Part shown: in pieces, positions 1 through 64,000 of the stretch | Numbering within the stretch: position 1 is the first letter of the stretch | Layout: each line of letters starts with the position of its first letter | Position numbers and translations under genes: made by a program | Source of the DNA: Microbacterium saperdae | GTDB taxonomy: Bacteria; Actinomycetota; Actinomycetes; Actinomycetales; Microbacteriaceae | NCBI RefSeq assembly: GCF_006716345.1 | Contig: NZ_VFOX01000001.1 | Location: forward strand, 186,001-250,000 | DNA: 64,000 nucleotides | Reading direction: 5' to 3' | The notes under the pieces: generated by a model | The model's input: only the letters and a program-made list of their open reading frames with translations | What the model was told of the DNA's origin: nothing | The model's database searches: none

Positions 1-30
1 AATGACTTCAGGCTGGGCTTCGGCGCTCAT
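1..30 (-). CDS. Start of a gene cut by the window edge (10 codons)
   Basis: Reading leftward from position 30 there is an ATG followed by ten open codons (MSAEAQPEVI) running off the window edge. The hexamer TAGAGT lies at 42-37, exactly six bases before the ATG. The same arrangement precedes many other genes here and fits a leaderless transcript. The gene would be divergent from the thioesterase gene at 134. Nothing can be said about its function, and a chance ATG is possible. Confidence 0.4.
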   Translation of the reverse strand, partial: MSAEAQPEVI

Positions 31-133
31 GCGGCGACTCTACGCGTGGCTCCCGTGATCAGGAAATCGAGCGGATGCCCTCCTACTCGCACCCGCGCGC
101 ACTGGAGGTTTCCGACAACGGTATTCGCGATTC

Positions 134-721
134 ATGCACTTCTGGCTACGATCGATCCTCGTGAACGTGATCTGGCGCACTCTCCTGGTGATCCTCGGCG
201 CTCGGCGTCGCGTACGACGGGGCAAGACCCTCGAACCGAACGCCGTCGGCAGCATCCGCCTGACGACGCTGCCGACCGACATCGACATCCTGCGGCACAT
301 GAACAACGGCCGCTATCTGTCGTTGTTCGACCTCGGGCGCTGGGACCTCCTGATCCGCACCGGCCTGTTCGACGCGATGAACAAACGCGGCTGGTACGCG
401 GTCGTCTCGAGCGAGACCGTCACCTTCCGCAAGTCGCTCGAGCTGTGGCAGCGCTTCGACGTGCAGTCGAGATTCGTCGGTCACGACGAGAAGGCGCTGT
501 TCCTCGAGCATCGCGCGGTCGTGGACGGCGAGGTCTATGCCAAGGTCATCGTGCGGGCCCGGATGCTGCGCCGCAGCGGCGGCACGGTGTCGCACGAGGA
601 GCTGTTCGGCGCCCTCGGCAAGCCCGAGGGCGTGCCGGAGATCGACGAGTGGATCCACGACTGGGCCGCGGCGTCCGCCCTGCCGCCGACCCGCAGCGCG
701 GCACCGAGCGTCTGGCACTGA
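134..721 (+). CDS. Hot-dog fold acyl-CoA thioesterase-like protein
   Basis: A 195-residue protein of the 4HBT (hot-dog) thioesterase superfamily. Family members hydrolyse acyl-CoA or acyl-ACP thioesters; the substrate here is unknown. After a short hydrophobic basic N-terminus (residues 1-28, possibly a membrane anchor) comes the family core, with DIDILRHMNNGRY near residues 50-62, where the HMNN segment is the classic 4HBT signature, and a GRWDLLIR stretch on the central helix. The start is supported by TATTCG at 122-127, six bases before the ATG (leaderless pattern). The next gene begins 35 bp downstream on the same strand. The thioesterase fold is a confident call; activity is inferred. 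Confidence 0.8.
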   Translation: MHFWLRSILVNVIWRTLLVILGARRRVRRGKTLEPNAVGSIRLTTLPTDIDILRHMNNGRYLSLFDLGRWDLLIRTGLFDAMNKRGWYAVVSSETVTFRKSLELWQRFDVQSRFVGHDEKALFLEHRAVVDGEVYAKVIVRARMLRRSGGTVSHEELFGALGKPEGVPEIDEWIHDWAAASALPPTRSAAPSVWH

Positions 722-756
722 TCCGCACGATGCCCTCCTCGCGATAACTTAGGCGG

Positions 757-2157
757 GTGCTGGCAATCCTGAAGACCGCGGGTCACGTGCTCTGGAGGCA
801 CTGGCCTGCGCTGATGGCGTGGTACTTGGCCGGAGTCCTGGTGCACTACGCGATCACCCAGATCGCCGGCACGATCGGCGCCTCCTCGGCCACCCTCGGG
901 TTCCTCGTGCTCCCGCTGGCCATCCTCGCGCGACTGGTCAGCCTCGTCGCGATGTTCCTCGTGCTGCGCGACGGACTGCGCAATCTGCAGGAGGTCGCTC
1001 CGCTCCCGGAGTCCGCCGTCGACCGCCGACGCACCTTCCTGTCGGCGCTGCTCACCGGCATCCTCCCCTTCTTCGCGGTCTACTGGGCACAGGGGCTCCT
1101 GGGCGAGGATGTGCGGGCGTACTCATCGCGCGCGCTCGCCGTGCGAAGCAGCATCACCGCCGTGGCGGGGTTCAACGGGGAGCCTCCGATCAGCGATCAG
1201 GACACGGTGCTCAATCTGCCTCTCAACGGCTGGACGGTCGCGATCATCGTGCTCGCGTTCGCCGGTCGCTGGGCGTGGTCGAAATGGTCGTCGAAACTGG
1301 CCTCCTGGCTGTCGCCGGTCGCGGTCTACTTCGAGGTCGTGTGGGTCTTCTTCTCGGTGCTCCTGCTGGGCGACATCTTCGACGCGATCAAGGCCTGGGT
1401 CGACAGCCGCGCCGCGATGGCGTTCCTCGAGACGGTGCGCGAACAGATCCTCGATGCGATCGCGCCGCTGCGGTGGCTGTGGGACGGCATCGGATGGGTG
1501 CTCTCGGAGGCGGGACCCGTGCTGATCGCGCCGCTCGCCTGGCTCACCATCGCCGGTGTCGTGTTCGGACAGGCGATCGTCGCGGAGAAGCTCCGGGTGG
1601 AGAGCGAACTGGTCGCCCGGATCCGTGAGCACGCCGCGGTGATCCCGAATCCTCTGGTGCGGCGGCTGAAGGACCTCGGCGATGAGCTCGGCGCGCGTTT
1701 CCGCCCGATCGGGCGCGCGCTGCTGCTGATGTGGCGGGCGGGCCCGCTGCTGGTCGCGTCCTATGCGCTGCTGTACGTGATCGTCAAGGCGGCGGAGTCG
1801 TTCCTTGCGTTCGGTGTCACACGGCTGGTCGGTCCGCACGACTACTTCTTCTGGGCCATCGCCACACCCCTCGTGTCCCTCGTCCCGCTGCTGCTGATGG
1901 AGCCGGTGCGGATCGCCGTCATCAGTGGCGCCTATGACGCGACCCTCGGCCGTCTGCGCCGCAAGCAGCAGGAGCGCACGGAGGATGCGGGCCTCTCGCC
2001 CGCGGAGGCTGAGGTGCGGGCGGTGGCCGACGCCGCCGGTCTGCTGCCGTCGTCGGTCGATGCCGTGGCCGCGGCGGTGGTCTCCGCCCCGGCGCGGGAC
2101 GTCGTCGGCGGTCAGCGTTCCAGCGAGAACCTCACGAAGGACCCGCCGGCCTTGTAG
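757..2157 (+). CDS. Polytopic membrane protein of unknown function
   Basis: A 466-residue integral membrane protein that I do not recognise. Hydrophobic segments lie near residues 15-35, 45-70, 95-115, 155-170, 190-215, 250-275, 325-345 and 355-385. The C-terminal 80 residues are soluble and charged (RLRRKQQERTEDAG, then an Ala/Val-rich tail). No transporter signature is evident. The GTG start at 757 is preceded by TAACTT at 745-750 and a six-base gap, as in a leaderless gene. Its last 46 bp overlap the convergent gene that ends at 2112, so the two 3' ends share sequence and there is no terminator between them. Confidence 0.7.
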   Translation: MLAILKTAGHVLWRHWPALMAWYLAGVLVHYAITQIAGTIGASSATLGFLVLPLAILARLVSLVAMFLVLRDGLRNLQEVAPLPESAVDRRRTFLSALLTGILPFFAVYWAQGLLGEDVRAYSSRALAVRSSITAVAGFNGEPPISDQDTVLNLPLNGWTVAIIVLAFAGRWAWSKWSSKLASWLSPVAVYFEVVWVFFSVLLLGDIFDAIKAWVDSRAAMAFLETVREQILDAIAPLRWLWDGIGWVLSEAGPVLIAPLAWLTIAGVVFGQAIVAEKLRVESELVARIREHAAVIPNPLVRRLKDLGDELGARFRPIGRALLLMWRAGPLLVASYALLYVIVKAAESFLAFGVTRLVGPHDYFFWAIATPLVSLVPLLLMEPVRIAVISGAYDATLGRLRRKQQERTEDAGLSPAEAEVRAVADAAGLLPSSVDAVAAAVVSAPARDVVGGQRSSENLTKDPPAL

Positions 2158-2702
2158 GGAGCGATGTCGACCCAGAACGGGCCCTCGACGTCATCCGGCA
2201 CCACGAACGGCAGGATCAGCTCGTAGGGCGCCGCCGTGTCCGACACGCAGATCTCCGGTTCGTCCGGATGCGAGAGCAGCCCGATCTGCGAACGCGCCGA
2301 CTTCCACTCCCGTCCCGTCTGCTGATCGACGAGCACCGGATCCATGCAGCCGACGCCCTTCGCGTCGGGGTCGACCGGCACGCCGACCGCGATCACCGTG
2401 GCGCCTGCCGGTACATCGAGGCCGGTGAGGTCATCCAGCTCGCCGCCACGCACCGGACCCCAGGTCGCTCCGGCCAGCTCGGCGGATTCGTCCTCGTCGA
2501 CGGTGACCGGCGCGAACGGACGCGCGCCGTACCCGTAGTACTGGAACCACTCGTGCCAGCCGATCCCCGCCACGGTCGCCGGGGCGAGCACGGCCAGCGC
2601 GACCAGCGCGAGTCTGTTGCTGCGCCACCAGGAGACGGGCTTCGCCGGCTCGCTGACGGGTGTCGCGGGCGTCGGGGGCGCGGGTGGTATGGGAATCGTC
2701 AT
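2112..2702 (-). CDS. Membrane-anchored secreted protein, third gene of a three-gene operon
   Basis: About 196 residues. A Pro-rich cytoplasmic N-terminus (TIPIPPAPPTPATP) leads into one membrane segment at about residues 29-48, followed by an extracellular domain rich in acidic residues and beta-strand-like stretches. Two cysteines (in VGCMDP and EICVSD) could form a disulfide. The ATG at 2702-2700 overlaps the TGA of the preceding gene by one base (TGATG), so translation is probably coupled. An in-frame ATG four codons earlier is less likely. The topology resembles the two preceding proteins. No catalytic motif or confident family could be seen. Confidence 0.65.
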   Translation of the reverse strand: MTIPIPPAPPTPATPVSEPAKPVSWWRSNRLALVALAVLAPATVAGIGWHEWFQYYGYGARPFAPVTVDEDESAELAGATWGPVRGGELDDLTGLDVPAGATVIAVGVPVDPDAKGVGCMDPVLVDQQTGREWKSARSQIGLLSHPDEPEICVSDTAAPYELILPFVVPDDVEGPFWVDIAPYKAGGSFVRFSLER

Positions 2703-3262
2703 CACCGGGCCCACCCGTTCTCATCCAGGAGCACCTCGGCATCGACGGGCAGGTCGTCGAGAGCGATGGGGAGGTCGATCACACCGTCGAGCAGCACTTC
2801 GCGATACGAACCGCTCGGCACGCCCAGGCGGAGCGTGGCTCTACCGGTGAGCGCGTCCTGGGGGAGCTCGAACGCAAGGCTCCCGGATCGAGGGACGCCG
2901 GTGATCAGGCGCTGATCGACCAACGTGGTACCACGGTCGGTCGCGCTGAAGGTGCGGTCGCCGATGACCAGCTGCGCGAGGGAGAGGGTCCCCAGCTCCT
3001 GGGTGACCACGGAGGCGGCCTCCAGATCGACGACGAGCCAGGATCCCTCCGCGCTCCAGCCCTTGGCATCCGTCACCCGGTTCGCGAGGCGCACATCCGT
3101 GACGGTGACGGCGAGGTTGCGGGTGACCGCCTGCTCGCCGACCGTCGCGGCCACGGGGAAGGGCGCGATCGTCGAGTCGTCGGGCAGTGTGACCTTCGAC
3201 ACACCCCACGCGACCACGAGGAGTGTGAGGGTGAGCAGCCAGACCAGGATGTGCTTCTTCAC
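2702..3262 (-). CDS. Secreted or membrane-anchored protein, DUF4352-like, second gene of operon
   Basis: A 186-residue protein starting with GTG inside a GTGA overlap with the gene before it. A short basic start (MKKHIL) and a hydrophobic segment at residues 5-20 form a signal anchor with no clear cleavage site. The rest looks like an all-beta domain with alternating Val/Thr strands (AVTVTDVRLANRV, SWLVVDLEAASVV) of the kind seen in DUF4352/Ig-like extracellular modules. The spacing ties it to the genes at 3259-3954 and 2112-2702. Related protein architecture next to each other suggests subunits of one surface complex, which is inference. Confidence 0.65.
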   Translation of the reverse strand: MKKHILVWLLTLTLLVVAWGVSKVTLPDDSTIAPFPVAATVGEQAVTRNLAVTVTDVRLANRVTDAKGWSAEGSWLVVDLEAASVVTQELGTLSLAQLVIGDRTFSATDRGTTLVDQRLITGVPRSGSLAFELPQDALTGRATLRLGVPSGSYREVLLDGVIDLPIALDDLPVDAEVLLDENGWAR

Positions 3263-3954
3263 GGCGTCGTCACCTCCTGGATCGTCGTCGTCACGGTCGC
3301 GCCGATGCGGACCTCGTCCCAGTAGTCGCCCCGCATCACGCTCTTCCCCACATAGTGAGTGGAGTCGGGCAACGTCAGAGTGATCTCTTCGCCGTCATGG
3401 AAGTCGTCGGGGCCGACGATCCAGGCGACGAGGAGACGGGCGGGCACATCGGGTTGCAGCATCGGTGAGCCGAGGCCGTCATCCGCGCGCGAGACCGATG
3501 CGGGCTCATCGATCCCGTCCACGCGGATGCCGTCGATCACCGGCGGGTTCTTCCCGCCCGAGACGGACATGCGCGGGGTCGGGAAGGTGTTGACGACGTC
3601 GACCGTCACGACGAGCACCCGCTCGTTCTTCTCCTCGTCGGGGTACACGTAGGCGTTGCCGCGGTCGCTGCGCAGCTCGACTCCCACGACCGTCATCTCG
3701 AGATCCGACCCGGAGAAGGTGTCGCCGGCGGCGAGTTCAGGGAGGGGATCGACGGCCGCGGCCTGCAGGCCGCCGAAGAGTGCCGTGGTCGCCAGGAGCG
3801 CCGCCCCGCCGGCCGTGAGGAGCCAGGACGTGGGGATCAGATCGATGCTGCGCCGCGCCCAGGCGAGCACCTTCGCGCGGGCCCCGGCGTTGGCGGCCGC
3901 CACCGCAGCGGAATCGCCGTCGGGGGTGCTGCTCTCCGGCGGTGTCGTGGTCAC
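3259..3954 (-). CDS. Membrane-anchored extracellular beta-domain protein, first gene of operon
   Basis: About 231 residues. A polar cytoplasmic tail, one membrane segment around residues 38-60 (WLLTAGGAALLATTALFGG), then an extracellular beta-rich domain with a DUF4352-like strand pattern (DLEMTVVGVEL, ERVLVVTVDVVNTF). The open frame continues upstream, but that part is the shadow of the Tat-protein gene. I place the start at the GTG at 3954 because TATGCT (3966-3961) lies exactly six bases upstream, matching the leaderless promoters elsewhere in the window. It overlaps the next gene by GTGA. Function unknown. Confidence 0.65.
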   Translation of the reverse strand: MTTTPPESSTPDGDSAAVAAANAGARAKVLAWARRSIDLIPTSWLLTAGGAALLATTALFGGLQAAAVDPLPELAAGDTFSGSDLEMTVVGVELRSDRGNAYVYPDEEKNERVLVVTVDVVNTFPTPRMSVSGGKNPPVIDGIRVDGIDEPASVSRADDGLGSPMLQPDVPARLLVAWIVGPDDFHDGEEITLTLPDSTHYVGKSVMRGDYWDEVRIGATVTTTIQEVTTP

Positions 3955-4037
3955 GGCAACAGCATAGAGCGGCGACAGCTGACGGACGGTGTGACGTTCT
4001 CGTCCGGCAGCGGGCGCCGAGCGAACCGGGCCGAGGC

Positions 4038-4739
4038 TCAGGCGGACGGCACGCAGCCATCCGGCTGCGAGATGAGGGGCAGGCTCACCCAGATGTCGTC
4101 GTTGTAGGTGATCCCGGTCGCCGCGACCGGTGGCATGGTCCAGATGTACTCGAAGGTCGTCGGGCCCGAGCTCGGGGCGATCCACGTGAGAGAGAACTGC
4201 TGGCTGCCGGTGGTCGCGTTGACCGGCCCGATCGGGACCTGGGTGCCGGCTGACTGGGCGGGCTTGGTCGAGAAGCGCTGCTGCCGGATGCCGCCGACCG
4301 CGACGTCCATCGTGGTCACGACCTGCGTCGTCGCCGCCGCAAGGTTGCCGAGCAGAGAGAACGTGAAGACATACGTCACGCCGGCCACCGCGTCGAAGGT
4401 CGCGGTGATCGCACTGACGTAGTCCACCGCGGCGGCATTCGTCACGCGGTAGAAGTTGTCGTTGTACTGGCGGTAGCCGAGGCGTCCATCGACCGTGCGC
4501 CAGGAGTTGTTGGCGCCGGCATCCTGGTTCCGACCGGACCGAGGATCCTCCAGCGCCCATGCCGCCGACGTCGCCGGAAGGAACGCGCACGCCGGAAGCG
4601 CCGCTGTCGACGCCGCCGTCAGGGGCGTCGCGACCGCCGCCGCGATGACGGGCAGCGACCAGGCCGCAGCGCGGACCACCGTGCGCCTGGTGGGAGGGGG
4701 CGGCGTCGCCTCCGCGTCGTCTGGCATCTCTTCGGTCAT
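4038..4739 (-). CDS. Tat-type exported protein of unknown function
   Basis: About 233 residues with a twin-arginine-like signal: TRRTVVRAAAW followed by a hydrophobic Ala-rich stretch (residues 21-50) and a likely cleavage after an AxA-like site. The mature part is Thr/Val/Ser-rich and probably beta-sandwich, with aromatic residues (YRQYNDNFYRV) often seen in carbohydrate- or surface-binding modules. The ATG at 4739 is preceded by GGGGGAG at a good distance. The longer open frame upstream is not coding-like. An 18-bp inverted repeat lies about 135 bp upstream at 4874-4891. It ends shortly before the three-gene operon on the same strand but has its own ribosome binding site. Confidence 0.7.
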   Translation of the reverse strand: MTEEMPDDAEATPPPPTRRTVVRAAAWSLPVIAAAVATPLTAASTAALPACAFLPATSAAWALEDPRSGRNQDAGANNSWRTVDGRLGYRQYNDNFYRVTNAAAVDYVSAITATFDAVAGVTYVFTFSLLGNLAAATTQVVTTMDVAVGGIRQQRFSTKPAQSAGTQVPIGPVNATTGSQQFSLTWIAPSSGPTTFEYIWTMPPVAATGITYNDDIWVSLPLISQPDGCVPSA

Positions 4740-4873
4740 GGTCTCCCCCTGGTGCGTGCGTCCCCGTGGCGCGCCGAACCGCAGCGGATGGCGGTGCGGC
4801 CTCTGGGCGTCGTGTGCCTGAGCGGGCTCTCGGGCATTCCAGAAAAGGCTACGAATCCGCGCATCGTCGCGGT

Positions 4874-4891
4874 ATCCCCAGTGGTGGGGAT
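4874..4891. promoter_or_regulatory. Inverted repeat, possible regulator site
   Basis: ATCCCCA - gtgg - TGGGGAT: perfect 7-bp arms around four bases, in the 270-bp intergenic region between the Tat protein gene (leftward) and putA (rightward). It lies about 135 bp before the former and 120 bp before the latter. It could be an operator for either. The rest of 4740-5011 holds only the putA leaderless promoter (TAGGCT at 5000-5005). Confidence 0.35.
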
Positions 4892-5011
4892 CTCCGGTGG
4901 CCGCCGCAGGCAGACCGTGCCGGCGCGCATGGCCTGCGGTCGCTCGCGTCATCCGGTCGAGACGCGGCTCCGCTCGCGGATCAGGAGCTGTTCGAGTCCT
5001 AGGCTGGGCCC

Positions 5012-8000
5012 ATGGTCGAGTCGTCGTCATCCTCCGCTGATGCCGAGGCATCCGCTCCCCTTGCCGAACGCGCCGTCGATCTCGCTCGTCGCTGGGTGAT
5101 CGAGGCCGGTGCCGCCGACGTCGATCCCGCCGCAGAGCGTCTCGCCGGCGTCCTGCAGGATGCCGGTGGTCTGCCGTTCACCCTCGGTTTCGTCGACGGC
5201 GTGATGCGTCCGGAGAGTCTCGGTGCCGCGGCATCTCAGCTGCACCGCATCGCCCCGGACGTGCCCGGCTTCCTGCCCTGGTACCTGCGCGGAGCCGTGC
5301 GTCTCGGCGGCGGCGTCGCGCCCCTGCTGCCCTCGCCCGTGGTGCCGATCGCGCGCAGGGTGCTGCGTGACATGGTCGGACACCTCGTGGTCGATGCGCG
5401 ACCGGCGAAGCTCGGACCGGCCATCGCGAAGCTGCGTGACCCCTCGACCGGCTCAGGGGCCGCCGTCCGCCTCAACCTCAACCTGCTGGGCGAAGCCGTG
5501 CTCGGAGAGGCAGAGGCGAAGCGCCGGCTCGACGGCATCCACGAACTGATCCGACGCCCCGACGTCGACTACGTCTCGGTCAAGGTCTCGGCGATCATGA
5601 GCCACATCTCGATGTGGGCGTTCGACGACGTGGTCGATCAGGTCGTCGAACGGCTGCTGCCGTTGTACCTGACGGCAGGGGAGGATGCCGGGGCCGGACC
5701 CACGTTCATCAACCTCGACATGGAGGAGTACCGCGACCTGGATCTCACGATCGCGGTGTTCACGCGCCTGCTCGAGGATCCGCGACTGCAGGGACTCGAG
5801 GCGGGCATCGTGCTGCAGGCCTATCTGCCCGATGCGCTGCCCGCGTTGCAGGAGCTCACGGCGTGGGCGCGCGAGCGCGTCGAGTACGGCGGCGCCCCCA
5901 TCAAGGTGCGTCTGGTGAAGGGCGCCAACCTCGCGATGGAACAGGTCGAGGCGAAGATCCACGGCTGGACGCCCGCGACCTACGACACCAAGCTCGACAC
6001 CGATGCGAACTACCTGCGCTGCCTCGACTGGGCACTGCAGCCCGAGAACACCGCCGCCGTACGCCTCGGCATCGCCGGGCACAACCTGTTCGGCATCGCC
6101 TACGCCTGGCTGCTCGCGGGGGAGCGCGGTGTGCGCGACGAGATCGAGTTCGAGATGCTGCTCGGCATGGCGCAGGGGCAGGTGCAGGCGGTCTCCCGCG
6201 AGGTCGGAGCCGTGCTGCTGTACGTGCCCGTGGTCGCGCCCGCCGAGTTCGACGTGGCCATCAGCTACCTGGTGCGGCGGCTCGAGGAGAGCGCCTCGCC
6301 CGACAACTTCCTGTCGGCTGCGCTCCGGCTGGACGAGGACGAGTCGCTGTTCGTCCGTGAGCGGGACCGCTTCCTCGATGCGCTGGACCGCTCGACCGAG
6401 CCGACGTTCTGGCGGGGCCCGCGGCGCACCCAGAACCGTCTCGCCCCGATGCACGAAGCGGTGCGCCCTGTGCCTGCCGCCCCGGTGCCCGAAGCGGACC
6501 TCACCAAGGCGGTGCTCGGCATCTCCCGCGGCTCCGATGGCGAAGCATTCCTCGAGACGGCCGTGTACTCGACGCGTGAGCTGGACGCGGATGCCGGTGG
6601 CGCTCCCGGTTTCGTGAACGCACCGGACACCGACCCCGCGCTGGCCGCGAACCGCGAGTGGGCGCAGGACGTGCGCGAACGCATCGCGGATTCCTCCGCC
6701 GGCGTAGACACCCTCGCGACCTCCCGCGTCGAGGATGCCGGGACGCTGGACGAGCTCGTCCGTCAGGTGCGGGATGCGGCGCCGAGCTGGGGGTCGCGCC
6801 CCGCGGCCGAGCGCGCCGAGGTGCTGCTGCGCGCGGCGGCCGCACTCGAGTCGCACCGCGGAGAGCTGATCGAGGTCGCAGCATCCGAGACCGGCAAGGT
6901 CTTCGCCGAGGCGGACGTCGAGGTCAGCGAGGCCGTCGACTTCGCCCGGTATTACGCCGCCAAGGCCAGGGAACTCGACGCGATCTCGGGGGCGGCCTTC
7001 GTACCGGCGGCGGTGACCGTGGTCGCTCCGCCGTGGAACTTCCCCGTCGCGATCCCCGCCGGCGGGGTGCTGGCGGCGCTCGCCGCGGGATCGGGAGTCG
7101 TGTTCAAGCCCGCCCCGCAGGCGCGACGGTGTGCGGCGGTCGTCGCCGAGGCGCTCTGGCAGGCAGGGGTACCGCGTGATGTGCTGGCCCTCGTCGACAT
7201 CGAGGAGGGCGAGCTCGGCCAGGCGCTCATCACGCATGAGGCCGTCGACCGCGTCATCCTCACCGGCTCCTGGGACACGGCGGCGCTGTTCCGCTCGTGG
7301 CGTCCCGATCTGCCCCTGCTCGCCGAGACCAGCGGCAAGAACGCGATCATCATCACGCCGTCGGCCGATCTCGACCTGGCGGTCGCCGACCTCGTGAAGA
7401 GCGCGTTCGGGCACGCAGGGCAGAAGTGCTCGGCCGCGTCCCTCGCCATCCTCGTCGGGCCGGTCGGCCGCTCGCAGCGTTTCGCGCGACAGCTCGCCGA
7501 TGCCGTGCGCTCGCTGCATGTGGGATGGCCGAGCGACCCCCTCGCCGAGGTGGGCCCGGTGATCGAGAAGCCGCAGGGCAAGCTGGCCTGGGCGCTGACA
7601 GCGCTCGAGGGCGACGAGCAGTGGCTCATCGAACCGGCCGTCGCGGCCGACGATGAGAGCGGGCGGCTGTGGCGCCCCGGCGTGCGCGTCGGCGTGCAGG
7701 TCGGGTCGCGGTTCCACACCGAGGAGTTCTTCGGACCCGTGCTCGGGATCATGCACGCCCCGACCCTCGCGCGAGCCGTCGAGATGCAGAATGCGGTCGC
7801 CTACGGACTGACCGCGGGGCTGCACACGCAGAACCCCGACGACCTGGCGTTCTGGCTCGACCGGGTGCAGGCCGGCAACCTCTACGTCAACCGCGGCATC
7901 ACCGGTGCGATCGTGCAGCGGCAGCCGTTCGGCGGATGGAAGCGCTCCTCGGTGGGACCCGGCGCGAAGGCCGGTGGGCCGAACTACCTGATCGGGCTGG

Positions 8001-8695
8001 GCACGTGGCGCTCGCAGCCAGGAGCCGCGGCATCCAGCACGCTGCACCTGCGCGGCCTGGACTCGCGGATCACGGCGCTGATCGAATCCGCTCAACCGTC
8101 GTTGGAGTACGAGACGTTCGAGTGGTTGCGTCGCTCCGCCCTGTCGGATGCGCTCGCCTGGGACCGCGAGTTCGGCCAGGTGCGCGACGTGTCGCGGCTC
8201 GGGGTGGAGCGGAACCTGTTCCGCTACCGGCCGCTGCCGGTCGAGATCCGAGCCGCGGCCGATGCTCCGCTGCAGGATCTGCTGCGCGCCGTGATCGCTG
8301 CGGTGCGCGCCGGCGCCGCCTTCACGCTCTCGACCCCGGTCGGGCTTCCCGCCGGGGTGCGTCACGCGCTCGGAGACCTCGACGCCGCGGTACACCTGGA
8401 GAGCGACGAGGAGTGGATGCAGCGGATGCTGCGCCGCGAGGAGTCCGTCGAGCCAGGGGCGACTCCGGCACCGCGGGTGAACCGGGTGCGTCTGGTCGGC
8501 CCGCGCGATGCGGTCGCTGTCCTGCACGCCGCGCTCGCCGCTGCGGTGGAGGGCGACCCCGACCTCGCGGTGTACGACGGCGAGGTGACGGCCGCCGGGC
8601 GCATCGAGCTGCTGCCGTTCGTGCACGAGCAGTCCATCAGCATCACCGCACACCGCTACGGCAACCCCGACCGCACGTTCAGCGACGTGATCTGA
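5012..8695 (+). CDS. putA: Bifunctional proline dehydrogenase / glutamate semialdehyde dehydrogenase (PutA)
   Basis: A 1,227-residue enzyme oxidising proline in two steps: the N-terminal FAD proline dehydrogenase barrel makes P5C, and the C-terminal NAD aldehyde dehydrogenase makes glutamate. The PRODH half spans about residues 140-460 (NLNLLGEAVLGEAEA, then IVLQAYLPDAL and VRLVKGAN). The ALDH half spans about 560-1010, with catalytic Glu near 772 (LLAETSGKN) and Cys near 806 (GHAGQKCSA). About 200 C-terminal residues follow, as in other actinobacterial PutA proteins. There is no N-terminal DNA-binding domain. TAGGCT lies six bases before the ATG (leaderless pattern). A 17-bp dispersed repeat encoding DPSTGSG sits within the gene at 5441-5458. 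The ALDH half could also serve ornithine catabolism through RocD. Confidence 0.95.
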   Translation: MVESSSSSADAEASAPLAERAVDLARRWVIEAGAADVDPAAERLAGVLQDAGGLPFTLGFVDGVMRPESLGAAASQLHRIAPDVPGFLPWYLRGAVRLGGGVAPLLPSPVVPIARRVLRDMVGHLVVDARPAKLGPAIAKLRDPSTGSGAAVRLNLNLLGEAVLGEAEAKRRLDGIHELIRRPDVDYVSVKVSAIMSHISMWAFDDVVDQVVERLLPLYLTAGEDAGAGPTFINLDMEEYRDLDLTIAVFTRLLEDPRLQGLEAGIVLQAYLPDALPALQELTAWARERVEYGGAPIKVRLVKGANLAMEQVEAKIHGWTPATYDTKLDTDANYLRCLDWALQPENTAAVRLGIAGHNLFGIAYAWLLAGERGVRDEIEFEMLLGMAQGQVQAVSREVGAVLLYVPVVAPAEFDVAISYLVRRLEESASPDNFLSAALRLDEDESLFVRERDRFLDALDRSTEPTFWRGPRRTQNRLAPMHEAVRPVPAAPVPEADLTKAVLGISRGSDGEAFLETAVYSTRELDADAGGAPGFVNAPDTDPALAANREWAQDVRERIADSSAGVDTLATSRVEDAGTLDELVRQVRDAAPSWGSRPAAERAEVLLRAAAALESHRGELIEVAASETGKVFAEADVEVSEAVDFARYYAAKARELDAISGAAFVPAAVTVVAPPWNFPVAIPAGGVLAALAAGSGVVFKPAPQARRCAAVVAEALWQAGVPRDVLALVDIEEGELGQALITHEAVDRVILTGSWDTAALFRSWRPDLPLLAETSGKNAIIITPSADLDLAVADLVKSAFGHAGQKCSAASLAILVGPVGRSQRFARQLADAVRSLHVGWPSDPLAEVGPVIEKPQGKLAWALTALEGDEQWLIEPAVAADDESGRLWRPGVRVGVQVGSRFHTEEFFGPVLGIMHAPTLARAVEMQNAVAYGLTAGLHTQNPDDLAFWLDRVQAGNLYVNRGITGAIVQRQPFGGWKRSSVGPGAKAGGPNYLIGLGTWRSQPGAAASSTLHLRGLDSRITALIESAQPSLEYETFEWLRRSALSDALAWDREFGQVRDVSRLGVERNLFRYRPLPVEIRAAADAPLQDLLRAVIAAVRAGAAFTLSTPVGLPAGVRHALGDLDAAVHLESDEEWMQRMLRREESVEPGATPAPRVNRVRLVGPRDAVAVLHAALAAAVEGDPDLAVYDGEVTAAGRIELLPFVHEQSISITAHRYGNPDRTFSDVI
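5441..5458 (+). repeat. Dispersed repeat inside putA (PEPVEG-type)
   Basis: CCCTCGACCGGCTCAGGG is a variant of the CCTTCGACAGGCTCAGG element also found at 20757. Read forward it encodes DPSTGSG, and in reverse PEPVEGS. It lies just before the conserved NLNLLGEA segment, at a position likely to tolerate an insertion. Two copies in the window, both within coding sequence. Confidence 0.45.
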
Positions 8696-8747
8696 GGCCG
8701 CGGCGGGCGCGCGGCGTGTCCTGACCCCTCGCGAAGAAACACAGCGC

Positions 8748-8814
8748 GTGTAAAGAATTGTTGACATCCGGCTGCACGGCGACGTACAGTGAGCGTGTCA
8801 ATAATTCTTTACAC
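8748..8814. promoter_or_regulatory. Promoter with 19-bp inverted repeat operator
   Basis: Left arm 8748-8766 (GTGTAAAGAATTGTTGACA) and right arm 8796-8814 are reverse complements at 18 of 19 positions. The left arm contains a consensus -35 TTGACA (8761-8766). The -10 TACAGT (8785-8790) lies between the arms at 18-bp spacing, and the right arm covers the expected transcription start. This AT-rich island in a GC-rich genome is a textbook repressor arrangement, most likely bound by the XRE regulator encoded two genes downstream (autoregulation). Confidence 0.8.
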
Positions 8815-8824
8815 GGAGGTCGTC

Positions 8825-9259
8825 ATGGTCTACGAGGAACGCAACGCCTGGGCGGGGCTCATCGTGAGTCCGATCTCGATGATCGTCTACGTCGTGCTGG
8901 TGCTCCGACAGGCCGGGGGAGGACCGCTGACCGATGTCGACTGGTTCCCCCTCATGCTGTGGGTCATCGGCGCGAGCATCGTGGCGACGATCGTGCTCAG
9001 CATCGTGTGGGGCATGATCGCCGGTGCCAAGGACCCGGACGGCGTTGGTCGCTCCGACATCCGCGACCGCGACATCAGCCGCATGGGCGGCCGCGTCGAA
9101 CAGGCCTTCGTGGTGATCGCGGGGCTCGGGGTGATCGCGCTGTGCGCGGTGGGTGCCGATGTGTTCTGGATCGCGAACACCATGTACGCCGGATTCGCGG
9201 TCGCGGCGCTCGTCGGCGGTATCGCCCGTGTCATCGCCTACCGTCGGGGCCTGGTGTGA
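8825..9259 (+). CDS. Small four-helix membrane protein, partner of XRE regulator
   Basis: A 144-residue integral membrane protein with hydrophobic segments near residues 10-32, 46-68, 95-118 and 120-138, and a charged cytoplasmic loop (AKDPDGVGRSDIRDRDISRMGG). The ATG at 8825 follows GGAGG; the upstream extension to 8789 would read through the operator. Its TGA overlaps the ATG of the XRE gene by one base (TGATG). Small membrane proteins paired with short XRE regulators are common in Gram-positive bacteria, but the role of this one is unknown. Confidence 0.75.
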   Translation: MVYEERNAWAGLIVSPISMIVYVVLVLRQAGGGPLTDVDWFPLMLWVIGASIVATIVLSIVWGMIAGAKDPDGVGRSDIRDRDISRMGGRVEQAFVVIAGLGVIALCAVGADVFWIANTMYAGFAVAALVGGIARVIAYRRGLV

Positions 9260-9474
9260 TGGTCAAGCCGACTCTCGTCTCCAACAGCATCCGCCAGCAT
9301 CGCGAGGCCGCGGGCCTCACGCAGGCCGAGCTCGCCCGCACCGTCGGGGTGACCCGGCAGACCCTCATCGCGATCGAGCAGGAGAAGTACTCTCCGACCC
9401 TCGAGCTCGCGTTCCAGATCGCCCGCGCCTTCGGTGTGGGGATCGACGACCTCTTCCAGTACCCGGAGCACTGA
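9259..9474 (+). CDS. Short XRE-family transcriptional regulator
   Basis: A 71-residue Cro/CI-type helix-turn-helix protein that is almost entirely DNA-binding domain. The HTH spans about residues 7-62 (HREAAGLTQAELARTVGVTR then QTLIAIEQ), ending in DDLFQYPEH. Proteins of this size form the YgzD-like group, often cotranscribed with a membrane protein. It is translationally coupled to the upstream gene (TGATG). It is the best candidate to bind the 19-bp inverted repeat at 8748-8814 and repress its own operon; that link is inferred from position. Confidence 0.85.
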   Translation: MVKPTLVSNSIRQHREAAGLTQAELARTVGVTRQTLIAIEQEKYSPTLELAFQIARAFGVGIDDLFQYPEH

Positions 9475-9475
9475 C

Positions 9476-10474
9476 ATGACCGAGATGAAGTCCGCCTGGC
9501 GCGGGGAGGCCTACGGGCCCTCCGCCGGCACGACGCTCGCCCAGATCCCCGTCCCCGCTCCGCGCCGCGGGGAGGTGCTGCTGAAGGTGAGAGCGACCGC
9601 GCTGAACGCGGGCGACGTGCGCCTGATGCTCGGGGATCCGCTGCTCGTGCGTCCGATCTTCGGTCTCACGCGGCCGAAGTATCCGGTGCGCGGCATGGAT
9701 GTCGCGGGCACGGTCGTCGCGGTCGGCCCGGATGTGGTCGGCGCCGAGGTCGGCGAAGAGGTCATCGGGGAGCTCTCCGGCGGCGGCGGGCTCGCACCCT
9801 ACGCCACGGTCGCCGCATCCCGACTGGTGCCACGGCCGGCCGACATCGCCCCGGAGCCCGCCGCCTGCCTGCCGATCGCCGGCGGCACCGCGTGGCAGGC
9901 GCTCGACCTGGCCGGCGTCGGACTCACCGCGGCCACCGCGCCGCGCGTGCTGATCATCGGAGCATCCGGAGGCGTCGGGACCTTCGCGGTGCAGCTGGCC
10001 GCGCTCCGAGGTGCCGAGGTCTGGGCGACATGCGGTGCCCGCAACGCCCCGCTCGTCGAGCGGCTCGGCGCGGTGCGCACGCTCGACCACCGCACGCATC
10101 CGCTCTCGGAGCTGCCCACCGCGCACTTCGACGCGGTCATCGACATCGCCGGCGGGGTGCCGCTGCGCGCGCTGCAGCGACTGGTCGCTCCCGGCGGCAC
10201 CGTCGTGCTGGCGACCGGCGACGGCGGCCACGTGCTCGGACCGATACCGCGGATGCTGAAGGCCGCGTTCCTGTCGATCGGCTCGCGCCGACGCATCCGT
10301 CCGCTGACCGCGACGACCAGGCCGGAGGTGCTGCGCACGCTGCTCGAGCTGACGGCCGAGGGGCGCATCGTGCCGGTGATCGAGCGTGAGTACGCGTTCG
10401 CCGAGGCATCCGCCGCCCTCGCCCACATCGAGGCCGGTCACACGGTCGGCAAGGTGGTCGTGCGCGCCGCATAG
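9476..10474 (+). CDS. MDR-family quinone oxidoreductase / zinc-less alcohol dehydrogenase
   Basis: A 332-residue NAD(P)H-dependent oxidoreductase of the medium-chain dehydrogenase superfamily. The N-terminal GroES-like domain has LNAGDVRLM and the PVRGMDVAGTV segment. The Rossmann domain carries IIGASGGVGTFAVQLA near residues 160-176. The cysteine and histidine ligands of zinc-dependent members are absent, which fits the quinone reductase-like subgroup. The ATG sits one base past the XRE stop codon, so it is probably the third gene of that operon. The physiological substrate cannot be inferred. Confidence 0.85.
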   Translation: MTEMKSAWRGEAYGPSAGTTLAQIPVPAPRRGEVLLKVRATALNAGDVRLMLGDPLLVRPIFGLTRPKYPVRGMDVAGTVVAVGPDVVGAEVGEEVIGELSGGGGLAPYATVAASRLVPRPADIAPEPAACLPIAGGTAWQALDLAGVGLTAATAPRVLIIGASGGVGTFAVQLAALRGAEVWATCGARNAPLVERLGAVRTLDHRTHPLSELPTAHFDAVIDIAGGVPLRALQRLVAPGGTVVLATGDGGHVLGPIPRMLKAAFLSIGSRRRIRPLTATTRPEVLRTLLELTAEGRIVPVIEREYAFAEASAALAHIEAGHTVGKVVVRAA

Positions 10475-10526
10475 CCGTCCGGAGAGCCGTGCCGCGACAC
10501 CCTGGCGTCGCACAGCGGGCGGATGA

Positions 10527-10649
10527 CACAATGGAGCGTGGCGTGCCCGAGTCGCATCTTCCCCGCCGCCGGCTCTGAACGAGCGGCGGGTCGAAGGACC
10601 GTCGGGCCCCTGGACAGCGTCCGCCGGAACAGTTCCTCGAGGAGCACCC
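10527..10649 (+). promoter_or_regulatory. Putative promoter and structured leader of the ddaH-rocD operon
   Basis: A -10-like CACAAT at 10527-10532 would give a leader of roughly 110 nt. In it, CCCGCCGC (10562-10569) pairs with GCGGCGGG (10583-10590) around a 13-nt loop, followed by a GC-rich segment and the ribosome binding site GAGGAG just before the ATG at 10650. I could not match it to a known riboswitch. It may be only a GC-rich untranslated leader. Confidence 0.35.
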
Positions 10650-11561
10650 ATGTCGATGCCTGAGACCACCGTCACCTCAACACCCGCGCGCACCGCGCAC
10701 CACCGCCGCTACCTGATGTGCCGCCCCGAGCACTTCACCGTCAGCTACACGATCAACCCATGGATGGAGCCGACGAAGCCGACCGACACCGCCAAGGCCG
10801 TCGCGCAGTGGCAGAAGCTCCACGACCTGTACCTCGAGCTCGGGCACGAGGTCGAGCTGATCGATCCGCTGGCCGACTACCCCGACATGGTCTACACCGC
10901 GAACGGCGGCTTCCTGATCGACGGCCGCGCCTACGTGCCGAAGTTCCGCTTCGTCGAGCGCGCCGGCGAGGCTCCGGCTTTCGCGGACTGGTTCCGCAGC
11001 GCCGGCTATGACACCGTCATCCCGGAAGAGGTCAACGAGGGCGAAGGCGACTTCCTGCTCGTCGGCGACGTGATCCTCGCCGGCACGGGCTTCCGCTCGA
11101 CCGGCGACAGCCACCGCGAGGTGGGCGAGGTCTTCGGCCGCGAGGTCGTCTCGCTGAACCTGGTCGACCCGCGCTTCTACCACCTCGACACGGCGATCGC
11201 GGTGCTCGATCCGGTGCAGGGCGTCGAGAACGGCGGACCGGAGCACGCCAACATCGCCTACCTTCCCGGCGCCTTCGACGACGCGAGTCGCGCGATCCTC
11301 GAGGAGCGCTTCCCCGACGCGATCCTGGTGTCGGACGAGGACGGCTCGGTCTTCGGGCTGAACTCCGCGAGCGACGGCTACAACGTGGTCATCTCGCCCC
11401 GCGCGAAGGGCTTCGAGGCGCAGCTGCGCGAGCGCGGCTACAACCCGATCATGGTGGACCTCTCCGAGCTGCTGCTCGGCGGCGGCGGCATCAAGTGCTG
11501 CACGCTCGAGCTGCGCCCTTCGTCTCGTCGCTCCGCTCCTCGCTCAGGAACCGGTGAGTGA
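10650..11561 (+). CDS. ddaH: DDAH / arginine dihydrolase family guanidino-hydrolase
   Basis: A 303-residue enzyme of the amidinotransferase-like fold that attacks guanidino groups through a cysteine. Visible catalytic residues are Asp78 (YPDMVYTANGG), His177 (FYHLDTA) and Cys283/284 (GGGIKCCTLEL). The INPWM segment with Asn36 and the TAN motif with Asn84 resemble the N-terminal domain of arginine dihydrolases such as ArgZ/AgrE, which release ornithine and ammonia directly. Dimethylargininase or arginine hydrolase are the alternatives. It precedes and overlaps rocD, which consumes ornithine. The last 14 residues (PSSRRSAPRSGTGE) come from a repeat inserted at the gene junction. GAGGAG precedes the ATG. 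Confidence 0.85.
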   Translation: MSMPETTVTSTPARTAHHRRYLMCRPEHFTVSYTINPWMEPTKPTDTAKAVAQWQKLHDLYLELGHEVELIDPLADYPDMVYTANGGFLIDGRAYVPKFRFVERAGEAPAFADWFRSAGYDTVIPEEVNEGEGDFLLVGDVILAGTGFRSTGDSHREVGEVFGREVVSLNLVDPRFYHLDTAIAVLDPVQGVENGGPEHANIAYLPGAFDDASRAILEERFPDAILVSDEDGSVFGLNSASDGYNVVISPRAKGFEAQLRERGYNPIMVDLSELLLGGGGIKCCTLELRPSSRRSAPRSGTGE

Positions 11562-11596
11562 CATGACTGCGACTCCCGAGCGAGCGAAGCGAGACG
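11521..11596. repeat. Imperfect palindromic repeat across the ddaH-rocD junction
   Basis: The left arm 11521-11545 (CGTCTCG, then CTCCGCTC and CGCTC) and right arm 11578-11596 (GAGCGAGCGAAGCGAGACG) are near reverse complements. Together they span the end of ddaH, the overlap and the start of rocD. It supplies the SSRRSAPRS tail of one protein and the ERAKRDA N-terminus of the next. This resembles the dispersed TCGTCTCGCTCCGCTCGCTC-type elements of Microbacteriaceae; that comparison is from memory and untested here. Confidence 0.55.
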
Positions 11597-12765
11597 CAGG
11601 ACACGTCGCGCACAACTACCACCCGCTACCCGTCAACATCGCCCGCGGGGACGGCGCCTGGGTGACGGATGTCGAGGGCAAGCGCTACCTCGACCTGCTC
11701 GCCGCGTACTCCGCGGTGAACTTCGGGCACCGGCACCCTGCCCTCGTCGCCGCGCTCACCGAGCAGCTCGGCCGGGTCACGCTCACCAGCCGTGCGTTCG
11801 AGAGCGACCGGCTCGAGCCGTTCGCCGCCGCTCTCGCGAAGCTCTGCGGCAAGGATCTCGTGCTGCCCATGAACACGGGCGCCGAGGCGGTCGAGACCGG
11901 CATCAAGGTCGCGCGCGCCTGGGGTTACCGGGTCAAGGGCATCGCCGACGGCCGGGCCCGGATCATCGTCGCGGCAGGCAACTTCCACGGTCGCACCACC
12001 ACGATCATCAGCTTCAGCGACGACGAGTCGGCCCGAGAGGGCTTCGGCCCGTACACGCCCGGCTTCGACATCGTGCCCTACGGGGACGCGGATGCCATCG
12101 CCGCGGCCATCACGGATGACACGGCAGCCGTGCTGATCGAGCCGATCCAGGGCGAAGCCGGCGTCGTGATCCCGCCGGAGGGGTACCTGCGCCGCATCCG
12201 CGAGATCTGCGACGAGAAGAACGTGCTCTTCATCGCCGACGAGATCCAGGCGGGGCTCGGCCGCGTCGGCGAGACCTTCGCCTGCGACCGTGAGGGCGTG
12301 GTGCCCGATCTGTACCTGCTCGGCAAGGCGCTCGGCGGCGGCATCCTCCCGGTGTCGGCGGTCGTCGGCGACGAGGACGTGCTCGGTGTCATCCGTCCCG
12401 GCGAGCACGGCTCGACCTTCGGGGGCAACCCGCTCGCGGCGGCCGTGGGGCTGCGCGTCGTCGAGATGCTCGAGTCGGGGGAGTTCCAGGAGCGCGCCCG
12501 TGCTCTCGGTGCACACCTCGACCAGGGTCTGCAGCCGCTCATCGGACACGGCGTCACGGCGGTGCGCATCGCCGGACTCTGGGCCGGCGTCGACATCGAC
12601 CCCGCCAAGGGCAGCGGGCGAGAGATCGCAGAGAAGCTGCTCGATCGCGGGGTCCTCGTGAAGGACACGCACGGACAGACCATCCGCATCGCGCCACCGC
12701 TCGTGATCCGCGCGACCGAGCTCGACTGGGCTGTGGAGCAGTTGCGGGTGGTTCTCGGGGCGTAG
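11563..12765 (+). CDS. rocD: Ornithine aminotransferase
   Basis: About 400 residues, PLP-dependent class III aminotransferase. It converts ornithine plus 2-oxoglutarate to glutamate semialdehyde and glutamate. Typical family segments are DLLAAYSAVNFGHRHP near the N-terminus, NTGAEAVETGIKVARAWGY, GNFHGRTTT, the PLP-binding FIADEIQAGLGR, and the Schiff-base lysine in LLGKALGGG (about residue 255). The ATG at 11563 follows GGTGAG; an in-frame GTG at 11554 overlaps the end of ddaH. The first residues (ERAKRDA) derive from the palindromic repeat. Its product can be oxidised by PutA, encoded 3 kb upstream. Confidence 0.93.
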   Translation: MTATPERAKRDAGHVAHNYHPLPVNIARGDGAWVTDVEGKRYLDLLAAYSAVNFGHRHPALVAALTEQLGRVTLTSRAFESDRLEPFAAALAKLCGKDLVLPMNTGAEAVETGIKVARAWGYRVKGIADGRARIIVAAGNFHGRTTTIISFSDDESAREGFGPYTPGFDIVPYGDADAIAAAITDDTAAVLIEPIQGEAGVVIPPEGYLRRIREICDEKNVLFIADEIQAGLGRVGETFACDREGVVPDLYLLGKALGGGILPVSAVVGDEDVLGVIRPGEHGSTFGGNPLAAAVGLRVVEMLESGEFQERARALGAHLDQGLQPLIGHGVTAVRIAGLWAGVDIDPAKGSGREIAEKLLDRGVLVKDTHGQTIRIAPPLVIRATELDWAVEQLRVVLGA

Positions 12766-12812
12766 GCCCTGCATCCATCCGGAGCCGTCGGGTGAACTTT
12801 GCGGCCCTGATC

Positions 12813-12853
12813 AAGAATCGCGGACGAATCGTGAGGATTCCTCCGCGATTCTT
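12813..12853. terminator. Bidirectional stem-loop terminator
   Basis: AAGAATCGCGGA (12813-12824) pairs perfectly with TCCGCGATTCTT (12842-12853). The loop contains a second 5-bp stem, GAATC-gtgag-GATTC. It lies 47 bp after the rocD stop and about 50 bp past the end of the convergent gene at 12907, so it can serve both. The remaining sequence of 12766-12906 holds GC-rich runs only. Confidence 0.7.
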
Positions 12854-12906
12854 CACTTCCTCCGAAAAACGGAAGGCCGGTTCAGGAGGCAGGCCGGCGC
12901 CGGGAC

Positions 12907-13242
12907 TCAGGCCGGCGGATTGTCGGGGTCGAGCAGCTTGAGCGTGTCCTCTTCGGCGGGGTTGTCGGCCTGCAGCTGCTCCTCGGTCGTCTCGTCGCCG
13001 CCGAGCGGGGCGGGGGTGTCGTCGTCGCGGCTCGCGTCGCCCTGGATCGCACCGTCGGGGGAGTGGCCGTGGCCGGCGTCGCCCTGGATCGCGCCGTGCG
13101 GAGAGTCGCCGTGCGAGCTGTCGCCCTGCAGTGCGCCGCCCTGGCTGCCGCCCTGCGGGTCATGCTCCTGGGTGCCGTCGACGTCGGATGCCCCTTCTGC
13201 GGGGTCCTGGGGGTGGGGTGTGGTGTCGTTGTTCTCAGTCAT
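12907..13242 (-). CDS. Small acidic low-complexity protein with internal repeats
   Basis: A 111-residue hydrophilic protein (MTENNDTTPHPQDP...) rich in Asp, Gly, Gln and His, with no hydrophobic segment. The centre repeats a unit like QGDxxHGxSPxGAI (about residues 38-72), suggesting slippage-type expansion. The C-terminus (EEDTLKLLDPDNPPA) looks better conserved. TACGTT (13254-13249) lies six bases before the ATG at 13242, the leaderless pattern, and supports this start over the upstream in-frame codon. No function can be assigned. It ends at the shared terminator with rocD. Confidence 0.55.
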   Translation of the reverse strand: MTENNDTTPHPQDPAEGASDVDGTQEHDPQGGSQGGALQGDSSHGDSPHGAIQGDAGHGHSPDGAIQGDASRDDDTPAPLGGDETTEEQLQADNPAEEDTLKLLDPDNPPA

Positions 13243-13304
13243 GACGTGAACGTACGTCCGTGACGCCGGGGTCGCGCACCCCCTTGACACCACGCCCGAA
13301 CGGC

Positions 13305-15216
13305 TCAGCGCGGGTACTGGGGCGACTCGTCCTCGCCGTGCGAAGGCACATCCGGATCGTCGTATCCCGAGAGCTCATCCGACGACACGAGGTCGTCGAC
13401 GTCGAGCGTGGCCGGCCCGGCATCCGCCTTCGATTCGGTGTTCAACAGGTGTGCGGGGATCCGGATCGGCGTGGTCGGGGCGACGGGCAGACCGAGTCGG
13501 CGCTGCAGCGAGCGCATCCACCGCGGCTGCGCCCCGAGCACTCCTCGTTCGTCGCGCGACTCGACCTCGAGACCGTAGTAGTCGCCGATCTTGTCGATCA
13601 GCTGCGCGCGCTCCGCACGGGCGTAGGCGCGTCGCTCGCGGGTGAAGGCGACGACCGTCGACCAGCAGATCAGCAGCATCACGACGCTGAACGGCAGCGC
13701 GATCGTGATCGCGGCGGTCTGCAGCGCGGTCAGGCCGCCGGCGAGCAGCAGGGCGATCGCGAGGGCGGCGGTGACCGCGACGAAGAACGTGCGGATCCAG
13801 CGCTTCGGGTTCTGCTGGCCGCCGGTCGCGATCATGCCCATCACGAGCGCGCCGGAGTCGGCGGAGGTCACGAAGAAGATCGCGATCAGCAGCACGGCGC
13901 CCAGGCTCACGATCGTGCTGCCCGGCACGTGCTCGAGCAGTCCGAACAGCGCGCCCTGCAGATCGACGGTGCCGTCGGGTCCGGTCAGCGTGCCGGGCGA
14001 CTGCAGCTCGATCGCGAGGGCCGATCCGCCCAGTACCGCGAACCACAGGATGCCGAGCAGGGTCGGCACCAGGATGACGCCGGCGACGAACTCACGCACC
14101 GTGCGCCCCTTGGAGATGCGGGCGATGAAGATGCCGACGAACGGCGCCCACGAGATCCACCAGCCCCAGTAGAACGAGGTCCACTGCGCCTGCCACTCCT
14201 CACCCGCGGTTCCCTGGAACGCGCTGACGTTGAACGAGAGGCCGACGAAGTTCTGCACGTAATAGCCGATCGACTGCACGAACTCGCGCAGCAGGAACTC
14301 GGTGGGACCGACGGCCAGCAGATACAGCACGAGCAGTCCCGCCATGACGAGGTTGGCGTTCGACAGCCACTTCATGCCCTTGGTGACGCCCGAGAGCACG
14401 GACATCAGCACGAAGACCGAGATGATCAGGATGATGATGACCTGCGTGGTCTGGTCGGGCTTCGCCAGTCCTGCGGCACTGAGTCCGGCGCTGATCTGGA
14501 TCACGCCGAGTCCGAGCGAGGTCGCGACGCCGAACAGCGTGCCGACCAGGGCGATCACATCGATCGCGTGGCCCCACCCTCCCTCGACGCGCTTGCCGAG
14601 CAGCGGCTCGAGGGTCCAGCGGATCGAGATCGGACGCCTGCGGCGGTGGATGGCGTAAGCCAGGGCGAGGCCGATCACGACGTAGATCGACCAGGCGTGC
14701 ACGCCCCAGTGCAGGTAGGTCTGGCCCAGCGCGGCCTGCGCGAGCTGTTCCGGTGTCCCGGTGACGCCGGGGCGCGGGGTCGCGAAGTGCGTGAGGGGTT
14801 CGCTCACGCCGTAGAACACCAGGCCGATGCCCATACCCGCGGCGAACAGCAGCGAGAACCACGACATGAGCGAGAACTCCGGCTCGTCGTCATCCCGGCC
14901 GAGCTTGATGTCGCCGAAGCGGCTGAAGCCCAGGTACAGGCTGAACGCGACGAAGAACGCGGCGATCAGCACGTAGTACCAGTTGAAGGCGTTGACGATC
15001 GTCGTCTGGATCGCCCCGAACAGCGCCTCGGCGAGATGAGGGGCGGCGAGCGTGAAGGCGACGAAGGCGACGATGATGACCGTCGCGGGCCAGAAGACCC
15101 AGCGCTGCACGGGGGGGCAGCGAACGGCGGGATGTCTCGCCCGCTGCGGTGTCCGTGGAGACGGGATCCGAGGGTCCGGCATCCGACGGCTGGGGCGTGT
15201 TCTCCGGTCCGCTCAT
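13305..15216 (-). CDS. BCCT-family betaine/choline/carnitine transporter, frameshifted near N-terminus
   Basis: A secondary transporter for compatible solutes such as glycine betaine. It has about twelve membrane segments, the BCCT Trp-rich core (SFYWGWWISWAPFVGIFIARISKGR), GMGIGLVFYGVSEPL, and a charged C-terminal tail of about 80 residues that could act in osmosensing. The start expected from the promoter pattern (TACCGT, six bases, ATG at 15216) encodes MSGPENTPQPSDAG...SRRSLPP. The transporter body (VQRWVFWPATV onwards) is in another frame, and the switch falls on a run of seven G (15111-15117). Six G would fuse both parts in frame. An alternative ATG at 15182 enters the body frame but codes implausible sequence. 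Either a sequencing error, phase variation or a recent mutation. Confidence 0.8.
15111..15117. other. Seven-G homopolymer tract at the frameshift point
   Basis: Read on the minus strand, ctg CCCCCCC gtg cag cgc tgg. With seven C the leaderless N-terminus leaves the BCCT frame; with six it reads SLPPVQRWVFWP continuously. Tracts of this length are prone both to sequencing miscalls and to slipped-strand mutation. Confidence 0.75.
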
Positions 15217-15248
15217 GCGTCAACGGTATATCGCTGACGCGCCGGCGG

Positions 15249-16586
15249 TCAGTCCTTGGGTCGCGCGGAGCGGATCGGAGTGGTCACGGCGGCCTCGTCG
15301 CTGAACTCCACGGGGTCGACCTCGTCGATGATGCTGAGCGGTCGCGTCTCGTCGAGTGTGAGCAGGAATCGGCGGTTCTCGTCGCGATGCAGCCGCCCGG
15401 AGGTGAACACCCAGATCGCACCGATCGCGCAGGCGATGAGGCCGGCCGTACCGCCCAGCATGATGGCCGCGCGCGGGCCGAACGCGTCGGCGACCCATCC
15501 GGCGATCGGCGCGCCGACCGGCGTCGAGCCCATGATCACGGCCATGTACAGGGCGAGCACGCGGCCGCGCAGGGCGGGGTCGGTGGTCATCTGCACGTAG
15601 CCGTTGGCCGTGGTCAGCAGGGTCACGATCATGAAGCCGGTGAACATCAGGGTCACGGCGTAGGCGGCATAGCTGGGCATCGCGGACGACACGAACGCGG
15701 CGATGCCGAATCCGCCCGCCGCGAAGATCACCACGCGCACGCGGGCACGGTCGCGGCGGGCGGCGAGCAGGGCTCCGGCCAGCGACCCGATCGCGAGGAT
15801 CGAGCTGAGCACGCCGTAGCCGTCTGCGCCGGAGCCGAACTCGATGGCCATCGTCGAGGCGAAGATCGGGAAGTTCATGCCGAAGGCGCCGATCAGGAAC
15901 ACGGTCACGAACACGACGCGCAGGTCGCTGCGCCCCCAGACGTAGCGGAACCCGGCCGCGAGGCCCCCGCGGTTGCGGTGCTTCGGGCGGGGCGCGAGCA
16001 GGCTCGTGCGCAGCATCGCCAGGGCGAGGATCATCGCGAGGAAGGTCGCCGCATTGACGATGAACACCCACCCGGAGCCGATCGCGACGATCAGCAGTCC
16101 GCCGACGGCCGGCCCGATCATGCGGGCCAGGTTGAAGGATGCGGAGTTCAGCGCGACCGCGTTGGAGGTGTCGCCCGTGGAGACCATGTCGGAGACGAAC
16201 GCCTGGCGCGCCGGTGCATCGAAGGCGTTCACGACGCCGAAGCCGAGGGCGAAGCAGAACATCATCGGCAGGGTCATCAGACCGTTGAGCAGCAGCACGC
16301 CCACCGCGATCGCGAGCCCGAGCAGTGCGGTCTGCGTCGTGAGCAGGATGCGGCGCCGCTCGAACCGGTCGGCCACCCAGCCGGTGAGACTGACGAGCAC
16401 CAGAGGCGGACCGAACTGCAGCGCCATCGTGATGCCCATGGCGGTCGCGTCGTTGTCGGTCAGCTCGGTGAGCACGACCCAGTCCTGGGCGGTCGCCTGC
16501 ATCCAGCCGCCGACGTTGGAGACCAGGGCACCGGCGAACCAGATGCGGTAGTTGATGTTCGCGAAGGAACGGAACATGGCGCTCAT
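15249..16586 (-). CDS. MFS exporter (DHA3 / EntS-like group)
   Basis: A 445-residue major facilitator protein with about twelve membrane helices. The motif-A-like loop is GWVADRFERRRILL after helix 2, and there is an NAFDAPARQAFVSDMV segment typical of the MFS_3 (enterobactin exporter-like) subgroup. The soluble C-terminal 50 residues are acidic. Its ATG overlaps the stop of the marR gene by four bases (ATGA), so the pair is one operon and the regulator probably controls this efflux pump. Substrates may be drugs or siderophore-like compounds; the sequence cannot decide. Confidence 0.88.
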   Translation of the reverse strand: MSAMFRSFANINYRIWFAGALVSNVGGWMQATAQDWVVLTELTDNDATAMGITMALQFGPPLVLVSLTGWVADRFERRRILLTTQTALLGLAIAVGVLLLNGLMTLPMMFCFALGFGVVNAFDAPARQAFVSDMVSTGDTSNAVALNSASFNLARMIGPAVGGLLIVAIGSGWVFIVNAATFLAMILALAMLRTSLLAPRPKHRNRGGLAAGFRYVWGRSDLRVVFVTVFLIGAFGMNFPIFASTMAIEFGSGADGYGVLSSILAIGSLAGALLAARRDRARVRVVIFAAGGFGIAAFVSSAMPSYAAYAVTLMFTGFMIVTLLTTANGYVQMTTDPALRGRVLALYMAVIMGSTPVGAPIAGWVADAFGPRAAIMLGGTAGLIACAIGAIWVFTSGRLHRDENRRFLLTLDETRPLSIIDEVDPVEFSDEAAVTTPIRSARPKD

Positions 16587-17023
16587 CGGTCGGTCACCCG
16601 CCGCATCAGGGCGCTCGCCGTGCGCAGCGTCTCGAGCTCCTCCTCGGTGTAGTCGAGTTCGCGGAGCATGTCGGCGAGCAGCTCATCGCGGCGGCGGATG
16701 GTCTCGACCACGATCTCGGTGCCGGTCTCGGTGATGTCGACCTGCACGCGGCGACGATCGTCCTCATCGGGGGTGCGCACCACGAAGCCCTGCTTCTCGA
16801 GGCCGTCGACCGTGCTGGTCATCGATGGCGCCGCGACGCGCTCGTGCTCGGCGAGAGCGGAGATCGTGCGGCGGCCGTGCATGCGCAGCGTCGCGAGCAC
16901 GGCGAGCTGAGCATCGCTCATGGCGTCGGCGGCACGGGCGGATCGGAGCCGACGGGCCAGACGGAAAGTGGCCATGCGCAGGTCTGTGGCCGTGAGGTGG
17001 AGGAATTCTTCAGACGCAGACAT
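16583..17023 (-). CDS. MarR-family transcriptional repressor
   Basis: A 146-residue winged-helix regulator. The HTH is at about residues 38-75 (SDAQLAVLATLRMHGRRTISALAEHERV) and the wing has DEDDRRRVQVDITETG, with helical dimerisation ends. It is the first gene of an operon with an MFS exporter (4-bp overlap). A perfect 8-bp inverted repeat lies directly upstream of the ATG and would block its own promoter. The very short or absent leader suggests a near-leaderless transcript. Confidence 0.9.
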   Translation of the reverse strand: MSASEEFLHLTATDLRMATFRLARRLRSARAADAMSDAQLAVLATLRMHGRRTISALAEHERVAAPSMTSTVDGLEKQGFVVRTPDEDDRRRVQVDITETGTEIVVETIRRRDELLADMLRELDYTEEELETLRTASALMRRVTDR

Positions 17024-17026
17024 TAC

Positions 17027-17043
17027 TTAGATAGCCTATCTAA
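17027..17043. promoter_or_regulatory. MarR operator (17-bp palindrome)
   Basis: TTAGATAG-C-CTATCTAA, perfect 8-bp arms, starts three bases upstream of the marR ATG. On the minus strand the -10-like TAGGCT falls in its centre. Its length and symmetry are those of MarR operators. It also faces the divergent cutC gene, whose start lies 63 bp away. Confidence 0.75.
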
Positions 17044-17105
17044 TCTTTCTGCGCAGGGGAAGGCGGATGCCGTCGACGCGGCGCGCACCGGGCAGAATGG
17101 AGGGC

Positions 17106-17843
17106 GTGACCCGAACTCTCGCCTTGGAACTCGCCGTACAGGACCCCGCAGGCGTCCGCATCGCCACGGAGGTCGGCGCCGTGCGCGTCGAGCTCGCGAC
17201 CGCCCTCGCGCTGGGTGGGCTCACCCCGTCGCAGGCCACGGTCGAGCTCGCGGTCGAGACCGCGGGCGACTCCGGCCCCGAGGTGCACGTGCTGATCCGG
17301 CCGCGCGCCGGAGGGTTCCACTACGACGCCGATGAGCTCGTGGTCGCCGAGCGCGATGTGCGCCTGGCGCTCGCCTCCGGCGCCGCCGGTGTCGTCATCG
17401 GCGCGCTCGACGCGGAGGGGCGCCTCGACAGCGACGCGATGACCCGCCTGCGCGACGCCGCCGGTGGAGCGTCCGTGACACTCCACCGGGCCATCGACGT
17501 GACGGCGGATCCGCTGGCCACGCTCGCGGCCGCGCGGAGTCTCGGCCTGCGTCGCGTGCTCACCTCGGGAGGCGCCTCGGCTGCGATCGACGGCATCGAC
17601 ACCCTGCGCGCGCTCGTCGCCGCGGCCGAGGGCGAGATCGAGATCATGGCCGGCAGCGGCGTGGATGCCGCCACGGCCCCCGCACTCGCCGCAATCGGCG
17701 TCGACGCCCTGCACTTCTCCGCCAAGCGCGCGGTGCGCGAAGACGGCGGGGTGCGGATGGGCTCCGCCTCCGACGGCGTCGGAGGGTATGAGGTCACGGA
17801 TCGCGACATCGCGCTCGGTGTGCGGGCGGCGCTCGGTCTGTAG
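17106..17843 (+). CDS. cutC: CutC family protein (copper homeostasis)
   Basis: A 245-residue TIM-barrel protein of the CutC family, cytosolic, linked to copper homeostasis in some organisms though its enzymatic role is unsettled. Family segments visible are VHVLIRPRAGGFHYDADE, GAAGVVIGALDAEGRLD, VTLHRAIDVTADP, RRVLTSGGASAAIDGIDTL, EIMAGSGVDAATAP and the C-terminal LHFSAKRAV. The GTG at 17106 has CAGAAT seven bases upstream (leaderless pattern); an ATG three codons earlier is possible. It is divergent from marR. Confidence 0.9.
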   Translation: MTRTLALELAVQDPAGVRIATEVGAVRVELATALALGGLTPSQATVELAVETAGDSGPEVHVLIRPRAGGFHYDADELVVAERDVRLALASGAAGVVIGALDAEGRLDSDAMTRLRDAAGGASVTLHRAIDVTADPLATLAAARSLGLRRVLTSGGASAAIDGIDTLRALVAAAEGEIEIMAGSGVDAATAPALAAIGVDALHFSAKRAVREDGGVRMGSASDGVGGYEVTDRDIALGVRAALGL

Positions 17844-17875
17844 CCGGTCCTCTCCTCCATGGGTAGGCTCTCAGC

Positions 17876-18742
17876 GTGACGGATACGCGAGAATTCACGG
17901 ATGCCCACGGCATCGCCATCGTCTATGACGTCCACCCGGCGGAGGGTACGCCGCGCGGGATCGTGCAGCTGCTGCACGGCGTCGGCGAGCACGCTGGGCG
18001 CTACGGCGCACTGATCGCCGCGCTCACCGGCGCGGGGTTCACGGTCTACGCCGACGACCACCGAGGACACGGTCGCACGGGCATCCGTCAGCATGAGGGT
18101 CCTGCCAAGCTCGGCAGGCTCGGCAAGGGTGGGCTGCGTGCGGCGGAAGAAGCGGTCTGGCAGCTGACCGGCATCATCCGTGGCGAGAACCCCGACCTCC
18201 CTCTCGTGCTGCTCGGTCACTCGTGGGGTTCGTTCCTCGCGCAGATGCTCGTCAACGATCACCCTGACGCCTGGGACGCTGTCATCCTCTCCGGCTCTGC
18301 GCTGCGCATGCCCGGCTCGCTGAACGCGGCGCCGCTGAACGCCCGGTGGGCGGGTCCGGACGCGACCGGGTTCGAGTGGCTCAGCCGCGACCCCGCGGTG
18401 TGGGACTCCTTCGAGAACGACCCGTTGACCACCGATGTGCCGCTGCTCAAGCTCTTCGGTCCGGTCGAGGCCGCGAAGCTCTACGGGCGGCCGGCGAAGG
18501 ACCTGGCCGCGAAGGGCCACGACATCCCGCTGCTGCTCCTGGTCGGGCGCGACGACCCTGTCGGCGGACCGCGCAGCGTGCACAAGCTCGCCGAGGAGTA
18601 CCGCACCCGCTCCGGCTTCACCGACGTCACGACGCTGGTGTACCCGGACGCGCGGCACGAGATCTTCAACGAACTGCAGCAGGCCGAGGTGCGCGCCGAC
18701 GTGCTCTCCTGGCTCGACACGCATCTCCCGCCGCGCGACTGA
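17876..18742 (+). CDS. Alpha/beta hydrolase, monoacylglycerol lipase-like
   Basis: A 288-residue serine hydrolase. The oxyanion-region motif is HGVGEHAGRY (residues 34-43), the nucleophile Ser116 lies in GHSWGS, the acid is probably in the GRDDPVGG segment (about 223-230), and the catalytic His in DARHEIFNE. The DDHRGHGRTG and GGLRAAEE segments match the monoglyceride lipase/lysophospholipase group. It is predicted cytosolic. TAGGCT lies six bases before the GTG (leaderless pattern). The exact lipid or ester substrate is not known. Confidence 0.87.
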   Translation: MTDTREFTDAHGIAIVYDVHPAEGTPRGIVQLLHGVGEHAGRYGALIAALTGAGFTVYADDHRGHGRTGIRQHEGPAKLGRLGKGGLRAAEEAVWQLTGIIRGENPDLPLVLLGHSWGSFLAQMLVNDHPDAWDAVILSGSALRMPGSLNAAPLNARWAGPDATGFEWLSRDPAVWDSFENDPLTTDVPLLKLFGPVEAAKLYGRPAKDLAAKGHDIPLLLLVGRDDPVGGPRSVHKLAEEYRTRSGFTDVTTLVYPDARHEIFNELQQAEVRADVLSWLDTHLPPRD

Positions 18743-18919
18743 TCGGGTTCCCCGGCGTCGCCGTGTTACGCACGATGAACGCGCATGACAGCCGGTGAAG
18801 CCGCATGACGTTCCCCTCGAAGGTGCGCTCAGCTGCCGCATAGATTCGGGGCATCATTCCGCGGACGAGCGAGGTGAGGTCCCCCGAGCGGTGCCCTCGC
18901 ACGGGAGGGAACTGCTCCG

Positions 18920-19657
18920 ATGAGTTTCGAGAAGGACTGGCAGGACTGGCACACGTCGCGCGAGCGCTATGCGGGCGCGGAGTACGGGCCGGCGGCGCTC
19001 GAGTCGACCAACTGGCTCATCACCGAGCCGGCCGCCGTCGACGGCATCCCCGGCCTCTGGGCGCTCACCGAGGACGGTGGCATCCGCGGCAGCGATCTCG
19101 GGCAGACCGGTGAGAGCGTCGCGCTCCGTGGAGTGCAGACGCTGCGGCTCGGCCGGCGAGAGTTGCGACGGTTCACGCGCAACGGCACGGTCGCGCTGCG
19201 CGTCTACAACCCCGGACGGTTGGAGCGGGAGCGCTTCAGCGGGATCGACGCCTACCGGCCCGATCGCGCGTGGCGGGTGCCGGCGACATTCGAGCCGACA
19301 CCGGGGGAACAGGTCACGATCACCACGGTCGACGGCGCGGCGCACGAGTCTCCCCTCGCCGGTCGCCTGCGCTTCACTCTGCGCGAGAAGGAGCACGAGC
19401 TGACGGTCACCCGCAATGCGCAGGGGGCGCTGAGCGCGGTGTTCGGCGACGGGACCAACGGGCGGGAGACCTATCGGTTTCGGTTCCTGCCCATCGACGA
19501 ACCGGAGGCCGACGGGACGGCGGTGATCGACTTCAACAGGGCGTATCTGCCGCCGTGCGCATTCTCCGACCAGTTCGTGTGCCCGCTGCCCCCGGAGGGC
19601 AACCGCTACACGGTGCCGATCCGCGCCGGAGAGCGCGCGGTGGTGCTGGGACGCTGA
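18920..19657 (+). CDS. DUF1684 family protein
   Basis: A 245-residue cytosolic protein of the DUF1684 family. The signature is at the C-terminus: DFNRAYLPPCAFSDQFVCPLPP followed by ENR/GNR-like and IRAGER. N-terminal WQDWHTSRE is also typical. The family has no established biochemical role; its conserved Asn, Pro and Cys residues hint at a small-molecule-binding beta barrel. The ATG follows GGGAGGGAA. The 177 bp between it and the previous gene hold a possible -10 (CATAGATT near 18840) and nothing else. Confidence 0.85.
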   Translation: MSFEKDWQDWHTSRERYAGAEYGPAALESTNWLITEPAAVDGIPGLWALTEDGGIRGSDLGQTGESVALRGVQTLRLGRRELRRFTRNGTVALRVYNPGRLERERFSGIDAYRPDRAWRVPATFEPTPGEQVTITTVDGAAHESPLAGRLRFTLREKEHELTVTRNAQGALSAVFGDGTNGRETYRFRFLPIDEPEADGTAVIDFNRAYLPPCAFSDQFVCPLPPEGNRYTVPIRAGERAVVLGR

Positions 19658-19701
19658 CGCCGGACCGGGCTGTCGAGGCCTCGCGGACTTAAGCTGGAAC
19701 C

Positions 19702-20751
19702 GTGCACGGTGAATACAAGGTCCCAGGGGGAAAGCTCGTCGTCGTCGACCTGGATGTCGAGGACGGCAGGATCGCGCGATTCCGCCTCGCCGGCGACTTC
19801 TTCCTCGAGCCGGACTCCGCGCTCGACGACATCAACGCCGCGGTGACGGGGCTGCCGGTCGAGACGGATGCCACCGCCATCGCCACCGCCGTGCGCGAGG
19901 CCCTGCCCGCGGGGGCCCAGCTGCTCGGGTTCACCCCCGATGCGGTCGGCACGGCCGTGCGCCGCGCACTCGTGACCGCCCCGGGCTGGCGCGATTTCGA
20001 CTGGGAGATCGTGCATGACAAGGCCGTCTCTCCGCGCATGAACCTCGCGCTCGACGAGGTGCTCACGGCACGCGTGGGCGAGGGGCGTCGCCGTCCCACC
20101 CTGCGCATCTGGGAGTGGGACGAGTCCGCCGTGGTGATCGGCTCCTTCCAGTCGTACCGCAACGAGGTCGACCCGGAGGGGGCGGCCCGCCACGGATTCG
20201 ATGTCGTGCGCCGGATCTCCGGCGGCGGGGCGATGCTCATGGCGGCAGGGCAGATCATCACCTACTCGCTCTATGTGCCGGCGTCGCTGGTCGCGGGCAT
20301 GACCTTCGCCGACTCCTACGCCTTCCTCGACGACTGGGTGCTGCAGGCGCTGCGCTCGCTCGGGATCGACGCGGTCTACCAGCCGCTCAACGACATCGCG
20401 AGCCCGACGGGCAAGATCGGCGGTGCCGCGCAGAAGCGCCTCGCGAACGGGGGAGTGCTGCACCACGCGACTCTCTCCTACGACATCGACGGTCAGATGA
20501 TGACCGAGGTGCTGCGCATCGGGCGCGAGAAGCTGAGCGACAAGGGCACCACGTCTGCGGCGAAGCGCGTGGATCCGCTGCGCAGCCAGACCGGACTCAC
20601 CCGCGCCGAGATCATCGAGCGCTTCATCGGCACCTTCCGCTCGCTGACGGATGCCGAGACCGGAGCGATCAGCGCCGAGGAGTATGCCGCCGCCGAGGCG
20701 CTGGTGGAGTCGAAGTTCGCCACCGACGCGTGGCTGCACCGGGTCCCGTGA
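19702..20751 (+). CDS. lplA: Lipoate-protein ligase A family, with N-terminal accessory domain
   Basis: A 349-residue enzyme that attaches lipoate (or an octanoyl group) to dehydrogenase E2 and H proteins. Residues 1-95 match the small lipoate ligase accessory domain (GKLVVVDLDVEDGRIARFRLAGDFFLEP), here placed at the N-terminus. The BPL/LplA catalytic domain follows, with MNLALDEVL, the RRISGGGAMLM lipoate-binding loop near residue 172 and the SPTGKIGGAAQKR lysine segment. TAAGCT lies six bases before the GTG (leaderless pattern). Its stop overlaps the GTG of the methyltransferase gene by four bases. Confidence 0.9.
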   Translation: MHGEYKVPGGKLVVVDLDVEDGRIARFRLAGDFFLEPDSALDDINAAVTGLPVETDATAIATAVREALPAGAQLLGFTPDAVGTAVRRALVTAPGWRDFDWEIVHDKAVSPRMNLALDEVLTARVGEGRRRPTLRIWEWDESAVVIGSFQSYRNEVDPEGAARHGFDVVRRISGGGAMLMAAGQIITYSLYVPASLVAGMTFADSYAFLDDWVLQALRSLGIDAVYQPLNDIASPTGKIGGAAQKRLANGGVLHHATLSYDIDGQMMTEVLRIGREKLSDKGTTSAAKRVDPLRSQTGLTRAEIIERFIGTFRSLTDAETGAISAEEYAAAEALVESKFATDAWLHRVP

Positions 20752-21755
20752 CCGATCCTTCGACAGGCTCAGGACCCCCCGAGGCGGACGGCGCGGAGGC
20801 CCCGGAGCTGACGCCCGGTGCTGTCACGATCATCGAGGGTGACAACCTCGCCGCGGCCGCGACCCTGCCCGCGGCATCCTTCACCCTGATCTACCTCGAT
20901 CCGCCGTTCAACACCGGCCGTACGCAGGAGCGGCAGGTGGTGACCGCGAGGCGGACCTCCACAACTCCGGAAGAACCGAGCGCTCCGGCGGCAGATGGGG
21001 CCGAAGCTGGCGAATCAGCCGCAGATCTCCGGAGTTCTGGAGCGGAAGCCGCCGAGACCGCCGGCGAGACCGAGATCCGCCACGGCTTCCACGGCCACGC
21101 CTATGAGCGGGTGCGGGGCATGCTGCGCACCTATGACGACCGCTTCGACGACTACGGCACCTTCCTGATGCCGAGGCTCGAGGAGGCCTGGCGGCTGCTC
21201 GCCGATGACGGCACCCTGTACCTGCACCTCGACTACCGCGAGGCCCACTACGCCAAGGTCATGCTCGACGCCGTGTTCGGTCGCGACTCGTTCCTCAACG
21301 AGCTCATCTGGGCCTACGACTACGGGGCGAAGTCGCGGCGGCGCTGGCCCACCAAGCACGACACGATCCTGGTCTACGTGAAGAACCCGCGGTCGTACGT
21401 CTTCAACGCCGATGAGATCGATCGGGAGCCGTACATGGCGCCGGGCCTCGTGACGCCCGAGAAGGCAGCGCGCGGCAAGCTGCCGACCGACGTCTGGTGG
21501 CACACGATCGTCCCCACCACGGGCCGCGAGAAGACCGGATACCCCACGCAGAAACCTGAGGGGATCCTCCGCCGGATCATCCGCGCCTCCAGTCGCCCCG
21601 GCGACCGCGTGCTCGACCTCTTCGCGGGAAGCGGCACGACCGGTGCGGTGGCGTCGGCCCTGGGCCGCGACGCGGTGCTGGTCGACGACAATCCGGAAGC
21701 GGTCCGCGTGATGCGCGAGCGGATGCCGCACGCCGAGGTGACGACGCTGGGCTGA
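20748..21755 (+). CDS. Orphan site-specific DNA methyltransferase (beta class, N6-adenine or N4-cytosine)
   Basis: A 335-residue SAM-dependent DNA methyltransferase. The catalytic motif DPPF (residues 51-54, IYLDPPFNTGR) precedes the SAM-binding FAGSGTTG (about 292-299), the beta-class order typical of type III Mod-like enzymes. TQKPEGILRRII is also typical. There is no restriction gene nearby, so it is probably an orphan modification or epigenetic enzyme. The GTG overlaps the lplA stop (GTGA). Two oddities: residues 2-9 (TDPSTGSG) come from a dispersed repeat, and residues about 66-109 form an Ala/Glu/Ser-rich linker whose DNA contains an 86-bp palindromic element. Confidence 0.88.
   Translation: MTDPSTGSGPPEADGAEAPELTPGAVTIIEGDNLAAAATLPAASFTLIYLDPPFNTGRTQERQVVTARRTSTTPEEPSAPAADGAEAGESAADLRSSGAEAAETAGETEIRHGFHGHAYERVRGMLRTYDDRFDDYGTFLMPRLEEAWRLLADDGTLYLHLDYREAHYAKVMLDAVFGRDSFLNELIWAYDYGAKSRRRWPTKHDTILVYVKNPRSYVFNADEIDREPYMAPGLVTPEKAARGKLPTDVWWHTIVPTTGREKTGYPTQKPEGILRRIIRASSRPGDRVLDLFAGSGTTGAVASALGRDAVLVDDNPEAVRVMRERMPHAEVTTLG
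20757..20776 (+). repeat. Dispersed repeat at the methyltransferase N-terminus
   Basis: CCTTCGACAGGCTCAGGACC, nearly identical to the element inside putA (5441-5458). Here it makes the N-terminal TDPSTGSG of the methyltransferase; read in reverse it encodes PEPVEGS. Small elements of this kind are dispersed through many high-GC genomes (from memory). Confidence 0.55.
20957..21042. repeat. 86-bp palindromic element inside the methyltransferase gene
   Basis: CTCCACAACTCCGGA (20957-20971) is the reverse complement, with one mismatch, of TCCGGAGTTCTGGAG (21028-21042). The 56 bp between are GC-rich. The element is a multiple that keeps the reading frame and encodes the low-complexity linker between catalytic and target-recognition regions. 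Confidence 0.5.
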
Positions 21756-21760
21756 GCCAC

Positions 21761-22333
21761 TCAGTGCGAGGGGCGCAGCAGCACCAGGAACTGCTCGATC
21801 TCGCCGGCCATGTCGAGTGAGGGGTCGAGCATCCACGCGGACTGCAGCCCGTCGGCCAGGGCATGCATGGTGCGCACGATCCAGGCGGGGTCGAGGTCGT
21901 CGCGCAGCAGCCCTGCCTGTTGGTCGGCGGCGACCTGGGCGCGGGTGAAGTCCTCCACGCGGGCGGTGCGTTCGCGGAAGTACGCGTGTGCGGGGTGTTC
22001 GGGGTCGCCCGCCTCGGCGGCGAGCTGCGCGTAGAGCTGCACGAGTCCTGGCACGGAGGCGTTGTGGCGCGTGACGGCGAGGAACGCCTGCACCACGTCC
22101 TCTCCGGCGTACTCCTGCTCGTCCCGGTCGTCGCGGGCCCGGAGGATCGCGACGAACAGCTCCTCCTTGGTGCCGAAGTAGTGCAGCAGGCCCGCCGGGC
22201 TGAGGCCGGCGGCATCCGCGATCTCGCGTACGGATGCCTTGCGGTAGCCGTGCTCGGCGACGACGGCGAGGGCGGCCTCGAGGATCTCCTCGCGCTTGAC
22301 CACGCCCTTCGCGTACGCCCCCCGTGTCGCCAT
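21761..22333 (-). CDS. TetR/AcrR-family repressor
   Basis: A 190-residue regulator with an N-terminal TetR HTH (residues 14-60: REEILEAALAVVAEHGYRKASVREIADAAGL then HYFGTKEELF) and a helical ligand-binding domain. It is divergent from an MFS transporter and a carboxylesterase. Two operator-like sequences sit between them, so it likely represses itself and that operon, with an unknown inducer. TACGCT (22345-22340) lies six bases before the ATG (leaderless pattern). The gene ends 5 bp from the convergent methyltransferase. Confidence 0.9.
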   Translation of the reverse strand: MATRGAYAKGVVKREEILEAALAVVAEHGYRKASVREIADAAGLSPAGLLHYFGTKEELFVAILRARDDRDEQEYAGEDVVQAFLAVTRHNASVPGLVQLYAQLAAEAGDPEHPAHAYFRERTARVEDFTRAQVAADQQAGLLRDDLDPAWIVRTMHALADGLQSAWMLDPSLDMAGEIEQFLVLLRPSH

Positions 22334-22369
22334 GGCCCCAGCGTATCCGTGCGTGCGGGATCTCGAAAA

Positions 22370-22384
22370 CCAAACGATGTTCGT
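22370..22384. promoter_or_regulatory. TetR operator, site 1
   Basis: CCAAACGATGTTCGT has the pattern CC(A/G)AAC-N3-GTT(C/T)G(G/T), an imperfect palindrome. It lies 37 bp upstream of the tetR start, near the expected -35 of the tetR promoter. It is almost the mirror copy of site 2 (14 of 15 bases of ACCAAACGATGTTCG in inverted order). Confidence 0.65.
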
Positions 22385-22433
22385 GAATCACTTGCGTCCG
22401 CGTCCGTTGATCTGTCACGATGTGCGTTGAATC

Positions 22434-22448
22434 CCGAACAACGTTTGG
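22434..22448. promoter_or_regulatory. TetR operator, site 2
   Basis: CCGAACAACGTTTGG, half-sites CCGAAC and GTTTGG around three bases, 35 bp before the MFS start codon. Having the same site at both divergent promoters supports regulation by the TetR protein encoded beside it. Confidence 0.7.
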
Positions 22449-22482
22449 TATTGGTCCTGAATCCGCTCAACGAGGAGCCGAC

Positions 22483-23790
22483 ATGTCCGTATCCCCTCTC
22501 GATCCCGCCACCGATCTCGCGCCCACCGGCGCCATCCGTTCCGTCCCGCCTGCCGCGGGCGAACCGGCCGCCAGTCCTCCGGCGAACCGGCGCCTGCTGC
22601 CCAGCCTGCTCCTGGCCTCGCTGACGCTGTTCGCCACCTACGGCGGACTGATCGCGATCCTGCTGCCCAGCCAGGTGCTCCTCATCGACGAGCAGAACAA
22701 GGTGGCCAACCTCGGCCTCGTCACCACGATCTCATTCGTCTTCACGCTGTTCGCCCAGCCGATTGTGGGAGCGCTCAGCGACCGCACACGCTCACGCTTC
22801 GGTCGCCGGGTGCCGTGGATGGTGCTCGGGGCGATCATCGGCGGGATCTTCCTGTTCGGGTTGGGATCGCTGCGCGACATCCTGTGGATCACGGTGTTCT
22901 GGGTCGTCATCCAGGTCGCCCTCAACTTCTTCCAGGCGCCGCTCACCGCCATCACCGCCGACCGGTTCCCACGGGCCCAGCGCGGCGGGGCGAGCGCCAT
23001 GATCGGCCTGGGCACGCAGCTCGGGATGACCGTCGGCATCATGCTCGCCGGTGCCTTCGCGGCGCAGCTCGGCATCGGGTACGCCGTGTTCGGCGGGGCC
23101 GTGATCGTGGCGGCCGTGCTGTTCGCGCTCGTCAATCGGGACTGGTCGTCGAAGGAGGCCGCGGTCGATCCGTTCCGCTGGGGCGCGTTCTTCCGCGGAT
23201 TCTGGATCGACCCGCGCCGCCACCCCGACTTCGCCTGGGCGTTCGCCGCCCGTTTCCTGCTGATCCTCGGCTACTTCGTCGTCAGCGCCTACCAGCTCTA
23301 CATGCTCACCGACTACATCGGGATGCCGCTCGCGGATGCCCAGGGTGCGGTCGTCACCCTGACCCTGGTCGCCTTCATCCCGACGCTCATTGCGATCGCG
23401 CTCTCCGGGTGGTGGAGCGACAAGGTGGGGCGGCGCAAGGTGTTCATCTATGCGGCGTCGGTGGTCATGGTGGTCGGCCTCGCGATGCCGCTGCTCCAGC
23501 CCAACATGACCGGAATGATCCTGATGAGCGTCATCAACGGCATCGGCTTCGGGCTCTACATGTCGGTGGATGCCGCGCTGATGACCGAGGTGCTGCCGAA
23601 CGAGGGCGTGTCCGCGGGCAAGGATCTCGGCATCCTGAACGTCGCCACCAACGTGCCGCAGGCGCTGAGCCCCGCGATCGGCGGCATCATCATCACGGCT
23701 CTCGGCGGCTATGCGACGCTCTTCGTGTTCGCGATCGTGTTCGTGATCCTCGCCGCCGTCGCGACCGCGCCGATCAAGGGAGTGCGCTGA
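22483..23790 (+). CDS. MFS transporter (GPH/sugar-type)
   Basis: A 435-residue major facilitator protein with about twelve helices. Motif-A-like GALSDRTRSRFGRRVPW follows helix 2, and WWSDKVGRRKVF repeats it in the second half. The SRFGRRxPW pattern is that of the glycoside-pentoside-hexuronide-like branch. The Pro/Ala-rich N-terminus precedes helix 1. The start at 22483 follows GAGGAG; the open frame upstream would cross the TetR operator. The stop overlaps an ATG of the esterase gene (TGATG), so both are one TetR-controlled operon, perhaps import and cleavage of a glycoside or ester compound. Confidence 0.87.
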   Translation: MSVSPLDPATDLAPTGAIRSVPPAAGEPAASPPANRRLLPSLLLASLTLFATYGGLIAILLPSQVLLIDEQNKVANLGLVTTISFVFTLFAQPIVGALSDRTRSRFGRRVPWMVLGAIIGGIFLFGLGSLRDILWITVFWVVIQVALNFFQAPLTAITADRFPRAQRGGASAMIGLGTQLGMTVGIMLAGAFAAQLGIGYAVFGGAVIVAAVLFALVNRDWSSKEAAVDPFRWGAFFRGFWIDPRRHPDFAWAFAARFLLILGYFVVSAYQLYMLTDYIGMPLADAQGAVVTLTLVAFIPTLIAIALSGWWSDKVGRRKVFIYAASVVMVVGLAMPLLQPNMTGMILMSVINGIGFGLYMSVDAALMTEVLPNEGVSAGKDLGILNVATNVPQALSPAIGGIIITALGGYATLFVFAIVFVILAAVATAPIKGVR

Positions 23791-23819
23791 TGTTCACGAT
23801 TGAACAGGAGAATGCTGTG

Positions 23820-25322
23820 ATGACCGATACTCCAACGGACTTCGTCGAGGTCGCCACCGCTGCGGGTCGGGTGCGCGGACGCTGGCGCCCGACGACCGGA
23901 GGACGGGGGAATCCGCGCTCCGCCGCATTCCTCGGCATCCCGTTCGCGGAGGCGCCGATCGACGAGCTGCGGTTCCAGGCCCCCGTTCCGAAGGCGCCGT
24001 GGGAGGGCGTGCGCGATGCGCTCGAGTTCGCCGCCACGGCGCAGCGGGGTGATCCCGGCGTCACGCTCATCCCCGAGCCGAGCGTCGAGGGCGAGTCGAC
24101 TCTGAACGTGAACGTCTTCACTCCGGCACCCTCGCGCCCTGGACCGTCGGATGCCGGTCTGCCGGTGCTCGTCTGGATCCACGGCGGCGGCTATTTCGCG
24201 GGCTCTCCGGCGAGCCCCTGGTACGACGGGCGCAACTTCAACCGCGACGGCGTCGTGACCGTGTCGATCTCGTACCGGCTCGGCTTCGACGGCTTCGGCT
24301 GGATCGCGGATGCGCCGTCGAACCGCGGCGTCCGGGACTGGCTGCTCGCGCTGGAGTGGGTGCAGCAGAACATCGCGGCGTTCGGGGGTGACCCGGCGCG
24401 GGTGACGATCGCCGGGCAGTCCGCAGGCGGAGGTGCGGTGCTGACCCTGCTGGGCATGCAGCAGGCGCAGCACCTGTTCCACGGCGTCTACGCGATCTCC
24501 GGTGCGCTCGCCGACGTCGCGTCCGCACGGGCAGAGGCGTTCGGGCGCGGGCTGGCGGCGACCGCCGGGGTCGAACCGACCGTGGCCGGCTTCTCCTCAC
24601 TGAGCGAGGACCGGGTGCTCGCTCTGCAGAAGAAGGCGACGCAGCTCGGGCCCTCGTCGATCGGGAGCGTGGTCGACGAGGGGCTGCCCCTGGGCCCGAC
24701 GATCGACGGAGATCTGCTGCCGCGGTCGACGCGCGAGTCGCTGGTCGCCGGGGTCGGTGCCGACAAGCCGTTGGTGCTCGGCGCGACGGATGACGAGTTC
24801 ACGATGGCCTTCTCGGATGCCGAGAAGGCGCTGCGCTGGGTGCCCCGAGGGCCGCTGCTGAAGAAGCTCGGACTTCCGAAGAGCGCGCGCCGTGAGTACC
24901 TCGCCGCCAATGCCGACGTCGCGGCGCTGAGCACGGCGCGCCTCGCCGGACGTCTGCTCACGGATCGGATGTTCCGCGCGGCGCTGCTGCGCGTGGTCGC
25001 CGACCGGGGCGCTGCGCCCACCTGGGTCTACCGTTTCTCGTGGCCGTCCGGGCACTTCGGCTTCGCCGAGCACTGCCTCGACGTGCCGTTCTTCTTCGAC
25101 TGCCTCGACGGTCCTGCGATGGAGCCGCTGGCCGGCCCGAACCCTCCGCAGTCGCTGGCGGATGAGGTGCACGGTGCGGCGGTCGCCTTCATCGTCGGGG
25201 GAGACCCCGGCTGGCCTCGCCACGAGGGTGTCGGGGGCGTCGCCCGGGTGTACGACACGCCCACGCGCGACGTCGCGGACGCCTACGCCTCCGTGCGCCC
25301 GCTGCTGGACGACGCGTCGTGA
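23820..25322 (+). CDS. Type B carboxylesterase
   Basis: About 500 residues, alpha/beta hydrolase of the carboxylesterase/lipase type B family. Visible: FLGIPFAEAPIDELRF near the N-terminus, oxyanion hole HGGG (121-124), nucleophile Ser201 in GQSAGGG, an acidic residue in GATDDEF and a likely His in the DEVHGAAVAF segment. No signal peptide, so cytosolic. The ATG at 23820 follows AGGAG; an in-frame ATG at 23790 overlaps the MFS stop and also has a possible ribosome site. With the MFS gene it forms a TetR-regulated operon for uptake and hydrolysis of an unidentified ester. Confidence 0.9.
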   Translation: MTDTPTDFVEVATAAGRVRGRWRPTTGGRGNPRSAAFLGIPFAEAPIDELRFQAPVPKAPWEGVRDALEFAATAQRGDPGVTLIPEPSVEGESTLNVNVFTPAPSRPGPSDAGLPVLVWIHGGGYFAGSPASPWYDGRNFNRDGVVTVSISYRLGFDGFGWIADAPSNRGVRDWLLALEWVQQNIAAFGGDPARVTIAGQSAGGGAVLTLLGMQQAQHLFHGVYAISGALADVASARAEAFGRGLAATAGVEPTVAGFSSLSEDRVLALQKKATQLGPSSIGSVVDEGLPLGPTIDGDLLPRSTRESLVAGVGADKPLVLGATDDEFTMAFSDAEKALRWVPRGPLLKKLGLPKSARREYLAANADVAALSTARLAGRLLTDRMFRAALLRVVADRGAAPTWVYRFSWPSGHFGFAEHCLDVPFFFDCLDGPAMEPLAGPNPPQSLADEVHGAAVAFIVGGDPGWPRHEGVGGVARVYDTPTRDVADAYASVRPLLDDAS

Positions 25323-25356
25323 CCGCGGCGAAGAGGTCGGGAGCGACACCCGACCG

Positions 25357-26046
25357 GTGGTCAGCGTGCGCCCGCGACGGATGCTCTGGACCGCGCTCGC
25401 ACTGCTGACCGTGTTCATCGTGCTCGCTCTCGGCGTGCTCGCCGCCCCCGACTCTCCATGGACGCAAGGGCTCGATGATGCGTGGCGCCGCGCGGTCGGG
25501 GTCGGACCGGAGTCCTGGCTGCCCGGCACGGCGGTCGCGCAGATGTTCCAGCACCTCGGTCAGCTGCCGGGCGCGGTGCTGATGTTCCTCGTGTTGCCGC
25601 TCACGCTCGTCGTGCTGGGGCGGTGGCGGTCGGCGCTGTTCGTGATCGCGGTGCAGCTGGCGGGCCCCGGTCTGCTGTCGCAGCTGACGAAGAACCTCAT
25701 CGATCGGCCTCGGCCCGCGGCGGATGCGGGTCTGTTCGGCCCGCTCGTGCAGGTCGACCACGGCTCGTTCCCCTCGGGGCACTCGGTCAGCATGGCGGCG
25801 CTCATCATCACGGTGCTCGCGCTGATCCCGGCATCCGCGGTGTGGGCGCGACGCGCGTGGATCGTGCTCGGGGTGCTGCTCGCCGTCGGCATGGTCTGGC
25901 AGCGCACCCTGATCAACGCGCACTGGTTCAGCGACACCTGTGCCGGGCTGATCGGCGGGACCGCCGTCGCCCTGCTGCTGTGGTGGGCGTTCCTGCCGTG
26001 GCTGCGGTGCGATCAGGCGCGGCGGGTGTGGTTCCTGCGGCGATGA
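25357..26046 (+). CDS. PAP2-family membrane phosphatase
   Basis: About 229 residues with five or six membrane helices. The tripartite acid phosphatase signature is present: KNLIDRPRP, then PSGH in FPSGHSVSM, then RTLINAHWFSD. Such proteins dephosphorylate lipid phosphates or undecaprenyl pyrophosphate outside the membrane. The start is uncertain between the GTGs at 25357 and 25366 and the ATG at 25381. It follows the esterase gene by 34 bp and may belong to its transcript. The hairpin-flanked DUF559 cassette begins two bases after its stop codon. Confidence 0.88.
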   Translation: MVSVRPRRMLWTALALLTVFIVLALGVLAAPDSPWTQGLDDAWRRAVGVGPESWLPGTAVAQMFQHLGQLPGAVLMFLVLPLTLVVLGRWRSALFVIAVQLAGPGLLSQLTKNLIDRPRPAADAGLFGPLVQVDHGSFPSGHSVSMAALIITVLALIPASAVWARRAWIVLGVLLAVGMVWQRTLINAHWFSDTCAGLIGGTAVALLLWWAFLPWLRCDQARRVWFLRR

Positions 26047-26047
26047 G

Positions 26048-26061
26048 CATGCCTGCGCGGG
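26048..26061 (+). repeat. 14-bp direct repeat, left
   Basis: CATGCCTGCGCGGG, identical to 27446-27459, begins two bases after the PAP2 stop codon and ends just outside the first hairpin arm. It could be a target-site duplication or recombination site. Confidence 0.6.
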
Positions 26062-26064
26062 GAG

Positions 26065-26113
26065 TTGGCACCTCTGGTCGCTCTGAGCGCGTTTCAGCGA
26101 CGACGGGTGCCAA
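26065..26113. repeat. Hairpin A of upstream pair
   Basis: TTGGCACC (26065-26072) pairs with GGTGCCAA (26106-26113), and inside that GTCGCT pairs with AGCGAC. The outer arm motif GTTGGCACC recurs in the other three hairpins of the cassette. Confidence 0.7.
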
Positions 26114-26136
26114 TCAGTTCGCGGGTTGAGGTCTGC

Positions 26137-26189
26137 AGTTGGCACCTGTTGCCGCATCAGCACTCTGAGAGCGACGGCAGGTGCCAACT
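26137..26189. repeat. Hairpin B of upstream pair
   Basis: AGTTGGCACCTG (26137-26148) and CAGGTGCCAACT (26178-26189) are perfect 12-bp inverted repeats. The start is 74 bp from that of hairpin A, the same phase as in the downstream pair (75 bp). Confidence 0.75.
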
Positions 26190-26235
26190 CCGCCCGGTGG
26201 GCATTGCTTCTGCACAGGACGATGTGGAGAAGCAT

Positions 26236-26271
26236 CGTGCACGGATGCCGTGATCGCGGCATGCGTGCACG
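26236..26271. promoter_or_regulatory. Inverted repeat upstream of the AbiEi/DUF559 gene
   Basis: CGTGCACGGATGCCG (26236-26250) pairs with 26257-26271 at 14 of 15 positions around a six-base loop. It lies 25 bp before the start codon. AbiEi-type N-terminal domains bind inverted repeats at their own promoters, so this is a candidate autoregulatory operator. Confidence 0.5.
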
Positions 26272-26295
26272 ACCATGTGACCGCAGGATCGAGCG

Positions 26296-27276
26296 ATGTC
26301 CCGTCCGCCTCGTGCACTCCCGCCCAGCCTCGGCACCGTTTTCACTCCCGAGCAGGCGAGGGCGGCGGGGGTGACGGCCCGGCGACTGCGCGCGCGCGAT
26401 CTCGATCACGTCCACCGTGGGCTGCTCGTGATCTCGGCGCCCGATGAAGCAGAGTTCGAAGACGGTGAGCCTTTCGCACGTGATCGCGCGATGCGCACAC
26501 GGATGCTGCGGCGTGCGCAGTGGTATGACCGGGTGATGGTGGCCCATGCGTTCTTCGTCGGCCGCACGGCCGCGGGCATCTGGCGGCTGCCTGTCGAGTG
26601 TGATGGCGAACTGGAGGTCGGTGTTCTTCCGCCTCATCGAGCGCCTCGCCGTCGTGGCATATCCGGTCGTCAGATTGCGAGTCATCTCGTGTCGGTCTGC
26701 GAGCGCGATGGGCTTCGGGTCGCTGGTCCCGCATCGACGTGGGCCCTGTTGGCCGAAGACCTCTCGGTGCGCGAACTCATCGTGGTGGGTGACGCCGCCG
26801 TTCACGTCCCCCGGGACGAGTTCGCGCGTCGTCGTCCGGAGCAGGCGCTGGCCACCGTGGAACAGCTGCGGGCGGCCGTCGCCGCCGGCTCTCGTCGGGG
26901 AGTGGAGAAGCTGCGTGCGGCGGTCGAGCGAGTGTGCACTGCGAGCGCGTCACCTCTGGAGACCGACTTTCGACTGGATGCCGAAGAAGCGGGTCTCCCC
27001 GCTCCGACGCTCGACGCGGAGATCCGTGACCGACGGGGCAGACTGCTCGGCGTGACCGAGCTCGCCTACCTGGAGTTCGCGGTGCTGGTCGAGATCGAGG
27101 GTGATCATCACCGCACTTCCCGCCGGCAGTGGAACCGCGACATCGAGAAATACGCCGCCTATGTCGCGGAAGGATTCGAAGTCGTCCGACTCACCTCGGC
27201 GCACATCCGGAGCGCCGACGCCGTCGGCATCAGCATGGTGCGCGACGCGCTCATCCGCCATGGCTGGCGCCCCTGA
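26296..27276 (+). CDS. AbiEi-type antitoxin / DUF559 (Vsr-like nuclease fold) fusion protein
   Basis: A 326-residue protein with an N-terminal winged-helix segment of the AbiEi antitoxin type (about residues 17-48: TPEQARAAGVTARRLRARDL, HRGLLV). The C-terminal DUF559 domain (about 225-320) has a PD-(D/E)XK-like core: conserved Glu, VLVEIEGDHHR, RQWNRDIEKY and a final FEVVRLTSAHI. The usual Asp before the first core strand appears replaced (TELAYLEF), so nuclease activity is uncertain. No separate toxin gene follows. Such fusions are numerous in actinobacterial genomes but their role is unclear. It lies alone between paired hairpins and direct repeats. AGGA precedes the ATG. Confidence 0.75.
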   Translation: MSRPPRALPPSLGTVFTPEQARAAGVTARRLRARDLDHVHRGLLVISAPDEAEFEDGEPFARDRAMRTRMLRRAQWYDRVMVAHAFFVGRTAAGIWRLPVECDGELEVGVLPPHRAPRRRGISGRQIASHLVSVCERDGLRVAGPASTWALLAEDLSVRELIVVGDAAVHVPRDEFARRRPEQALATVEQLRAAVAAGSRRGVEKLRAAVERVCTASASPLETDFRLDAEEAGLPAPTLDAEIRDRRGRLLGVTELAYLEFAVLVEIEGDHHRTSRRQWNRDIEKYAAYVAEGFEVVRLTSAHIRSADAVGISMVRDALIRHGWRP

Positions 27277-27316
27277 CCTCTTGCCTCTTGCGCTTGCCGC
27301 CTGTGTGGCGCGCACG

Positions 27317-27371
27317 GAGTTGGCACCTCGCGTCGCTTTGGCGATGCTTACGCGACGAGAGGCGTCAACTT
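27317..27371. repeat. Hairpin C of downstream pair
   Basis: The left arm 27317-27336 (GAGTTGGCACCTCGCGTCGC) matches the reverse complement of 27352-27371 at 16 of 20 positions. It is the counterpart of hairpin A and in the same orientation. Confidence 0.65.
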
Positions 27372-27391
27372 CTTCTGGCGGCGGCGGATGC

Positions 27392-27444
27392 AGTTGGCAC
27401 GTGGTGTCGGCATCGGCACGGTAGAACGGCGAGAGGTGTCAACT
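27392..27444. repeat. Hairpin D of downstream pair
   Basis: AGTTGGCAC (27392-27400) pairs with GTGTCAACT (27436-27444), one mismatch; it is the counterpart of hairpin B. The direct repeat CATGCCTGCGCGGG begins two bases later. Confidence 0.6.
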
Positions 27445-27445
27445 T

Positions 27446-27459
27446 CATGCCTGCGCGGG
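27446..27459 (+). repeat. 14-bp direct repeat, right
   Basis: CATGCCTGCGCGGG, exact copy of 26048-26061, 1,398 bp apart. It lies immediately outside hairpin D and 25 bp from the end of the cupin gene. Confidence 0.6.
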
Positions 27460-27484
27460 AGCGCAGAAGGGAGGAGGAGCCTCC

Positions 27485-27832
27485 TCAGGCGATGTAGACC
27501 TTGCGCAGCGTCTCGGTGACGGTCCAGGTGGTGCGCTGTCCCTCGAGCAGGCACACCACCGAACCGGGCCCCACCGCGAGGTCGGGTAGCGCAGGGTCGT
27601 CGAAGGCGATCGTGGCGTGCCCGGAGAGCACGACGAACACCTCGTCGACCTCGGTGTCGGTGGCGCTGCCCGGCGTCATCTCCCAGATGCCGATCTCGAC
27701 GCCACCCATTTCGGTGAGTGCATGAACGGCGGTCGTCGGAGAACCCGCGAGCACCTCCGCGGCCGGCAGGGGTTCATGCGCGAGGGGGAGAGCCACGGCG
27801 TCCACGCCGGTCCCCGCGGCGAGACCGCTCAC
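27485..27832 (-). CDS. Cupin-domain protein
   Basis: A 115-residue single-domain cupin. Residues about 45-100 form the barrel: GVEIGIWEMTPGSATDTEVDEVFVVLSGHATIAF and a second motif around LAVGPGSVVCLLEGQRTTWTVTETLRKVYI. The metal-binding His of the first motif is replaced (TDTEVDE), so metal binding is doubtful. It resembles DUF861-type cupins encoded beside amine oxidases. The GTG start overlaps the stop of the FAD oxidoreductase gene (GTGA), so it is the downstream member of that operon. Role unknown. Confidence 0.8.
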   Translation of the reverse strand: MSGLAAGTGVDAVALPLAHEPLPAAEVLAGSPTTAVHALTEMGGVEIGIWEMTPGSATDTEVDEVFVVLSGHATIAFDDPALPDLAVGPGSVVCLLEGQRTTWTVTETLRKVYIA

Positions 27833-29232
27833 GAGTCGAAGCCCATGCCGAGCGCATCGAGCGTCTTGAGGAAGAGGTTGCGCTTGCCGTCGCGGTGGTC
27901 GGCCTGGTTCATGGCCGCGCGCACCAGGTTGATGCCGATCGCGGCGGCGGGCTCCGGTGGGAACGGCACGGGCTTCTCCCGCACCATCTTCAGCGCGGTG
28001 CGCTCGGTCTCCTCGCCCGCGAGCTTGTCGAGCATGACGTCGGCGGCGAACCGCGCCGCGCCGACACCGAGTCCGGTGAATCCGGTCGCATAGGCCACGC
28101 GCCCCTTGCGGGCGGTGCCGAAGAAGGCGCAGAACCGGCTGGACGAGTCGATCGCACCGGCCCAGCGGTGCGTGAAGGAGAGCCCCGCGAGCTGCGGGAA
28201 CGTCGTGAAGAAGTGCGAGGCGAGGCGCCGGTGGCTCTCCATGCGGTCCTCGTACTCCGGGCGCACCTTGCCGCCGTAGTGGTAGATCGCGTCGTAGCCG
28301 CCGAACAGGATGCGGTTGTCGGCGGTGAGGCGGTAGTAGTGGAACTGGTTGGCGCTGTCCGCGAGGCCCTGACGGTTCGACCAGCCGATCGACGCGAGCT
28401 GTGCGTCCGAGAGCGGCTCGGTCATCAGCACGTAGTCGTACACGGGGACGGTCATCAGGCGGTTGCGCTTGAGGAGCGAGGGGAAGACGTTGGTGCCGAG
28501 CGCCACGGCATCCGCTGTCACGCGTCCGCCATCCGTGATCAGCGTGATCGCCGAGGAGCCGTCCCCTTCGATGCCGCGCACGAGTGTGCGCTCGTGGATC
28601 TCGACGCCCAGGTCGGTGGCGACGCGGGCGAGCTCGAGGCCCAGCTTGGCGGGGTGCACCATCGCGCACCCCTCGCGGTCCCAGGAGCCGGCGAGGAAGG
28701 TCTCGGAATGCACCTCGGCCTGCACGGCATCCCTGTCGAGGAAGTCGGCCTCCCCGCGGTACCACTCGACCTGATGCGGCTCGACCGCGACCGCCATCTG
28801 GCCGGTGCGCTCGAAGTCGGTGTCCATGCCGTAGCGCGCGATGGTCTGTGCGATGCCGTCGAGGTTCTCGAGGCCCATCTCCTCGAGTCGGTCGATCTCC
28901 TCGGGCCAGCGGTTCACACCGTTCTCATGCCCGTGCGTGAGGCTCGCCTCGCAGAACCCGCCGTTGCGCCCGGACGCGGCCCACGCCACACGTGACGCCT
29001 CGAGCAGCACGACCCGTCGTTCGGGATCGCGCTCCTTGGCGCGGATCGCGGTCCACAGACCGGTGTAGCCGCCACCGACGATCACGAGGTCGGCGTGCAC
29101 GGAGCCCCGGAGCGGCGGATGTGCCGGTCGCTCGACGTCATCGAGCCAGAACACCCCGAAGGCCGTGGAGCGCAGGGAGTCGTCGATGACGGACTGCGGC
29201 GGCTGCTGACGCTCGAAGACGGTGGTTCCCAT
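27829..29232 (-). CDS. FAD-dependent oxidoreductase, PuuB-like (gamma-glutamylputrescine oxidase type)
   Basis: A 467-residue DAO-family flavoenzyme. The ADP-binding Rossmann motif is VIVGGGYTGLWTAI (about residues 49-62) with the acidic end of strand 2 in VVLLEAS; AASGRNGGF is the typical isoalloxazine-contact segment. C-terminal GRVAYATGFTGLGVGAARFAAD is the second FAD region. Oxidases of this group act on gamma-glutamylputrescine or related amines, producing aldehyde, ammonia and peroxide. It lies downstream of an Lrp regulator and divergent from an aldehyde dehydrogenase, which fits putrescine degradation, but no glutamylputrescine synthetase is in the window. GGAG precedes the ATG. Confidence 0.85.
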   Translation of the reverse strand: MGTTVFERQQPPQSVIDDSLRSTAFGVFWLDDVERPAHPPLRGSVHADLVIVGGGYTGLWTAIRAKERDPERRVVLLEASRVAWAASGRNGGFCEASLTHGHENGVNRWPEEIDRLEEMGLENLDGIAQTIARYGMDTDFERTGQMAVAVEPHQVEWYRGEADFLDRDAVQAEVHSETFLAGSWDREGCAMVHPAKLGLELARVATDLGVEIHERTLVRGIEGDGSSAITLITDGGRVTADAVALGTNVFPSLLKRNRLMTVPVYDYVLMTEPLSDAQLASIGWSNRQGLADSANQFHYYRLTADNRILFGGYDAIYHYGGKVRPEYEDRMESHRRLASHFFTTFPQLAGLSFTHRWAGAIDSSSRFCAFFGTARKGRVAYATGFTGLGVGAARFAADVMLDKLAGEETERTALKMVREKPVPFPPEPAAAIGINLVRAAMNQADHRDGKRNLFLKTLDALGMGFDS

Positions 29233-29261
29233 GATCACTCCGTTGGATGAGAGGGCGCGCC

Positions 29262-29729
29262 TCAGCGCGTACCCCAGTTGTAGAGGTCTTTGTAGAGCCC
29301 CGCATAGAGCAGGCTCTCGGTGTGCGCGATGCCGGGGATCGTGCGGATGCGGGTGGCGATGAGGTCGATCAGGTGCTCGTCGCTCTCGCACACGGCTTCG
29401 ACGAGGATGTCGAAGGTGCCGAGGGTGACGACGACATAGGCGAGCTCGGGGATCTTCGTGAGTTCCTCGGCGATCGTGCGCGGATCGGCGGAGACGCGGA
29501 TGCCGATCATCGACATGCGGTGGAAGCCGAGCTGCATCGGATCGGTGACGGCGACGATCTGGATGATGCCCGCTTCGGTCATCCGCTGGACGCGCTGGCG
29601 GGCCGCCGCCTCGCTGAGCCCGACCTCGCGACCGATCTCTGCGTATGGCCGGCGGCCGTCCTCCTGGAGGAGTTCGACGATCCGTTTGGAGATGTCGTCC
29701 AGGGCAGGCTGCTTCGGCGTGGTGCTCAT
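29262..29729 (-). CDS. Lrp/AsnC-family transcriptional regulator
   Basis: A 155-residue regulator. The N-terminal HTH (about residues 8-60: LDDISKRIVELLQEDGRRPYAEIGREVGLSEAAARQRV) is followed by the RAM effector-binding domain (YVVVTLGTFDILVEAVC). The ATG at 29729 is preceded by CAATAT and a six-base gap (leaderless pattern); the longer frame upstream runs through the operator region. It sits between the amine oxidase and the divergent aldehyde dehydrogenase and probably controls both, with an amine or amino acid as effector. Confidence 0.9.
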   Translation of the reverse strand: MSTTPKQPALDDISKRIVELLQEDGRRPYAEIGREVGLSEAAARQRVQRMTEAGIIQIVAVTDPMQLGFHRMSMIGIRVSADPRTIAEELTKIPELAYVVVTLGTFDILVEAVCESDEHLIDLIATRIRTIPGIAHTESLLYAGLYKDLYNWGTR

Positions 29730-29761
29730 GTGTCGATATTGACAGGTTGAGCATGCCCTGG

Positions 29762-29776
29762 CAACTGATTCAGTTG
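29762..29776. promoter_or_regulatory. Lrp-type palindrome between divergent genes
   Basis: CAACTGA-T-TCAGTTG, a perfect 15-bp palindrome, in the 99-bp space between the lrp-like gene and the aldehyde dehydrogenase gene. Its length and position fit a binding site for the Lrp/AsnC protein. Confidence 0.65.
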
Positions 29777-29828
29777 TTTCGTCAGGAAAGTCCTTCAGAT
29801 TTCGCACACTCCTCGCTACCATGAGGGC

Positions 29829-31262
29829 ATGCCTTCAGAGACGTTGCAGAACTTCATCGGCGGTCGCTACGTTCCCGTGCGCGGAGCAGGCAGTCTGCCG
29901 CTCATCGATCCGGCGACCGAAGAGGAGTACGGCGCCCTCCCGGTGTCGGACGGCAGCGACGTCGACGACGCGTACGCCGCGGCATCCGCTGCCTTCCCGC
30001 TTTGGCGCGACACCACGCCCGCCGACCGGCAGCTGGCGCTGTTCCGGATCGCGGATGCCATGCTCGCCCGCGCCGAGGAGTTCGCCGATCTGGAATCGCG
30101 CGACACCGGCAAGCCGCGGGCGACCCTCGTCGCCGACGAGATCATGCAGTCGGTCGACCAGCTGCGCTTCTTCGCCGGCGCCGCCCGCAGCCTGGAGGGC
30201 CGCGCTGCGGGGGAGTACCTCGCCGGGCACACCTCTTTCGTGCGCCGCGAGCCCATCGGTGTGATCGGTCAGGTCACCCCCTGGAACTATCCGCTCAACA
30301 TGGCGGTGTGGAAGATCGCGCCGGCGCTCGCCGCAGGTAACACCGTCGTGCTGAAGCCGGCGGAATCCACGCCGCTCACGACGCTGCTGCTGGCCGAGAT
30401 CGTCGCGGCGCACACGCCGGCGGGCACACTGAACGTCGTGCTCGGCGACCGCGACACCGGCGTCGCGCTGGTGGAGCACCCGACGCCGCAGATGGTCGCG
30501 ATCACCGGATCCGTGCGCGCCGGCATGGCCGTGGCCCGGTCGGCCGCGAACGACGTCAAGCGCGTGCACCTCGAGCTGGGCGGCAAGGCGCCGGCGATCG
30601 TGTTCGCGGACGCGTCGATCGAGAAGGCCGTCGAGGGCATCATCACCGGCGCCTTCTTCAACGCCGGCCAGGACTGCACCGCGGCGACACGGGTGCTCGT
30701 GCACTCCTCGCTGCATGACGAGCTGGTCGACGCCCTCGTCGCTCGGGCCCGCACGCACGCGCGCACCGGCGGACCGCATGAGGAGGGAGTGCTCTACGGT
30801 CCCCTCAGCAGCGCCGCACAGCTGGCCCAGGTGTCGGGTTTCATCGAGCGGCTCCCCGCCCACGCGAAGATCGAGACCGGCGGCGTGCGACAGGGCGACC
30901 GCGGCTACTTCTGGGAGGCCACGATCGTCTCGGGACTGCACCAGGACGACGAGGCCGTGCAGGGCGAGATCTTCGGACCGGTGCTCACGGTGCAGTCGTT
31001 CTCCGAAGACGCCGAGGCTCTGGCGATGGCGAACGACGTGCCGTACGCACTGGCCTCCTCGGTGTGGACCACGGATCACGCCCGCGCCATGCGGTTCTCC
31101 CGCGACCTCGACTTCGGATGCGTGTGGATCAACACCCACATCCCGTTCGTGTCGGACATGCCCCACGGCGGTTTCAAGCACTCCGGCTACGGCAAGGACC
31201 TCTCGCAGTACGGCTTCGACGACTACACGCGCATCAAGCACGTGATGTCGGCGCTGGACTGA
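29829..31262 (+). CDS. NAD(P)-dependent aldehyde dehydrogenase (gamma-aminobutyraldehyde type)
   Basis: A 477-residue aldehyde dehydrogenase. The cofactor-binding segment is VTPWNYPLNMAVWKIAPALAAGN; the catalytic Glu is in HLELGGKAP and the Cys in FFNAGQDCTAATR (about residues 250 and 284). Overall sequence resembles aminobutyraldehyde dehydrogenases that oxidise 4-aminobutanal to GABA. It is divergent from Lrp and the PuuB-like oxidase, whose product would be its substrate. TACCAT, six bases before the ATG, gives the leaderless pattern. Confidence 0.9.
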   Translation: MPSETLQNFIGGRYVPVRGAGSLPLIDPATEEEYGALPVSDGSDVDDAYAAASAAFPLWRDTTPADRQLALFRIADAMLARAEEFADLESRDTGKPRATLVADEIMQSVDQLRFFAGAARSLEGRAAGEYLAGHTSFVRREPIGVIGQVTPWNYPLNMAVWKIAPALAAGNTVVLKPAESTPLTTLLLAEIVAAHTPAGTLNVVLGDRDTGVALVEHPTPQMVAITGSVRAGMAVARSAANDVKRVHLELGGKAPAIVFADASIEKAVEGIITGAFFNAGQDCTAATRVLVHSSLHDELVDALVARARTHARTGGPHEEGVLYGPLSSAAQLAQVSGFIERLPAHAKIETGGVRQGDRGYFWEATIVSGLHQDDEAVQGEIFGPVLTVQSFSEDAEALAMANDVPYALASSVWTTDHARAMRFSRDLDFGCVWINTHIPFVSDMPHGGFKHSGYGKDLSQYGFDDYTRIKHVMSALD

Positions 31263-31393
31263 GGTTCTCGCGGCCTGCGTCGCGACCACCCGAGCATCCC
31301 GCGCACCATCCCCTCCCGTCATGTTTCCGGTCGGCGGCCCGGCGGCGTGACGCGATGTGGGAGGCTGGGCGGAGCTGACCCGGGGGGATCGTC

Positions 31394-32536
31394 ATGACCA
31401 GGCCACTCGCAGGGCCACAGACCCTGCTCCGCGCACTCAACGGTCGCGCGATTCTCGAAGCGCTCGCGCGCACCGGCCCGCGCACGCGCGCCGAGCTGAT
31501 GGCCGCCACCGGGTTGTCCCGCACCGCCGTCACCCAGGTGCTGCGCATGCTCGAGGGAGCGGGTGCCGTGGCGCCGGCGGGGGTCGACCGTGACACCCGC
31601 GGTCCTGCCGCGGGTCGAGTCGCGCTGCACCCGCATCTCGGGTTCGCCGCGGCGATCCACGCCGACCACCACGCGGCGCACGTCGTGCTCGTCGATCCGA
31701 CCGGCGCCGTGCGCGCCGAACTGCATGAGGACTTCCCCCGCGCCGACGACCGCGTCGGCCACATCGCGCGCCTGGTCGATCGCGGCCGACGCGCGGTGAA
31801 GGGACCGGTGCACGCGGCGGTCGTCGGCGTGCCGGGCATCGTCACCGCCGACGGCGGCATCCGCAACGACGAAGGCCCGGACGGCGGGGCGTTCCGCTCT
31901 GCGCTGACAGCGGCGCTCGGCTGCGAGGTCCGCATCGAGAACGACGTCAACCTCGCGGCTCTCGCCGAGCTCTCCGTCGGCGCGGTCGCCGACCTCTCCA
32001 GCTTCGCGCTGCTGCTGCTCGTCGACGACGGACTGGGGGCGGGGATCGTGATCGACGGCGCCCTGCACCGCGGATCCTCCGGGGTGGCCGGCGAGATCAT
32101 GTACCTGCCGCAGAGTCCGCTGCCGATCGGCGCTCCGGTCGTGAACGACGCCGTGGTGAGCGACCTCGCGCGCGTGTACGACCTCGACCCCGGAGAGCTG
32201 CTCGGGGCGCACCTGGAAGCCGCCGCCGGCGGCGACGCGGCGGCGCTGCAACTCGTCGCCGAGCTCGCCAGACGCCTGGTCCTGATCGCCGGCACCATCA
32301 CGCTCGTGCTCGACCCCGAGGCTTTCATCCTGAGCGGCAGCGCCGCTCATCCGGTCCTCGCCGAGGCGGTCCACCGGGTCGCGGAGGAATACTCCCCGCT
32401 GCTGCCCGTGCGGTTCCGTGTGTCGTCCTTCGGCGTCGAAGCGCCGCTGGTCGGCGCGACGGGCGAGGCGGCATCCGCCCTTCGCGCCGCCCTGTTCGCC
32501 CGTATCCTCACGCCGGCCGACAAGACCGTACGCTGA
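31394..32536 (+). CDS. ROK-family transcriptional regulator
   Basis: A 380-residue protein with an N-terminal winged helix (about residues 8-60: LLRALNGRAILEALA, RTRAELMAATGLSRTAVTQVL) and a ROK sugar-kinase-like domain. Glycine-rich turns are present (VVGVPGIVTADGGIRN, NDVNLAALAEL) but the usual ROK zinc-cluster cysteines are absent. These regulators sense sugars or sugar phosphates. It is followed 22 bp later by a ChbG-like deacetylase and a sugar transporter, so it likely regulates that operon. The catalytic kinase function is probably lost. Confidence 0.88.
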   Translation: MTRPLAGPQTLLRALNGRAILEALARTGPRTRAELMAATGLSRTAVTQVLRMLEGAGAVAPAGVDRDTRGPAAGRVALHPHLGFAAAIHADHHAAHVVLVDPTGAVRAELHEDFPRADDRVGHIARLVDRGRRAVKGPVHAAVVGVPGIVTADGGIRNDEGPDGGAFRSALTAALGCEVRIENDVNLAALAELSVGAVADLSSFALLLLVDDGLGAGIVIDGALHRGSSGVAGEIMYLPQSPLPIGAPVVNDAVVSDLARVYDLDPGELLGAHLEAAAGGDAAALQLVAELARRLVLIAGTITLVLDPEAFILSGSAAHPVLAEAVHRVAEEYSPLLPVRFRVSSFGVEAPLVGATGEAASALRAALFARILTPADKTVR

Positions 32537-32558
32537 CCCCACCCGACAGGAGTCGACG

Positions 32559-33485
32559 ATGACTGCCCCTTCCGATCTCGCCGAACGTCTCGGGCTCGCC
32601 CCCGGAGCCAGAGCGATCATCCTCAACGCCGACGACTTCGGCATGTGCCACGCGGCCAACACCGCGATCGTCGAGCTGCTGGATGCCGGACGCGTCGACT
32701 CCACGACGGTGATGGTCCCGTGCGCCTGGGCGCCGGAGGCGCTGGCGTTCGCCGCCGCGCGCACCGACCTCGACGTCGGCGTGCATCTGGTGCTCACGAG
32801 CGAGTGGTCCCGCTACCGCTGGCGTCCGCTCACGGGCACCGCGACGAGCCTGGTCGACGCCGACGGCTACTTCCCGCCCGATGTGGTCGCGGTCGAGCAG
32901 CGCGCCGTCACCGAGGAGGTCGCGGCCGAGCTCGCCGCGCAACTGCAGGCCGCGCTCGACGCGGGGGTCGACGTCACGCACCTCGACAACCACATGGGAT
33001 CCGTCTACGGGCTCGCGACGGGCCGGGACTTCCTCGGTCCGGTCTTCGCGCTCGCCGCCCAGCACGGGCTGCCCTTCCGTCTGCCGCGCAGCATCGACGG
33101 CGTCGGCGCCGACCTCGCGATGCAGGCCACGCTGGATCGCGCGGCGGCGACGGCCGACGGGCTGGGAGTCGAGATCATCGACCGTCTCTGGTCGCACCCC
33201 TTCGAGCTGGTCGGCGAGGGCACGGACGCCGCCGAGACCTACGAGCAGGTGCGCGACGGCTTCGTCGCCCTGCTGCGTGCGGTCCCCGCCGGCGTCACCG
33301 AGATCTATCTGCATCCGATGACCGACACGGAGGAGCTGCGGTCCGCTGTCGACTTCGCCGCCGTCAAGCGGGGCTACGAGCTGCGCCTGCTCTCCGACCC
33401 GGTCGTGATTCAGGCGATCGCCGACGAAGGGCTCGTGCGGATCGGCTGGCGCGCGCTCCGCGACCTGCAGCGGGGCACGCGATGA
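32559..33485 (+). CDS. ChbG/YdjC-family carbohydrate deacetylase
   Basis: A 308-residue metal-dependent deacetylase-like protein. Metal and catalytic motifs of the YdjC family: NADDFGMCHAAN near the N-terminus (the Asp pair), DLDVGVHLVLTSEW (His), THLDNHMG (His-x-His-like) and EIYLHPMTD (His). ChbG removes an acetyl group from diacetylchitobiose. The ATG follows ACAGGAG. The gene is coupled by a 4-bp ATGA overlap to a downstream sugar symporter and follows a ROK regulator, suggesting uptake and use of an acetylated oligosaccharide. Confidence 0.88.
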   Translation: MTAPSDLAERLGLAPGARAIILNADDFGMCHAANTAIVELLDAGRVDSTTVMVPCAWAPEALAFAAARTDLDVGVHLVLTSEWSRYRWRPLTGTATSLVDADGYFPPDVVAVEQRAVTEEVAAELAAQLQAALDAGVDVTHLDNHMGSVYGLATGRDFLGPVFALAAQHGLPFRLPRSIDGVGADLAMQATLDRAAATADGLGVEIIDRLWSHPFELVGEGTDAAETYEQVRDGFVALLRAVPAGVTEIYLHPMTDTEELRSAVDFAAVKRGYELRLLSDPVVIQAIADEGLVRIGWRALRDLQRGTR

Positions 33486-34807
33486 CCTCGCTCGCCACGC
33501 GCCTGCGCGATCGGCGCCTCGATGCGGCACCGACCAGGGCGCAGTCGATCGCCTTCGGAGCCTCCGGGTTCCCCACCCAGCTCATGGCGCAGACGTTCTC
33601 GGCGTTCATCGTCTACTTCTACGTCTCGCACCTCGCGGTGCCCCCGGGGTGGGTGGCCGCGGCGATGATCGCGCACGGCATCCTCAACGCGCTGCTGAAC
33701 CCTGTCGTCGGCGCGCTGTCGGACCGGATCCGCACCCCCTGGGGCCGCCGCATCCCGTGGATCGGCTTCGGCATCGTGCCGTTGGTGGTCGCCTTCGTGC
33801 TGATCTGGACACCGCCCGAGCTGCCGACCGGGGGACTGATCGCGTGGTTCCTCGTCGTCGTCGCGGTCTACGACATCGCTTTCGTGGTCGTGGTGCTCAA
33901 CATCTCGGCGCTGTTCCCCGAGATCTTCCGCACCACGGAGGAGCGCGCGCGGGGGAACGTTCCCCGGCAGATCTTCGCGATCCTGGGCATGGTGCTCGGC
34001 ACCGCGGGGGCGCCGCTGCTGTACGAATCGATCGGATGGCCGGGCATGGCGCTCGTGCTGGGCGCGGTGTGTCTCGTGCTGCTGGTCTGGTCGTTCCTCG
34101 GCGGCATGATCGAACGTCGTGTGCCCGAGGCGGCCTCCGAGGCGATGCGCTTCCGCGACCAGCTGAAGTACACCTTCGCGAACCGCGCATTCGTGCCGTA
34201 CGTGCTCGGCTCGCTGTTCGTGCAGACCTCGATCGCGATCATCCTCGCCGCCGTGCCGTTCTACGTGCGCTACTCGCTGCACGCCGCAGAGGGCGAGAGC
34301 AGTCTGCTGCTCGGCGCGATCTTCGTCACCGCGATCCCCTCGATCGTGCTGTGGAGCGCGGTCGTCCGCCGCACGACTCCGCGCACGGCCGTGCTGTGGA
34401 GCGTGGCCGTGTTCGGCATCGCCGTGCTCGGCTACCTGGTGCCGTCGACCGTGCTCGGCGCGGTGCTCGTGGGCGTCGGCGTGGGTGTCGGTGTCGGCGG
34501 TCTGCTGCAGCTCCTCGAGGTGATGCTCGCGCAGATCATCGATGAGGATGCCGTGCGCACGGGCCATCGACGCGAAGGCGCCTACTTCGGAGTGAACGGC
34601 TTCGTGGTGCGCGGCTCGGTCGTGCTGCAGGCGATCGTCGCGGCCGTGGTGCTCACGTCATCCGGGTTCGACGCGGCGCTCGAGGACGCGCAGCCCGTGA
34701 CCGTCGACGGCGGCATCCGGCTCATGCTCGCCGTGATCCCGCTGCTGTTCACGGCACTCGCCTGGCTCTGCTTCTGGATCTACCCGATCCGCAGCCGAGA
34801 CCTCTGA
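33482..34807 (+). CDS. MFS sugar symporter (GPH/MelB-like)
   Basis: A 441-residue transporter with about twelve membrane helices. GALSDRIRTPWGRRIPWIGFG after helix 2 is the hallmark loop of the glycoside-pentoside-hexuronide:cation symporters; GVNGFVVRGSVVLQA and ARGNVPRQIFAI are also family-like. The start ATG overlaps the stop of the ChbG gene (ATGA), so they are cotranslated. Substrate likely an oligosaccharide handled by the ChbG-like enzyme. The gene ends three bases from the convergent galE stop, with no terminator visible. Confidence 0.87.
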   Translation: MTSLATRLRDRRLDAAPTRAQSIAFGASGFPTQLMAQTFSAFIVYFYVSHLAVPPGWVAAAMIAHGILNALLNPVVGALSDRIRTPWGRRIPWIGFGIVPLVVAFVLIWTPPELPTGGLIAWFLVVVAVYDIAFVVVVLNISALFPEIFRTTEERARGNVPRQIFAILGMVLGTAGAPLLYESIGWPGMALVLGAVCLVLLVWSFLGGMIERRVPEAASEAMRFRDQLKYTFANRAFVPYVLGSLFVQTSIAIILAAVPFYVRYSLHAAEGESSLLLGAIFVTAIPSIVLWSAVVRRTTPRTAVLWSVAVFGIAVLGYLVPSTVLGAVLVGVGVGVGVGGLLQLLEVMLAQIIDEDAVRTGHRREGAYFGVNGFVVRGSVVLQAIVAAVVLTSSGFDAALEDAQPVTVDGGIRLMLAVIPLLFTALAWLCFWIYPIRSRDL

Positions 34808-34810
34808 CGC

Positions 34811-35788
34811 TCAGTCGGCGTTGCGGCGGGCTTCCCAGCCCGTGCGCACCATCTCGTCGACCGTGTAGCGCATGGTCCACTCGAGGTCGCGGGCCGCGAG
34901 CTCTCCTGTCGCCACGATCCGGTCGGGGTCTCCGGGGCGACGCGGGCCGATCTCGGGGGTGAAGTCGATGCCGGTCACGCGGGCGACGGCATCCATGATC
35001 TGCTTCACGCTCAAGCCGTCGCCCGAGCCGAGGTTGTAGGCGGGCTCGATCGCCTCGCCGGCCGACAGGCGCTTCGCGGCGGCGACGTGAGCGGCGGCGA
35101 TGTCGCCGACGTGCACGTAGTCGCGCACGTTCGTGCCGTCCTCGGTCGCGTAGTCGTCGCCGAAGATCTTGGGCGTGTTCCCGGCGATCAGTGCTTCGAA
35201 CACGATCGGGAAGAGGTTGTGCGGGCTGACGTCGTACACGGTCGGGTCTGCGGAGCCGACGACGTTGAAGTAGCGCAGCGAGGTGTGGCGCAGCGGCGTC
35301 TCGGAGTCCGCGGTCGCGATGGCCTGGTCGCGCAGCAGCCACTCGCCGATCAGCTTGGACTCGCCATACGGACTGGCGGGCTTCTTCGCGGTGTCTTCGA
35401 CGACGAGCGCGACATCCGGGGTCCCGAACACCGCGGCGGATGACGAGAACACGATGTTCGCGACGCCGGCGGCCTGCATGGCCTCGAGGATCACACGCGT
35501 GCCTTCGACGTTCTGCGCATAGGTGTGCAGCGGGCGCTGCACCGAGACCCCGGCGTACTTGTAACCGGCGACGTGGATCACTCCTTCCGCGTCGTGGTCG
35601 CGGAGCGTCTTCTCGACGAGCTCGCGATCGAGGATGCTGCCCTGCACGAACGCCACGCCCTCCGGCACGAATGACGCCACCCCGCTGGAGAGGTCGTCGA
35701 GCACGACCGGGGTGAGCCCGGCATCCGCGAGAGCGCGAACCACGTGCGCACCGATGTAGCCGGCTCCGCCGGTGACGATCCAGGACAT
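34811..35788 (-). CDS. galE: UDP-glucose 4-epimerase
   Basis: A 325-residue short-chain dehydrogenase-type epimerase interconverting UDP-galactose and UDP-glucose. NAD-binding GGAGYIGAH is at residues 7-15, catalytic Tyr and Lys in SPYGESK (YxxxK) near 145, with an upstream Ser-rich SSSAAVFG. Substrate region includes RYFNVVGS. The start is the ATG at 35788, preceded by GGAGAGGA. It is the third gene of galT-galK-galE, 49 bp after galK. Confidence 0.95.
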   Translation of the reverse strand: MSWIVTGGAGYIGAHVVRALADAGLTPVVLDDLSSGVASFVPEGVAFVQGSILDRELVEKTLRDHDAEGVIHVAGYKYAGVSVQRPLHTYAQNVEGTRVILEAMQAAGVANIVFSSSAAVFGTPDVALVVEDTAKKPASPYGESKLIGEWLLRDQAIATADSETPLRHTSLRYFNVVGSADPTVYDVSPHNLFPIVFEALIAGNTPKIFGDDYATEDGTNVRDYVHVGDIAAAHVAAAKRLSAGEAIEPAYNLGSGDGLSVKQIMDAVARVTGIDFTPEIGPRRPGDPDRIVATGELAARDLEWTMRYTVDEMVRTGWEARRNAD

Positions 35789-35837
35789 TGCATTCCTCTC
35801 CTGCCGCACCCGAAGGGCGGCTCCGTCTTTCATTCTC

Positions 35838-37016
35838 TCAGGCGTCGCGGTGCGCGCCGGCGGCCGGGACCACCGTGAACAGGTGCGGGGCGCCGAATCC
35901 GGCCTGCGCGAAGGCGTCCTCCACCGCGGCCGACACCGCGTCGACCGCACTCTGCTCGATCAGCGCGATCGCGGCGCCGCCGAATCCGCCGCCGGTCATC
36001 CGGGCGCCGATCGCTCCGGCCGCCAGAGCGGCCTCCACCGCGGTGTCGAGCTCGGGCACCGAGATCTCGAAGTCGTCGCGCATCGAGGCGTGCGAGGCGA
36101 TGAGCAGTTCGCCGATGGCCCGCGCCCCCTGCTCGCGCAGCACGCGCACGGTGTCGAGCACGCGCTGGTTCTCGGTCACGATGTGCCGCACGCGGCGGAA
36201 CGTGACGTCGTCCATGAGCTCCTCGGCGCGAGGGAGGTCGGCCACCGACACGTCGCGCAGGCTCGAGACGCCCATGACCGCTGCGCCCTTCTCGCACGAC
36301 GCGCGGCGCTCGCCATAGCCTCCCGTGGAGTGGGCGTGCTTCACGCGCGTGTCCATGACGAGGATCGCGAGGCCGGACGCCGCGGCACCGACCGGCACCG
36401 TCTGCGCCTCCAGCGAGCGGCAGTCGAGGAAGATCGCCTCATCCGGCTCGCCGAGCATCGACGCCATCTGATCCATGATCCCGGTCGGCGCTCCGACGGC
36501 CTCGTTCTCGGCACGGCGTCCGACGCGGGCGAGCGCCACACGGTCGAGCCCGGCATCCCAGAGGTCGTTCAGAGCGGATGCCGTGGCGCCCTCGATCGCT
36601 GCCGAGGAGGAGAGCCCGGCGCCGACGGGCACGTCGGAGGCGATCGCGATGTCGACGCCGTGACCGGAGGCTCCCGCCAGCTGCAGGGCCCAGGCGACGC
36701 CCAGGGGGTACGCGGCCCACTCGGGGACAGCGGGCTGCGAGCCCGTGCGGGTGGGGAACAGGGAGACCAGCTCATCGAGTCCGACCTCGACCGCATCATC
36801 CGCGAAGGTCGAGGCCACGCGGATGCGTCCGTCATCGCGCGTGCCGACCGCCGCGACCGTGCGGTGCGGAATCGCGAACGGCAGCACGAAGCCCTCGTTG
36901 TAGTCGGTGTGCTCGCCGATCAGATTGACGCGACCGGGGGCCGACCACAGTCCGTCCGGCTCGTATCCCGTGAGTGCGCTGAAGAGTGCGCGGGCGCTGT
37001 CCTGTGCGGCGGTCAT
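35838..37016 (-). CDS. galK: Galactokinase
   Basis: A 392-residue GHMP-family kinase phosphorylating galactose at C1 with ATP. The galactokinase signature GRVNLIGEHTDYNEGFVLP lies near the N-terminus (about residues 28-46); the ATP-binding GAGLSSSAAIE follows near residue 128, and MTGGGFGGAAIAL near the C-terminus completes motif 3. The start ATG overlaps the galT stop (ATGA). Second gene of the galTKE operon. Confidence 0.95.
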   Translation of the reverse strand: MTAAQDSARALFSALTGYEPDGLWSAPGRVNLIGEHTDYNEGFVLPFAIPHRTVAAVGTRDDGRIRVASTFADDAVEVGLDELVSLFPTRTGSQPAVPEWAAYPLGVAWALQLAGASGHGVDIAIASDVPVGAGLSSSAAIEGATASALNDLWDAGLDRVALARVGRRAENEAVGAPTGIMDQMASMLGEPDEAIFLDCRSLEAQTVPVGAAASGLAILVMDTRVKHAHSTGGYGERRASCEKGAAVMGVSSLRDVSVADLPRAEELMDDVTFRRVRHIVTENQRVLDTVRVLREQGARAIGELLIASHASMRDDFEISVPELDTAVEAALAAGAIGARMTGGGFGGAAIALIEQSAVDAVSAAVEDAFAQAGFGAPHLFTVVPAAGAHRDA

Positions 37017-38197
37017 GCGGAGGCCTCCTCGGCGCGGGCGATGGCTTCGCGGATGCGGGCGGCGCCCTGCTCCGGGGTGACCTCGGCGGCCCAGGCCCAC
37101 ATGGCGGCCTCGGAGCCGGCGAGGAACTTGAGCTTGTCTGCGGCCCGACGCGGGCTCGTGAGCTGCAGGTGCAGGCGCACGGTGTCGCGGCCCACGTTCA
37201 CCGGGGCCTGGTGCCACGCGGCGATGTACGGCGTCGGCGTGTCGTAGAGCGCATCGACGCCGCGCAGCAGACGCAGGTACAGCGGCGCGAGCTCGTCGCG
37301 TTCGGCCTCCGACGTCGCCGCGAAGTCGGGAACGTGGCGGTGCGGCATCAGGTGCACCTCCAGGGGCCAGCGGGCCGCGAACGGCACGAAAGCGGTCCAG
37401 TGCTCACCGCGGAACACGACACGCTCGGAGGCCTGCTCGAACTCCAGCACGCGGGCGAACAGATCGGGCGCGGTGCGGTCGATCGCCTCGAGCAGACGGG
37501 TCGTGCGCGGCGTCACGTAGGGGTAGGCGTAGAGCTGGCCGTGCGGATGCGGCAGGGTCACGCCGATCGCCTCGCCGCGGTTCTCGAACGGGAACACCTG
37601 CTCGATGCCCGGCAGCTGCGACAACGCTGCGGTGCGGTCGGCCCAGGCTTCGATCACGGTGCGGGCACGGGTGACGGACTGGGTGCCGAAGGACCCGGAG
37701 TGCTCGGGGCTGAAGCACACGACCTCACAGCGTCCGACCGAGGTGCGGGTGCGTCCGAGCCCGAGTGCGGCGAGGTCGTCGAGCCCGCGGGGAGGGTTGC
37801 TCGCGGCGGGGGCTGTGCCGAGCGCCTCGGCCAGCGCGGGACCGAACGCAGGGGAGCGGTTCTCGAACACCGCGACGTCGTAGAGCGACGGCACCTCCGA
37901 CGGGTTCGTCGGGGTCTGCGGCGCGAGCGGGTCGGCGTCGGCGCCGGGCATCATGACGCGGTTCTGGCGGTTCGCGGCGACCGTGATCCAGTCGCCGGTC
38001 AGCACGTCGAGGCGCATGGTGGCGGTGTCGGGGCGGGGGTCGAGCGTGCGGGCGTCGACGGCGCGGTCGGGGCCGAGCGTCGAGTCGCGATCGTCGTAGT
38101 AGATGATGTCGCGGCCGTCGGACAGCACCGTGGCGCGCTTGACGACACCGCCGCCGAGGGTTTCGGTGCGCATCTCAGGGAGTTCGGGCGTGTTCAC
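37013..38197 (-). CDS. galT: Galactose-1-phosphate uridylyltransferase
   Basis: About 394 residues, HIT-superfamily enzyme exchanging UMP between UDP-glucose and galactose-1-phosphate. Catalytic His is in LPHPHGQLYAYPYV; zinc-binding type residues include VCFSPEHSGSFG, and C-terminal LEVHLMPHRHVPDF is conserved. I place the start at the GTG at 38197 because TACCAT (38209-38204) lies six bases upstream, as in other leaderless genes; an ATG at 38173 is the alternative. First gene of galTKE, divergent from a LacI regulator, with two LacI-type operators at its promoter. Confidence 0.92.
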   Translation of the reverse strand: MNTPELPEMRTETLGGGVVKRATVLSDGRDIIYYDDRDSTLGPDRAVDARTLDPRPDTATMRLDVLTGDWITVAANRQNRVMMPGADADPLAPQTPTNPSEVPSLYDVAVFENRSPAFGPALAEALGTAPAASNPPRGLDDLAALGLGRTRTSVGRCEVVCFSPEHSGSFGTQSVTRARTVIEAWADRTAALSQLPGIEQVFPFENRGEAIGVTLPHPHGQLYAYPYVTPRTTRLLEAIDRTAPDLFARVLEFEQASERVVFRGEHWTAFVPFAARWPLEVHLMPHRHVPDFAATSEAERDELAPLYLRLLRGVDALYDTPTPYIAAWHQAPVNVGRDTVRLHLQLTSPRRAADKLKFLAGSEAAMWAWAAEVTPEQGAARIREAIARAEEASA

Positions 38198-38204
38198 GTA
38201 AACA
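38191..38204. promoter_or_regulatory. LacI-family operator O1 at the galT start
   Basis: TGTTCACGTAAACA, an imperfect palindrome centred on ACGT, overlaps the galT start codon and transcription start. Compare O2 (38222-38235); both fit TGTTAACGTTAACA-like sites of LacI proteins. Confidence 0.65.
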
Positions 38205-38221
38205 TGGTACGACTTCGGGCG

Positions 38222-38235
38222 TGATAACGTCAACA
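38222..38235. promoter_or_regulatory. LacI-family operator O2 at the galT -35
   Basis: TGATAACGTCAACA overlaps the -35 TTGACG of the galT promoter (minus strand) and lies 28 bp before the lacI GTG start. The centres of O1 and O2 are 31 bp apart, about three helical turns. Confidence 0.65.
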
Positions 38236-38262
38236 TTCCGGAGTCATGGAGAGGGGACGGCA

Positions 38263-39291
38263 GTGACTGACGACGATCTCGGCCTCGCGCCCGGCCGAGC
38301 GCCGCGCCGCCGCCCCGCCACCGGCCGGGTGTCGATGGCCGCTGTGGCCGCACGCGCCGGGGTGTCGGGTCAGACGGTCTCCCGTGTGGTGAACGACAGC
38401 CCGCGGGTGGACCCCGCCACGCGTGCCCGGGTCGAGCAGGCGATGTCCGCACTCGGCTACCGTCCGCACCGCGCCGCCCGTGCGCTGCGCACCGGTCGCT
38501 CGCAGACCATCGGACTCGTCGTCACGACCCTGGCCACGGTCGGCAACTCCCGCATGCTGCAGGCCACGGCCGAGGCGGCCGCCGAACGCGGGTACGCCCT
38601 CACCCTCGTCACGGCGGGGTCGAGCGTGGCCGAGGCCTTCGAGCGGCTCGCCGAGCAGGAGGTCGACGGAGCGATCGTGCTGAACGAGGCATCCGCTCTG
38701 GTGCCGGCCGCCGACCGTCCGTCCGGACTCCGTCTGGTCGTGGTCGACGCTCTGGCCGATGCCGGGTTCCACGCCGTGCACAGCGACCACGCCGGGGGTG
38801 CCGCGGCCGCGACACGGCATCTGCTCGGTCTCGGGCATGAGGTCGTGCATCATCTCGCGGGCCCCGCCGATTCGTTCGCCGCGACGGAGCGCGAGCGGGG
38901 ATGGCGTGAGACCCTCACCGCCGCCGGCATCCGCCCGCCCGCCGTGGTGCGGGGAGACTGGAGCGCTGACTCCGGATTCGCCGCGGGCGCGCAGCTCTCC
39001 GCCGCGTCTGCGGTCTTCTGCGCGAACGACCAGATGGCGCTCGGGCTGCTCCGCGCCATCGCCGACAGCGGACGGCGGGTTCCGGAGGAGGTCAGCGTCG
39101 TCGGCTTCGACGATGTGCCCGACGCGGCGAACTACCGCCCTCCGCTCACCACGATCCGGCAGGATTTCACCGCGCTCGCCCATCGTGCCGTCGCGGCGCT
39201 CGTCGCCGACATCGAGGGCGACAGCACCGGGTCGTCGGCGTCGGTCGTCCCCACCGTGCTTCTCGAGCGCGCCAGCACCGCCCGAGGCTGA
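38263..39291 (+). CDS. LacI-family transcriptional regulator of the gal operon
   Basis: A 342-residue repressor. The N-terminal HTH (about residues 20-65: SMAAVAARAGVSGQTVSRVVN) and hinge helix (GYRPHRAARALRTGRS) precede a periplasmic-binding-protein-like sensor domain (IGLVV start, GFDDVPDAANYRPPLTTIRQD end). It is divergent from galTKE and faces two 14-bp operators, so galactose-responsive repression is likely. The GTG at 38263 follows GAGGGG; an earlier in-frame GTG at 38221 lies inside operator O2. Confidence 0.9.
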   Translation: MTDDDLGLAPGRAPRRRPATGRVSMAAVAARAGVSGQTVSRVVNDSPRVDPATRARVEQAMSALGYRPHRAARALRTGRSQTIGLVVTTLATVGNSRMLQATAEAAAERGYALTLVTAGSSVAEAFERLAEQEVDGAIVLNEASALVPAADRPSGLRLVVVDALADAGFHAVHSDHAGGAAAATRHLLGLGHEVVHHLAGPADSFAATERERGWRETLTAAGIRPPAVVRGDWSADSGFAAGAQLSAASAVFCANDQMALGLLRAIADSGRRVPEEVSVVGFDDVPDAANYRPPLTTIRQDFTALAHRAVAALVADIEGDSTGSSASVVPTVLLERASTARG

Positions 39292-39336
39292 TCTGCCGCA
39301 CGGCCGCTCCGTTAGGCTCTGGGCTGGGAGGACGCG

Positions 39337-40443
39337 ATGACGCGAGTGGTGCTGGCTCCGGACAGCTTCAAGGGCACGATCACGGCAGCCGACGCGGCGA
39401 TCGCGCTCGCCGCGGGGTGGGCGTCGGTCGATCAGGGCGCCGAGTTCGTGCACCGGCCGATGGCGGACGGCGGCGAAGGCACGGTCGCCGCGTTCGAGGC
39501 GGCGGTCTCGGGTTCCCGGCGCATGCCCGTGACGGTCGACGGCCCTGCGGGAGTCCCGGTCGACACCTTCTGGCTGCTGCTGCCCCCGACCGACGATGCG
39601 CCGAACGGGACGGCGGTGGTCGACCTCGGTTCCACCTCGGGCATCGAACTGCTCGACGAGTTGCGTCCCTGGGATGCCGACACCTCCGGCTTCGGGCAGG
39701 CCATCGTGGCGGCCCTCGACCACGGCGTCTCGCGGCTCGTGCTCGGCATCGGCTCGAGCGCGTCGACCGACGGCGGCACCGGGATGCTCGCCGCGCTCGG
39801 TGCGCGGTTCCTCGACGTGGAAGGTGTCCCGGTCGCGCGTGGTGCGCGGGGGCTCGCGCACATCGCGGCCGTCGACCTCGGTGCGCTGCGCCCTGCGCCC
39901 GAGGTGCGAGTGCTCACCGATGTCACGAACCCGTTGACGGGCCCGCGGGGCGCCGCCGCCGTGTTCGGCCCCCAGAAGGGGCTCGTGGACGAGGTCGACA
40001 GCGCGCGCGTCGACGACGATCTGGTCCGACTCGCGGCACTGCTCGAGCTCGACGCCGCGCTCCCCGGGGTCGGTGCTGCCGGCGGAACCGGCGGCGCGCT
40101 GGTGGTGTGGGGCGGTGTGCTCGCGCCCGGCGCAGCCGAGGTGGCGGAACTCATCGGGCTCGCCGCCGCCATCGCCGACGCGGACGTCGTCATCACGGGC
40201 GAAGGCTCCTACGACGGACAGTCCGGTGACGGCAAGGTGCCCTCGTTCCTGGCGTCCCTTGCGGTCGACGCAGGAGCGCGGGCGATGCTGGCCGCCGGTC
40301 GCATCACAGCGGATTCCGACACGTCATTGTTCGCGGCATCCGCATCGCTCACCGACCTCGCCGGCTCCTCCGCCGCGGCCCTCGCCGAGCCGGCGCAGTG
40401 GTTGCGCGCGGCCGGGGCCGCTCTCGCCCGATCCGCGCGCTGA
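39337..40443 (+). CDS. glxK: Glycerate kinase
   Basis: A 368-residue glycerate kinase of the GarK/GlxK type. It phosphorylates D-glycerate. Conserved segments are APDSFKGTITA at the start, RPMADGGEGT, LGIGSSASTDGGTGML near residue 140, VLTDVTNPLTGPRGAA, FGPQKG and ITGEGSYDGQS. TAGGCT at 39313-39318 and GGGAGG just before the ATG give a normal leader with ribosome site. It is unrelated to the gal genes except by position. Confidence 0.93.
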   Translation: MTRVVLAPDSFKGTITAADAAIALAAGWASVDQGAEFVHRPMADGGEGTVAAFEAAVSGSRRMPVTVDGPAGVPVDTFWLLLPPTDDAPNGTAVVDLGSTSGIELLDELRPWDADTSGFGQAIVAALDHGVSRLVLGIGSSASTDGGTGMLAALGARFLDVEGVPVARGARGLAHIAAVDLGALRPAPEVRVLTDVTNPLTGPRGAAAVFGPQKGLVDEVDSARVDDDLVRLAALLELDAALPGVGAAGGTGGALVVWGGVLAPGAAEVAELIGLAAAIADADVVITGEGSYDGQSGDGKVPSFLASLAVDAGARAMLAAGRITADSDTSLFAASASLTDLAGSSAAALAEPAQWLRAAGAALARSAR

Positions 40444-40717
40444 CCCGCCTCGGGCGCGCATCCGATCCGACACCCGGGAAAAGAACGCGCCGGTAGCGCA
40501 CAGCCTGCGCAGGCCACCAGGGCCGCATTGCCGCCGTCGCCGCGGAGCGTGCCTGTGATCGCCCGTGATCCTGGGGATGCGCCCAGGATGCGGCGTTGCA
40601 TGGACCGGAATCCGTCATCACGCGTATGGTTCGCTCTCTGCTACGCTCAGGCCAGAATACTGGTTCCTCCATCGAATGGAGTGGGCCGACTGTCGCTCGA
40701 TCCTGGGGAGATTGTCC
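40444..40717. other. Intergenic region before the large surface protein
   Basis: 274 bp without a gene. It holds a -10-like TACGCT near 40642-40647, a short CTCCAT-cga-ATGGAG stem near 40667, and GGGGAG before the GTG at 40718. An open frame runs through from 40565, but its sequence does not look coding. Confidence 0.5.
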
Positions 40718-43700
40718 GTGAGCCGCGTCCACGCACTCCGTCCTGCCGCACTGCCCGATTCCGCCACGGGGCTCTGGTCCCGCGTGCTGCGCACCGGAAC
40801 AGTTCTCGTTACCGCGCTCGCGCTCGTCGCCGGGTCTGCCGTGCCGGCGGCAGCGGCCGAGTCCGCCTCCGCCGCGCCCGTGGTCGCTGCCGCGGCTGCC
40901 CCCGACCTGGTCAGCGATGACCCCGCCGTCGTCTCACCCGCACACGGCGCGCAGGTGACCACGACCGTGGTCGACGGTCCTGTTGCCGAGACGCCGTCGG
41001 ACGACGATGCCACCGCCGATGTCCCTGCAGTGCAGGCCCCCTCGACGCAGGCGCGTGCCGCCGCAGCCGCAGTGGGGGACATCCCCGAGGAGACCTACGG
41101 CGAGGTGGTGACGGTCACCGTCTCCGGGCGCTTCGTGACACCCGCCGGCGCGGCGGCCTCCGGGGTGACGCTCGTGGCCGAGCCGATGTACGGCGACGGG
41201 CCGGGGGCGATCGGACAGGTGACGACCGGCGCGAACGGCACGTTCACGCTCAACGCCAAGACAGCGCGTCCGTTCCGGCTCGTGGTGCGTCCGGGCGACG
41301 GATACGTGATGGGCTCGATCAGTCAGCAGGGGAAGATCCTGCCCGGCACCTGGGCGGAGGATGCATGGCTCCTCGAGCCCAAGGCTGCCGTCTCCACGCT
41401 CGGGGACATCGCCCTCATCGCGGGGCAGAAGGTCTCCGGCTCCGTCACGGTGACGGGACCTCTGTCGGCGTCGGAGGCTCAGCTGCGGTTGGACTCCGAC
41501 ACGGCATCGTTCGAGACGTCGCTGTCGGTCAAGACCGGCACGACTGCCTGGTCCCTGACCGTTCCGAAGGGGACGTACCGGGCCATCGTGGACATCTACT
41601 CCGCAGGCGTGACCGCCTATCACGGCGGCACGACCGCGGCCACGGCGAAGGCGATCGTCGTGAACGGCGCAGTGACCGGCATCGGCATCGGCATCACGAT
41701 CTCTTCGCGCACTGTCTCCGGAACCCTCAAGGACGGAGCGGGAAAGCCCGTCGAGGGTGCCTACGTGTCGCTGTCTCCGCGCGAGTTCGTCGAGGGCAAC
41801 ACGTCTCGTTGGGCGACTTCGGGGGCGGATGGCAAGTACACGCTGATCAACGTCCTTCCTGGTGCCTACACCCTCAGCTTCCAGAGCGGCGGCCCGACCA
41901 CGTACTGGCCAGGCGTCGACAACTGGTCGGCGGCCGAGACGATCACCGTGACCTCGGCCACCGGATCGCTCAGCGGCTACGACGGCATCCTCAAGGCAGG
42001 GGTGCGCATCTCCGGCACCTCGAAGAACCCCGACGGCACACCGCGTGAGGGAGACATGATCTTCTTCAGCAAAGACGGTGTGATGGTCACGTCCACGCAG
42101 ACGGCAGCCGACGGCACTTACTCGTCCTGGGCCCTGCCGGCAGGCGAGTACACCGTGGGCCGGGGCGAGCCCGGGTTCATGTCCGAACCCGTCCAGTGGT
42201 ACGACGGCAAGCGCTCCGCCGAGACGGCGGATCTCGTGCGGGCCACGACGGATGGAGCGACCTACAACGGCATCAACTTCGTTGCCGTCAAGGGCGGGAC
42301 GATCAGCGGGACCGTGTCGTTCGCGAACAAGACGGCAGTGGAGGGCGCCACGGTGTCGGTCTTCCGTGCGCACCAGACGTCGAACCCGGTCGCCACGGCG
42401 ACCACGGATGCGCAGGGCAAGTACACGATCGGCTCTCTCACGCGGGACAACTACGTGGTCAAGGTGACCTCGGGAACCAGCGGCGTCGTCGACGTCTGGT
42501 TCGGAGCGACGACGACCGATCCCGCGCCCGTCGTGATCGATCTCGGGATCGACGCCACCTTCACGGCCGACATCACGGCTGTCCTCGGCGGCACCATCCG
42601 CGGAACTCTGACGCCGATGGTGGGGGGAGACACGCATTGGGTCTCCCTGAGTCGGCCCGACGGTTCGGAGTATCGATCGATCGCGGTGCCGACGGTCGAC
42701 GGATCCGCTGTGCCGTGGGAGGTCGCGGGTCTGACGCCCGGCACCTGGATCGCGTACACCGGTGACACGTACTGGGATGGCAAGACGCAGATGAGCGATG
42801 CCACACCGATCACCGTCGTTGCGAACAAGGTGTCCGCGGGCATCAACCTCGATCTCCGCAAGGACGTCGCCGTCAGCGGGACGGTCGCGGCGACCGACAG
42901 TTCGGTGATCAGCCGCGTCACGACCGTGTTGGAGCGTCAGTACGGTGACTGGTGGTCCCAGGTCGAGCAGCGGGAGTCCTCCAGTACGCAGTTCGCCTTC
43001 GCGGCCGCACCCGGCACCTATCGCGTGACCGTGATCCCGACGGACCCGGAGGGCAATGCACTCCGGCAGGCGGTCTCCGCGCCGTTCGTCGTCGTGGCCG
43101 GCAAGCCCACGGTCCTGGCTCTCTCGACGCAACGTGGATGGGTGCTCAGCGGTCGGGTCACGGATGCGGCGAGCGGGGCCCCGGTCGCCGGTGCGGCTGT
43201 GCAGGCGAACGCGCCTGACGCGTACCGATGGGGATTCACCCAGACGCAGACTGATGGCACGTTCCGGCTCGCGGTCGGCGTGCGCGGATCATGGGACATC
43301 ACGGTGGCGAACACGTCCACGACCTTCGTCCCCTCGACGCGCCGGGTCACGGTCGCTGAGACCGACGTCTCGAACATCGCCTTCGCGCTGGCGAAGGGGC
43401 AGACCCTCAGCGGCCGCGTCTCGGCCGAGAACAACGGCAACTCGCTCGCGGGGATCTCGGTCGATGTGCGGGACGCGTCGGACCGCAGCGTCGCTTCGGC
43501 CAGCACAGCCGGGGACGGCACGTACACGACAACGGCCCTGCCGAACGGCACGTACACCGTGCGTTTCGCGAACTGGAGCGGGCTCTACATCGAGGAATGG
43601 TGGAAGGACGCCACGAGTCAGTCCTCCGCCACCACGGTGACCGTCGCAGGGAAGACGATCACCGGCGTCGATGCGTCGATGCGTCTCGGCGGTGTCGTCG

Positions 43701-46417
43701 TCGGTTCGGTGATGGGCACCGACGGCGAACCGCTCGTCGGTGCCACGGTCGGTCTGGCCACGCTGCCGGCCACCGGGATCAACGCCCTCTTCGCCCCGTT
43801 CGCCGAGGCGTTCGGCGCTCAGCCCGCCGGAACTCTTCTCGGGGTCGAGACGCTGACGGACGCCGGTGGCAACTACACGCTCCCGCCGGTCGAGGCAGGC
43901 ACCTACGCGCTGTACGTATACTCGGCCGCGACCGGAACGACCTGGTACAACGGCAAGTCGACGCTGAGCGGCGCCGATCCCGTGCAGGTCTCGGCGGGTG
44001 GCACCGCATCGGTGTCCCTCTCGATGCGCCCCTTGGGCAACGGTGAGGATCCGCGCACGCCGGAGCAGTCGATCAGCGACGAGTTCCTCATCCAGCGGCA
44101 CCCCGCGAACGAGTCGGTCACCGCGGGCGACCCCGCAGTCTTCCAGGCGTCGGCTTCGGGTCTTCCGGCACCGACCGTGCAGTGGGAACGCAGCAAGGCG
44201 GGCGGTGCCTGGACGGCGATCCCGGGTGCGACGAACCTGGCGGTGGTGCTGACCACCGTGATCGGCGACAACGGAACCAAGGTTCGCGCGGTCTTCACGT
44301 CGGCAGGCGTGAAGAAGACGACGAACGAGGCGACGCTCACGGTGACGGCGAAGCCCGTCTCGCCGTCGGCGCCCAAGGCGCCCGTGGCGTCGAAGGTGCA
44401 GGCGACGACCGCCCAGCTCGATTGGACGGCCCCGGCAACGGGCGGTTCGCCGATCACCGGCTACACGGTCAAGCTGTACACCGGCGCGCAGCTGGTGCGA
44501 GAGATCGCGGTCACCGGAGAGACGGTCTCGCTGAGCGACCTCGCCGGTGAGACGGCGTACACCGCATCTGTCACGGCGAAGAACGCCGTCGGCAGCAGCG
44601 CCGAGTCCGCGAAGGTGACGTTCACCACCACCAAGCCGGCCACGGCTCCGGGCGCCCCCACGGGTGTCACGGCAGTCGCGGGCAACGCGCAGGCGGCGGT
44701 GTCGTGGAAGGCTCCGGCGTCCAACGGCGGGTCGGCGATCACGGGCTACACCGTGACGGCGTCGCCGGGTGGCAAGACGGTCACGACCTCGGGTGCGACG
44801 ACCGGGACGGTCACCGGGCTCACCAACGGCACGGCGTACACGTTCACGGTCACGGCGACGAATGCAGCGGGCACGTCTGCGGCATCGACGGCGTCGACCG
44901 CGGTGACTCCCGTCGCCCCGTCGACCGCTCCGGGCGCCCCCACGGGCGTCACGGCAGTCGCGGGCAACGCGCAGGCGGCGGTGTCGTGGAAGGCTCCGGC
45001 GTCCAACGGCGGGTCCGCGATCACGGGCTACACCGTGACGGCGTCGCCGGGCGGTAAGACGGCCACGACCACCGGTGCCCTCACCGCAACGGTTCCGGGG
45101 CTGACGAACGGCACGGCGTACACGTTCACGGTCAAGGCCACGAACGCGATCGGCTCGTCTGCGGCGTCTGCGGCCTCGGCGGCGGTCACTCCGACGACGG
45201 CACCCACTGCCCCCGCAGCTCCGACCGCGGTGACGGCGGTGGCGGGGAACGCGCAGGCGGTCGTGTCGTGGACGGCCCCGGCCTCGAACGGCGGGTCCGC
45301 GATCACGGGCTACACCGTGACGGCGTCTCCCGGCGGCAAGACCGCGACGACCACGGGTGCGACGACGGCGACGGTCACCGGCTTGACCAACGGCACGGCA
45401 TATACGTTCACGGTCAAGGCCACGAACGCGATCGGCTCGTCTGCGGCGTCCGCGGCTTCGGCCGCGGTCACTCCGAAGGCGCCCGACACGTCGCCGGCGG
45501 TTTCGCGTCAGGCGGGTCAGTCGCGGTGGGATACGTCTGTGGCGGTGTCGAAGGCGTCGTTCCCGACGGCGGGTGTGCCGGTGGTGTACATCGCGAACGG
45601 GATGAACTTCCCTGACGCGTTGGCTGGTGCGGCTGCGGCGGGTCATCTGGGTGGTCCGGTGCTGTTGACGGAGTCGACGAAGTTGCCGGATGTGGTGGCG
45701 GCGGAGTTGGCGCGGTTGAAGCCTCAGCGCATCGTCGTCCTGGGTGGTTCGGGTGTCGTCTCCGATGCCGTGATGGCCAAGGCTGGGTCGTATGCGAAGG
45801 GCGCGGTTTCGCGTCAGGCGGGTCAGTCGCGGTGGGATACGTCTGTGGCGGTGTCGAAGGCGTCGTTCCCGACGGCGGGTGTGCCGGTGGTGTACATCGC
45901 GAACGGGATGAACTTCCCTGACGCGTTGGCTGGTGCGGCTGCGGCGGGTCATCTGGGTGGTCCGGTGCTGTTGACGGAGTCGACGAAGTTGCCGGATGTG
46001 GTGGCGGCGGAGCTGGCGCGGTTGAAGCCTCAGCGGATCGTCGTCCTGGGTGGTTCGGGTGTCGTCTCCGATGCCGTGATGACCAAGGCCGGGTCGTATG
46101 CGAAGGGCGCGGTTTCGCGTCAGGCGGGTCAGTCGCGGTGGGATACGTCTGTGGCGGTGTCGAAGGCGTCGTTCCCGACGGCGGGTGTGCCGGTGGTGTA
46201 CATCGCGAACGGGATGAACTTCCCTGACGCGTTGGCTGGTGCGGCTGCGGCGGGTCATCTGGGTGGTCCGGTGCTGTTGACGGAGTCGACGAAGCTGCCG
46301 GATGTGGTGGCGGCGGAGTTGGCGCGGTTGAAGCCTCAGCGGATCGTGGTGCTGGGTGGTTCGGGCGTCGTCTCGGACGCCGTGATGGCCAAGGTCAACA
46401 GCTACGTCGTGAAGTGA
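40718..46417 (+). CDS. Large cell-wall-bound surface protein with CNA/carboxypeptidase-like, FnIII and CWB2 repeats
   Basis: A 1,899-residue exported protein. The signal peptide is residues 1-47 ([18 protein letters not shown]). Residues about 125-1100 hold roughly ten carboxypeptidase-regulatory/CNA-B-like beta-sandwich modules recognisable by SGTV/SGRV plus GAxVxL segments. An Ig-like domain follows (about 1119-1210), then four fibronectin type III domains (1215-1590), the last three nearly identical. Three cell-wall-binding type 2 (CWB2) repeats of 102 residues end the protein (1595-1899), each with [32 protein letters not shown] and [10 protein letters not shown]. It probably attaches non-covalently to wall polymers and acts in adhesion or surface structure. 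GGGGAG precedes the GTG start. A strong terminator follows. Confidence 0.88.
44641..45480 (+). repeat. Three tandem near-identical FnIII-coding repeats
   Basis: Units of about 282 bp (94 residues) begin with the [18 protein letters not shown] type segment and carry [16 protein letters not shown] and LTNGTAYTF. Units 1 and 2 share long identical DNA stretches, consistent with recent duplication. Confidence 0.8.
45500..46414 (+). repeat. Three tandem 306-bp CWB2-coding repeats
   Basis: The units start at 45500, 45806 and 46112, exactly 306 bp apart, and are almost identical in DNA, differing at only a few synonymous sites and an Ala/Thr change (VMAKAG versus VMTKAG). Their codon use is less GC-rich (gttgacggag, tatgcg) than the rest of the gene, suggesting recent amplification or gene conversion. 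Confidence 0.9.
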
Positions 46418-46425
46418 TTCAGCGG

Positions 46426-46470
46426 GTCGGGGCGGGAGCGGTGGAGATGATCCGCCGCTCCCGCCCCGAC
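46426..46470. terminator. Strong bidirectional terminator
   Basis: GTCGGGGCGGGAGCGG (46426-46441) pairs perfectly over 16 bp with 46455-46470, loop of 13 nt. It lies 9 bp past the surface protein stop and 18 bp from the end of the convergent AraC gene. Confidence 0.85.
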
Positions 46471-46487
46471 TGCTGAGCCCCGCCTGA

Positions 46488-47210
46488 TCAGCGCATGAGG
46501 TTCGAGCGGTACTCGGACGGCGTCTGACCCGTCCACCGGCGGAAGGCCAGCGTGTAGCCGTTCGGGCTGAAGCCCATAGCGCGCGCCACCGTCGCCACCG
46601 GTTCTCCCGCACGCAGCGGGACGATCGACAGTTCCAGTCGGAACAGGGTGGTCCATTCCGAGTACGGTGAGCCGGTCTCCGCGAGGAACGCGCGGCGGAT
46701 CGTGGCCACCGAGGCATGCAGTCGGTGCGACCATTCCGTGAGGGGAGGGACCGCCGCCGGGGCGAGCCGCAGATGCTCCATCACAGGTCGGGTCAACGGC
46801 CCGGTGGGCAATCGGAGCGGCCGGCGCAACGCCGGAGAGTTCCGTACCGCGACGGCGATGCGTGTCTCACGATCACGGTTGCGCGCGTGGTCGTTGTCGC
46901 GCGCCCAAGCCAGCAGCAGGGCTCTCAGCTCGGCGTCGATGGCCACCAGGCGCGTCTCCTGCGGCAGGGATGCCTCGTCGAGGTCGATCGCCAGCGGCAG
47001 CAGGTCGGCGGCGAACACCCCGGAGTGCAGGACGCGCGGTGGTACCCAGATCGCGGTCGCCGTGTCGAAGGCGCAGTCCTGCTCGTCGATGCGCAGCACG
47101 CCGGACCCCGTGATGGCCGTCACGAGCTGCCCGCTGGCGTGCAGATGCGGGGGATGCCCCCAGTGTTCGACCTCGTCCGCTTCGGTCTCGACGGCGGCTG
47201 AGCGCTCCAT
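46488..47210 (-). CDS. AraC-family regulator with N-terminal cupin
   Basis: A 240-residue regulator. The N-terminal half is a cupin-like sensor (HLHASGQLVTAITGSGVLRI, VPPRVLHSG). The C-terminal AraC HTH pair lies around residues 150-240, with HRLHASVATIRRAFLAETGSPYSEW and VATVARAMGFSPNGYTLAFRRWTGQTPSEYR. It is divergent from the iron-siderophore uptake operon and could sense the imported siderophore or control that operon. AGGAA precedes the ATG. Confidence 0.88.
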   Translation of the reverse strand: MERSAAVETEADEVEHWGHPPHLHASGQLVTAITGSGVLRIDEQDCAFDTATAIWVPPRVLHSGVFAADLLPLAIDLDEASLPQETRLVAIDAELRALLLAWARDNDHARNRDRETRIAVAVRNSPALRRPLRLPTGPLTRPVMEHLRLAPAAVPPLTEWSHRLHASVATIRRAFLAETGSPYSEWTTLFRLELSIVPLRAGEPVATVARAMGFSPNGYTLAFRRWTGQTPSEYRSNLMR

Positions 47211-47245
47211 GGGGTTCCTCGATCGCTGAGTGGGAGGACGGGTAC

Positions 47246-47264
47246 TTAGGTAAGCCTACGCTCA
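47246..47264 (+). promoter_or_regulatory. DtxR/IdeR-type iron box over the promoter
   Basis: TTAGGTAAGCCTACGCTCA matches the 19-bp DtxR consensus TWAGGTWAGSCTWACCTWA at about 15 positions. It overlaps the -10 TACGCT (47257-47262), which lies six bases before the GTG of the first permease gene. Iron-loaded DtxR would shut the operon off. Confidence 0.75.
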
Positions 47265-47268
47265 ACAC

Positions 47269-48345
47269 GTGCCCTCAGATCCTGCCCTCCTGCCGCGGGC
47301 CCCGCTGACGCTGGACGACCGGCTTCTCACGCAGGTCAGCACCCGCGGTCGACGACGGGTGCTCGGACTCCTCGGACTGCTCGCTCTCACCGCAATCGGT
47401 GTCGTGCTGAGCTTCGCTCTGGGCGCTCGTCACATCGCGCCGGGAGTGGTCGTGGAGACGCTTCTCGGCCTCCGGCCCGCCGATGACTACGAGACGCTCG
47501 TGATCGTCACCGAGCGGATGCCCCGCGCGCTTCTGGCACTGCTGGTGGGCGCGAGTCTGGGATGCTCGGGCGTCATCATGCAGGCGCTGACCCGGAATCC
47601 GCTCGCCGACCCGGGGGTGCTGGGCATCGAGCTCGGAGCGGCGTTCGCGGTGCTGCTCGGCATCCTGTTCTTCGGCGTGCGGGGGGCATCATCCTACTTC
47701 TGGTGGGCTCTCGCCGGATCTGCCGTCACCGCGTGCATCGTGCTCGCGATCGCGCGACTGGCTCGTCTCGCCGCGAGCGCGACGATCAGCCTGGTGATCG
47801 CGGGTGCGGCGCTGTCGGCGATCCTCGGTTCCCTGATCACGCTCCTGATCGTGCGTGACACGGCCGTGTACGCGCATTACAACTACTGGTCGGTCGGGCA
47901 GTTGAACGGTCGGGCCGGCGTGATCGACGAGATCTGGCCGTTCGCGCTGGCGGGGCTCCTGCTCGCCGTGCCGCTCGGCCGCCCCCTGAACGCCTTGGCC
48001 CTGGGCGACGAGGTCGCCGAGGGGCTCGGCCTGGCCGTGGGGCGGTGGCAGCTCTTCGGCGCCGTGACCGCCGTGGTGCTGTGCGCGGCCGCGACAGCTG
48101 CGGTCGGCCCCGTCGCGTTCGTCGGGCTGCTCGGTGCACACACGGCCCGCCTGCTTGTGGGCGGCGACCACCGCTGGCTGCTCCCCTACGGGGCGCTGTG
48201 CGGCGCGGTGCTCCTGCTGCTCGCCGACGTCGCCTGCCGGCTGATCCCGGGCAATGGGGAGCTGCAGGTCGCCATCGCCACGGCCGTGATCGGCGCTCCC
48301 GTGTTCGTGGCACTGGCCCGCGGTCGCAAGGTGGTGCCGGCGTGA
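47269..48345 (+). CDS. FecCD-family iron-siderophore ABC permease 1
   Basis: A 358-residue membrane permease with about nine or ten helices, BtuC/FecCD family. Signature segments are ERMPRALLALLVGASLGCSGVIMQALTRNPLADPGVLGIELGA and, near the end, GPVAFVGLLGAHTARLLVGGDHRWLLP, which contacts the ATPase. A leaderless GTG start with TACGCT six bases upstream is overlapped by an iron box. Its stop overlaps the next permease gene (GTGA). It pairs with permease 2 to form the channel. Confidence 0.92.
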   Translation: MPSDPALLPRAPLTLDDRLLTQVSTRGRRRVLGLLGLLALTAIGVVLSFALGARHIAPGVVVETLLGLRPADDYETLVIVTERMPRALLALLVGASLGCSGVIMQALTRNPLADPGVLGIELGAAFAVLLGILFFGVRGASSYFWWALAGSAVTACIVLAIARLARLAASATISLVIAGAALSAILGSLITLLIVRDTAVYAHYNYWSVGQLNGRAGVIDEIWPFALAGLLLAVPLGRPLNALALGDEVAEGLGLAVGRWQLFGAVTAVVLCAAATAAVGPVAFVGLLGAHTARLLVGGDHRWLLPYGALCGAVLLLLADVACRLIPGNGELQVAIATAVIGAPVFVALARGRKVVPA

Positions 48346-49364
48346 CGGATGCGCTGCTCCCCCTGCTGGTGCGCGAGCGCCGACGTGACCGCACGCGCTC
48401 CGCGCTCGTCTGCCTCGTGCTGAGTGTGGCGATCCTCGCCTTCGCCGCGGCCGAGATCCTCGCCGGCTCCGCCGACATCGCGCTGGACGACATGATCCCC
48501 GCGGCTTTCGGGCAGGGGGAGGGGCTGGCTGCGTACGTGGTCTTCGAGACCCGCGTTCCGCGCGCTCTCGTGGCCCTGCTGTCCGGCGCACTCTTCGGGC
48601 TCGCCGGGCATCTGTATCAGCGGCTGGTGGGCAACGTGCTGGCGACCCCCGACATCCTGGGCATCTCCGCTGGTGCGTCCGCCGCGGCCACCGCCGTCCT
48701 CACGCTCGGAGCGGTCGGGATCGGCGTGCAGGTGAGCGCGGTCGTCGGTGCGGTCGGCGTCGCCGCGCTGGTGTTCCTGCTCAGCTGGCACCGCGGGGTC
48801 AGCCCGTACCGACTCGTGCTGGTCGGCATCGGCATCGGCGCCTGCGCGAGCGCGGTCACGACCTATCTCGTCACCCGTGCGGACGAGATGAGTGTCGAGC
48901 GGGCGTTGCGGTGGATGATCGGCTCGCTCAGCGGTGCGGACTGGGCCGGGGTCTGGGTGCTTCTGCTCACGCTCGCGGTCGGCGCAGTACTGCTGCTGTT
49001 CGCCTCCCGCGGCCTGCGCACCTTCGCCCTCGGCGACGACCTCGCCGCCGCCCTCGGCACCCGCGTCTCGCGCCTGCGGTTCGGGTCGCTGCTGCTCGGG
49101 GCGGGACTCGCCGCCGTCGCGACCAGCATCACGGGACCGATCGGCTTCGTCGCCCTCGTCGCCGGCCCGCTCGCGGCGCGGCTGGTTCGCCGCACGGATG
49201 CCGCCGTCGCCGCGGCGCTGGTCGGTGCGGTGATCGTGGTCGCCGCCGACCTCATCGCTCAGACGGCCCCCTTCATCTCGCCGGTGCCCACCGGAAGCAT
49301 CACCGCTGTGATCGGCGCTCCAGCGCTGATCTACCTGCTCGTCCACGGCCGGAGGAGATCATGA
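48342..49364 (+). CDS. FecCD-family iron-siderophore ABC permease 2
   Basis: A 340-residue FecCD permease: ETRVPRALVALLSGALFGLAGHLYQRLVGNVLATPDILGISAGA near the N-terminus and TGPIGFVALVAGPLAARLVRRTD near residue 265. The GTG at 48342 lies within the GTGA overlap with permease 1; the longer open frame upstream is a shadow. Its stop overlaps the ATPase start (ATGA). Divergent sequences of the two permeases indicate a heterodimer. Confidence 0.92.
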   Translation: MTDALLPLLVRERRRDRTRSALVCLVLSVAILAFAAAEILAGSADIALDDMIPAAFGQGEGLAAYVVFETRVPRALVALLSGALFGLAGHLYQRLVGNVLATPDILGISAGASAAATAVLTLGAVGIGVQVSAVVGAVGVAALVFLLSWHRGVSPYRLVLVGIGIGACASAVTTYLVTRADEMSVERALRWMIGSLSGADWAGVWVLLLTLAVGAVLLLFASRGLRTFALGDDLAAALGTRVSRLRFGSLLLGAGLAAVATSITGPIGFVALVAGPLAARLVRRTDAAVAAALVGAVIVVAADLIAQTAPFISPVPTGSITAVIGAPALIYLLVHGRRRS

Positions 49365-50221
49365 CAGCCGTCCCACCCATCGCCGAGGACCGCTCTGACG
49401 GCCCGCATTCCGACATCCTCCGCGCCGAGGCGATCCGCGTCGGCTACGACACGCGCGTCGTGATCGACGGGTTGGACGTCGGCTTCCCTGTCGGCTCGAT
49501 CACGGCGCTGGTCGGGCCGAACGCCAGCGGCAAGTCGACCCTCCTCAAGGCCCTCGCGCGACTGCTCCCGCTCCAGGCCGGCCAGGTGCTGCTGGACGGT
49601 GCCGCGCTGCAGACGATGTCGAGTCGCGTCATCGCACAGAGGCTGGGCGTGCTGCCGCAGAGCCCCCTTGCGCCCGAGGGGATCACGGTCGCCGACCTCG
49701 TGTCCCGCGGACGTCACCCGCACGGTCGTCTCCTGCGCCGTTCGGGGGTGGACGACCTGCGGGTCGTGGCGGATGCCCTGGTCGTCACCGGCACGGCGGA
49801 ACTCGCGGATCGCCCCGTCGAGTCGCTCTCCGGCGGGCAGCGTCAGCGCGTCTGGATCGCGATGGCGCTCGCGCAGCAGACGTCCCTGCTGCTGCTGGAC
49901 GAGCCGACGACGTACCTCGACATCGCGCATCAGATCGAGGTGCTCGATCTGCTCGCCGATCTGCGCGCCGCAGCGTCCAAGACCATCGTCATGGTGCTCC
50001 ACGACCTCGAACAGGCCGCTGCATACGCCGATCGCCTTCTCGTGCTGAGCGAGGGGCGGCTGGTCGCCGAAGGACCACCGCGCGAGGTGCTCACCGAGCA
50101 GCTCGTGCAGGACGTGTTCGGCCTGCGCTCCCGCATCATCCCCGACCCGGACACCGGAACCCCGTTGATCCTTCCCCGAGGGCGACACTCGTCCTCGCCG
50201 ACACCCCAGGAGATCCCATGA
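49361..50221 (+). CDS. Iron-siderophore ABC transporter ATPase
   Basis: A 286-residue FepC-type ATPase. Walker A GPNASGKST is at about residues 53-61, the signature LSGGQRQR near 163, Walker B LLLLDEPT near 183, and the switch His in MVLHD. It has ATGA overlap with permease 2 and overlap with the binding-protein gene (ATGA). It powers import by the two FecCD permeases. Confidence 0.94.
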   Translation: MTAVPPIAEDRSDGPHSDILRAEAIRVGYDTRVVIDGLDVGFPVGSITALVGPNASGKSTLLKALARLLPLQAGQVLLDGAALQTMSSRVIAQRLGVLPQSPLAPEGITVADLVSRGRHPHGRLLRRSGVDDLRVVADALVVTGTAELADRPVESLSGGQRQRVWIAMALAQQTSLLLLDEPTTYLDIAHQIEVLDLLADLRAAASKTIVMVLHDLEQAAAYADRLLVLSEGRLVAEGPPREVLTEQLVQDVFGLRSRIIPDPDTGTPLILPRGRHSSSPTPQEIP

Positions 50222-51198
50222 GAACCCTCATCCGCACGACCGCCGCCGTGGCCGCGGTGCTCGTCTCGGCTGCCGCCCTCGCGAGCTGCTCGACCTCGGC
50301 GGAGACGGAGGCCTCCGGCGAGTGCGGCGTGTTCCCGTACACGCTGGCGCATGCGTTCGGCAGCAGTGCCTTCGAGGAGTCGCCTGAGCGGATCGCGGTG
50401 GTCACCGACGTCGACCTCGACATCGCGATCGCGCTGGGCGTCGAGCCGGTCATCTACCCCGGCTACGAACTGGGTGCCTGGCAGCAGGAGGCCTTCGACG
50501 AACGCGGCCTGCAGCTCGACAGCTACGACCCCGCCGACGGCATCGACTTCGAGGCCATCGCCGCGTCGAAGCCCGATGCGATCCTCGCGACGAGCGGATG
50601 GAGCCTCGACGAGGACTACGAGAAGCTCTCGGCCATCGCTCCGGTCATCGCGTACACGACCGAGGACGGCCTCGACGCGATGACCTGGGCCGACCGCACC
50701 GAACTCGCCGGCTGCGCGCTCGGGATCCCCGAGAAGGCGGATGCCGCGATCGAGGGGGTCGGAGACGCGTTCGCCGCCGCGGCCGCTGCGCATCCGGAGT
50801 TCGCGGGCAAGACCATCACGTACGCCGTGATCCACCCCGACCAGATCACGTACTCGTCGTATCAGGGGAGCGACGTCAGCTTCTTCACCGACCTCGGCTT
50901 CACGCTGCCCGAGATCGCCGCGGAGTTCACGGGCGACAACGCCGGCCTCAGCAAGGAGAACATCGACAAGCTCGAAGCCGACGTGCTCGTGATCGGCTAC
51001 CCGTTCGGTGACGAAGGGCTGCTCACTCGCAGCGAACTCGAGTCCGATCCCCTGTTCCAGAGTCTCGACGTCGTGAAGCGCGGTGCGTACGGCGTCATCG
51101 GTGACGACGTCGCGTCGCCGATCGCGTATCCGTCGCCGCTGGGTCTGCCGTGGGCGTTGGATGCCGTCGCGCCGGTGCTCGCCACCGCGGCGAAGTAG
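50218..51198 (+). CDS. Iron-siderophore substrate-binding lipoprotein
   Basis: A 326-residue class III periplasmic-binding-type lipoprotein. The signal peptide has lipobox LASC with Cys24, and the mature part has the two-domain pattern (SPERIAVVTDVDLDIAIALGVEPV, DAILATSGWSLDEDYEKLSAIAPVIAY, ADVLVIGYPFGDEG). The start overlaps the ATPase stop. It captures the ferric siderophore outside the membrane. Confidence 0.93.
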   Translation: MRTLIRTTAAVAAVLVSAAALASCSTSAETEASGECGVFPYTLAHAFGSSAFEESPERIAVVTDVDLDIAIALGVEPVIYPGYELGAWQQEAFDERGLQLDSYDPADGIDFEAIAASKPDAILATSGWSLDEDYEKLSAIAPVIAYTTEDGLDAMTWADRTELAGCALGIPEKADAAIEGVGDAFAAAAAAHPEFAGKTITYAVIHPDQITYSSYQGSDVSFFTDLGFTLPEIAAEFTGDNAGLSKENIDKLEADVLVIGYPFGDEGLLTRSELESDPLFQSLDVVKRGAYGVIGDDVASPIAYPSPLGLPWALDAVAPVLATAAK

Positions 51199-51208
51199 GA
51201 GGGACGAC

Positions 51209-53047
51209 GTGGCGCGCAGCATCCGTCCTTCGTTGATCGAGCCGATCACCCTGCGGGAACTCTCGGTCATCGATGCCTTCGACATCTCGGCGAGCATGCG
51301 TCGGATCGTGCTGGGCGGCCCCCAGCTGGCCGGCTTCCGCACGGCAGAGCACGACCTCCCCGCGCTGGTGACGAGCGGCTTCGACGACGAGATCAAGGTG
51401 TTCTTCGCGGATCCGGTGACGGGTGAGCTGCACCTGCCGATCCAGCGCGACCGGGTGATCGAGTGGCCGCGGGATCCGCGTCCCGTCGCCCGCACCTACA
51501 CGGTGCGTTCCTTCGATGCCGAGAGCGGGCGGCTCGAGCTCGATTTCGTGCTGCACGGCACCGGCGTCGCCTCCACCTGGGCACGCTCATGCGACGTGGG
51601 CGACCGCATCCACATCGCGGGGCCGAAGATGTCGCTGCTGCATCCGCAGGGCGCCGACTGGTTGCTGATCGCGGGCGACGACACCGCGATCCCGGCCATC
51701 GCGCGCTGGGTGGAGGAGCTGCCGGCGGGTACGCCGGCAGAGGTGTTCATCGAGGTGGGCGGGCCCGGCGACGAGCAGGAGATCGAGGCGCGCGAAGGAG
51801 TGACCATCACGTGGGTGCACCGCGGGCCGGTACCGGCCGGCACCACCACGCACCTGGCGGATGCCGTGCGGGCGATGCCCTGGCGCGACGGTGCTCCGTT
51901 CGCCTGGGTCGCCGGTGAGACGCTGTCGATCAAGCCGATCCGGCGATGGCTGCGCGAGGACCGCGGGCTCTCGCCCGATCGGGTCGAGGTGACCGGATAC
52001 TGGCGTCGCACGGAGGTCGACGAACTGGAAGGCACCGGGGGACTCCCCGATCCCGACAGCGAGGTCGATCTGATCGACCGCATGCACGAGCTCGTCGACC
52101 CGCTCCCTTCGCGGGCGATCCGGGTGGCCGTCACGCTCGGGCTGATCCCGCTGATCCGTCAGGGGCGGACGACCGCCGCGGAGCTCGCGTCCGCCGTCGG
52201 TGTGGATGCCGTGGCGCTGCACAAGCTGCTGCGCTACCTCGCGACCATCGAGGTGCTCGAGGAACGGGAGGGCGGCGGACTCGCGGTCACCGCTTTCGGA
52301 GCCGTGCTCGATGACGACGAGGTGAGCGAGGAACTCGACCTGCGTCATCCGGTCGGCGGTCTGGTGCGGGTGTTCGACGGGCTGCTGGCAGCGATCGAGA
52401 CGGGAGCCCCGGTCGCCGCGGCGACGCTCGGGGGGAACCTCGACGATCTCGCGGAGGGGTCCGCGACGGTGGCGGCCGGGATCGAGGAGGCGGCGTCCGC
52501 AGAGCTGGAGTGGTTGCGGCCGGCGTTCGCCCGGGAGTACACCTTCGCCGCGGGGGAACAGGTCACGGCCGGCGGTGCCGGAGCAGCCACGCTCCTGGCC
52601 GACGCCCTGTCATCGGATCAGGCCCCTGCGCTCACGCTGATGGTGCGGGCGGCGCGGGCGACCGCCGCGGTGGACGCCCTGCCCGAGGCCGCGCGGGCGC
52701 GCGTGCAGGTGCATGCGGGTGATGCCACCGGCACCTGGCCCGAGGCGCGCGCGGTCGTGCTCGGCGGGGCGCTCAGCACGCTGCCGGATCAGGATGCCGT
52801 ACGCGCACTGCAACGGGCGCGGGCCGCGGTGCTGCCGGGCGGCCGGATGCTGGTGGTCGAGCACCTGCTGGTCCCGGAGGAGATCGACGATCACGATGCC
52901 GCGGAGGACCTGCAGCTGTTCTGCCTGCACGGCTCCGGGTTCCGCACGCGCGACGAGGTGCTCGCGCTGATCGCCGCCGCGGGCATCGAGGTCGCCAGGG
53001 AGCGGACGATCGGCTGGGGCGAGCCGGTGTTCGAGATCGACGGCTAG
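51209..53047 (+). CDS. Siderophore-interacting protein fused to an O-methyltransferase-like domain
   Basis: A 612-residue protein. Residues about 1-270 form an FAD-binding siderophore-interacting protein (SIP): ARTYTVRSFD (FAD-binding RxYTxR-type), GTGVASTWARSCDVGD, WLLIAGDDTAIPAIARW and AWVAGETLSIKPIRRWLREDRG, ending VTGYWR. SIPs reduce the ferric siderophore to release iron. Residues about 290-612 look like a plant-type O-methyltransferase: a dimerisation winged helix (TTAAELASAVGVDAVALHKLLRYLATIEV), a glycine motif (TAGGAGAAT), and a GGRMLVVEHLLVPEE segment. AGGAGGG precedes the GTG. It is the last gene of the iron operon, 10 bp after the lipoprotein. The function of the second half is unknown. 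Confidence 0.85.
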   Translation: MARSIRPSLIEPITLRELSVIDAFDISASMRRIVLGGPQLAGFRTAEHDLPALVTSGFDDEIKVFFADPVTGELHLPIQRDRVIEWPRDPRPVARTYTVRSFDAESGRLELDFVLHGTGVASTWARSCDVGDRIHIAGPKMSLLHPQGADWLLIAGDDTAIPAIARWVEELPAGTPAEVFIEVGGPGDEQEIEAREGVTITWVHRGPVPAGTTTHLADAVRAMPWRDGAPFAWVAGETLSIKPIRRWLREDRGLSPDRVEVTGYWRRTEVDELEGTGGLPDPDSEVDLIDRMHELVDPLPSRAIRVAVTLGLIPLIRQGRTTAAELASAVGVDAVALHKLLRYLATIEVLEEREGGGLAVTAFGAVLDDDEVSEELDLRHPVGGLVRVFDGLLAAIETGAPVAAATLGGNLDDLAEGSATVAAGIEEAASAELEWLRPAFAREYTFAAGEQVTAGGAGAATLLADALSSDQAPALTLMVRAARATAAVDALPEAARARVQVHAGDATGTWPEARAVVLGGALSTLPDQDAVRALQRARAAVLPGGRMLVVEHLLVPEEIDDHDAAEDLQLFCLHGSGFRTRDEVLALIAAAGIEVARERTIGWGEPVFEIDG

Positions 53048-53060
53048 GCGTCGCCTGCCG

Positions 53061-53091
53061 TGGTGTCAGCCGCCGAGCGCGGCTGACACCA
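53061..53091. terminator. Stem-loop shared by SIP and pgm 3' ends
   Basis: TGGTGTCAGCCGC (53061-53073) pairs perfectly with GCGGCTGACACCA (53079-53091), loop CGAGC. It starts 14 bp past the SIP stop and contains the pgm stop codon and last codons on the other strand. Confidence 0.75.
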
Positions 53092-54709
53092 CAGCACGCG
53101 CCTCGGCCTGCACCTCGGCGAGGTGCTCCGGGCCGCGCAGGCTCTCGGCGTAGAGCTTGTACACGTCTTCGGTGCCGGAGGGGCGCGCGGCGAACCACGC
53201 GTGCTCGGTCTGCACCTTCAGGCCGCCGATCGCCGCACCGTTGCCCGGCGCGTGCGAGAGCTTCGCGGTGATCTCCTCGCCGGCCAGCGTCGTCGCCGAC
53301 ACCGACTCGGGGGCGAGCTTGCCGAGGGTCGCCTTCTGCTCGGGTGTCGCCGGAGCATCCACGCGCTGATACGCGGAGGAGCCGAAGGCGGCCTCGAGCT
53401 CGGCGTACCGCTCCGAGGGGGTTTTGCCGGTCACGGCGATGATCTCGGCGGCGAGCAGGCAGAGCAGGATGCCGTCCTTGTCGGTCGACCAGACCGATCC
53501 GTCCTTGCGCAGGAACGAGGCGCCGGCGGACTCCTCGCCGCCGAACGCGACCGAGCCGTCGAGCAACCCGGGGACGAACCACTTGAACCCGACGGGCACT
53601 TCGAGCAGACGTCGACCGAGCGACTCCGCGACGCGGTCGATGATCATCGACGACACCAGCGTCTTGCCGATCGCGGCGTCGCGCGGCCACTCGGCGCGGT
53701 GCGAGAACAGGTAGTCGATCGCGACGGCCAGGTAGTGGTTCGGGTTCATGAGTCCGGCATCCGGGGTGACGATGCCGTGCCGGTCGGCGTCGGCGTCGTT
53801 GCCCGTGAGCACGTCGAAGTCGCCCTTCTTCGCGACCAGCGAGGCCATCGCCGACGGCGAGGACGGATCCATGCGGATCTTCTCGTCCCAGTCGAGCGTC
53901 ATGAAGCGCCAGGTCGGGTCGACCTCGGGGTTCACGACTGTCAGGTCGAGGTCGTAGACCTCCTTGATGAGCGACCAGTACTCGACGGATGCTCCGCCCA
54001 GCGGGTCGGCGCCGATGCGCACACCGGCGCGACGGATCGCGTCGACGTCGATGATGGTGCCCAGATCGCGCACGTAGGAGTCGCGGAAGTCGTAGCCCGT
54101 GATCGCGTCCCAGTCGACGTCGCCGAAGCGCTCGCGCTTGACGCCTTCGAGACCGTTCGCGATGAGCTCGTTCGCGCGGTCGGCGATCCAGCCCGTGGCA
54201 TCCGTGTCGGCCGGTCCACCGTGCGGGGGGTTGTACTTGAAGCCGCCGTCGCGCGGCGGGTTGTGGGAGGGCGTCACCACGATGCCGTCGGCGCGGCCGG
54301 GCGCGTCAGCGGCGAGGGCGCGGTTGTGGGTGAGGATCGCGTGGCTGAGCGCCGGGGTCGGCACCCAGGAATCGCGGGAGTCGACGCGCACGTCCACGCC
54401 GTTCGCGAGCAGCACCTCGATCGCCGTGCGCTCCGCGGGCAGCGAGAGCGCGTGCGTGTCCCTGCCGAGGAAGAGCGGACCGGTGATGCCCTGCCCCGCC
54501 CGGTAGTCCACGATCGCCTGCGTCGTGGCGAGGATGTGGTTCTCGTTGAAGCTGCCCGACAGCGATGACCCGCGGTGGCCGCTGGTGCCGAAGGCCACGC
54601 GCTCGGAGGCGACATCGGGCTTCGGGATGCGGTCGTAGTAGGCGGCGATCAGCTCGTCGACATCGATGAGGTCAGTGTCCTCCGCGGGGAGGCCGGCACG
54701 GCTCGTCAT
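53066..54709 (-). CDS. pgm: Phosphoglucomutase (alpha-D-glucose phosphate-specific)
   Basis: A 547-residue enzyme interconverting glucose-1-phosphate and glucose-6-phosphate. The catalytic phosphoserine is in TPSHNPPRDGG (about residue 145), the metal loop in TGNDADADRHG, the sugar-binding GGEESAG, and phosphate-binding RPSGTEDVYK near the C-terminus. FGTSGHRG is near residue 40. The ATG at 54709 has CAGACT six bases upstream (leaderless pattern). It complements the Leloir pathway encoded by galTKE. The last codons are inside a terminator hairpin. Confidence 0.94.
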   Translation of the reverse strand: MTSRAGLPAEDTDLIDVDELIAAYYDRIPKPDVASERVAFGTSGHRGSSLSGSFNENHILATTQAIVDYRAGQGITGPLFLGRDTHALSLPAERTAIEVLLANGVDVRVDSRDSWVPTPALSHAILTHNRALAADAPGRADGIVVTPSHNPPRDGGFKYNPPHGGPADTDATGWIADRANELIANGLEGVKRERFGDVDWDAITGYDFRDSYVRDLGTIIDVDAIRRAGVRIGADPLGGASVEYWSLIKEVYDLDLTVVNPEVDPTWRFMTLDWDEKIRMDPSSPSAMASLVAKKGDFDVLTGNDADADRHGIVTPDAGLMNPNHYLAVAIDYLFSHRAEWPRDAAIGKTLVSSMIIDRVAESLGRRLLEVPVGFKWFVPGLLDGSVAFGGEESAGASFLRKDGSVWSTDKDGILLCLLAAEIIAVTGKTPSERYAELEAAFGSSAYQRVDAPATPEQKATLGKLAPESVSATTLAGEEITAKLSHAPGNGAAIGGLKVQTEHAWFAARPSGTEDVYKLYAESLRGPEHLAEVQAEARAVVSAALGG

Positions 54710-54786
54710 GCACACAGTCTGCCCCCGATCCCGCTGCAGGCGAAACTTCGGTTTCCCTGCTCGCGGGGAGGGCTAAGGTGAAACGC

Positions 54787-55728
54787 GTGACTGAACGCCG
54801 TACCTACAGCTATCTCGGCCCCGCCGGAACCTTCACGGAAGCGGCACTCGATCAGGTCGCAGAGGCTCGCGGTCAGCAGTGGCGTCCCGTGCACAACGTC
54901 GGCGAAGCGCTGGCCGACGTACTCGAGGGGCGCAGCTTCGCGGCCATGATCGCGATCGAGAACTCCATCGAGGGTGGTGTCTCCACCACGCAGGATGCTC
55001 TCGCGACGCTGCCCGGTCTTCGCATCATCGGCGAGTACCTGGTGCCGGTGAACTTCGTACTGGTCGCCCCGCGCGGCACCACGCTCGACCAGGTGCAGGT
55101 CATCGCCGCCCACCCGGTCGCCTACGCCCAGTGCCACGGGTGGCTCGGCGCGCACGTGCCCTCGCACTCGCACGTGCCCGCGGCGAGCAATGTGGCCTCC
55201 GCCATCGGCGTGCTCGACGGCACGCTCCCGGCGCAGGCGGCGATCGCCGCCCCCGGCATCGTGAACCACTACGACGTCGACGTGCTGGCCACCGACATCG
55301 GCGACAACGCGCAGGCCGTCACGCGGTTCGTCCTCGTGACCCGCACGACCACTCCGCCCGCACCGACCGGAGCCGACAAGACCTCGCTGATCGTGGAGTT
55401 GCCGCACGACCACCCCGGATCGCTCCTCGAGATGCTCGAGCAGTTCTCGACCCGCGGCATCAACCTCTCGCTCATCGAGTCGCGACCGATCGGCGACGAG
55501 CTCGGTCGATACCGCTTCGTGATCGACGCCGACGGACACATCGAGCACGAGCGGATGGCGGATGCGATGCTCGGCATCCGCCGCTTCAGCCCGCGCGTGG
55601 TGTTCCTCGGCTCATACCCGCGCGCCGATCGCCAGATCGTGCACTACCCGGAGCGCTACGCCGACGACGTGTTCGTCGAGGCGCGCGACTGGCTGCGCGG
55701 CATCCTCAGCGGCGAACCCGCAGAGTGA
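54787..55728 (+). CDS. pheA: Prephenate dehydratase
   Basis: About 313 residues. It converts prephenate to phenylpyruvate in phenylalanine synthesis. Catalytic domain: YLGPAGTFTEAAL, IAIENSIEGGVSTT and the TRF motif (AVTRFVLV) with its essential Thr. The C-terminal ACT regulatory domain (about 205-285) has GSLLEMLEQFSTRGINLSLIESRP, where GALV-like and ESRP elements bind phenylalanine for feedback inhibition. TAAGGT lies seven bases before the GTG at 54787 (leaderless pattern); an in-frame GTG at 54778 overlaps that hexamer. Confidence 0.93.
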   Translation: MTERRTYSYLGPAGTFTEAALDQVAEARGQQWRPVHNVGEALADVLEGRSFAAMIAIENSIEGGVSTTQDALATLPGLRIIGEYLVPVNFVLVAPRGTTLDQVQVIAAHPVAYAQCHGWLGAHVPSHSHVPAASNVASAIGVLDGTLPAQAAIAAPGIVNHYDVDVLATDIGDNAQAVTRFVLVTRTTTPPAPTGADKTSLIVELPHDHPGSLLEMLEQFSTRGINLSLIESRPIGDELGRYRFVIDADGHIEHERMADAMLGIRRFSPRVVFLGSYPRADRQIVHYPERYADDVFVEARDWLRGILSGEPAE

Positions 55729-55759
55729 CCGCTCGCCGGTAGCGGCGCTGTCTCCGGAG

Positions 55760-55969
55760 TCAGTGCTCCTGGAACAGCGGCCAGGCGCTGCCCGGGATCA
55801 TCCGGGCGTGCAGCGCCCCCTTCGCGGAAGCGAGACTCGGATACGTGCCCGCAGGCCCGTCCGCTCCCGCCATCGTGACCTGATAGCCCTCGTCGTCGTG
55901 GCGGATGCTGCCGACCACACCGTTCGTGCCGTAGGCGACCCAGAGTGCGAGTGTCTTGGTGGTGCTCAT
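55760..55969 (-). CDS. Small conserved-looking protein of unknown function
   Basis: A 69-residue protein, MSTTKTLALWVAYGTNG at its start and ending PGSAWPLFQEH. It has beta-strand-like stretches and no membrane segment or signal. GAGAGGGG precedes the ATG at 55969 at a suitable distance, which supports it being real. It lies between pheA (convergent) and the LLM oxidoreductase gene on the same strand, 80 bp downstream of the latter. I do not recognise the family. Confidence 0.6.
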   Translation of the reverse strand: MSTTKTLALWVAYGTNGVVGSIRHDDEGYQVTMAGADGPAGTYPSLASAKGALHARMIPGSAWPLFQEH

Positions 55970-56049
55970 CGTCGAACCCCTCTCTGAGCCCGAGGCTACG
56001 CCCGTCGCCCGCGGATGACCAGGCCCCTTGACAGTGGCCCGAATCCGGG

Positions 56050-57099
56050 TCAGAGAGCGGCGGCGACGAGTTCCAGCGTCTGGGCGCGGCCGGCGGCGGA
56101 TGACTTCGGCTCGGCCTCGTACGCACCGGCGACGGGGGAGAGCATGACCTCGTCGACGCCGTAGCGTGTGGCGAAGTCGCGCACCTCGGCGGCGACCGAC
56201 TCTCCGGTGCCGACGAACCAGCGCGATCGCGCGCCCTGCACGACCTGATCGGTGGCGGCATCCGCGTCGGCGATGCCCGCGGCGATCGCCTCCTCCACGG
56301 TCTCGAGTGCGGTGAGCGGCTTGTTCAGACGCAGCCGCGCCATCATCCGCAGCTGGGGGAGTGCGCGGGCCTCCGCCTCCTCCACGGTCGGCGACGCCAC
56401 CGCGTTGACGGTGAGGAAGGTGCGCGGCTCCGGGTGCTCCTCGCTCGGCTGGTAGCCGGTGCGGTACAGGTCGAGCGCGCGCTCCAGACCCTGGCCGGAG
56501 AAGTGATTCGCGAACACATACGGCAGGCCCTGCGATGCCGCGAGCTGTGCGGAGTAGTCGCTCGATCCGAGCAGCCACACCTCCGGCACCCCGGTCGCGG
56601 CCGGGGTCGCGCGCACGGTGTACTCGCCACCCGAGGTGAAACGCACGGTCGCACCGTCGCCCGAGAGCAGCGCCGCGATGTCCTGCACGTGGCGGGGGAA
56701 CTGTTCGACGTCGCTCGTCGTCCCCGAACCGCGCAGCAGCTGCGTGATCACGGGGTCGCTGCCGGGCGCCCGCCCGAGACCGATGTCGATGCGTCCCGGC
56801 GCGATGGCCTCGAGGGCGGCGAACTGCTCTGCCACGATCAGCGGCGAGTGGTTGGGCAGCATGACGCCACCCGAGCCCAGTCGGATCCGGTTCGTGCGGG
56901 TCGCTGCGGCGGCGATCAACAGCGGAGGAGTCGTGGATGCCACGGCGGGCATGTTGTGGTGCTCGGCGAACCAGTAGCGGCGATAGCCGAGCCGGTCGGC
57001 CGCCTCCGCGAGGGAGAGGGAGGCGGCGATGGCCTCGGTGCTGGTCTGACCGGTGCGCACCGGCACGAGGTCGAGGACGGAGAGAGCTGTATCGGACAT
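56050..57099 (-). CDS. LLM-class flavin-dependent oxidoreductase
   Basis: A 349-residue luciferase-like (bacterial luciferase fold) flavoprotein. RYWFAEHHNMPAVASTTP near residue 50 and IRLGSGGVMLPNHSPLIVAEQFAALEAI are typical of the MsnO8-like branch; GRIDIGLGRAPGSDP follows. The enzyme would use FMNH2 or F420; the substrate is unknown. The start is the ATG at 57099 after AAGGGG (close spacing); an ATG 33 bp upstream is less likely. Divergent from the antiporter gene. Confidence 0.9.
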   Translation of the reverse strand: MSDTALSVLDLVPVRTGQTSTEAIAASLSLAEAADRLGYRRYWFAEHHNMPAVASTTPPLLIAAAATRTNRIRLGSGGVMLPNHSPLIVAEQFAALEAIAPGRIDIGLGRAPGSDPVITQLLRGSGTTSDVEQFPRHVQDIAALLSGDGATVRFTSGGEYTVRATPAATGVPEVWLLGSSDYSAQLAASQGLPYVFANHFSGQGLERALDLYRTGYQPSEEHPEPRTFLTVNAVASPTVEEAEARALPQLRMMARLRLNKPLTALETVEEAIAAGIADADAATDQVVQGARSRWFVGTGESVAAEVRDFATRYGVDEVMLSPVAGAYEAEPKSSAAGRAQTLELVAAAL

Positions 57100-57151
57100 C
57101 CCCTTCTGCAACGCGCGTTCCCGGCGCCGCATTCCCCACTACCGTGGAGGC

Positions 57152-58882
57152 ATGGAAGCCGGGATCTTCTACGTCCTCGTCGGAGCAGTAGCCGTCGCCG
57201 CATTCGCGCGATGGCGAGGATGGCCGGCACCCCTGCTGGTGACGGTCGTCGCGCTCGCGTCATCGTTCCTGTGGTTCGTGCCCGATCTCGACATCGACGG
57301 CCACGTGCTCCTCAGCCTCGTGCTCCCGCCGCTGCTGTACTCGGCTGCGCTCGACGTCTCCTTCGTCGGCTTCAAGCGCAGCCTGCCGCAGATCCGTCGC
57401 CTGGGCATCTGGCTCGTGCTGATCACGGCGCTCGCGGTGGGCTTCGTCGCCTGGTGGATCATGCCGTCGTTGACTCTGCCGGGCGCACTGCTCCTCGGCG
57501 CGATCGTCGCCCCGCCGGATGCGGTCTCGGCCGCGGCGATCGGACGCAAGCTCGGACTGCCGCGCCGCATCATGACCGTGCTCTCGGGCGAGAGCCTGAT
57601 CAACGACGCGACATCGCTCACGCTCTACCGGGTGTTCGCGGCGATCCTCGCCGGTCAGACGATCTCGGTCTGGGGCGGCGTCGGACAGTTCCTGATGGCC
57701 GTCGTCATCGGCGTCGTGATCGGCCTGGTCTTCGGCATCGTGCTGCACCAGCTGCGCATGCGCATCAGCGACCCGGTCGTGATCGGCACGTTCGGACTGC
57801 TCGCCCCGTTCGGTGCGTACGCGATCGCCGAGCATCTGCTCGGCTCGGGTGTGCTCGCCGTCGTCGCGATGGGGCTCTACGTCGGCTTCAACTCTCCGCG
57901 CACGGACTACACGACCCGTCAGCAGGAGAAGCCGCTGTGGCTCTCGGCCGACCTCCTGCTGGAGAGCTTCGTGTTCGCGTACATCGGCCTGCAGTTCCCG
58001 CGCGTCCTGCGCGACCTGGGCAGCGAGTCGGTCGAGCAGATCCTGATGCTGTCCGGAGCCGTGCTGCTGGTCGTGCTCGTCGTGCGGCCCCTGTACATCT
58101 ATCCCACGAGTGCCTGGGCGAACTTCCAGGACCGCAAGCGGCTCGAACGCTGGGACCGCGGCGTCGAGTCGGGGGAGTTCGAGAAACGGCATCGCAAGAG
58201 TCGTCGCTGGGACAAATACACGGCGGACGAGCTGCGCACCCATATCGTGCGCGAGCAGATGGCGGGTCTCCAGCTCACCGGGAAGGACAGCGCGGTCATC
58301 TCCTGGGCCGGCATGCGAGGGGTGGTCACCCTGGCGATCGCACTCGCCGCAGCCGACCTCGCGACCCTCGACGCCGAGGCCTCGCACGCGATCGTGGTGG
58401 TCGCCTTCATCGTGACGGTCGGCACGCTCCTGCTGCAGGGACTCACGCTGCCGCTCCTCATCCGTCGCCTGGGCATCGAGGGCGACGTCGACCACGAGGA
58501 CGACGAGCGTGCCCTGGCCGCCGTCAGGGAGAAGAGCCGCGAGGCCGGAAAGGCGTATCTCGCCGAGAAGCGCGTGGAATGGGAAGAGAAGTACGGGGCG
58601 GTCGACCTGAGCGTGTTCGACGCGTTCACGAAGCGCATGAGTCGGGTGGAGAAGGACACGGATGCCGCGCAGGAGGTCGAGGACACCGTGCCCCGGCCGT
58701 CGTACGAGGACCTCGTCGCCCTGTCGCGGGGGTGGCTGCAGGTGCGGCGCGAGATCCTGCTGCAGGAGCGCGACGCCGGTGAGCTCGACGAGGAGCTGAT
58801 GCGCGAGCTGATCGCCGCGATGGATGCCGAGGAGCTCGCGCTCGACACCCGCGGCGCGACCCGCCAGCCGGGCCGCGCCTAG
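57152..58882 (+). CDS. CPA1-family Na+/H+ antiporter
   Basis: A 576-residue cation:proton antiporter with about twelve membrane helices in residues 1-415 and a charged cytoplasmic tail of about 130 residues. Family motifs are VLPPLLYSAALDVSF, APPDAVSAAAIGRKLGLPRRI, LSGESLINDATSLTLYR (the ND pair of the ion-binding site) and ISWAGMRGVVTLAIALA. It exchanges Na+ (or K+) for protons in pH and salt homeostasis. TACCGT lies six bases before the ATG (leaderless pattern). Confidence 0.9.
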   Translation: MEAGIFYVLVGAVAVAAFARWRGWPAPLLVTVVALASSFLWFVPDLDIDGHVLLSLVLPPLLYSAALDVSFVGFKRSLPQIRRLGIWLVLITALAVGFVAWWIMPSLTLPGALLLGAIVAPPDAVSAAAIGRKLGLPRRIMTVLSGESLINDATSLTLYRVFAAILAGQTISVWGGVGQFLMAVVIGVVIGLVFGIVLHQLRMRISDPVVIGTFGLLAPFGAYAIAEHLLGSGVLAVVAMGLYVGFNSPRTDYTTRQQEKPLWLSADLLLESFVFAYIGLQFPRVLRDLGSESVEQILMLSGAVLLVVLVVRPLYIYPTSAWANFQDRKRLERWDRGVESGEFEKRHRKSRRWDKYTADELRTHIVREQMAGLQLTGKDSAVISWAGMRGVVTLAIALAAADLATLDAEASHAIVVVAFIVTVGTLLLQGLTLPLLIRRLGIEGDVDHEDDERALAAVREKSREAGKAYLAEKRVEWEEKYGAVDLSVFDAFTKRMSRVEKDTDAAQEVEDTVPRPSYEDLVALSRGWLQVRREILLQERDAGELDEELMRELIAAMDAEELALDTRGATRQPGRA

Positions 58883-58888
58883 TACCGG

Positions 58889-59018
58889 CGCCGAGACCCA
58901 CCGCCCTCCGGGCCGCGCCCGCCGCAGCATCCGCCGCCGAGACCCACCGCCGCCGCCCAGACCCACCGCCCCGGACGCACGCGACGGTGGGCCTCGGCGG
59001 CGGCGGTGGGTCTCGGCG
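58889..59018. repeat. Cluster of GAGACCCACCGCC repeats forming a long hairpin
   Basis: CGCCGAGACCCACCGCC occurs at 58889 and 58935, a variant at 58957, and inverted copies near 58986 and 58996. The copies at 58935-58957 and 58996-59018 are perfect 23-bp inverted repeats, and the 38-bp loop holds a second CCCACCG/CGGTGGG stem. The cluster fills the convergent space between the antiporter and the DAACS gene and may act as terminator or REP-like element. Confidence 0.7.
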
Positions 59019-59041
59019 AAAGCGGCTGTCGCGGGGTACGC

Positions 59042-59078
59042 GAGAGCGCCCCGCCCCGGAAGGGGACGAGGCGCTCTC
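59042..59078 (-). terminator. Terminator-like hairpin after the DAACS gene
   Basis: GAGAGCGCC (59042-59050) pairs with GGCGCTCTC (59070-59078), with a CCCC/GGGG inner stem. It starts 24 bp past the DAACS stop in the direction of transcription. There is no T-run, as is usual in this GC range. Confidence 0.6.
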
Positions 59079-59101
59079 GACGAGGTGGAGCAGGTGCGGA
59101 G

Positions 59102-60523
59102 TCAGCGCGCGGTGGCGGGCTCCGGCGTCGCAGCCGTGGCGTCGTCATCCGACTCGTCGTCGGCGTCATCCGCGAACGGCAGGCCCTCGCGGGGAGCGTT
59201 GTACAGCTCCTCGTTCAGGATGCCTTCGCGCTTGGCGACGATGGTCGGCACGAGCGCCTGACCCGCGACGTTGACCGCGGTGCGGCCCATGTCGAGGATC
59301 GGGTCGATCGCGAGCAGCAGGCCGACGCCCTCGAGTGGCAGACCCAGCGTCGACAGCGTGAGCGTGAGCATCACGATCGCACCGGTGGTGCCGGCGGTGG
59401 CGGCGGATCCGACGACCGAGACGAGCACGATCAGCAGGTACTGCACGAAGTTGAGTTCGATGCCGAAGAACTGCGCGACGAAGATCGCGGCGATGGCCGG
59501 GTAGATCGCGGCGCATCCGTCCATCTTCGTGGTCGCGCCGAACGGCACGGCGAACGAGGCGTAGGAGCGGGGCACGCCCAGGTTGCGCTCGGTCACGCGC
59601 TCCGTGAGCGGCAGAGTGCCGATCGACGAGCGGCTCACGAAGGCGAGCTGCACGGCCGGCCACACGCCGGAGAAGTACTGCTTGATCGACAGGCCGTGCG
59701 TCTTCACCAGGATCGGGTAGACGACGAAAAGCACGAGCGCGAGACCGATGTAGATCGCGATCGCGAACCAGCCGAGCGCCGCGAGCTTCTCCCAGCCGTA
59801 CTTGATGACCGCGGCACCGATCAGACCGAAGGTGCCGAGCGGGGCGATGCGGATGATCCACCACAGCACGCGCTGGATGACCTTGAGCAGCGACTCCGTG
59901 AAGGCCAGGAACGGCTCGGCCTTCTTGCCGGCCTTGAGGGCGGCGATGCCCACGGCGGCCGCGACGACGATGACCTGCAGGATGTTGAAGCTGACGCTCG
60001 AGGCGGCGGTGCCGGCGTCGACGTCGACCTGCGTGCCGACGCTGAGGCCGAGGAAGTTCTGCGGGATGAGCCCGAGCAGGAAGTTCCACCACGTGCCGAC
60101 CGTGTACGGGTCGCCTGTCTGCAGACCTTCGCCCGCGCGGGAGCCGGGCTGGATGACGAGGCCGAGCGTGATGCCGATGATCACGGCGATGAACGCGGTG
60201 ATCGCGAACCACAGCAGCGTCTGACCGGCCAGGCGCGCGGCGTTCTGCACGCGACGGAGGTTCGAGATGCTCGCCACGATGGCCGTGAAGATCAGCGGGA
60301 CGACGGCGGCGCGCAGCAGTGTGACGTACGAGCTGCCGATCGTGTCGAGGGTGGCGGACAGTCCGTTCGGGTTCTCGGCGGTGGCGCCCAGCTGACGGCC
60401 GATGAGACCGGCGGCGACGCCGAGGACGAGGGCTGCGAGGATCTGGAAGCCGAACGACGTCAGCAGCTTCCGGATCGGTCCGCGGGTGTCTGGCGCCTTC
60501 TGGGCGCGGACGGTAGTGCTCAT
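59102..60523 (-). CDS. DAACS-family dicarboxylate/amino acid:cation symporter (TcyP-like)
   Basis: A 473-residue sodium or proton symporter with eight helices and re-entrant loops. FVSRSSIGTLPLT is the serine-rich loop, of the form seen in cystine transporter TcyP, and GATTKMDGCAAIYPAIAAIFVAQ plus TTGAIVMLTLTLSTLGLP complete the substrate-binding core. The acidic C-terminal tail (DDADDESDDD) is unusual. L-cystine, glutamate or dicarboxylates are possible substrates. The start used is the ATG at 60523; no good ribosome site is visible and an ATG at 60562 is possible. Confidence 0.88.
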   Translation of the reverse strand: MSTTVRAQKAPDTRGPIRKLLTSFGFQILAALVLGVAAGLIGRQLGATAENPNGLSATLDTIGSSYVTLLRAAVVPLIFTAIVASISNLRRVQNAARLAGQTLLWFAITAFIAVIIGITLGLVIQPGSRAGEGLQTGDPYTVGTWWNFLLGLIPQNFLGLSVGTQVDVDAGTAASSVSFNILQVIVVAAAVGIAALKAGKKAEPFLAFTESLLKVIQRVLWWIIRIAPLGTFGLIGAAVIKYGWEKLAALGWFAIAIYIGLALVLFVVYPILVKTHGLSIKQYFSGVWPAVQLAFVSRSSIGTLPLTERVTERNLGVPRSYASFAVPFGATTKMDGCAAIYPAIAAIFVAQFFGIELNFVQYLLIVLVSVVGSAATAGTTGAIVMLTLTLSTLGLPLEGVGLLLAIDPILDMGRTAVNVAGQALVPTIVAKREGILNEELYNAPREGLPFADDADDESDDDATAATPEPATAR

Positions 60524-60646
60524 GGTGGGGGGAACTCCAGAATCGCGACGTGCCGAGTGCACGCCATAACGCTCAACGCTATGAGGGCGTTTTCATTCCG
60601 GCGACCGAGATGACGAACCATGACGGCTCTCTGGCACGATGGCCTC

Positions 60647-61012
60647 ATGTTCATGGTGACGACGAACGACATCCCCGGTTACCGCATCACTCAGGTGCTC
60701 GGAGAGGTGATGGGTCTCACGGTCCGCTCGACCGACTTCGGGCAGGGCTTCGCCGCGGGCTTCCGCTCGCTGGGCGGCGGGGAGATCCCCGAATACACGC
60801 AGGTGATGTACGAGGCGCGGCAGGTCGTGATGGCGCGGATGTGGGATCAGGCGCAGCAGCGCGGTGGCAACGCGATCGTCGCGATGCGGTTCGACGCCGG
60901 CTCCATCCAGAACTTCACGGAGATCTGCGCCTACGGCACTGCGGTGGTCGTGGAGCCGCTCGCGCCGGCACCCGCTGCGCCGGCACCGACACCGCCGCCT
61001 CCCACCGCCTGA
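60647..61012 (+). CDS. YbjQ family (UPF0145) protein
   Basis: A 121-residue protein of the YbjQ/UPF0145 family. VTTNDIPGYRITQVLGEVMGLTVRS is the conserved start, followed by YTQVMYEARQVVMARMWDQAQQRGGNAIVAMRFD and CAYGTAVVV. These form pentamer-like beta-alpha assemblies of unclear function (once called heavy-metal-binding). A Pro/Ala tail ends the protein. CACGAT lies six bases before the ATG at 60647 (leaderless pattern). It converges with the XRE gene, 5 bp apart. Confidence 0.88.
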   Translation: MFMVTTNDIPGYRITQVLGEVMGLTVRSTDFGQGFAAGFRSLGGGEIPEYTQVMYEARQVVMARMWDQAQQRGGNAIVAMRFDAGSIQNFTEICAYGTAVVVEPLAPAPAAPAPTPPPPTA

Positions 61013-61017
61013 CGGAT

Positions 61018-61254
61018 TCAGCGGTCGGAGAGCACCAGAAGCTCCCCGACCTCGCAGTCGAGCGCGTCGCAGATCGCCCGCAGCGTGGAGTAGCGGATGG
61101 CGCGCGCGCGGTCGTTCTTGAGCACCGACAGGTTCACGATGCTGACGCCGACGCGGGCGCTCAGCTCGGTCAGCGTCATGCCGCGCTCGGCGAGCAGCTC
61201 GTCGAGGCGGCAGTGGATGCCGGTGAGCTCGTCGTCGTTCTCGGCCGGGCTCAC
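61018..61254 (-). CDS. Short XRE-family regulator (YozG-like)
   Basis: A 78-residue Cro/CI HTH protein (HTH_26 type). HCRLDELLAERGMTLTELSARVGVS, IVNLSVLKNDRARAIRYSTLRAICDALDCEVGELLVL covers nearly the whole chain. The GTG start overlaps the stop of the third membrane protein (GTGA). This pairing with DUF2975 proteins is typical. It probably binds the TATCG/CGATA cluster at 63287-63340, four genes upstream. Confidence 0.88.
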   Translation of the reverse strand: MSPAENDDELTGIHCRLDELLAERGMTLTELSARVGVSIVNLSVLKNDRARAIRYSTLRAICDALDCEVGELLVLSDR

Positions 61255-62021
61255 ACCAGGCCCTCCGTGTCTTTGAGCAGTGCGTCCTTCTCCTGCTGCA
61301 GCCGGAGCTTCTCCTGCTCGAGGCGGAGGCCCTGCCGGAACACCGCGGCCAGCGCGATGAGGCCCAGTGCGCAGGCGAACGGCAACGGCGTGACGGTCAA
61401 CTGGAACGTCATCGGATACCACTCGCTGTCGGGCGGGAACACCTCGCGGAGTCCTGCCGTCGCAGCGATGCCGCCGAAGATGTCGGAGGCGAGCCCGAAC
61501 ACGAGGACCCCGATCGCGCCGATCGTGAGGGCACGTGACACGGTCTGCGAGAAGGCGCGCCCTCGGAGCGTCTGGAAGCAGATGACCATGATCATCGCTG
61601 CCGGCATCGTGGTGAAAGCGAGGTTCGAGAGCTGAGCGGCACCGGCCAGCGCCCGCAATCCGAGCGAGGCGCCGCCCACGGTGATGTTCTCGATCGTGCT
61701 GCCACCGCATCGGAGCACCGCCCCGGTGATCTCGTAATCGTCGGAGCAGGTGAGATCGCTCGGCCACGAGATCCAGAGCGAGGTCGAGGCGATCTCAGCC
61801 CAGTCGGTCGCGAAGATCTTGATCACGAACACGATCGCGCTCAGCGCCGACAGCGTGACCCACCATCCGGAGACGGTCAGCGCGGCGTCGATCGCCAGCG
61901 TGCGACTTCCTCTGCGCGAGCCGCGCCAGACCACGATCGCGACGATGACCGCGATGACCGCGAGTCCGGCCGCGATGAAGAGCAGAGAGGGGCCGAGCTC
62001 TCTCGACGAGTAGGCGAACAT
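61251..62021 (-). CDS. DUF2975-like membrane protein 3
   Basis: A 256-residue membrane protein with hydrophobic segments near 10-32, 45-72, 135-155, 160-185 and 205-230, and an extracellular loop with two cysteines (LTCSDDYEI, LRCGGST). The C-terminus is FRQGLRLEQEKLRLQQEKDALLKDTEGLV, matching the ends of the two preceding proteins. The ATG at 62021 overlaps the preceding stop (TGATG). Function unknown; part of a five-step operon with an XRE regulator. Confidence 0.75.
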   Translation of the reverse strand: MFAYSSRELGPSLLFIAAGLAVIAVIVAIVVWRGSRRGSRTLAIDAALTVSGWWVTLSALSAIVFVIKIFATDWAEIASTSLWISWPSDLTCSDDYEITGAVLRCGGSTIENITVGGASLGLRALAGAAQLSNLAFTTMPAAMIMVICFQTLRGRAFSQTVSRALTIGAIGVLVFGLASDIFGGIAATAGLREVFPPDSEWYPMTFQLTVTPLPFACALGLIALAAVFRQGLRLEQEKLRLQQEKDALLKDTEGLV

Positions 62022-62662
62022 CAGACGAGTCCTTCCGTTTCCTTCTCGAGCACGTGCTTCTCCTGTTGCAGACGGATGCCCTGGCGGAACGCGGCCGCGA
62101 TCAGGCCGACGGCGACGCCGGTCGCGAAGAGGGGCACGATCGACCAGAACTCGACCGGGTGGACGGGCTCTCCTGGACCGAGTCCGATCGCTCCGAGCAC
62201 ACCGTTCAGTCCTCTGTTCTCGAGCATCACGATCAGCATCGGTGCGAGGACGAGCGTCCAGCCGATCGCGTCGAATGCCCGTGCGTTGCCCCGCACGAAG
62301 AAGCGGCCGCGGAGGAAGTTCCACGCCACGAGCATGACGCCGATGATCACGATGAGCGGGGCGAGCGTCCACAGCACCAGCGAACCGATGATCGCGGCGG
62401 TCGAGAGCGGATCCACGTCGGTCGCGAACACCATCACCTGCTGCGCGATGCCGTCGACCGAGACGGCTCCGGAGTCCGCTGTCGCGCTGAGGGGCTGCTC
62501 GTCGATCGGCACGGACCACGCGATGCCCTGATCGCGGAAGGTGCCGAGGGTGCGCAGGATGGTGCTGATCGAGACGACGACCAGCGCGGCAGCGCCGAAG
62601 AGCAGTACGGTGACCGCATCCGCGGTCTGGGAACGAGCGGTCCGGGAGGGGGAGGAGGACAT
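62021..62662 (-). CDS. DUF2975-like membrane protein 2
   Basis: A 213-residue membrane protein with about four helices (near 20-42, 88-113, 130-150 and 170-192) and an extracellular loop after helix 1. It ends FRQGIRLQQEKHVLEKETEGLV. TGATG coupling joins it to both neighbours. It is a paralogue by layout of the proteins before and after it. Confidence 0.75.
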   Translation of the reverse strand: MSSSPSRTARSQTADAVTVLLFGAAALVVVSISTILRTLGTFRDQGIAWSVPIDEQPLSATADSGAVSVDGIAQQVMVFATDVDPLSTAAIIGSLVLWTLAPLIVIIGVMLVAWNFLRGRFFVRGNARAFDAIGWTLVLAPMLIVMLENRGLNGVLGAIGLGPGEPVHPVEFWSIVPLFATGVAVGLIAAAFRQGIRLQQEKHVLEKETEGLV

Positions 62663-63279
62663 CAGACCAGTCCTTCCGTCTCGCGCTGCAGCCGGTCGCC
62701 GATCACGAACGCGGTGCCGATGACCGAGATGATGAACGCGGCCAGGACGAAGGTGAACGGCTCGATGCTGATCACGGCGTTGTCGACCGCGTTGTCGGTG
62801 ACCTCCGCGACGGCGGCGTTGGAGAGCATGTTCTCGAAGAACTGCACGGCCGCGAAGCCGACCAGGCCGACGATGCCCGCCGCCATGACGAGCCGCGTGT
62901 TGCGCCGACTGAAGACCGCGCCGGTCAGGATGCTGCGCGCCAGAAGCATCAGGCATCCGATCACCACCACGATCGTGACGATCTGAGCGATCTGTCCGAG
63001 GATGCCCGCTCCGATCGCGACCGGGGGCAGCGAGGGGACCGTGATGCTCGCCCGGTCGAGTTCGAGGGTGATGTTCTCCCCGTTCGCGCCGAGAGGGGCC
63101 TCGATCGGCTGGTCCACGAACTCGACCAGGACCGGGACCATCGTGCCGCTGAGGAGGGCGATGATGCGACTGATCGAGAAGACCGTGATGTAGGCGGCGA
63201 TCGCGACGCCGGCGATGCAGAAGCCGATGAGCGCGCCGGCGTCGCCGCGGGACAGCGTGCCCTGTTTCGTCGAGGTCAT
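62662..63279 (-). CDS. DUF2975-like membrane protein 1
   Basis: A 205-residue membrane protein with four helices (near 17-45, 90-115, 130-150 and 170-192), and a large loop with beta-strand pattern after helix 1. It ends IGDRLQRETEGLV, the DUF2975-type C-terminus. First gene of the operon; AAGGAG precedes the ATG at 63279. The promoter region holds several TATCG/CGATA motifs. Confidence 0.8.
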   Translation of the reverse strand: MTSTKQGTLSRGDAGALIGFCIAGVAIAAYITVFSISRIIALLSGTMVPVLVEFVDQPIEAPLGANGENITLELDRASITVPSLPPVAIGAGILGQIAQIVTIVVVIGCLMLLARSILTGAVFSRRNTRLVMAAGIVGLVGFAAVQFFENMLSNAAVAEVTDNAVDNAVISIEPFTFVLAAFIISVIGTAFVIGDRLQRETEGLV

Positions 63280-63286
63280 GATCGCT

Positions 63287-63340
63287 CCTTATCGATGATC
63301 GTTATTAGCGATAAACGATAAGGTAACGACAATCGATAAC
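63287..63340. promoter_or_regulatory. Operator cluster of the DUF2975/XRE operon
   Basis: An AT-rich block with CCTTATCG (63287-63294) and CGATAAGG (63316-63323) as perfect 8-bp inverted repeats, plus GCGATAAAC inside and CGATAACC further out. On the minus strand a -35-like TTGTCG and -10-like TAATAA fall within it. Likely bound by the XRE regulator of the operon. Confidence 0.65.
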
Positions 63341-63482
63341 CTCGTCAACCCCCGTCGCTGTGAGCGCCTCGTCATCCCGCCCGCTGCGACCCCACTCCGC
63401 CGACGGCGAACACGGGCATACCTGCCCTGCGCGGTGGTTACTCTCGATGTACAGGCGCAGAGAACGTCATCGGCGTCAGCGC

Positions 63483-63497
63483 TTCGCCCCGTGCGAA
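63483..63497 (+). promoter_or_regulatory. ClgR-like site upstream of clpC
   Basis: TTCGC-CCCGT-GCGAA contains CGC-N5-GCG, the core of the ClgR/ClpR activator consensus known in actinobacteria for clpC and clpP genes. It lies 14 bp before the clpC ATG, which is closer than usual for an activator site. The ribosome site AAGGAG follows at 63499. Confidence 0.45.
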
Positions 63498-63511
63498 TAA
63501 GGAGTCACAGC

Positions 63512-64000
63512 ATGTTCGAGAGATTCACGGACCGAGCCCGTCGTGTGGTCGTCCTCGCCCAAGAAGAGGCGAAGATGCTCAACCACAACTACATCGGTAC
63601 CGAGCACATCCTGCTCGGCCTCATCCACGAGGGCGAGGGTGTCGCAGCCAAGGCGCTCGAGTCCCTCGGCATCTCGCTCGACGCCGTGCGCGAGCAGGTG
63701 CAGGACATCATCGGCCAGGGTCAGCAGCAGCCGACCGGCCACATCCCCTTCACCCCCCGCGCCAAGAAGGTGCTCGAGCTCAGCCTCCGCGAGGCGCTGC
63801 AGCTCGGCCACAACTACATCGGCACCGAGCACATCCTGCTCGGCCTCATCCGCGAGGGTGAGGGTGTCGCCGCGCAGGTCCTGGTCAAGCTCGGCGCCGA
63901 CCTGAACAAGGTCCGCCAGCAGGTCATCCAGCTGCTCTCCGGTGCTCCGGGTCGCGAGCCTGCCGCCGTCGGCGCGCAGAGCAACGACTCGCCCGCCGGA
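63512..64000 (+). CDS. clpC: ATP-dependent Clp protease ATPase subunit ClpC (N-terminal part)
   Basis: The first 163 codons of ClpC, cut by the window edge. [37 protein letters not shown] is the conserved start of the Clp N-terminal double repeat; the second copy is [27 protein letters not shown]. ClpC unfolds proteins for ClpP degradation and works with adaptor proteins. AAGGAG lies upstream of the ATG and a ClgR-like palindrome just before it. The AAA modules would follow beyond the window. Confidence 0.95.

Follow-up and report, generated by a model that had tools for sequence, protein, structure and literature searches.

In the window, the whole 64-kb stretch of DNA that was analysed, one gene (26296..27276, + strand) is enclosed by two palindromes on each side. 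The open reading frame, weak Pfam and PADLOC matches and matches of fold indicate a 326-aa protein in which an AbiEi-like head is joined to a Vsr/DUF559-type nuclease. Residues 4-214 make up the part similar to the AbiEi antitoxin (26305..26937, +), and residues 219-324 the Vsr-like homing-nuclease domain (26950..27267, +). Palindromes H1 (26063..26115) and H2 (26137..26189) lie upstream, H3 (27318..27370) and H4 (27392..27444) downstream, all on the + strand; H2 is the best preserved of the four. One base off the outermost palindrome on either side is an exact 14-bp direct repeat, CATGCCTGCGCGGG (left copy 26048..26061, right copy 27446..27459, both +). The neighbouring genes are outside the system: a PAP2 family gene on the left (25162..26046, +; Pfam PF01569, E 9e-20) and a Cupin_3 gene on the right (27485..27841, − strand; Pfam PF05899, E 2e-13), each with an uncertain start codon. 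The Cupin_3 gene is convergent to the block, and it also adjoins the corresponding site in relatives. Further out are a COesterase gene beyond PAP2, and a DAO oxidoreductase and an AsnC/Lrp regulator beyond Cupin_3. The host genome comprises 4.3 Mb in two contigs. The first-pass annotation had described an AbiEi-DUF559 fusion gene between two hairpins per side and an outer 14-bp repeat, the block being placed between two unrelated genes, and we confirmed all these elements. It had also given spacings of 74 and 75 bp inside the two hairpin pairs; the first value was right, and the second turned out to be 74 bp as well.

Each palindrome of the window is 53 bp long, and its arms, AGTTGGCACCT and AGGTGYCAACT, are separated by 31 bases (AGTTGGCACCT-N31-AGGTGYCAACT). 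The 9-mer AGTTGGCAC occurs five times in the window, always within the block, and 0.22 times on average in shuffled sequence. Using a covariance model built from 15 sequences, H1-H4 among them, we found that these four are the sole matches in the window at E <= 1. Folding as single-stranded DNA, compared with shuffles, gave z = -6.5 for H2, -2.9 for H1, -3.1 for H3 and -0.6 for H4. H4 folds no better than its shuffles, yet its outer arms pair. By covariance score, H1, H3 and H4 prefer the plus strand and H2 slightly the minus strand, and the scores of H1-H4 reveal no inverted arrangement of the flanking copies. The 14-bp repeat is unlikely to be due to chance, because in 39,905 pairs of 40-bp stretches from the rest of the window, with 1.3-1.5 kb between the two members, the longest common word was 13 bp, found seven times. 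An earlier control gave 14-bp matches, which may be the block itself, since that control had kept it in.

The window protein matches known families weakly. Its Pfam match to MTES_1575/DUF559 scores below the DUF559 cut-off, which three of six relatives pass (L028, L015 and L161; L numbers denote loci and G numbers genomes), and its PADLOC match to AbiEi is also weak. The predicted structure has a pLDDT of 94.3; in this model residues 4-214 match AbiEi and the C-terminal part matches Vsr, as seen in a second look within Foldseek's own list of matches. The acidic and His residues of the Vsr-type fold, a putative active site, are invariant across homologues. The predicted fold and this site are shared with Vsr/DUF559/I-Bth0305I-type nucleases, a group called EDxHD, in contrast to which the window protein has an AbiEi-like N-terminal head and palindromic flanks. 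Unlike homing endonuclease elements, the gene is intergenic, between two genes with complete-looking domains, and has no intron, intein or coding target. The fold match of residues 4-214 suggests a relation of the protein to AbiE type IV toxin-antitoxin systems. As described in PMC3985639, the AbiEi protein of Streptococcus agalactiae recognises two 11-bp arms with 27 bp between them (TGTTGCTTTTA-N27-TAAAAGCAACA) and represses its own operon through this 49-bp inverted repeat, whose geometry is like that of the window palindromes. In contrast to AbiE, the window gene has no AbiEii nucleotidyltransferase toxin gene among its neighbours, its head is fused to a nuclease, and palindromes are found downstream and dispersed too. 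From the fold of the head and the operator geometry, it is conceivable that the palindromes are operators only: an AbiEi-like repressor-nuclease would regulate itself upstream, the other copies would be its regulon, and nothing would move.

Palindromes flank DUF559 genes far beyond this block, a point that the first-pass annotation had proposed for checking. Homologues were gathered from the genus, from the order and from named genomes, and a palindrome was called strong if its arms, aligned without gaps, scored 12 or higher and it lay no more than 300 bp from the gene. The flank count used 80 of 87 fetched loci; L009, L013, L061, L141 and L167 were left out as the same gene as another locus, L066 as probable contamination (its contig is labelled Stenotrophomonas) and L162 for its truncated gene. 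A strong palindrome was present upstream of 45/80 homologues and downstream of 42/77; of the 77 for which both flanks were available, 30 had one on both sides and 56 on at least one side. The remaining 21 of 77 include L003, the paralogue in the host genome. In tiles taken elsewhere in the same loci the count was 7/526, and in shuffled flanks 0/152. Palindromes are more frequent in intergenic than in coding DNA, and therefore other gaps and genes are the fairer control: a strong palindrome occurred in 7 of 46 other intergenic gaps, and none of 46 other genes (18 from homologue loci and 28 from the window) had one on both sides.

The palindrome sequence varies from gene to gene, yet many genes have the identical type on both sides. 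The arms of the two sides matched (score of at least 10) for 43 of 76 genes, against 10 of 4,498 pairings of genes less than 45% identical; L156, more than 95% identical to another sequence, was dropped from this analysis. Palindrome similarity also tracks protein identity (66 genes, Mantel r 0.541, equalled in 0 of 2,000 permutations). These results bear on whether the palindromes might be bidirectional terminators that stand by chance around short isolated genes. Many palindromes do lie between convergent genes, and the 7/46 ordinary gaps with a strong palindrome would also agree with terminators. Alike sides are not expected of terminators, and control genes had them in 0 of 46 cases; nor is the tracking of protein kinship, and no T run follows the stem in seven aligned window-family copies. 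Thus, we regard terminators as very improbable.

Two homologues of one genome had different palindromes in each of the six genomes in which such a pair was compared: G007 (L018 with TGACTTCGGCC and L147 with GAGTGTCC), G032 (L015 and L161), G018 (L012 and L152), G021 (L021 and L239), G087 (L104 and L257) and G111 (L259 and L291). Judged from sequence, these co-resident genes are the strongest sign of specificity between protein and palindrome short of a binding assay. The DUF559 gene is no plain passenger, given that palindrome sequence varies with the protein it encodes. The first-pass annotation had considered the Vsr-like nuclease as cargo or as mover; its tie to the palindromes stands, and plain cargo does not fit this tracking. 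If another enzyme, a RAYT or an IS200/IS605 transposase, drove the palindromes, the DUF559 gene could still be a passenger, and PMC2817692 describes REP/RAYT units that look alike in the palindrome-flanked gene, in co-evolution and in the correlation with copy number. Against this, Y1_Tnp (PF01797) was not found in the host genome by a search that was positive in 5 of 14 control genomes, so the TnpA Y1 transposase of IS200/IS605 is missing from the findings there, and it is the DUF559 protein that palindrome identity follows. We give almost no credence to another enzyme as the driver.

A survey of the class was made as well. A match at E <= 1e-15 was found in 106 of 158 genomes, scoring being limited to 14 candidates in any one genome. 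Of the 29 loci L170-L198, L170 and L173 repeat L029 and L030, and the other 27 were counted. A palindrome was present on at least one side in 24 of the 26 loci with both flanks, compared with 1 of 104 control tiles. The two sides matched in 16/26 loci and in 39/676 cross pairings, the latter count being raised because families with GATCATG-like arms are common to several genomes.

We also assessed whether the block could be an ordinary mobile cassette, a composite element of the gene and its flanking palindromes that jumps as a unit, with the 14-bp repeat as a target duplication; the first-pass annotation had suggested a mobile cassette with palindromes as its ends. The near-flush repeat of the window favours this explanation, and in L006, a locus of the window family, a 13-bp repeat precedes each of two palindromes. 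Across 41 genes with matching sides, the longest common word was 7 bp outside the best palindrome and 8 bp outside the outermost matching palindrome, the latter in a C-rich stretch of L151; in 81 of 1,640 pairings with other genes the common word is likewise 8 bp long. Dispersed GAGTGTCC copies have at most 9 bp in common across their ends. The script can miss further repeats, because H4 scores too low for it and the window's own repeat was missed. With none longer than 8 bp in the 41 genes, target-site duplication was rejected as a general feature, and insertion with a 14-bp duplication found no support. This is evidence against a transposase of the classical cut-and-paste type, subject to the caveat that degraded outer palindromes may be missed. 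The 14-bp repeat of the window and the 13-bp repeat of L006 are perhaps copied array spacers.

The position of the gene bears on the cassette in both directions. The gene lies between an esterase gene (or esterase and PAP2 genes) and a cupin gene in the window, in L100 (67% identical), in L056 and in L057, whereas L104 and L058 have a homologue next to the cupin gene. The esterase and cupin genes are adjacent and the gene is absent in L086, L087 and L092; L090 has the esterase-PAP2-cupin order without it. In G111, some 11 kb separate a 67% identical gene from the cupin gene, beside which a palindrome pair is still present; the other neighbour of this cupin gene is ABC-transporter-like (a label given by reading the sequence) instead of the esterase. 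Presence and absence at fixed sites, and the pair left behind in G111, would suit a cassette. On the other hand, genes that are 60-67% identical fill the same gap in different species, the two copies of the host genome (the window gene and L003) are no recent duplicates because they are only 53% identical, and no nucleotide-clean empty site was found among the gene-free loci. Together with the missing duplications, this makes an ordinary cassette quite improbable. The empty site sought by the first-pass annotation is thus represented by four gene-free loci, none of them found to be nucleotide-clean. It had also named orthologues fixed in place with diverged repeats as a sign against its proposal; genes of the same clade do occupy the same gap in several species, but their two sides agree.

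A second group of twelve loci (L007, L008, L010, L011, L012, L014, L059-L061, L063, L065 and L079, of which L010 and L061 are one gene) has other common flanks. The L004 site has a lone window-type palindrome in G000. For this site, 84 genomes gave a match, and 45 regions were hand-picked from these, almost always on the ground that the two flanks lay near each other among the matches listed; in three of the regions (G138, G134 and G087) the left gene was missed by the script. A homologue was present in 13 of the 45, with strong palindromes of several families on both sides in 10 and on one side in 3. G002 has a lone TTCCGGTCGCAG palindrome at this site; in G139, G100 and G111 the gene is enclosed by palindromes of the TTCCGGTCGCAG family. 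Other palindromes were found in G005, G029 and G140. In G083, G034 and G106 the gap is 20-42 bp long and has no strong palindrome. In G140 the flanks are 90% and 93% identical, and a different palindrome is inside. Thus, many genes are inherited in place and some are lost, with palindromes differing from species to species. Since many genes keep their position, the gene itself is no active jumper. Slippage-like scars were seen beside some palindromes, as tandem half-arms in L104 and, in L145 and L151, as runs of C or G; they fit local breakage without proving it.

Copies of the palindromes are also dispersed away from the gene. The AGTTGGCRC...GYGYCAACT pattern occurs in 10 of 149 genus genomes; in G013 it forms 73-74-bp tandem arrays. 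Six of its 19 loci contain a DUF559 homologue (G000, G148 and G018) and 13 do not. The window-family covariance model gave matches in 33/149 genus genomes. REP-like dispersal, suggested by the first-pass annotation, was therefore found. The contrary prospect, hairpins scattered without relation to DUF559 genes, applies to the 13 loci, which is expected of dispersed repeats, but not to the six with a homologue. In G000 the model gave 31 strand matches, in 13 distinct places among the matches listed, with pairs 70-77 bp apart. The other genomes with a gene at least 60% identical to that of the window had 22 (G148), 38 (G098), 12 (G111) and 16 (G087) strand matches. Window-type matches were also found in G005 (13) and G014 (8), where the only homologues found are distant (38% or 34% identical), and, in a count of palindromes alone, in G135 (22), G154 (14), G131 (12) and G140 (12).

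The link between gene and copy number was clearer for another family. The GAGTGTCC...GGACACT pattern is present in 31 of 149 genus genomes, with up to 74 copies per genome, and absent from 118; the reversed pattern, used as a control, gave near-zero counts. Seven low-count genomes of this search have instead another palindrome, GAGTGTCCTCTC... At least 10 GAGTGTCC copies were present in 14 of 15 genomes whose cognate gene is close (330 bits or more), compared with 2 of the 33 others; these 48 genomes (22 with copies and 26 without) were picked after the copy count was known, and kinship is ignored in the comparison. The exception among the 15 is G073, where the close gene belongs to the second clade and the pattern has no copies, the palindromes beginning with GAGAGTCC or GAAAGTCC. 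One of the two among the 33 is G076, in which a truncated gene of the GAGTGTCC clade stands between such palindromes. No gene of that clade accompanies the 10 GAGTGTCC copies of G096. For the window family the correlation, examined in part of its genomes, is looser.

We determined the location of 21 dispersed GAGTGTCC sites, which remained of 30 fetched loci after removal of seven with a different palindrome and two at a DUF559 gene. Fourteen lie between called genes (seven convergent, six tandem and one divergent), six overlap a called gene and one is at an edge, while random positions overlap a gene in 337 of 420 cases. Genes were called by a crude GC-frame script, as for the control gaps, and the six overlaps may be wrong starts. 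These locations count against operators alone, because a promoter operator would be useless in a convergent gap. Downstream copies about as frequent as upstream ones (42/77 vs 45/80) are likewise not expected of operators, nor are tandem arrays or the species-specific turnover at one site. Weighed against the AbiEi-like head and the known operator geometry, this leads us to consider operators alone unlikely, while ranking them above the cassette. In 47 GAGTGTCC copies, covariation of the pairing arms is clear at positions 12, 16 and 18-20 and not at 11, 14 and 15; positions 1-8 are dictated by the search pattern, and the data still contain species structure. On the choice between a single-strand hairpin and duplex half-sites, these copies give a mixed answer, and seven TTCCGGTCGC copies carry no information. 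Orphan palindrome families also exist, for example CTTCGACAGGCTCAG.

RAYT is known as an enzyme dedicated to REP-like palindromes. As in REPtrons and REPINs, the gene here has flanking extragenic palindromes that are also dispersed, the palindrome type co-evolves with the protein, and, for one family, the cognate copy number tracks the gene. PMC2817692, PMC3116915 and PMC3733652 describe for REP/RAYT a palindrome-flanked gene whose palindrome type co-evolves with it, high cognate copy number where the gene is present, orthologous genes that hold their position, tandem arrays, and copies often between convergent genes. Inherited position, gene loss and palindrome differences between species are likewise shared with RAYTs and REPs, as described in PMC2817692 and PMC3116915. 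The differences are also clear. The enzyme here is an AbiEi-Vsr-like fusion, in contrast to the Y1 (HUH) tyrosine transposase of RAYT. The palindromes are 50-66 bp long (53 bp in the window), compared with 20-40 bp for REP. In the window family, judged from seven aligned copies, there is no common tag such as GTAG or CGTC, and the flanking copies have no inverted arrangement. Enzyme class, palindrome size and the missing tag thus set the system apart from REP/RAYT.

We therefore propose, with a probability of about 0.68, that the block is a member of a REP-like partnership of nuclease and palindrome, widespread in Actinomycetes and run by an unrelated AbiEi-Vsr-like nuclease. This reading would account for what we have shown above at the level of sequence: the association, the matching arms on the two sides, the co-variation with the protein, the dispersal correlation in one family, the turnover at fixed sites and the conserved putative active site. 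A bolder version is that this is a second, independently evolved REP-type mobile system, in which an antitoxin head and a Vsr-like nuclease make an operator palindrome spread and so yield many of the intergenic palindromes of actinobacteria. We put this forward tentatively, at somewhat below even odds.

In the partnership as we envisage it, the cognate sites would be the long flanking palindromes of about 50-66 bp, whose outer arms measure about 8 bp or longer, and further copies would lie mainly between genes around the chromosome, as single copies, as tandem pairs spaced 70-85 bp, or as arrays. As the geometry of the AbiEi operator is near that of the window palindromes, the putative AbiEi-type winged-helix head of a dimer is proposed to bind both arms of the palindrome. 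Binding of the head to the upstream palindrome would give autoregulation. The Vsr-like domain may nick or cut at or near the arms, perhaps on an extruded or single-stranded hairpin. Subsequent repair or replication could copy, delete or homogenise palindromes, and sometimes the gene would be captured or lost. It is possible that this proceeds by repair copying, by single-strand events at the fork, or by gene conversion that holds both flanks alike. Dimerisation, DNA binding, cleavage, movement and dispersal caused by the enzyme are the steps that we infer.

The consensus of attC core sites is RYYYAAC...GTTRRRY. Integron cassettes with attC resemble the block in having one gene between imperfect palindromes, but the window palindrome ends in AGTTGGC...GCCAACT, the reverse order to the attC core sites. 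In open-access titles and abstract openings naming DUF559, with subscription literature mostly outside this scope, no link between DUF559 and palindromes was found. The system appears to be new in its parts, and its logic has a known analogue in REP/RAYT. If our reading is true, extragenic palindromes would seem to have arisen more than once, together with nucleases of their own, and many unexplained intergenic repeats in actinobacteria would have a cause. A large family annotated merely as hypothetical or DUF559 proteins would also gain a role, and its diverse pairs of protein and palindrome, with specificity legible from sequence, would be directly testable. Among minor observations, the window protein has three weak matches to plasmid records (Arthrobacter), and L028 has one match to a phage record.

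We found that window-type palindromes, which belong to the family surrounding the DUF559 gene, also enclose a GNAT acetyltransferase gene in genome G148 (contig C1, locus L040 positions 1501-2260). The palindrome arms and spacers recur on both sides of this gene. The arrangement resembles a capture, by the palindromes, of a gene other than DUF559, here the GNAT acetyltransferase. In genome G098 (L272, contig C9, 45007-55643), the DUF559 gene and its palindrome pair come first; beyond them, after about 8.5 kb, lies one more member of that pair's family, the third palindrome at this locus. The interval between the DUF559 block and the third palindrome encodes, among other proteins, an FAD oxidoreductase and two ABC permeases.

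At L104 (G087, contig C46), one palindrome is bordered by a stretch in which a half-arm unit of 24-25 bp recurs in tandem about nine times, and an AGCC microsatellite adjoins the other; the repeat stretches lie at 1243-1490 and 1-70. Runs of C or G adjoin the palindromes of L145 and L151. Two window-type palindromes at L006 1487-1584 (G000, contig C2) are each preceded by the 13-bp repeat GGTGGATCGATGG.

DUF559 homologues in several other actinomycete families are flanked by palindromes with GATCATGG, GATCATGC or GATCATCG arms (L177-L180, L183-L187 and L189). A different palindrome, beginning with GAGTGTCCTCTC, occurs in seven genomes, with one or two per genome (L111, L116, L118, L119, L127, L128 and L131). 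It is 56-57 bp long in the four copies listed and looks unrelated to the dispersed, multicopy palindrome family. The CTTCGACAGGCTCAG...CTGAGCCTGTCGAAG palindrome was observed at L234/L208 (G029) and L091. In G029 it is repeated at the site equivalent to L004, the intergenic place of a lone window-type palindrome in G000, and one of its arms is present at window position 20759. No cognate DUF559 gene for this family was seen among the loci read.

Homologues in eight genomes (G058, G059, G060, G065, G066, G072, G079 and G085) contain one in-frame stop and are possible pseudogenes. An actinobacterial homologue (L066) lies on a contig labelled Stenotrophomonas maltophilia, which is probably contamination.
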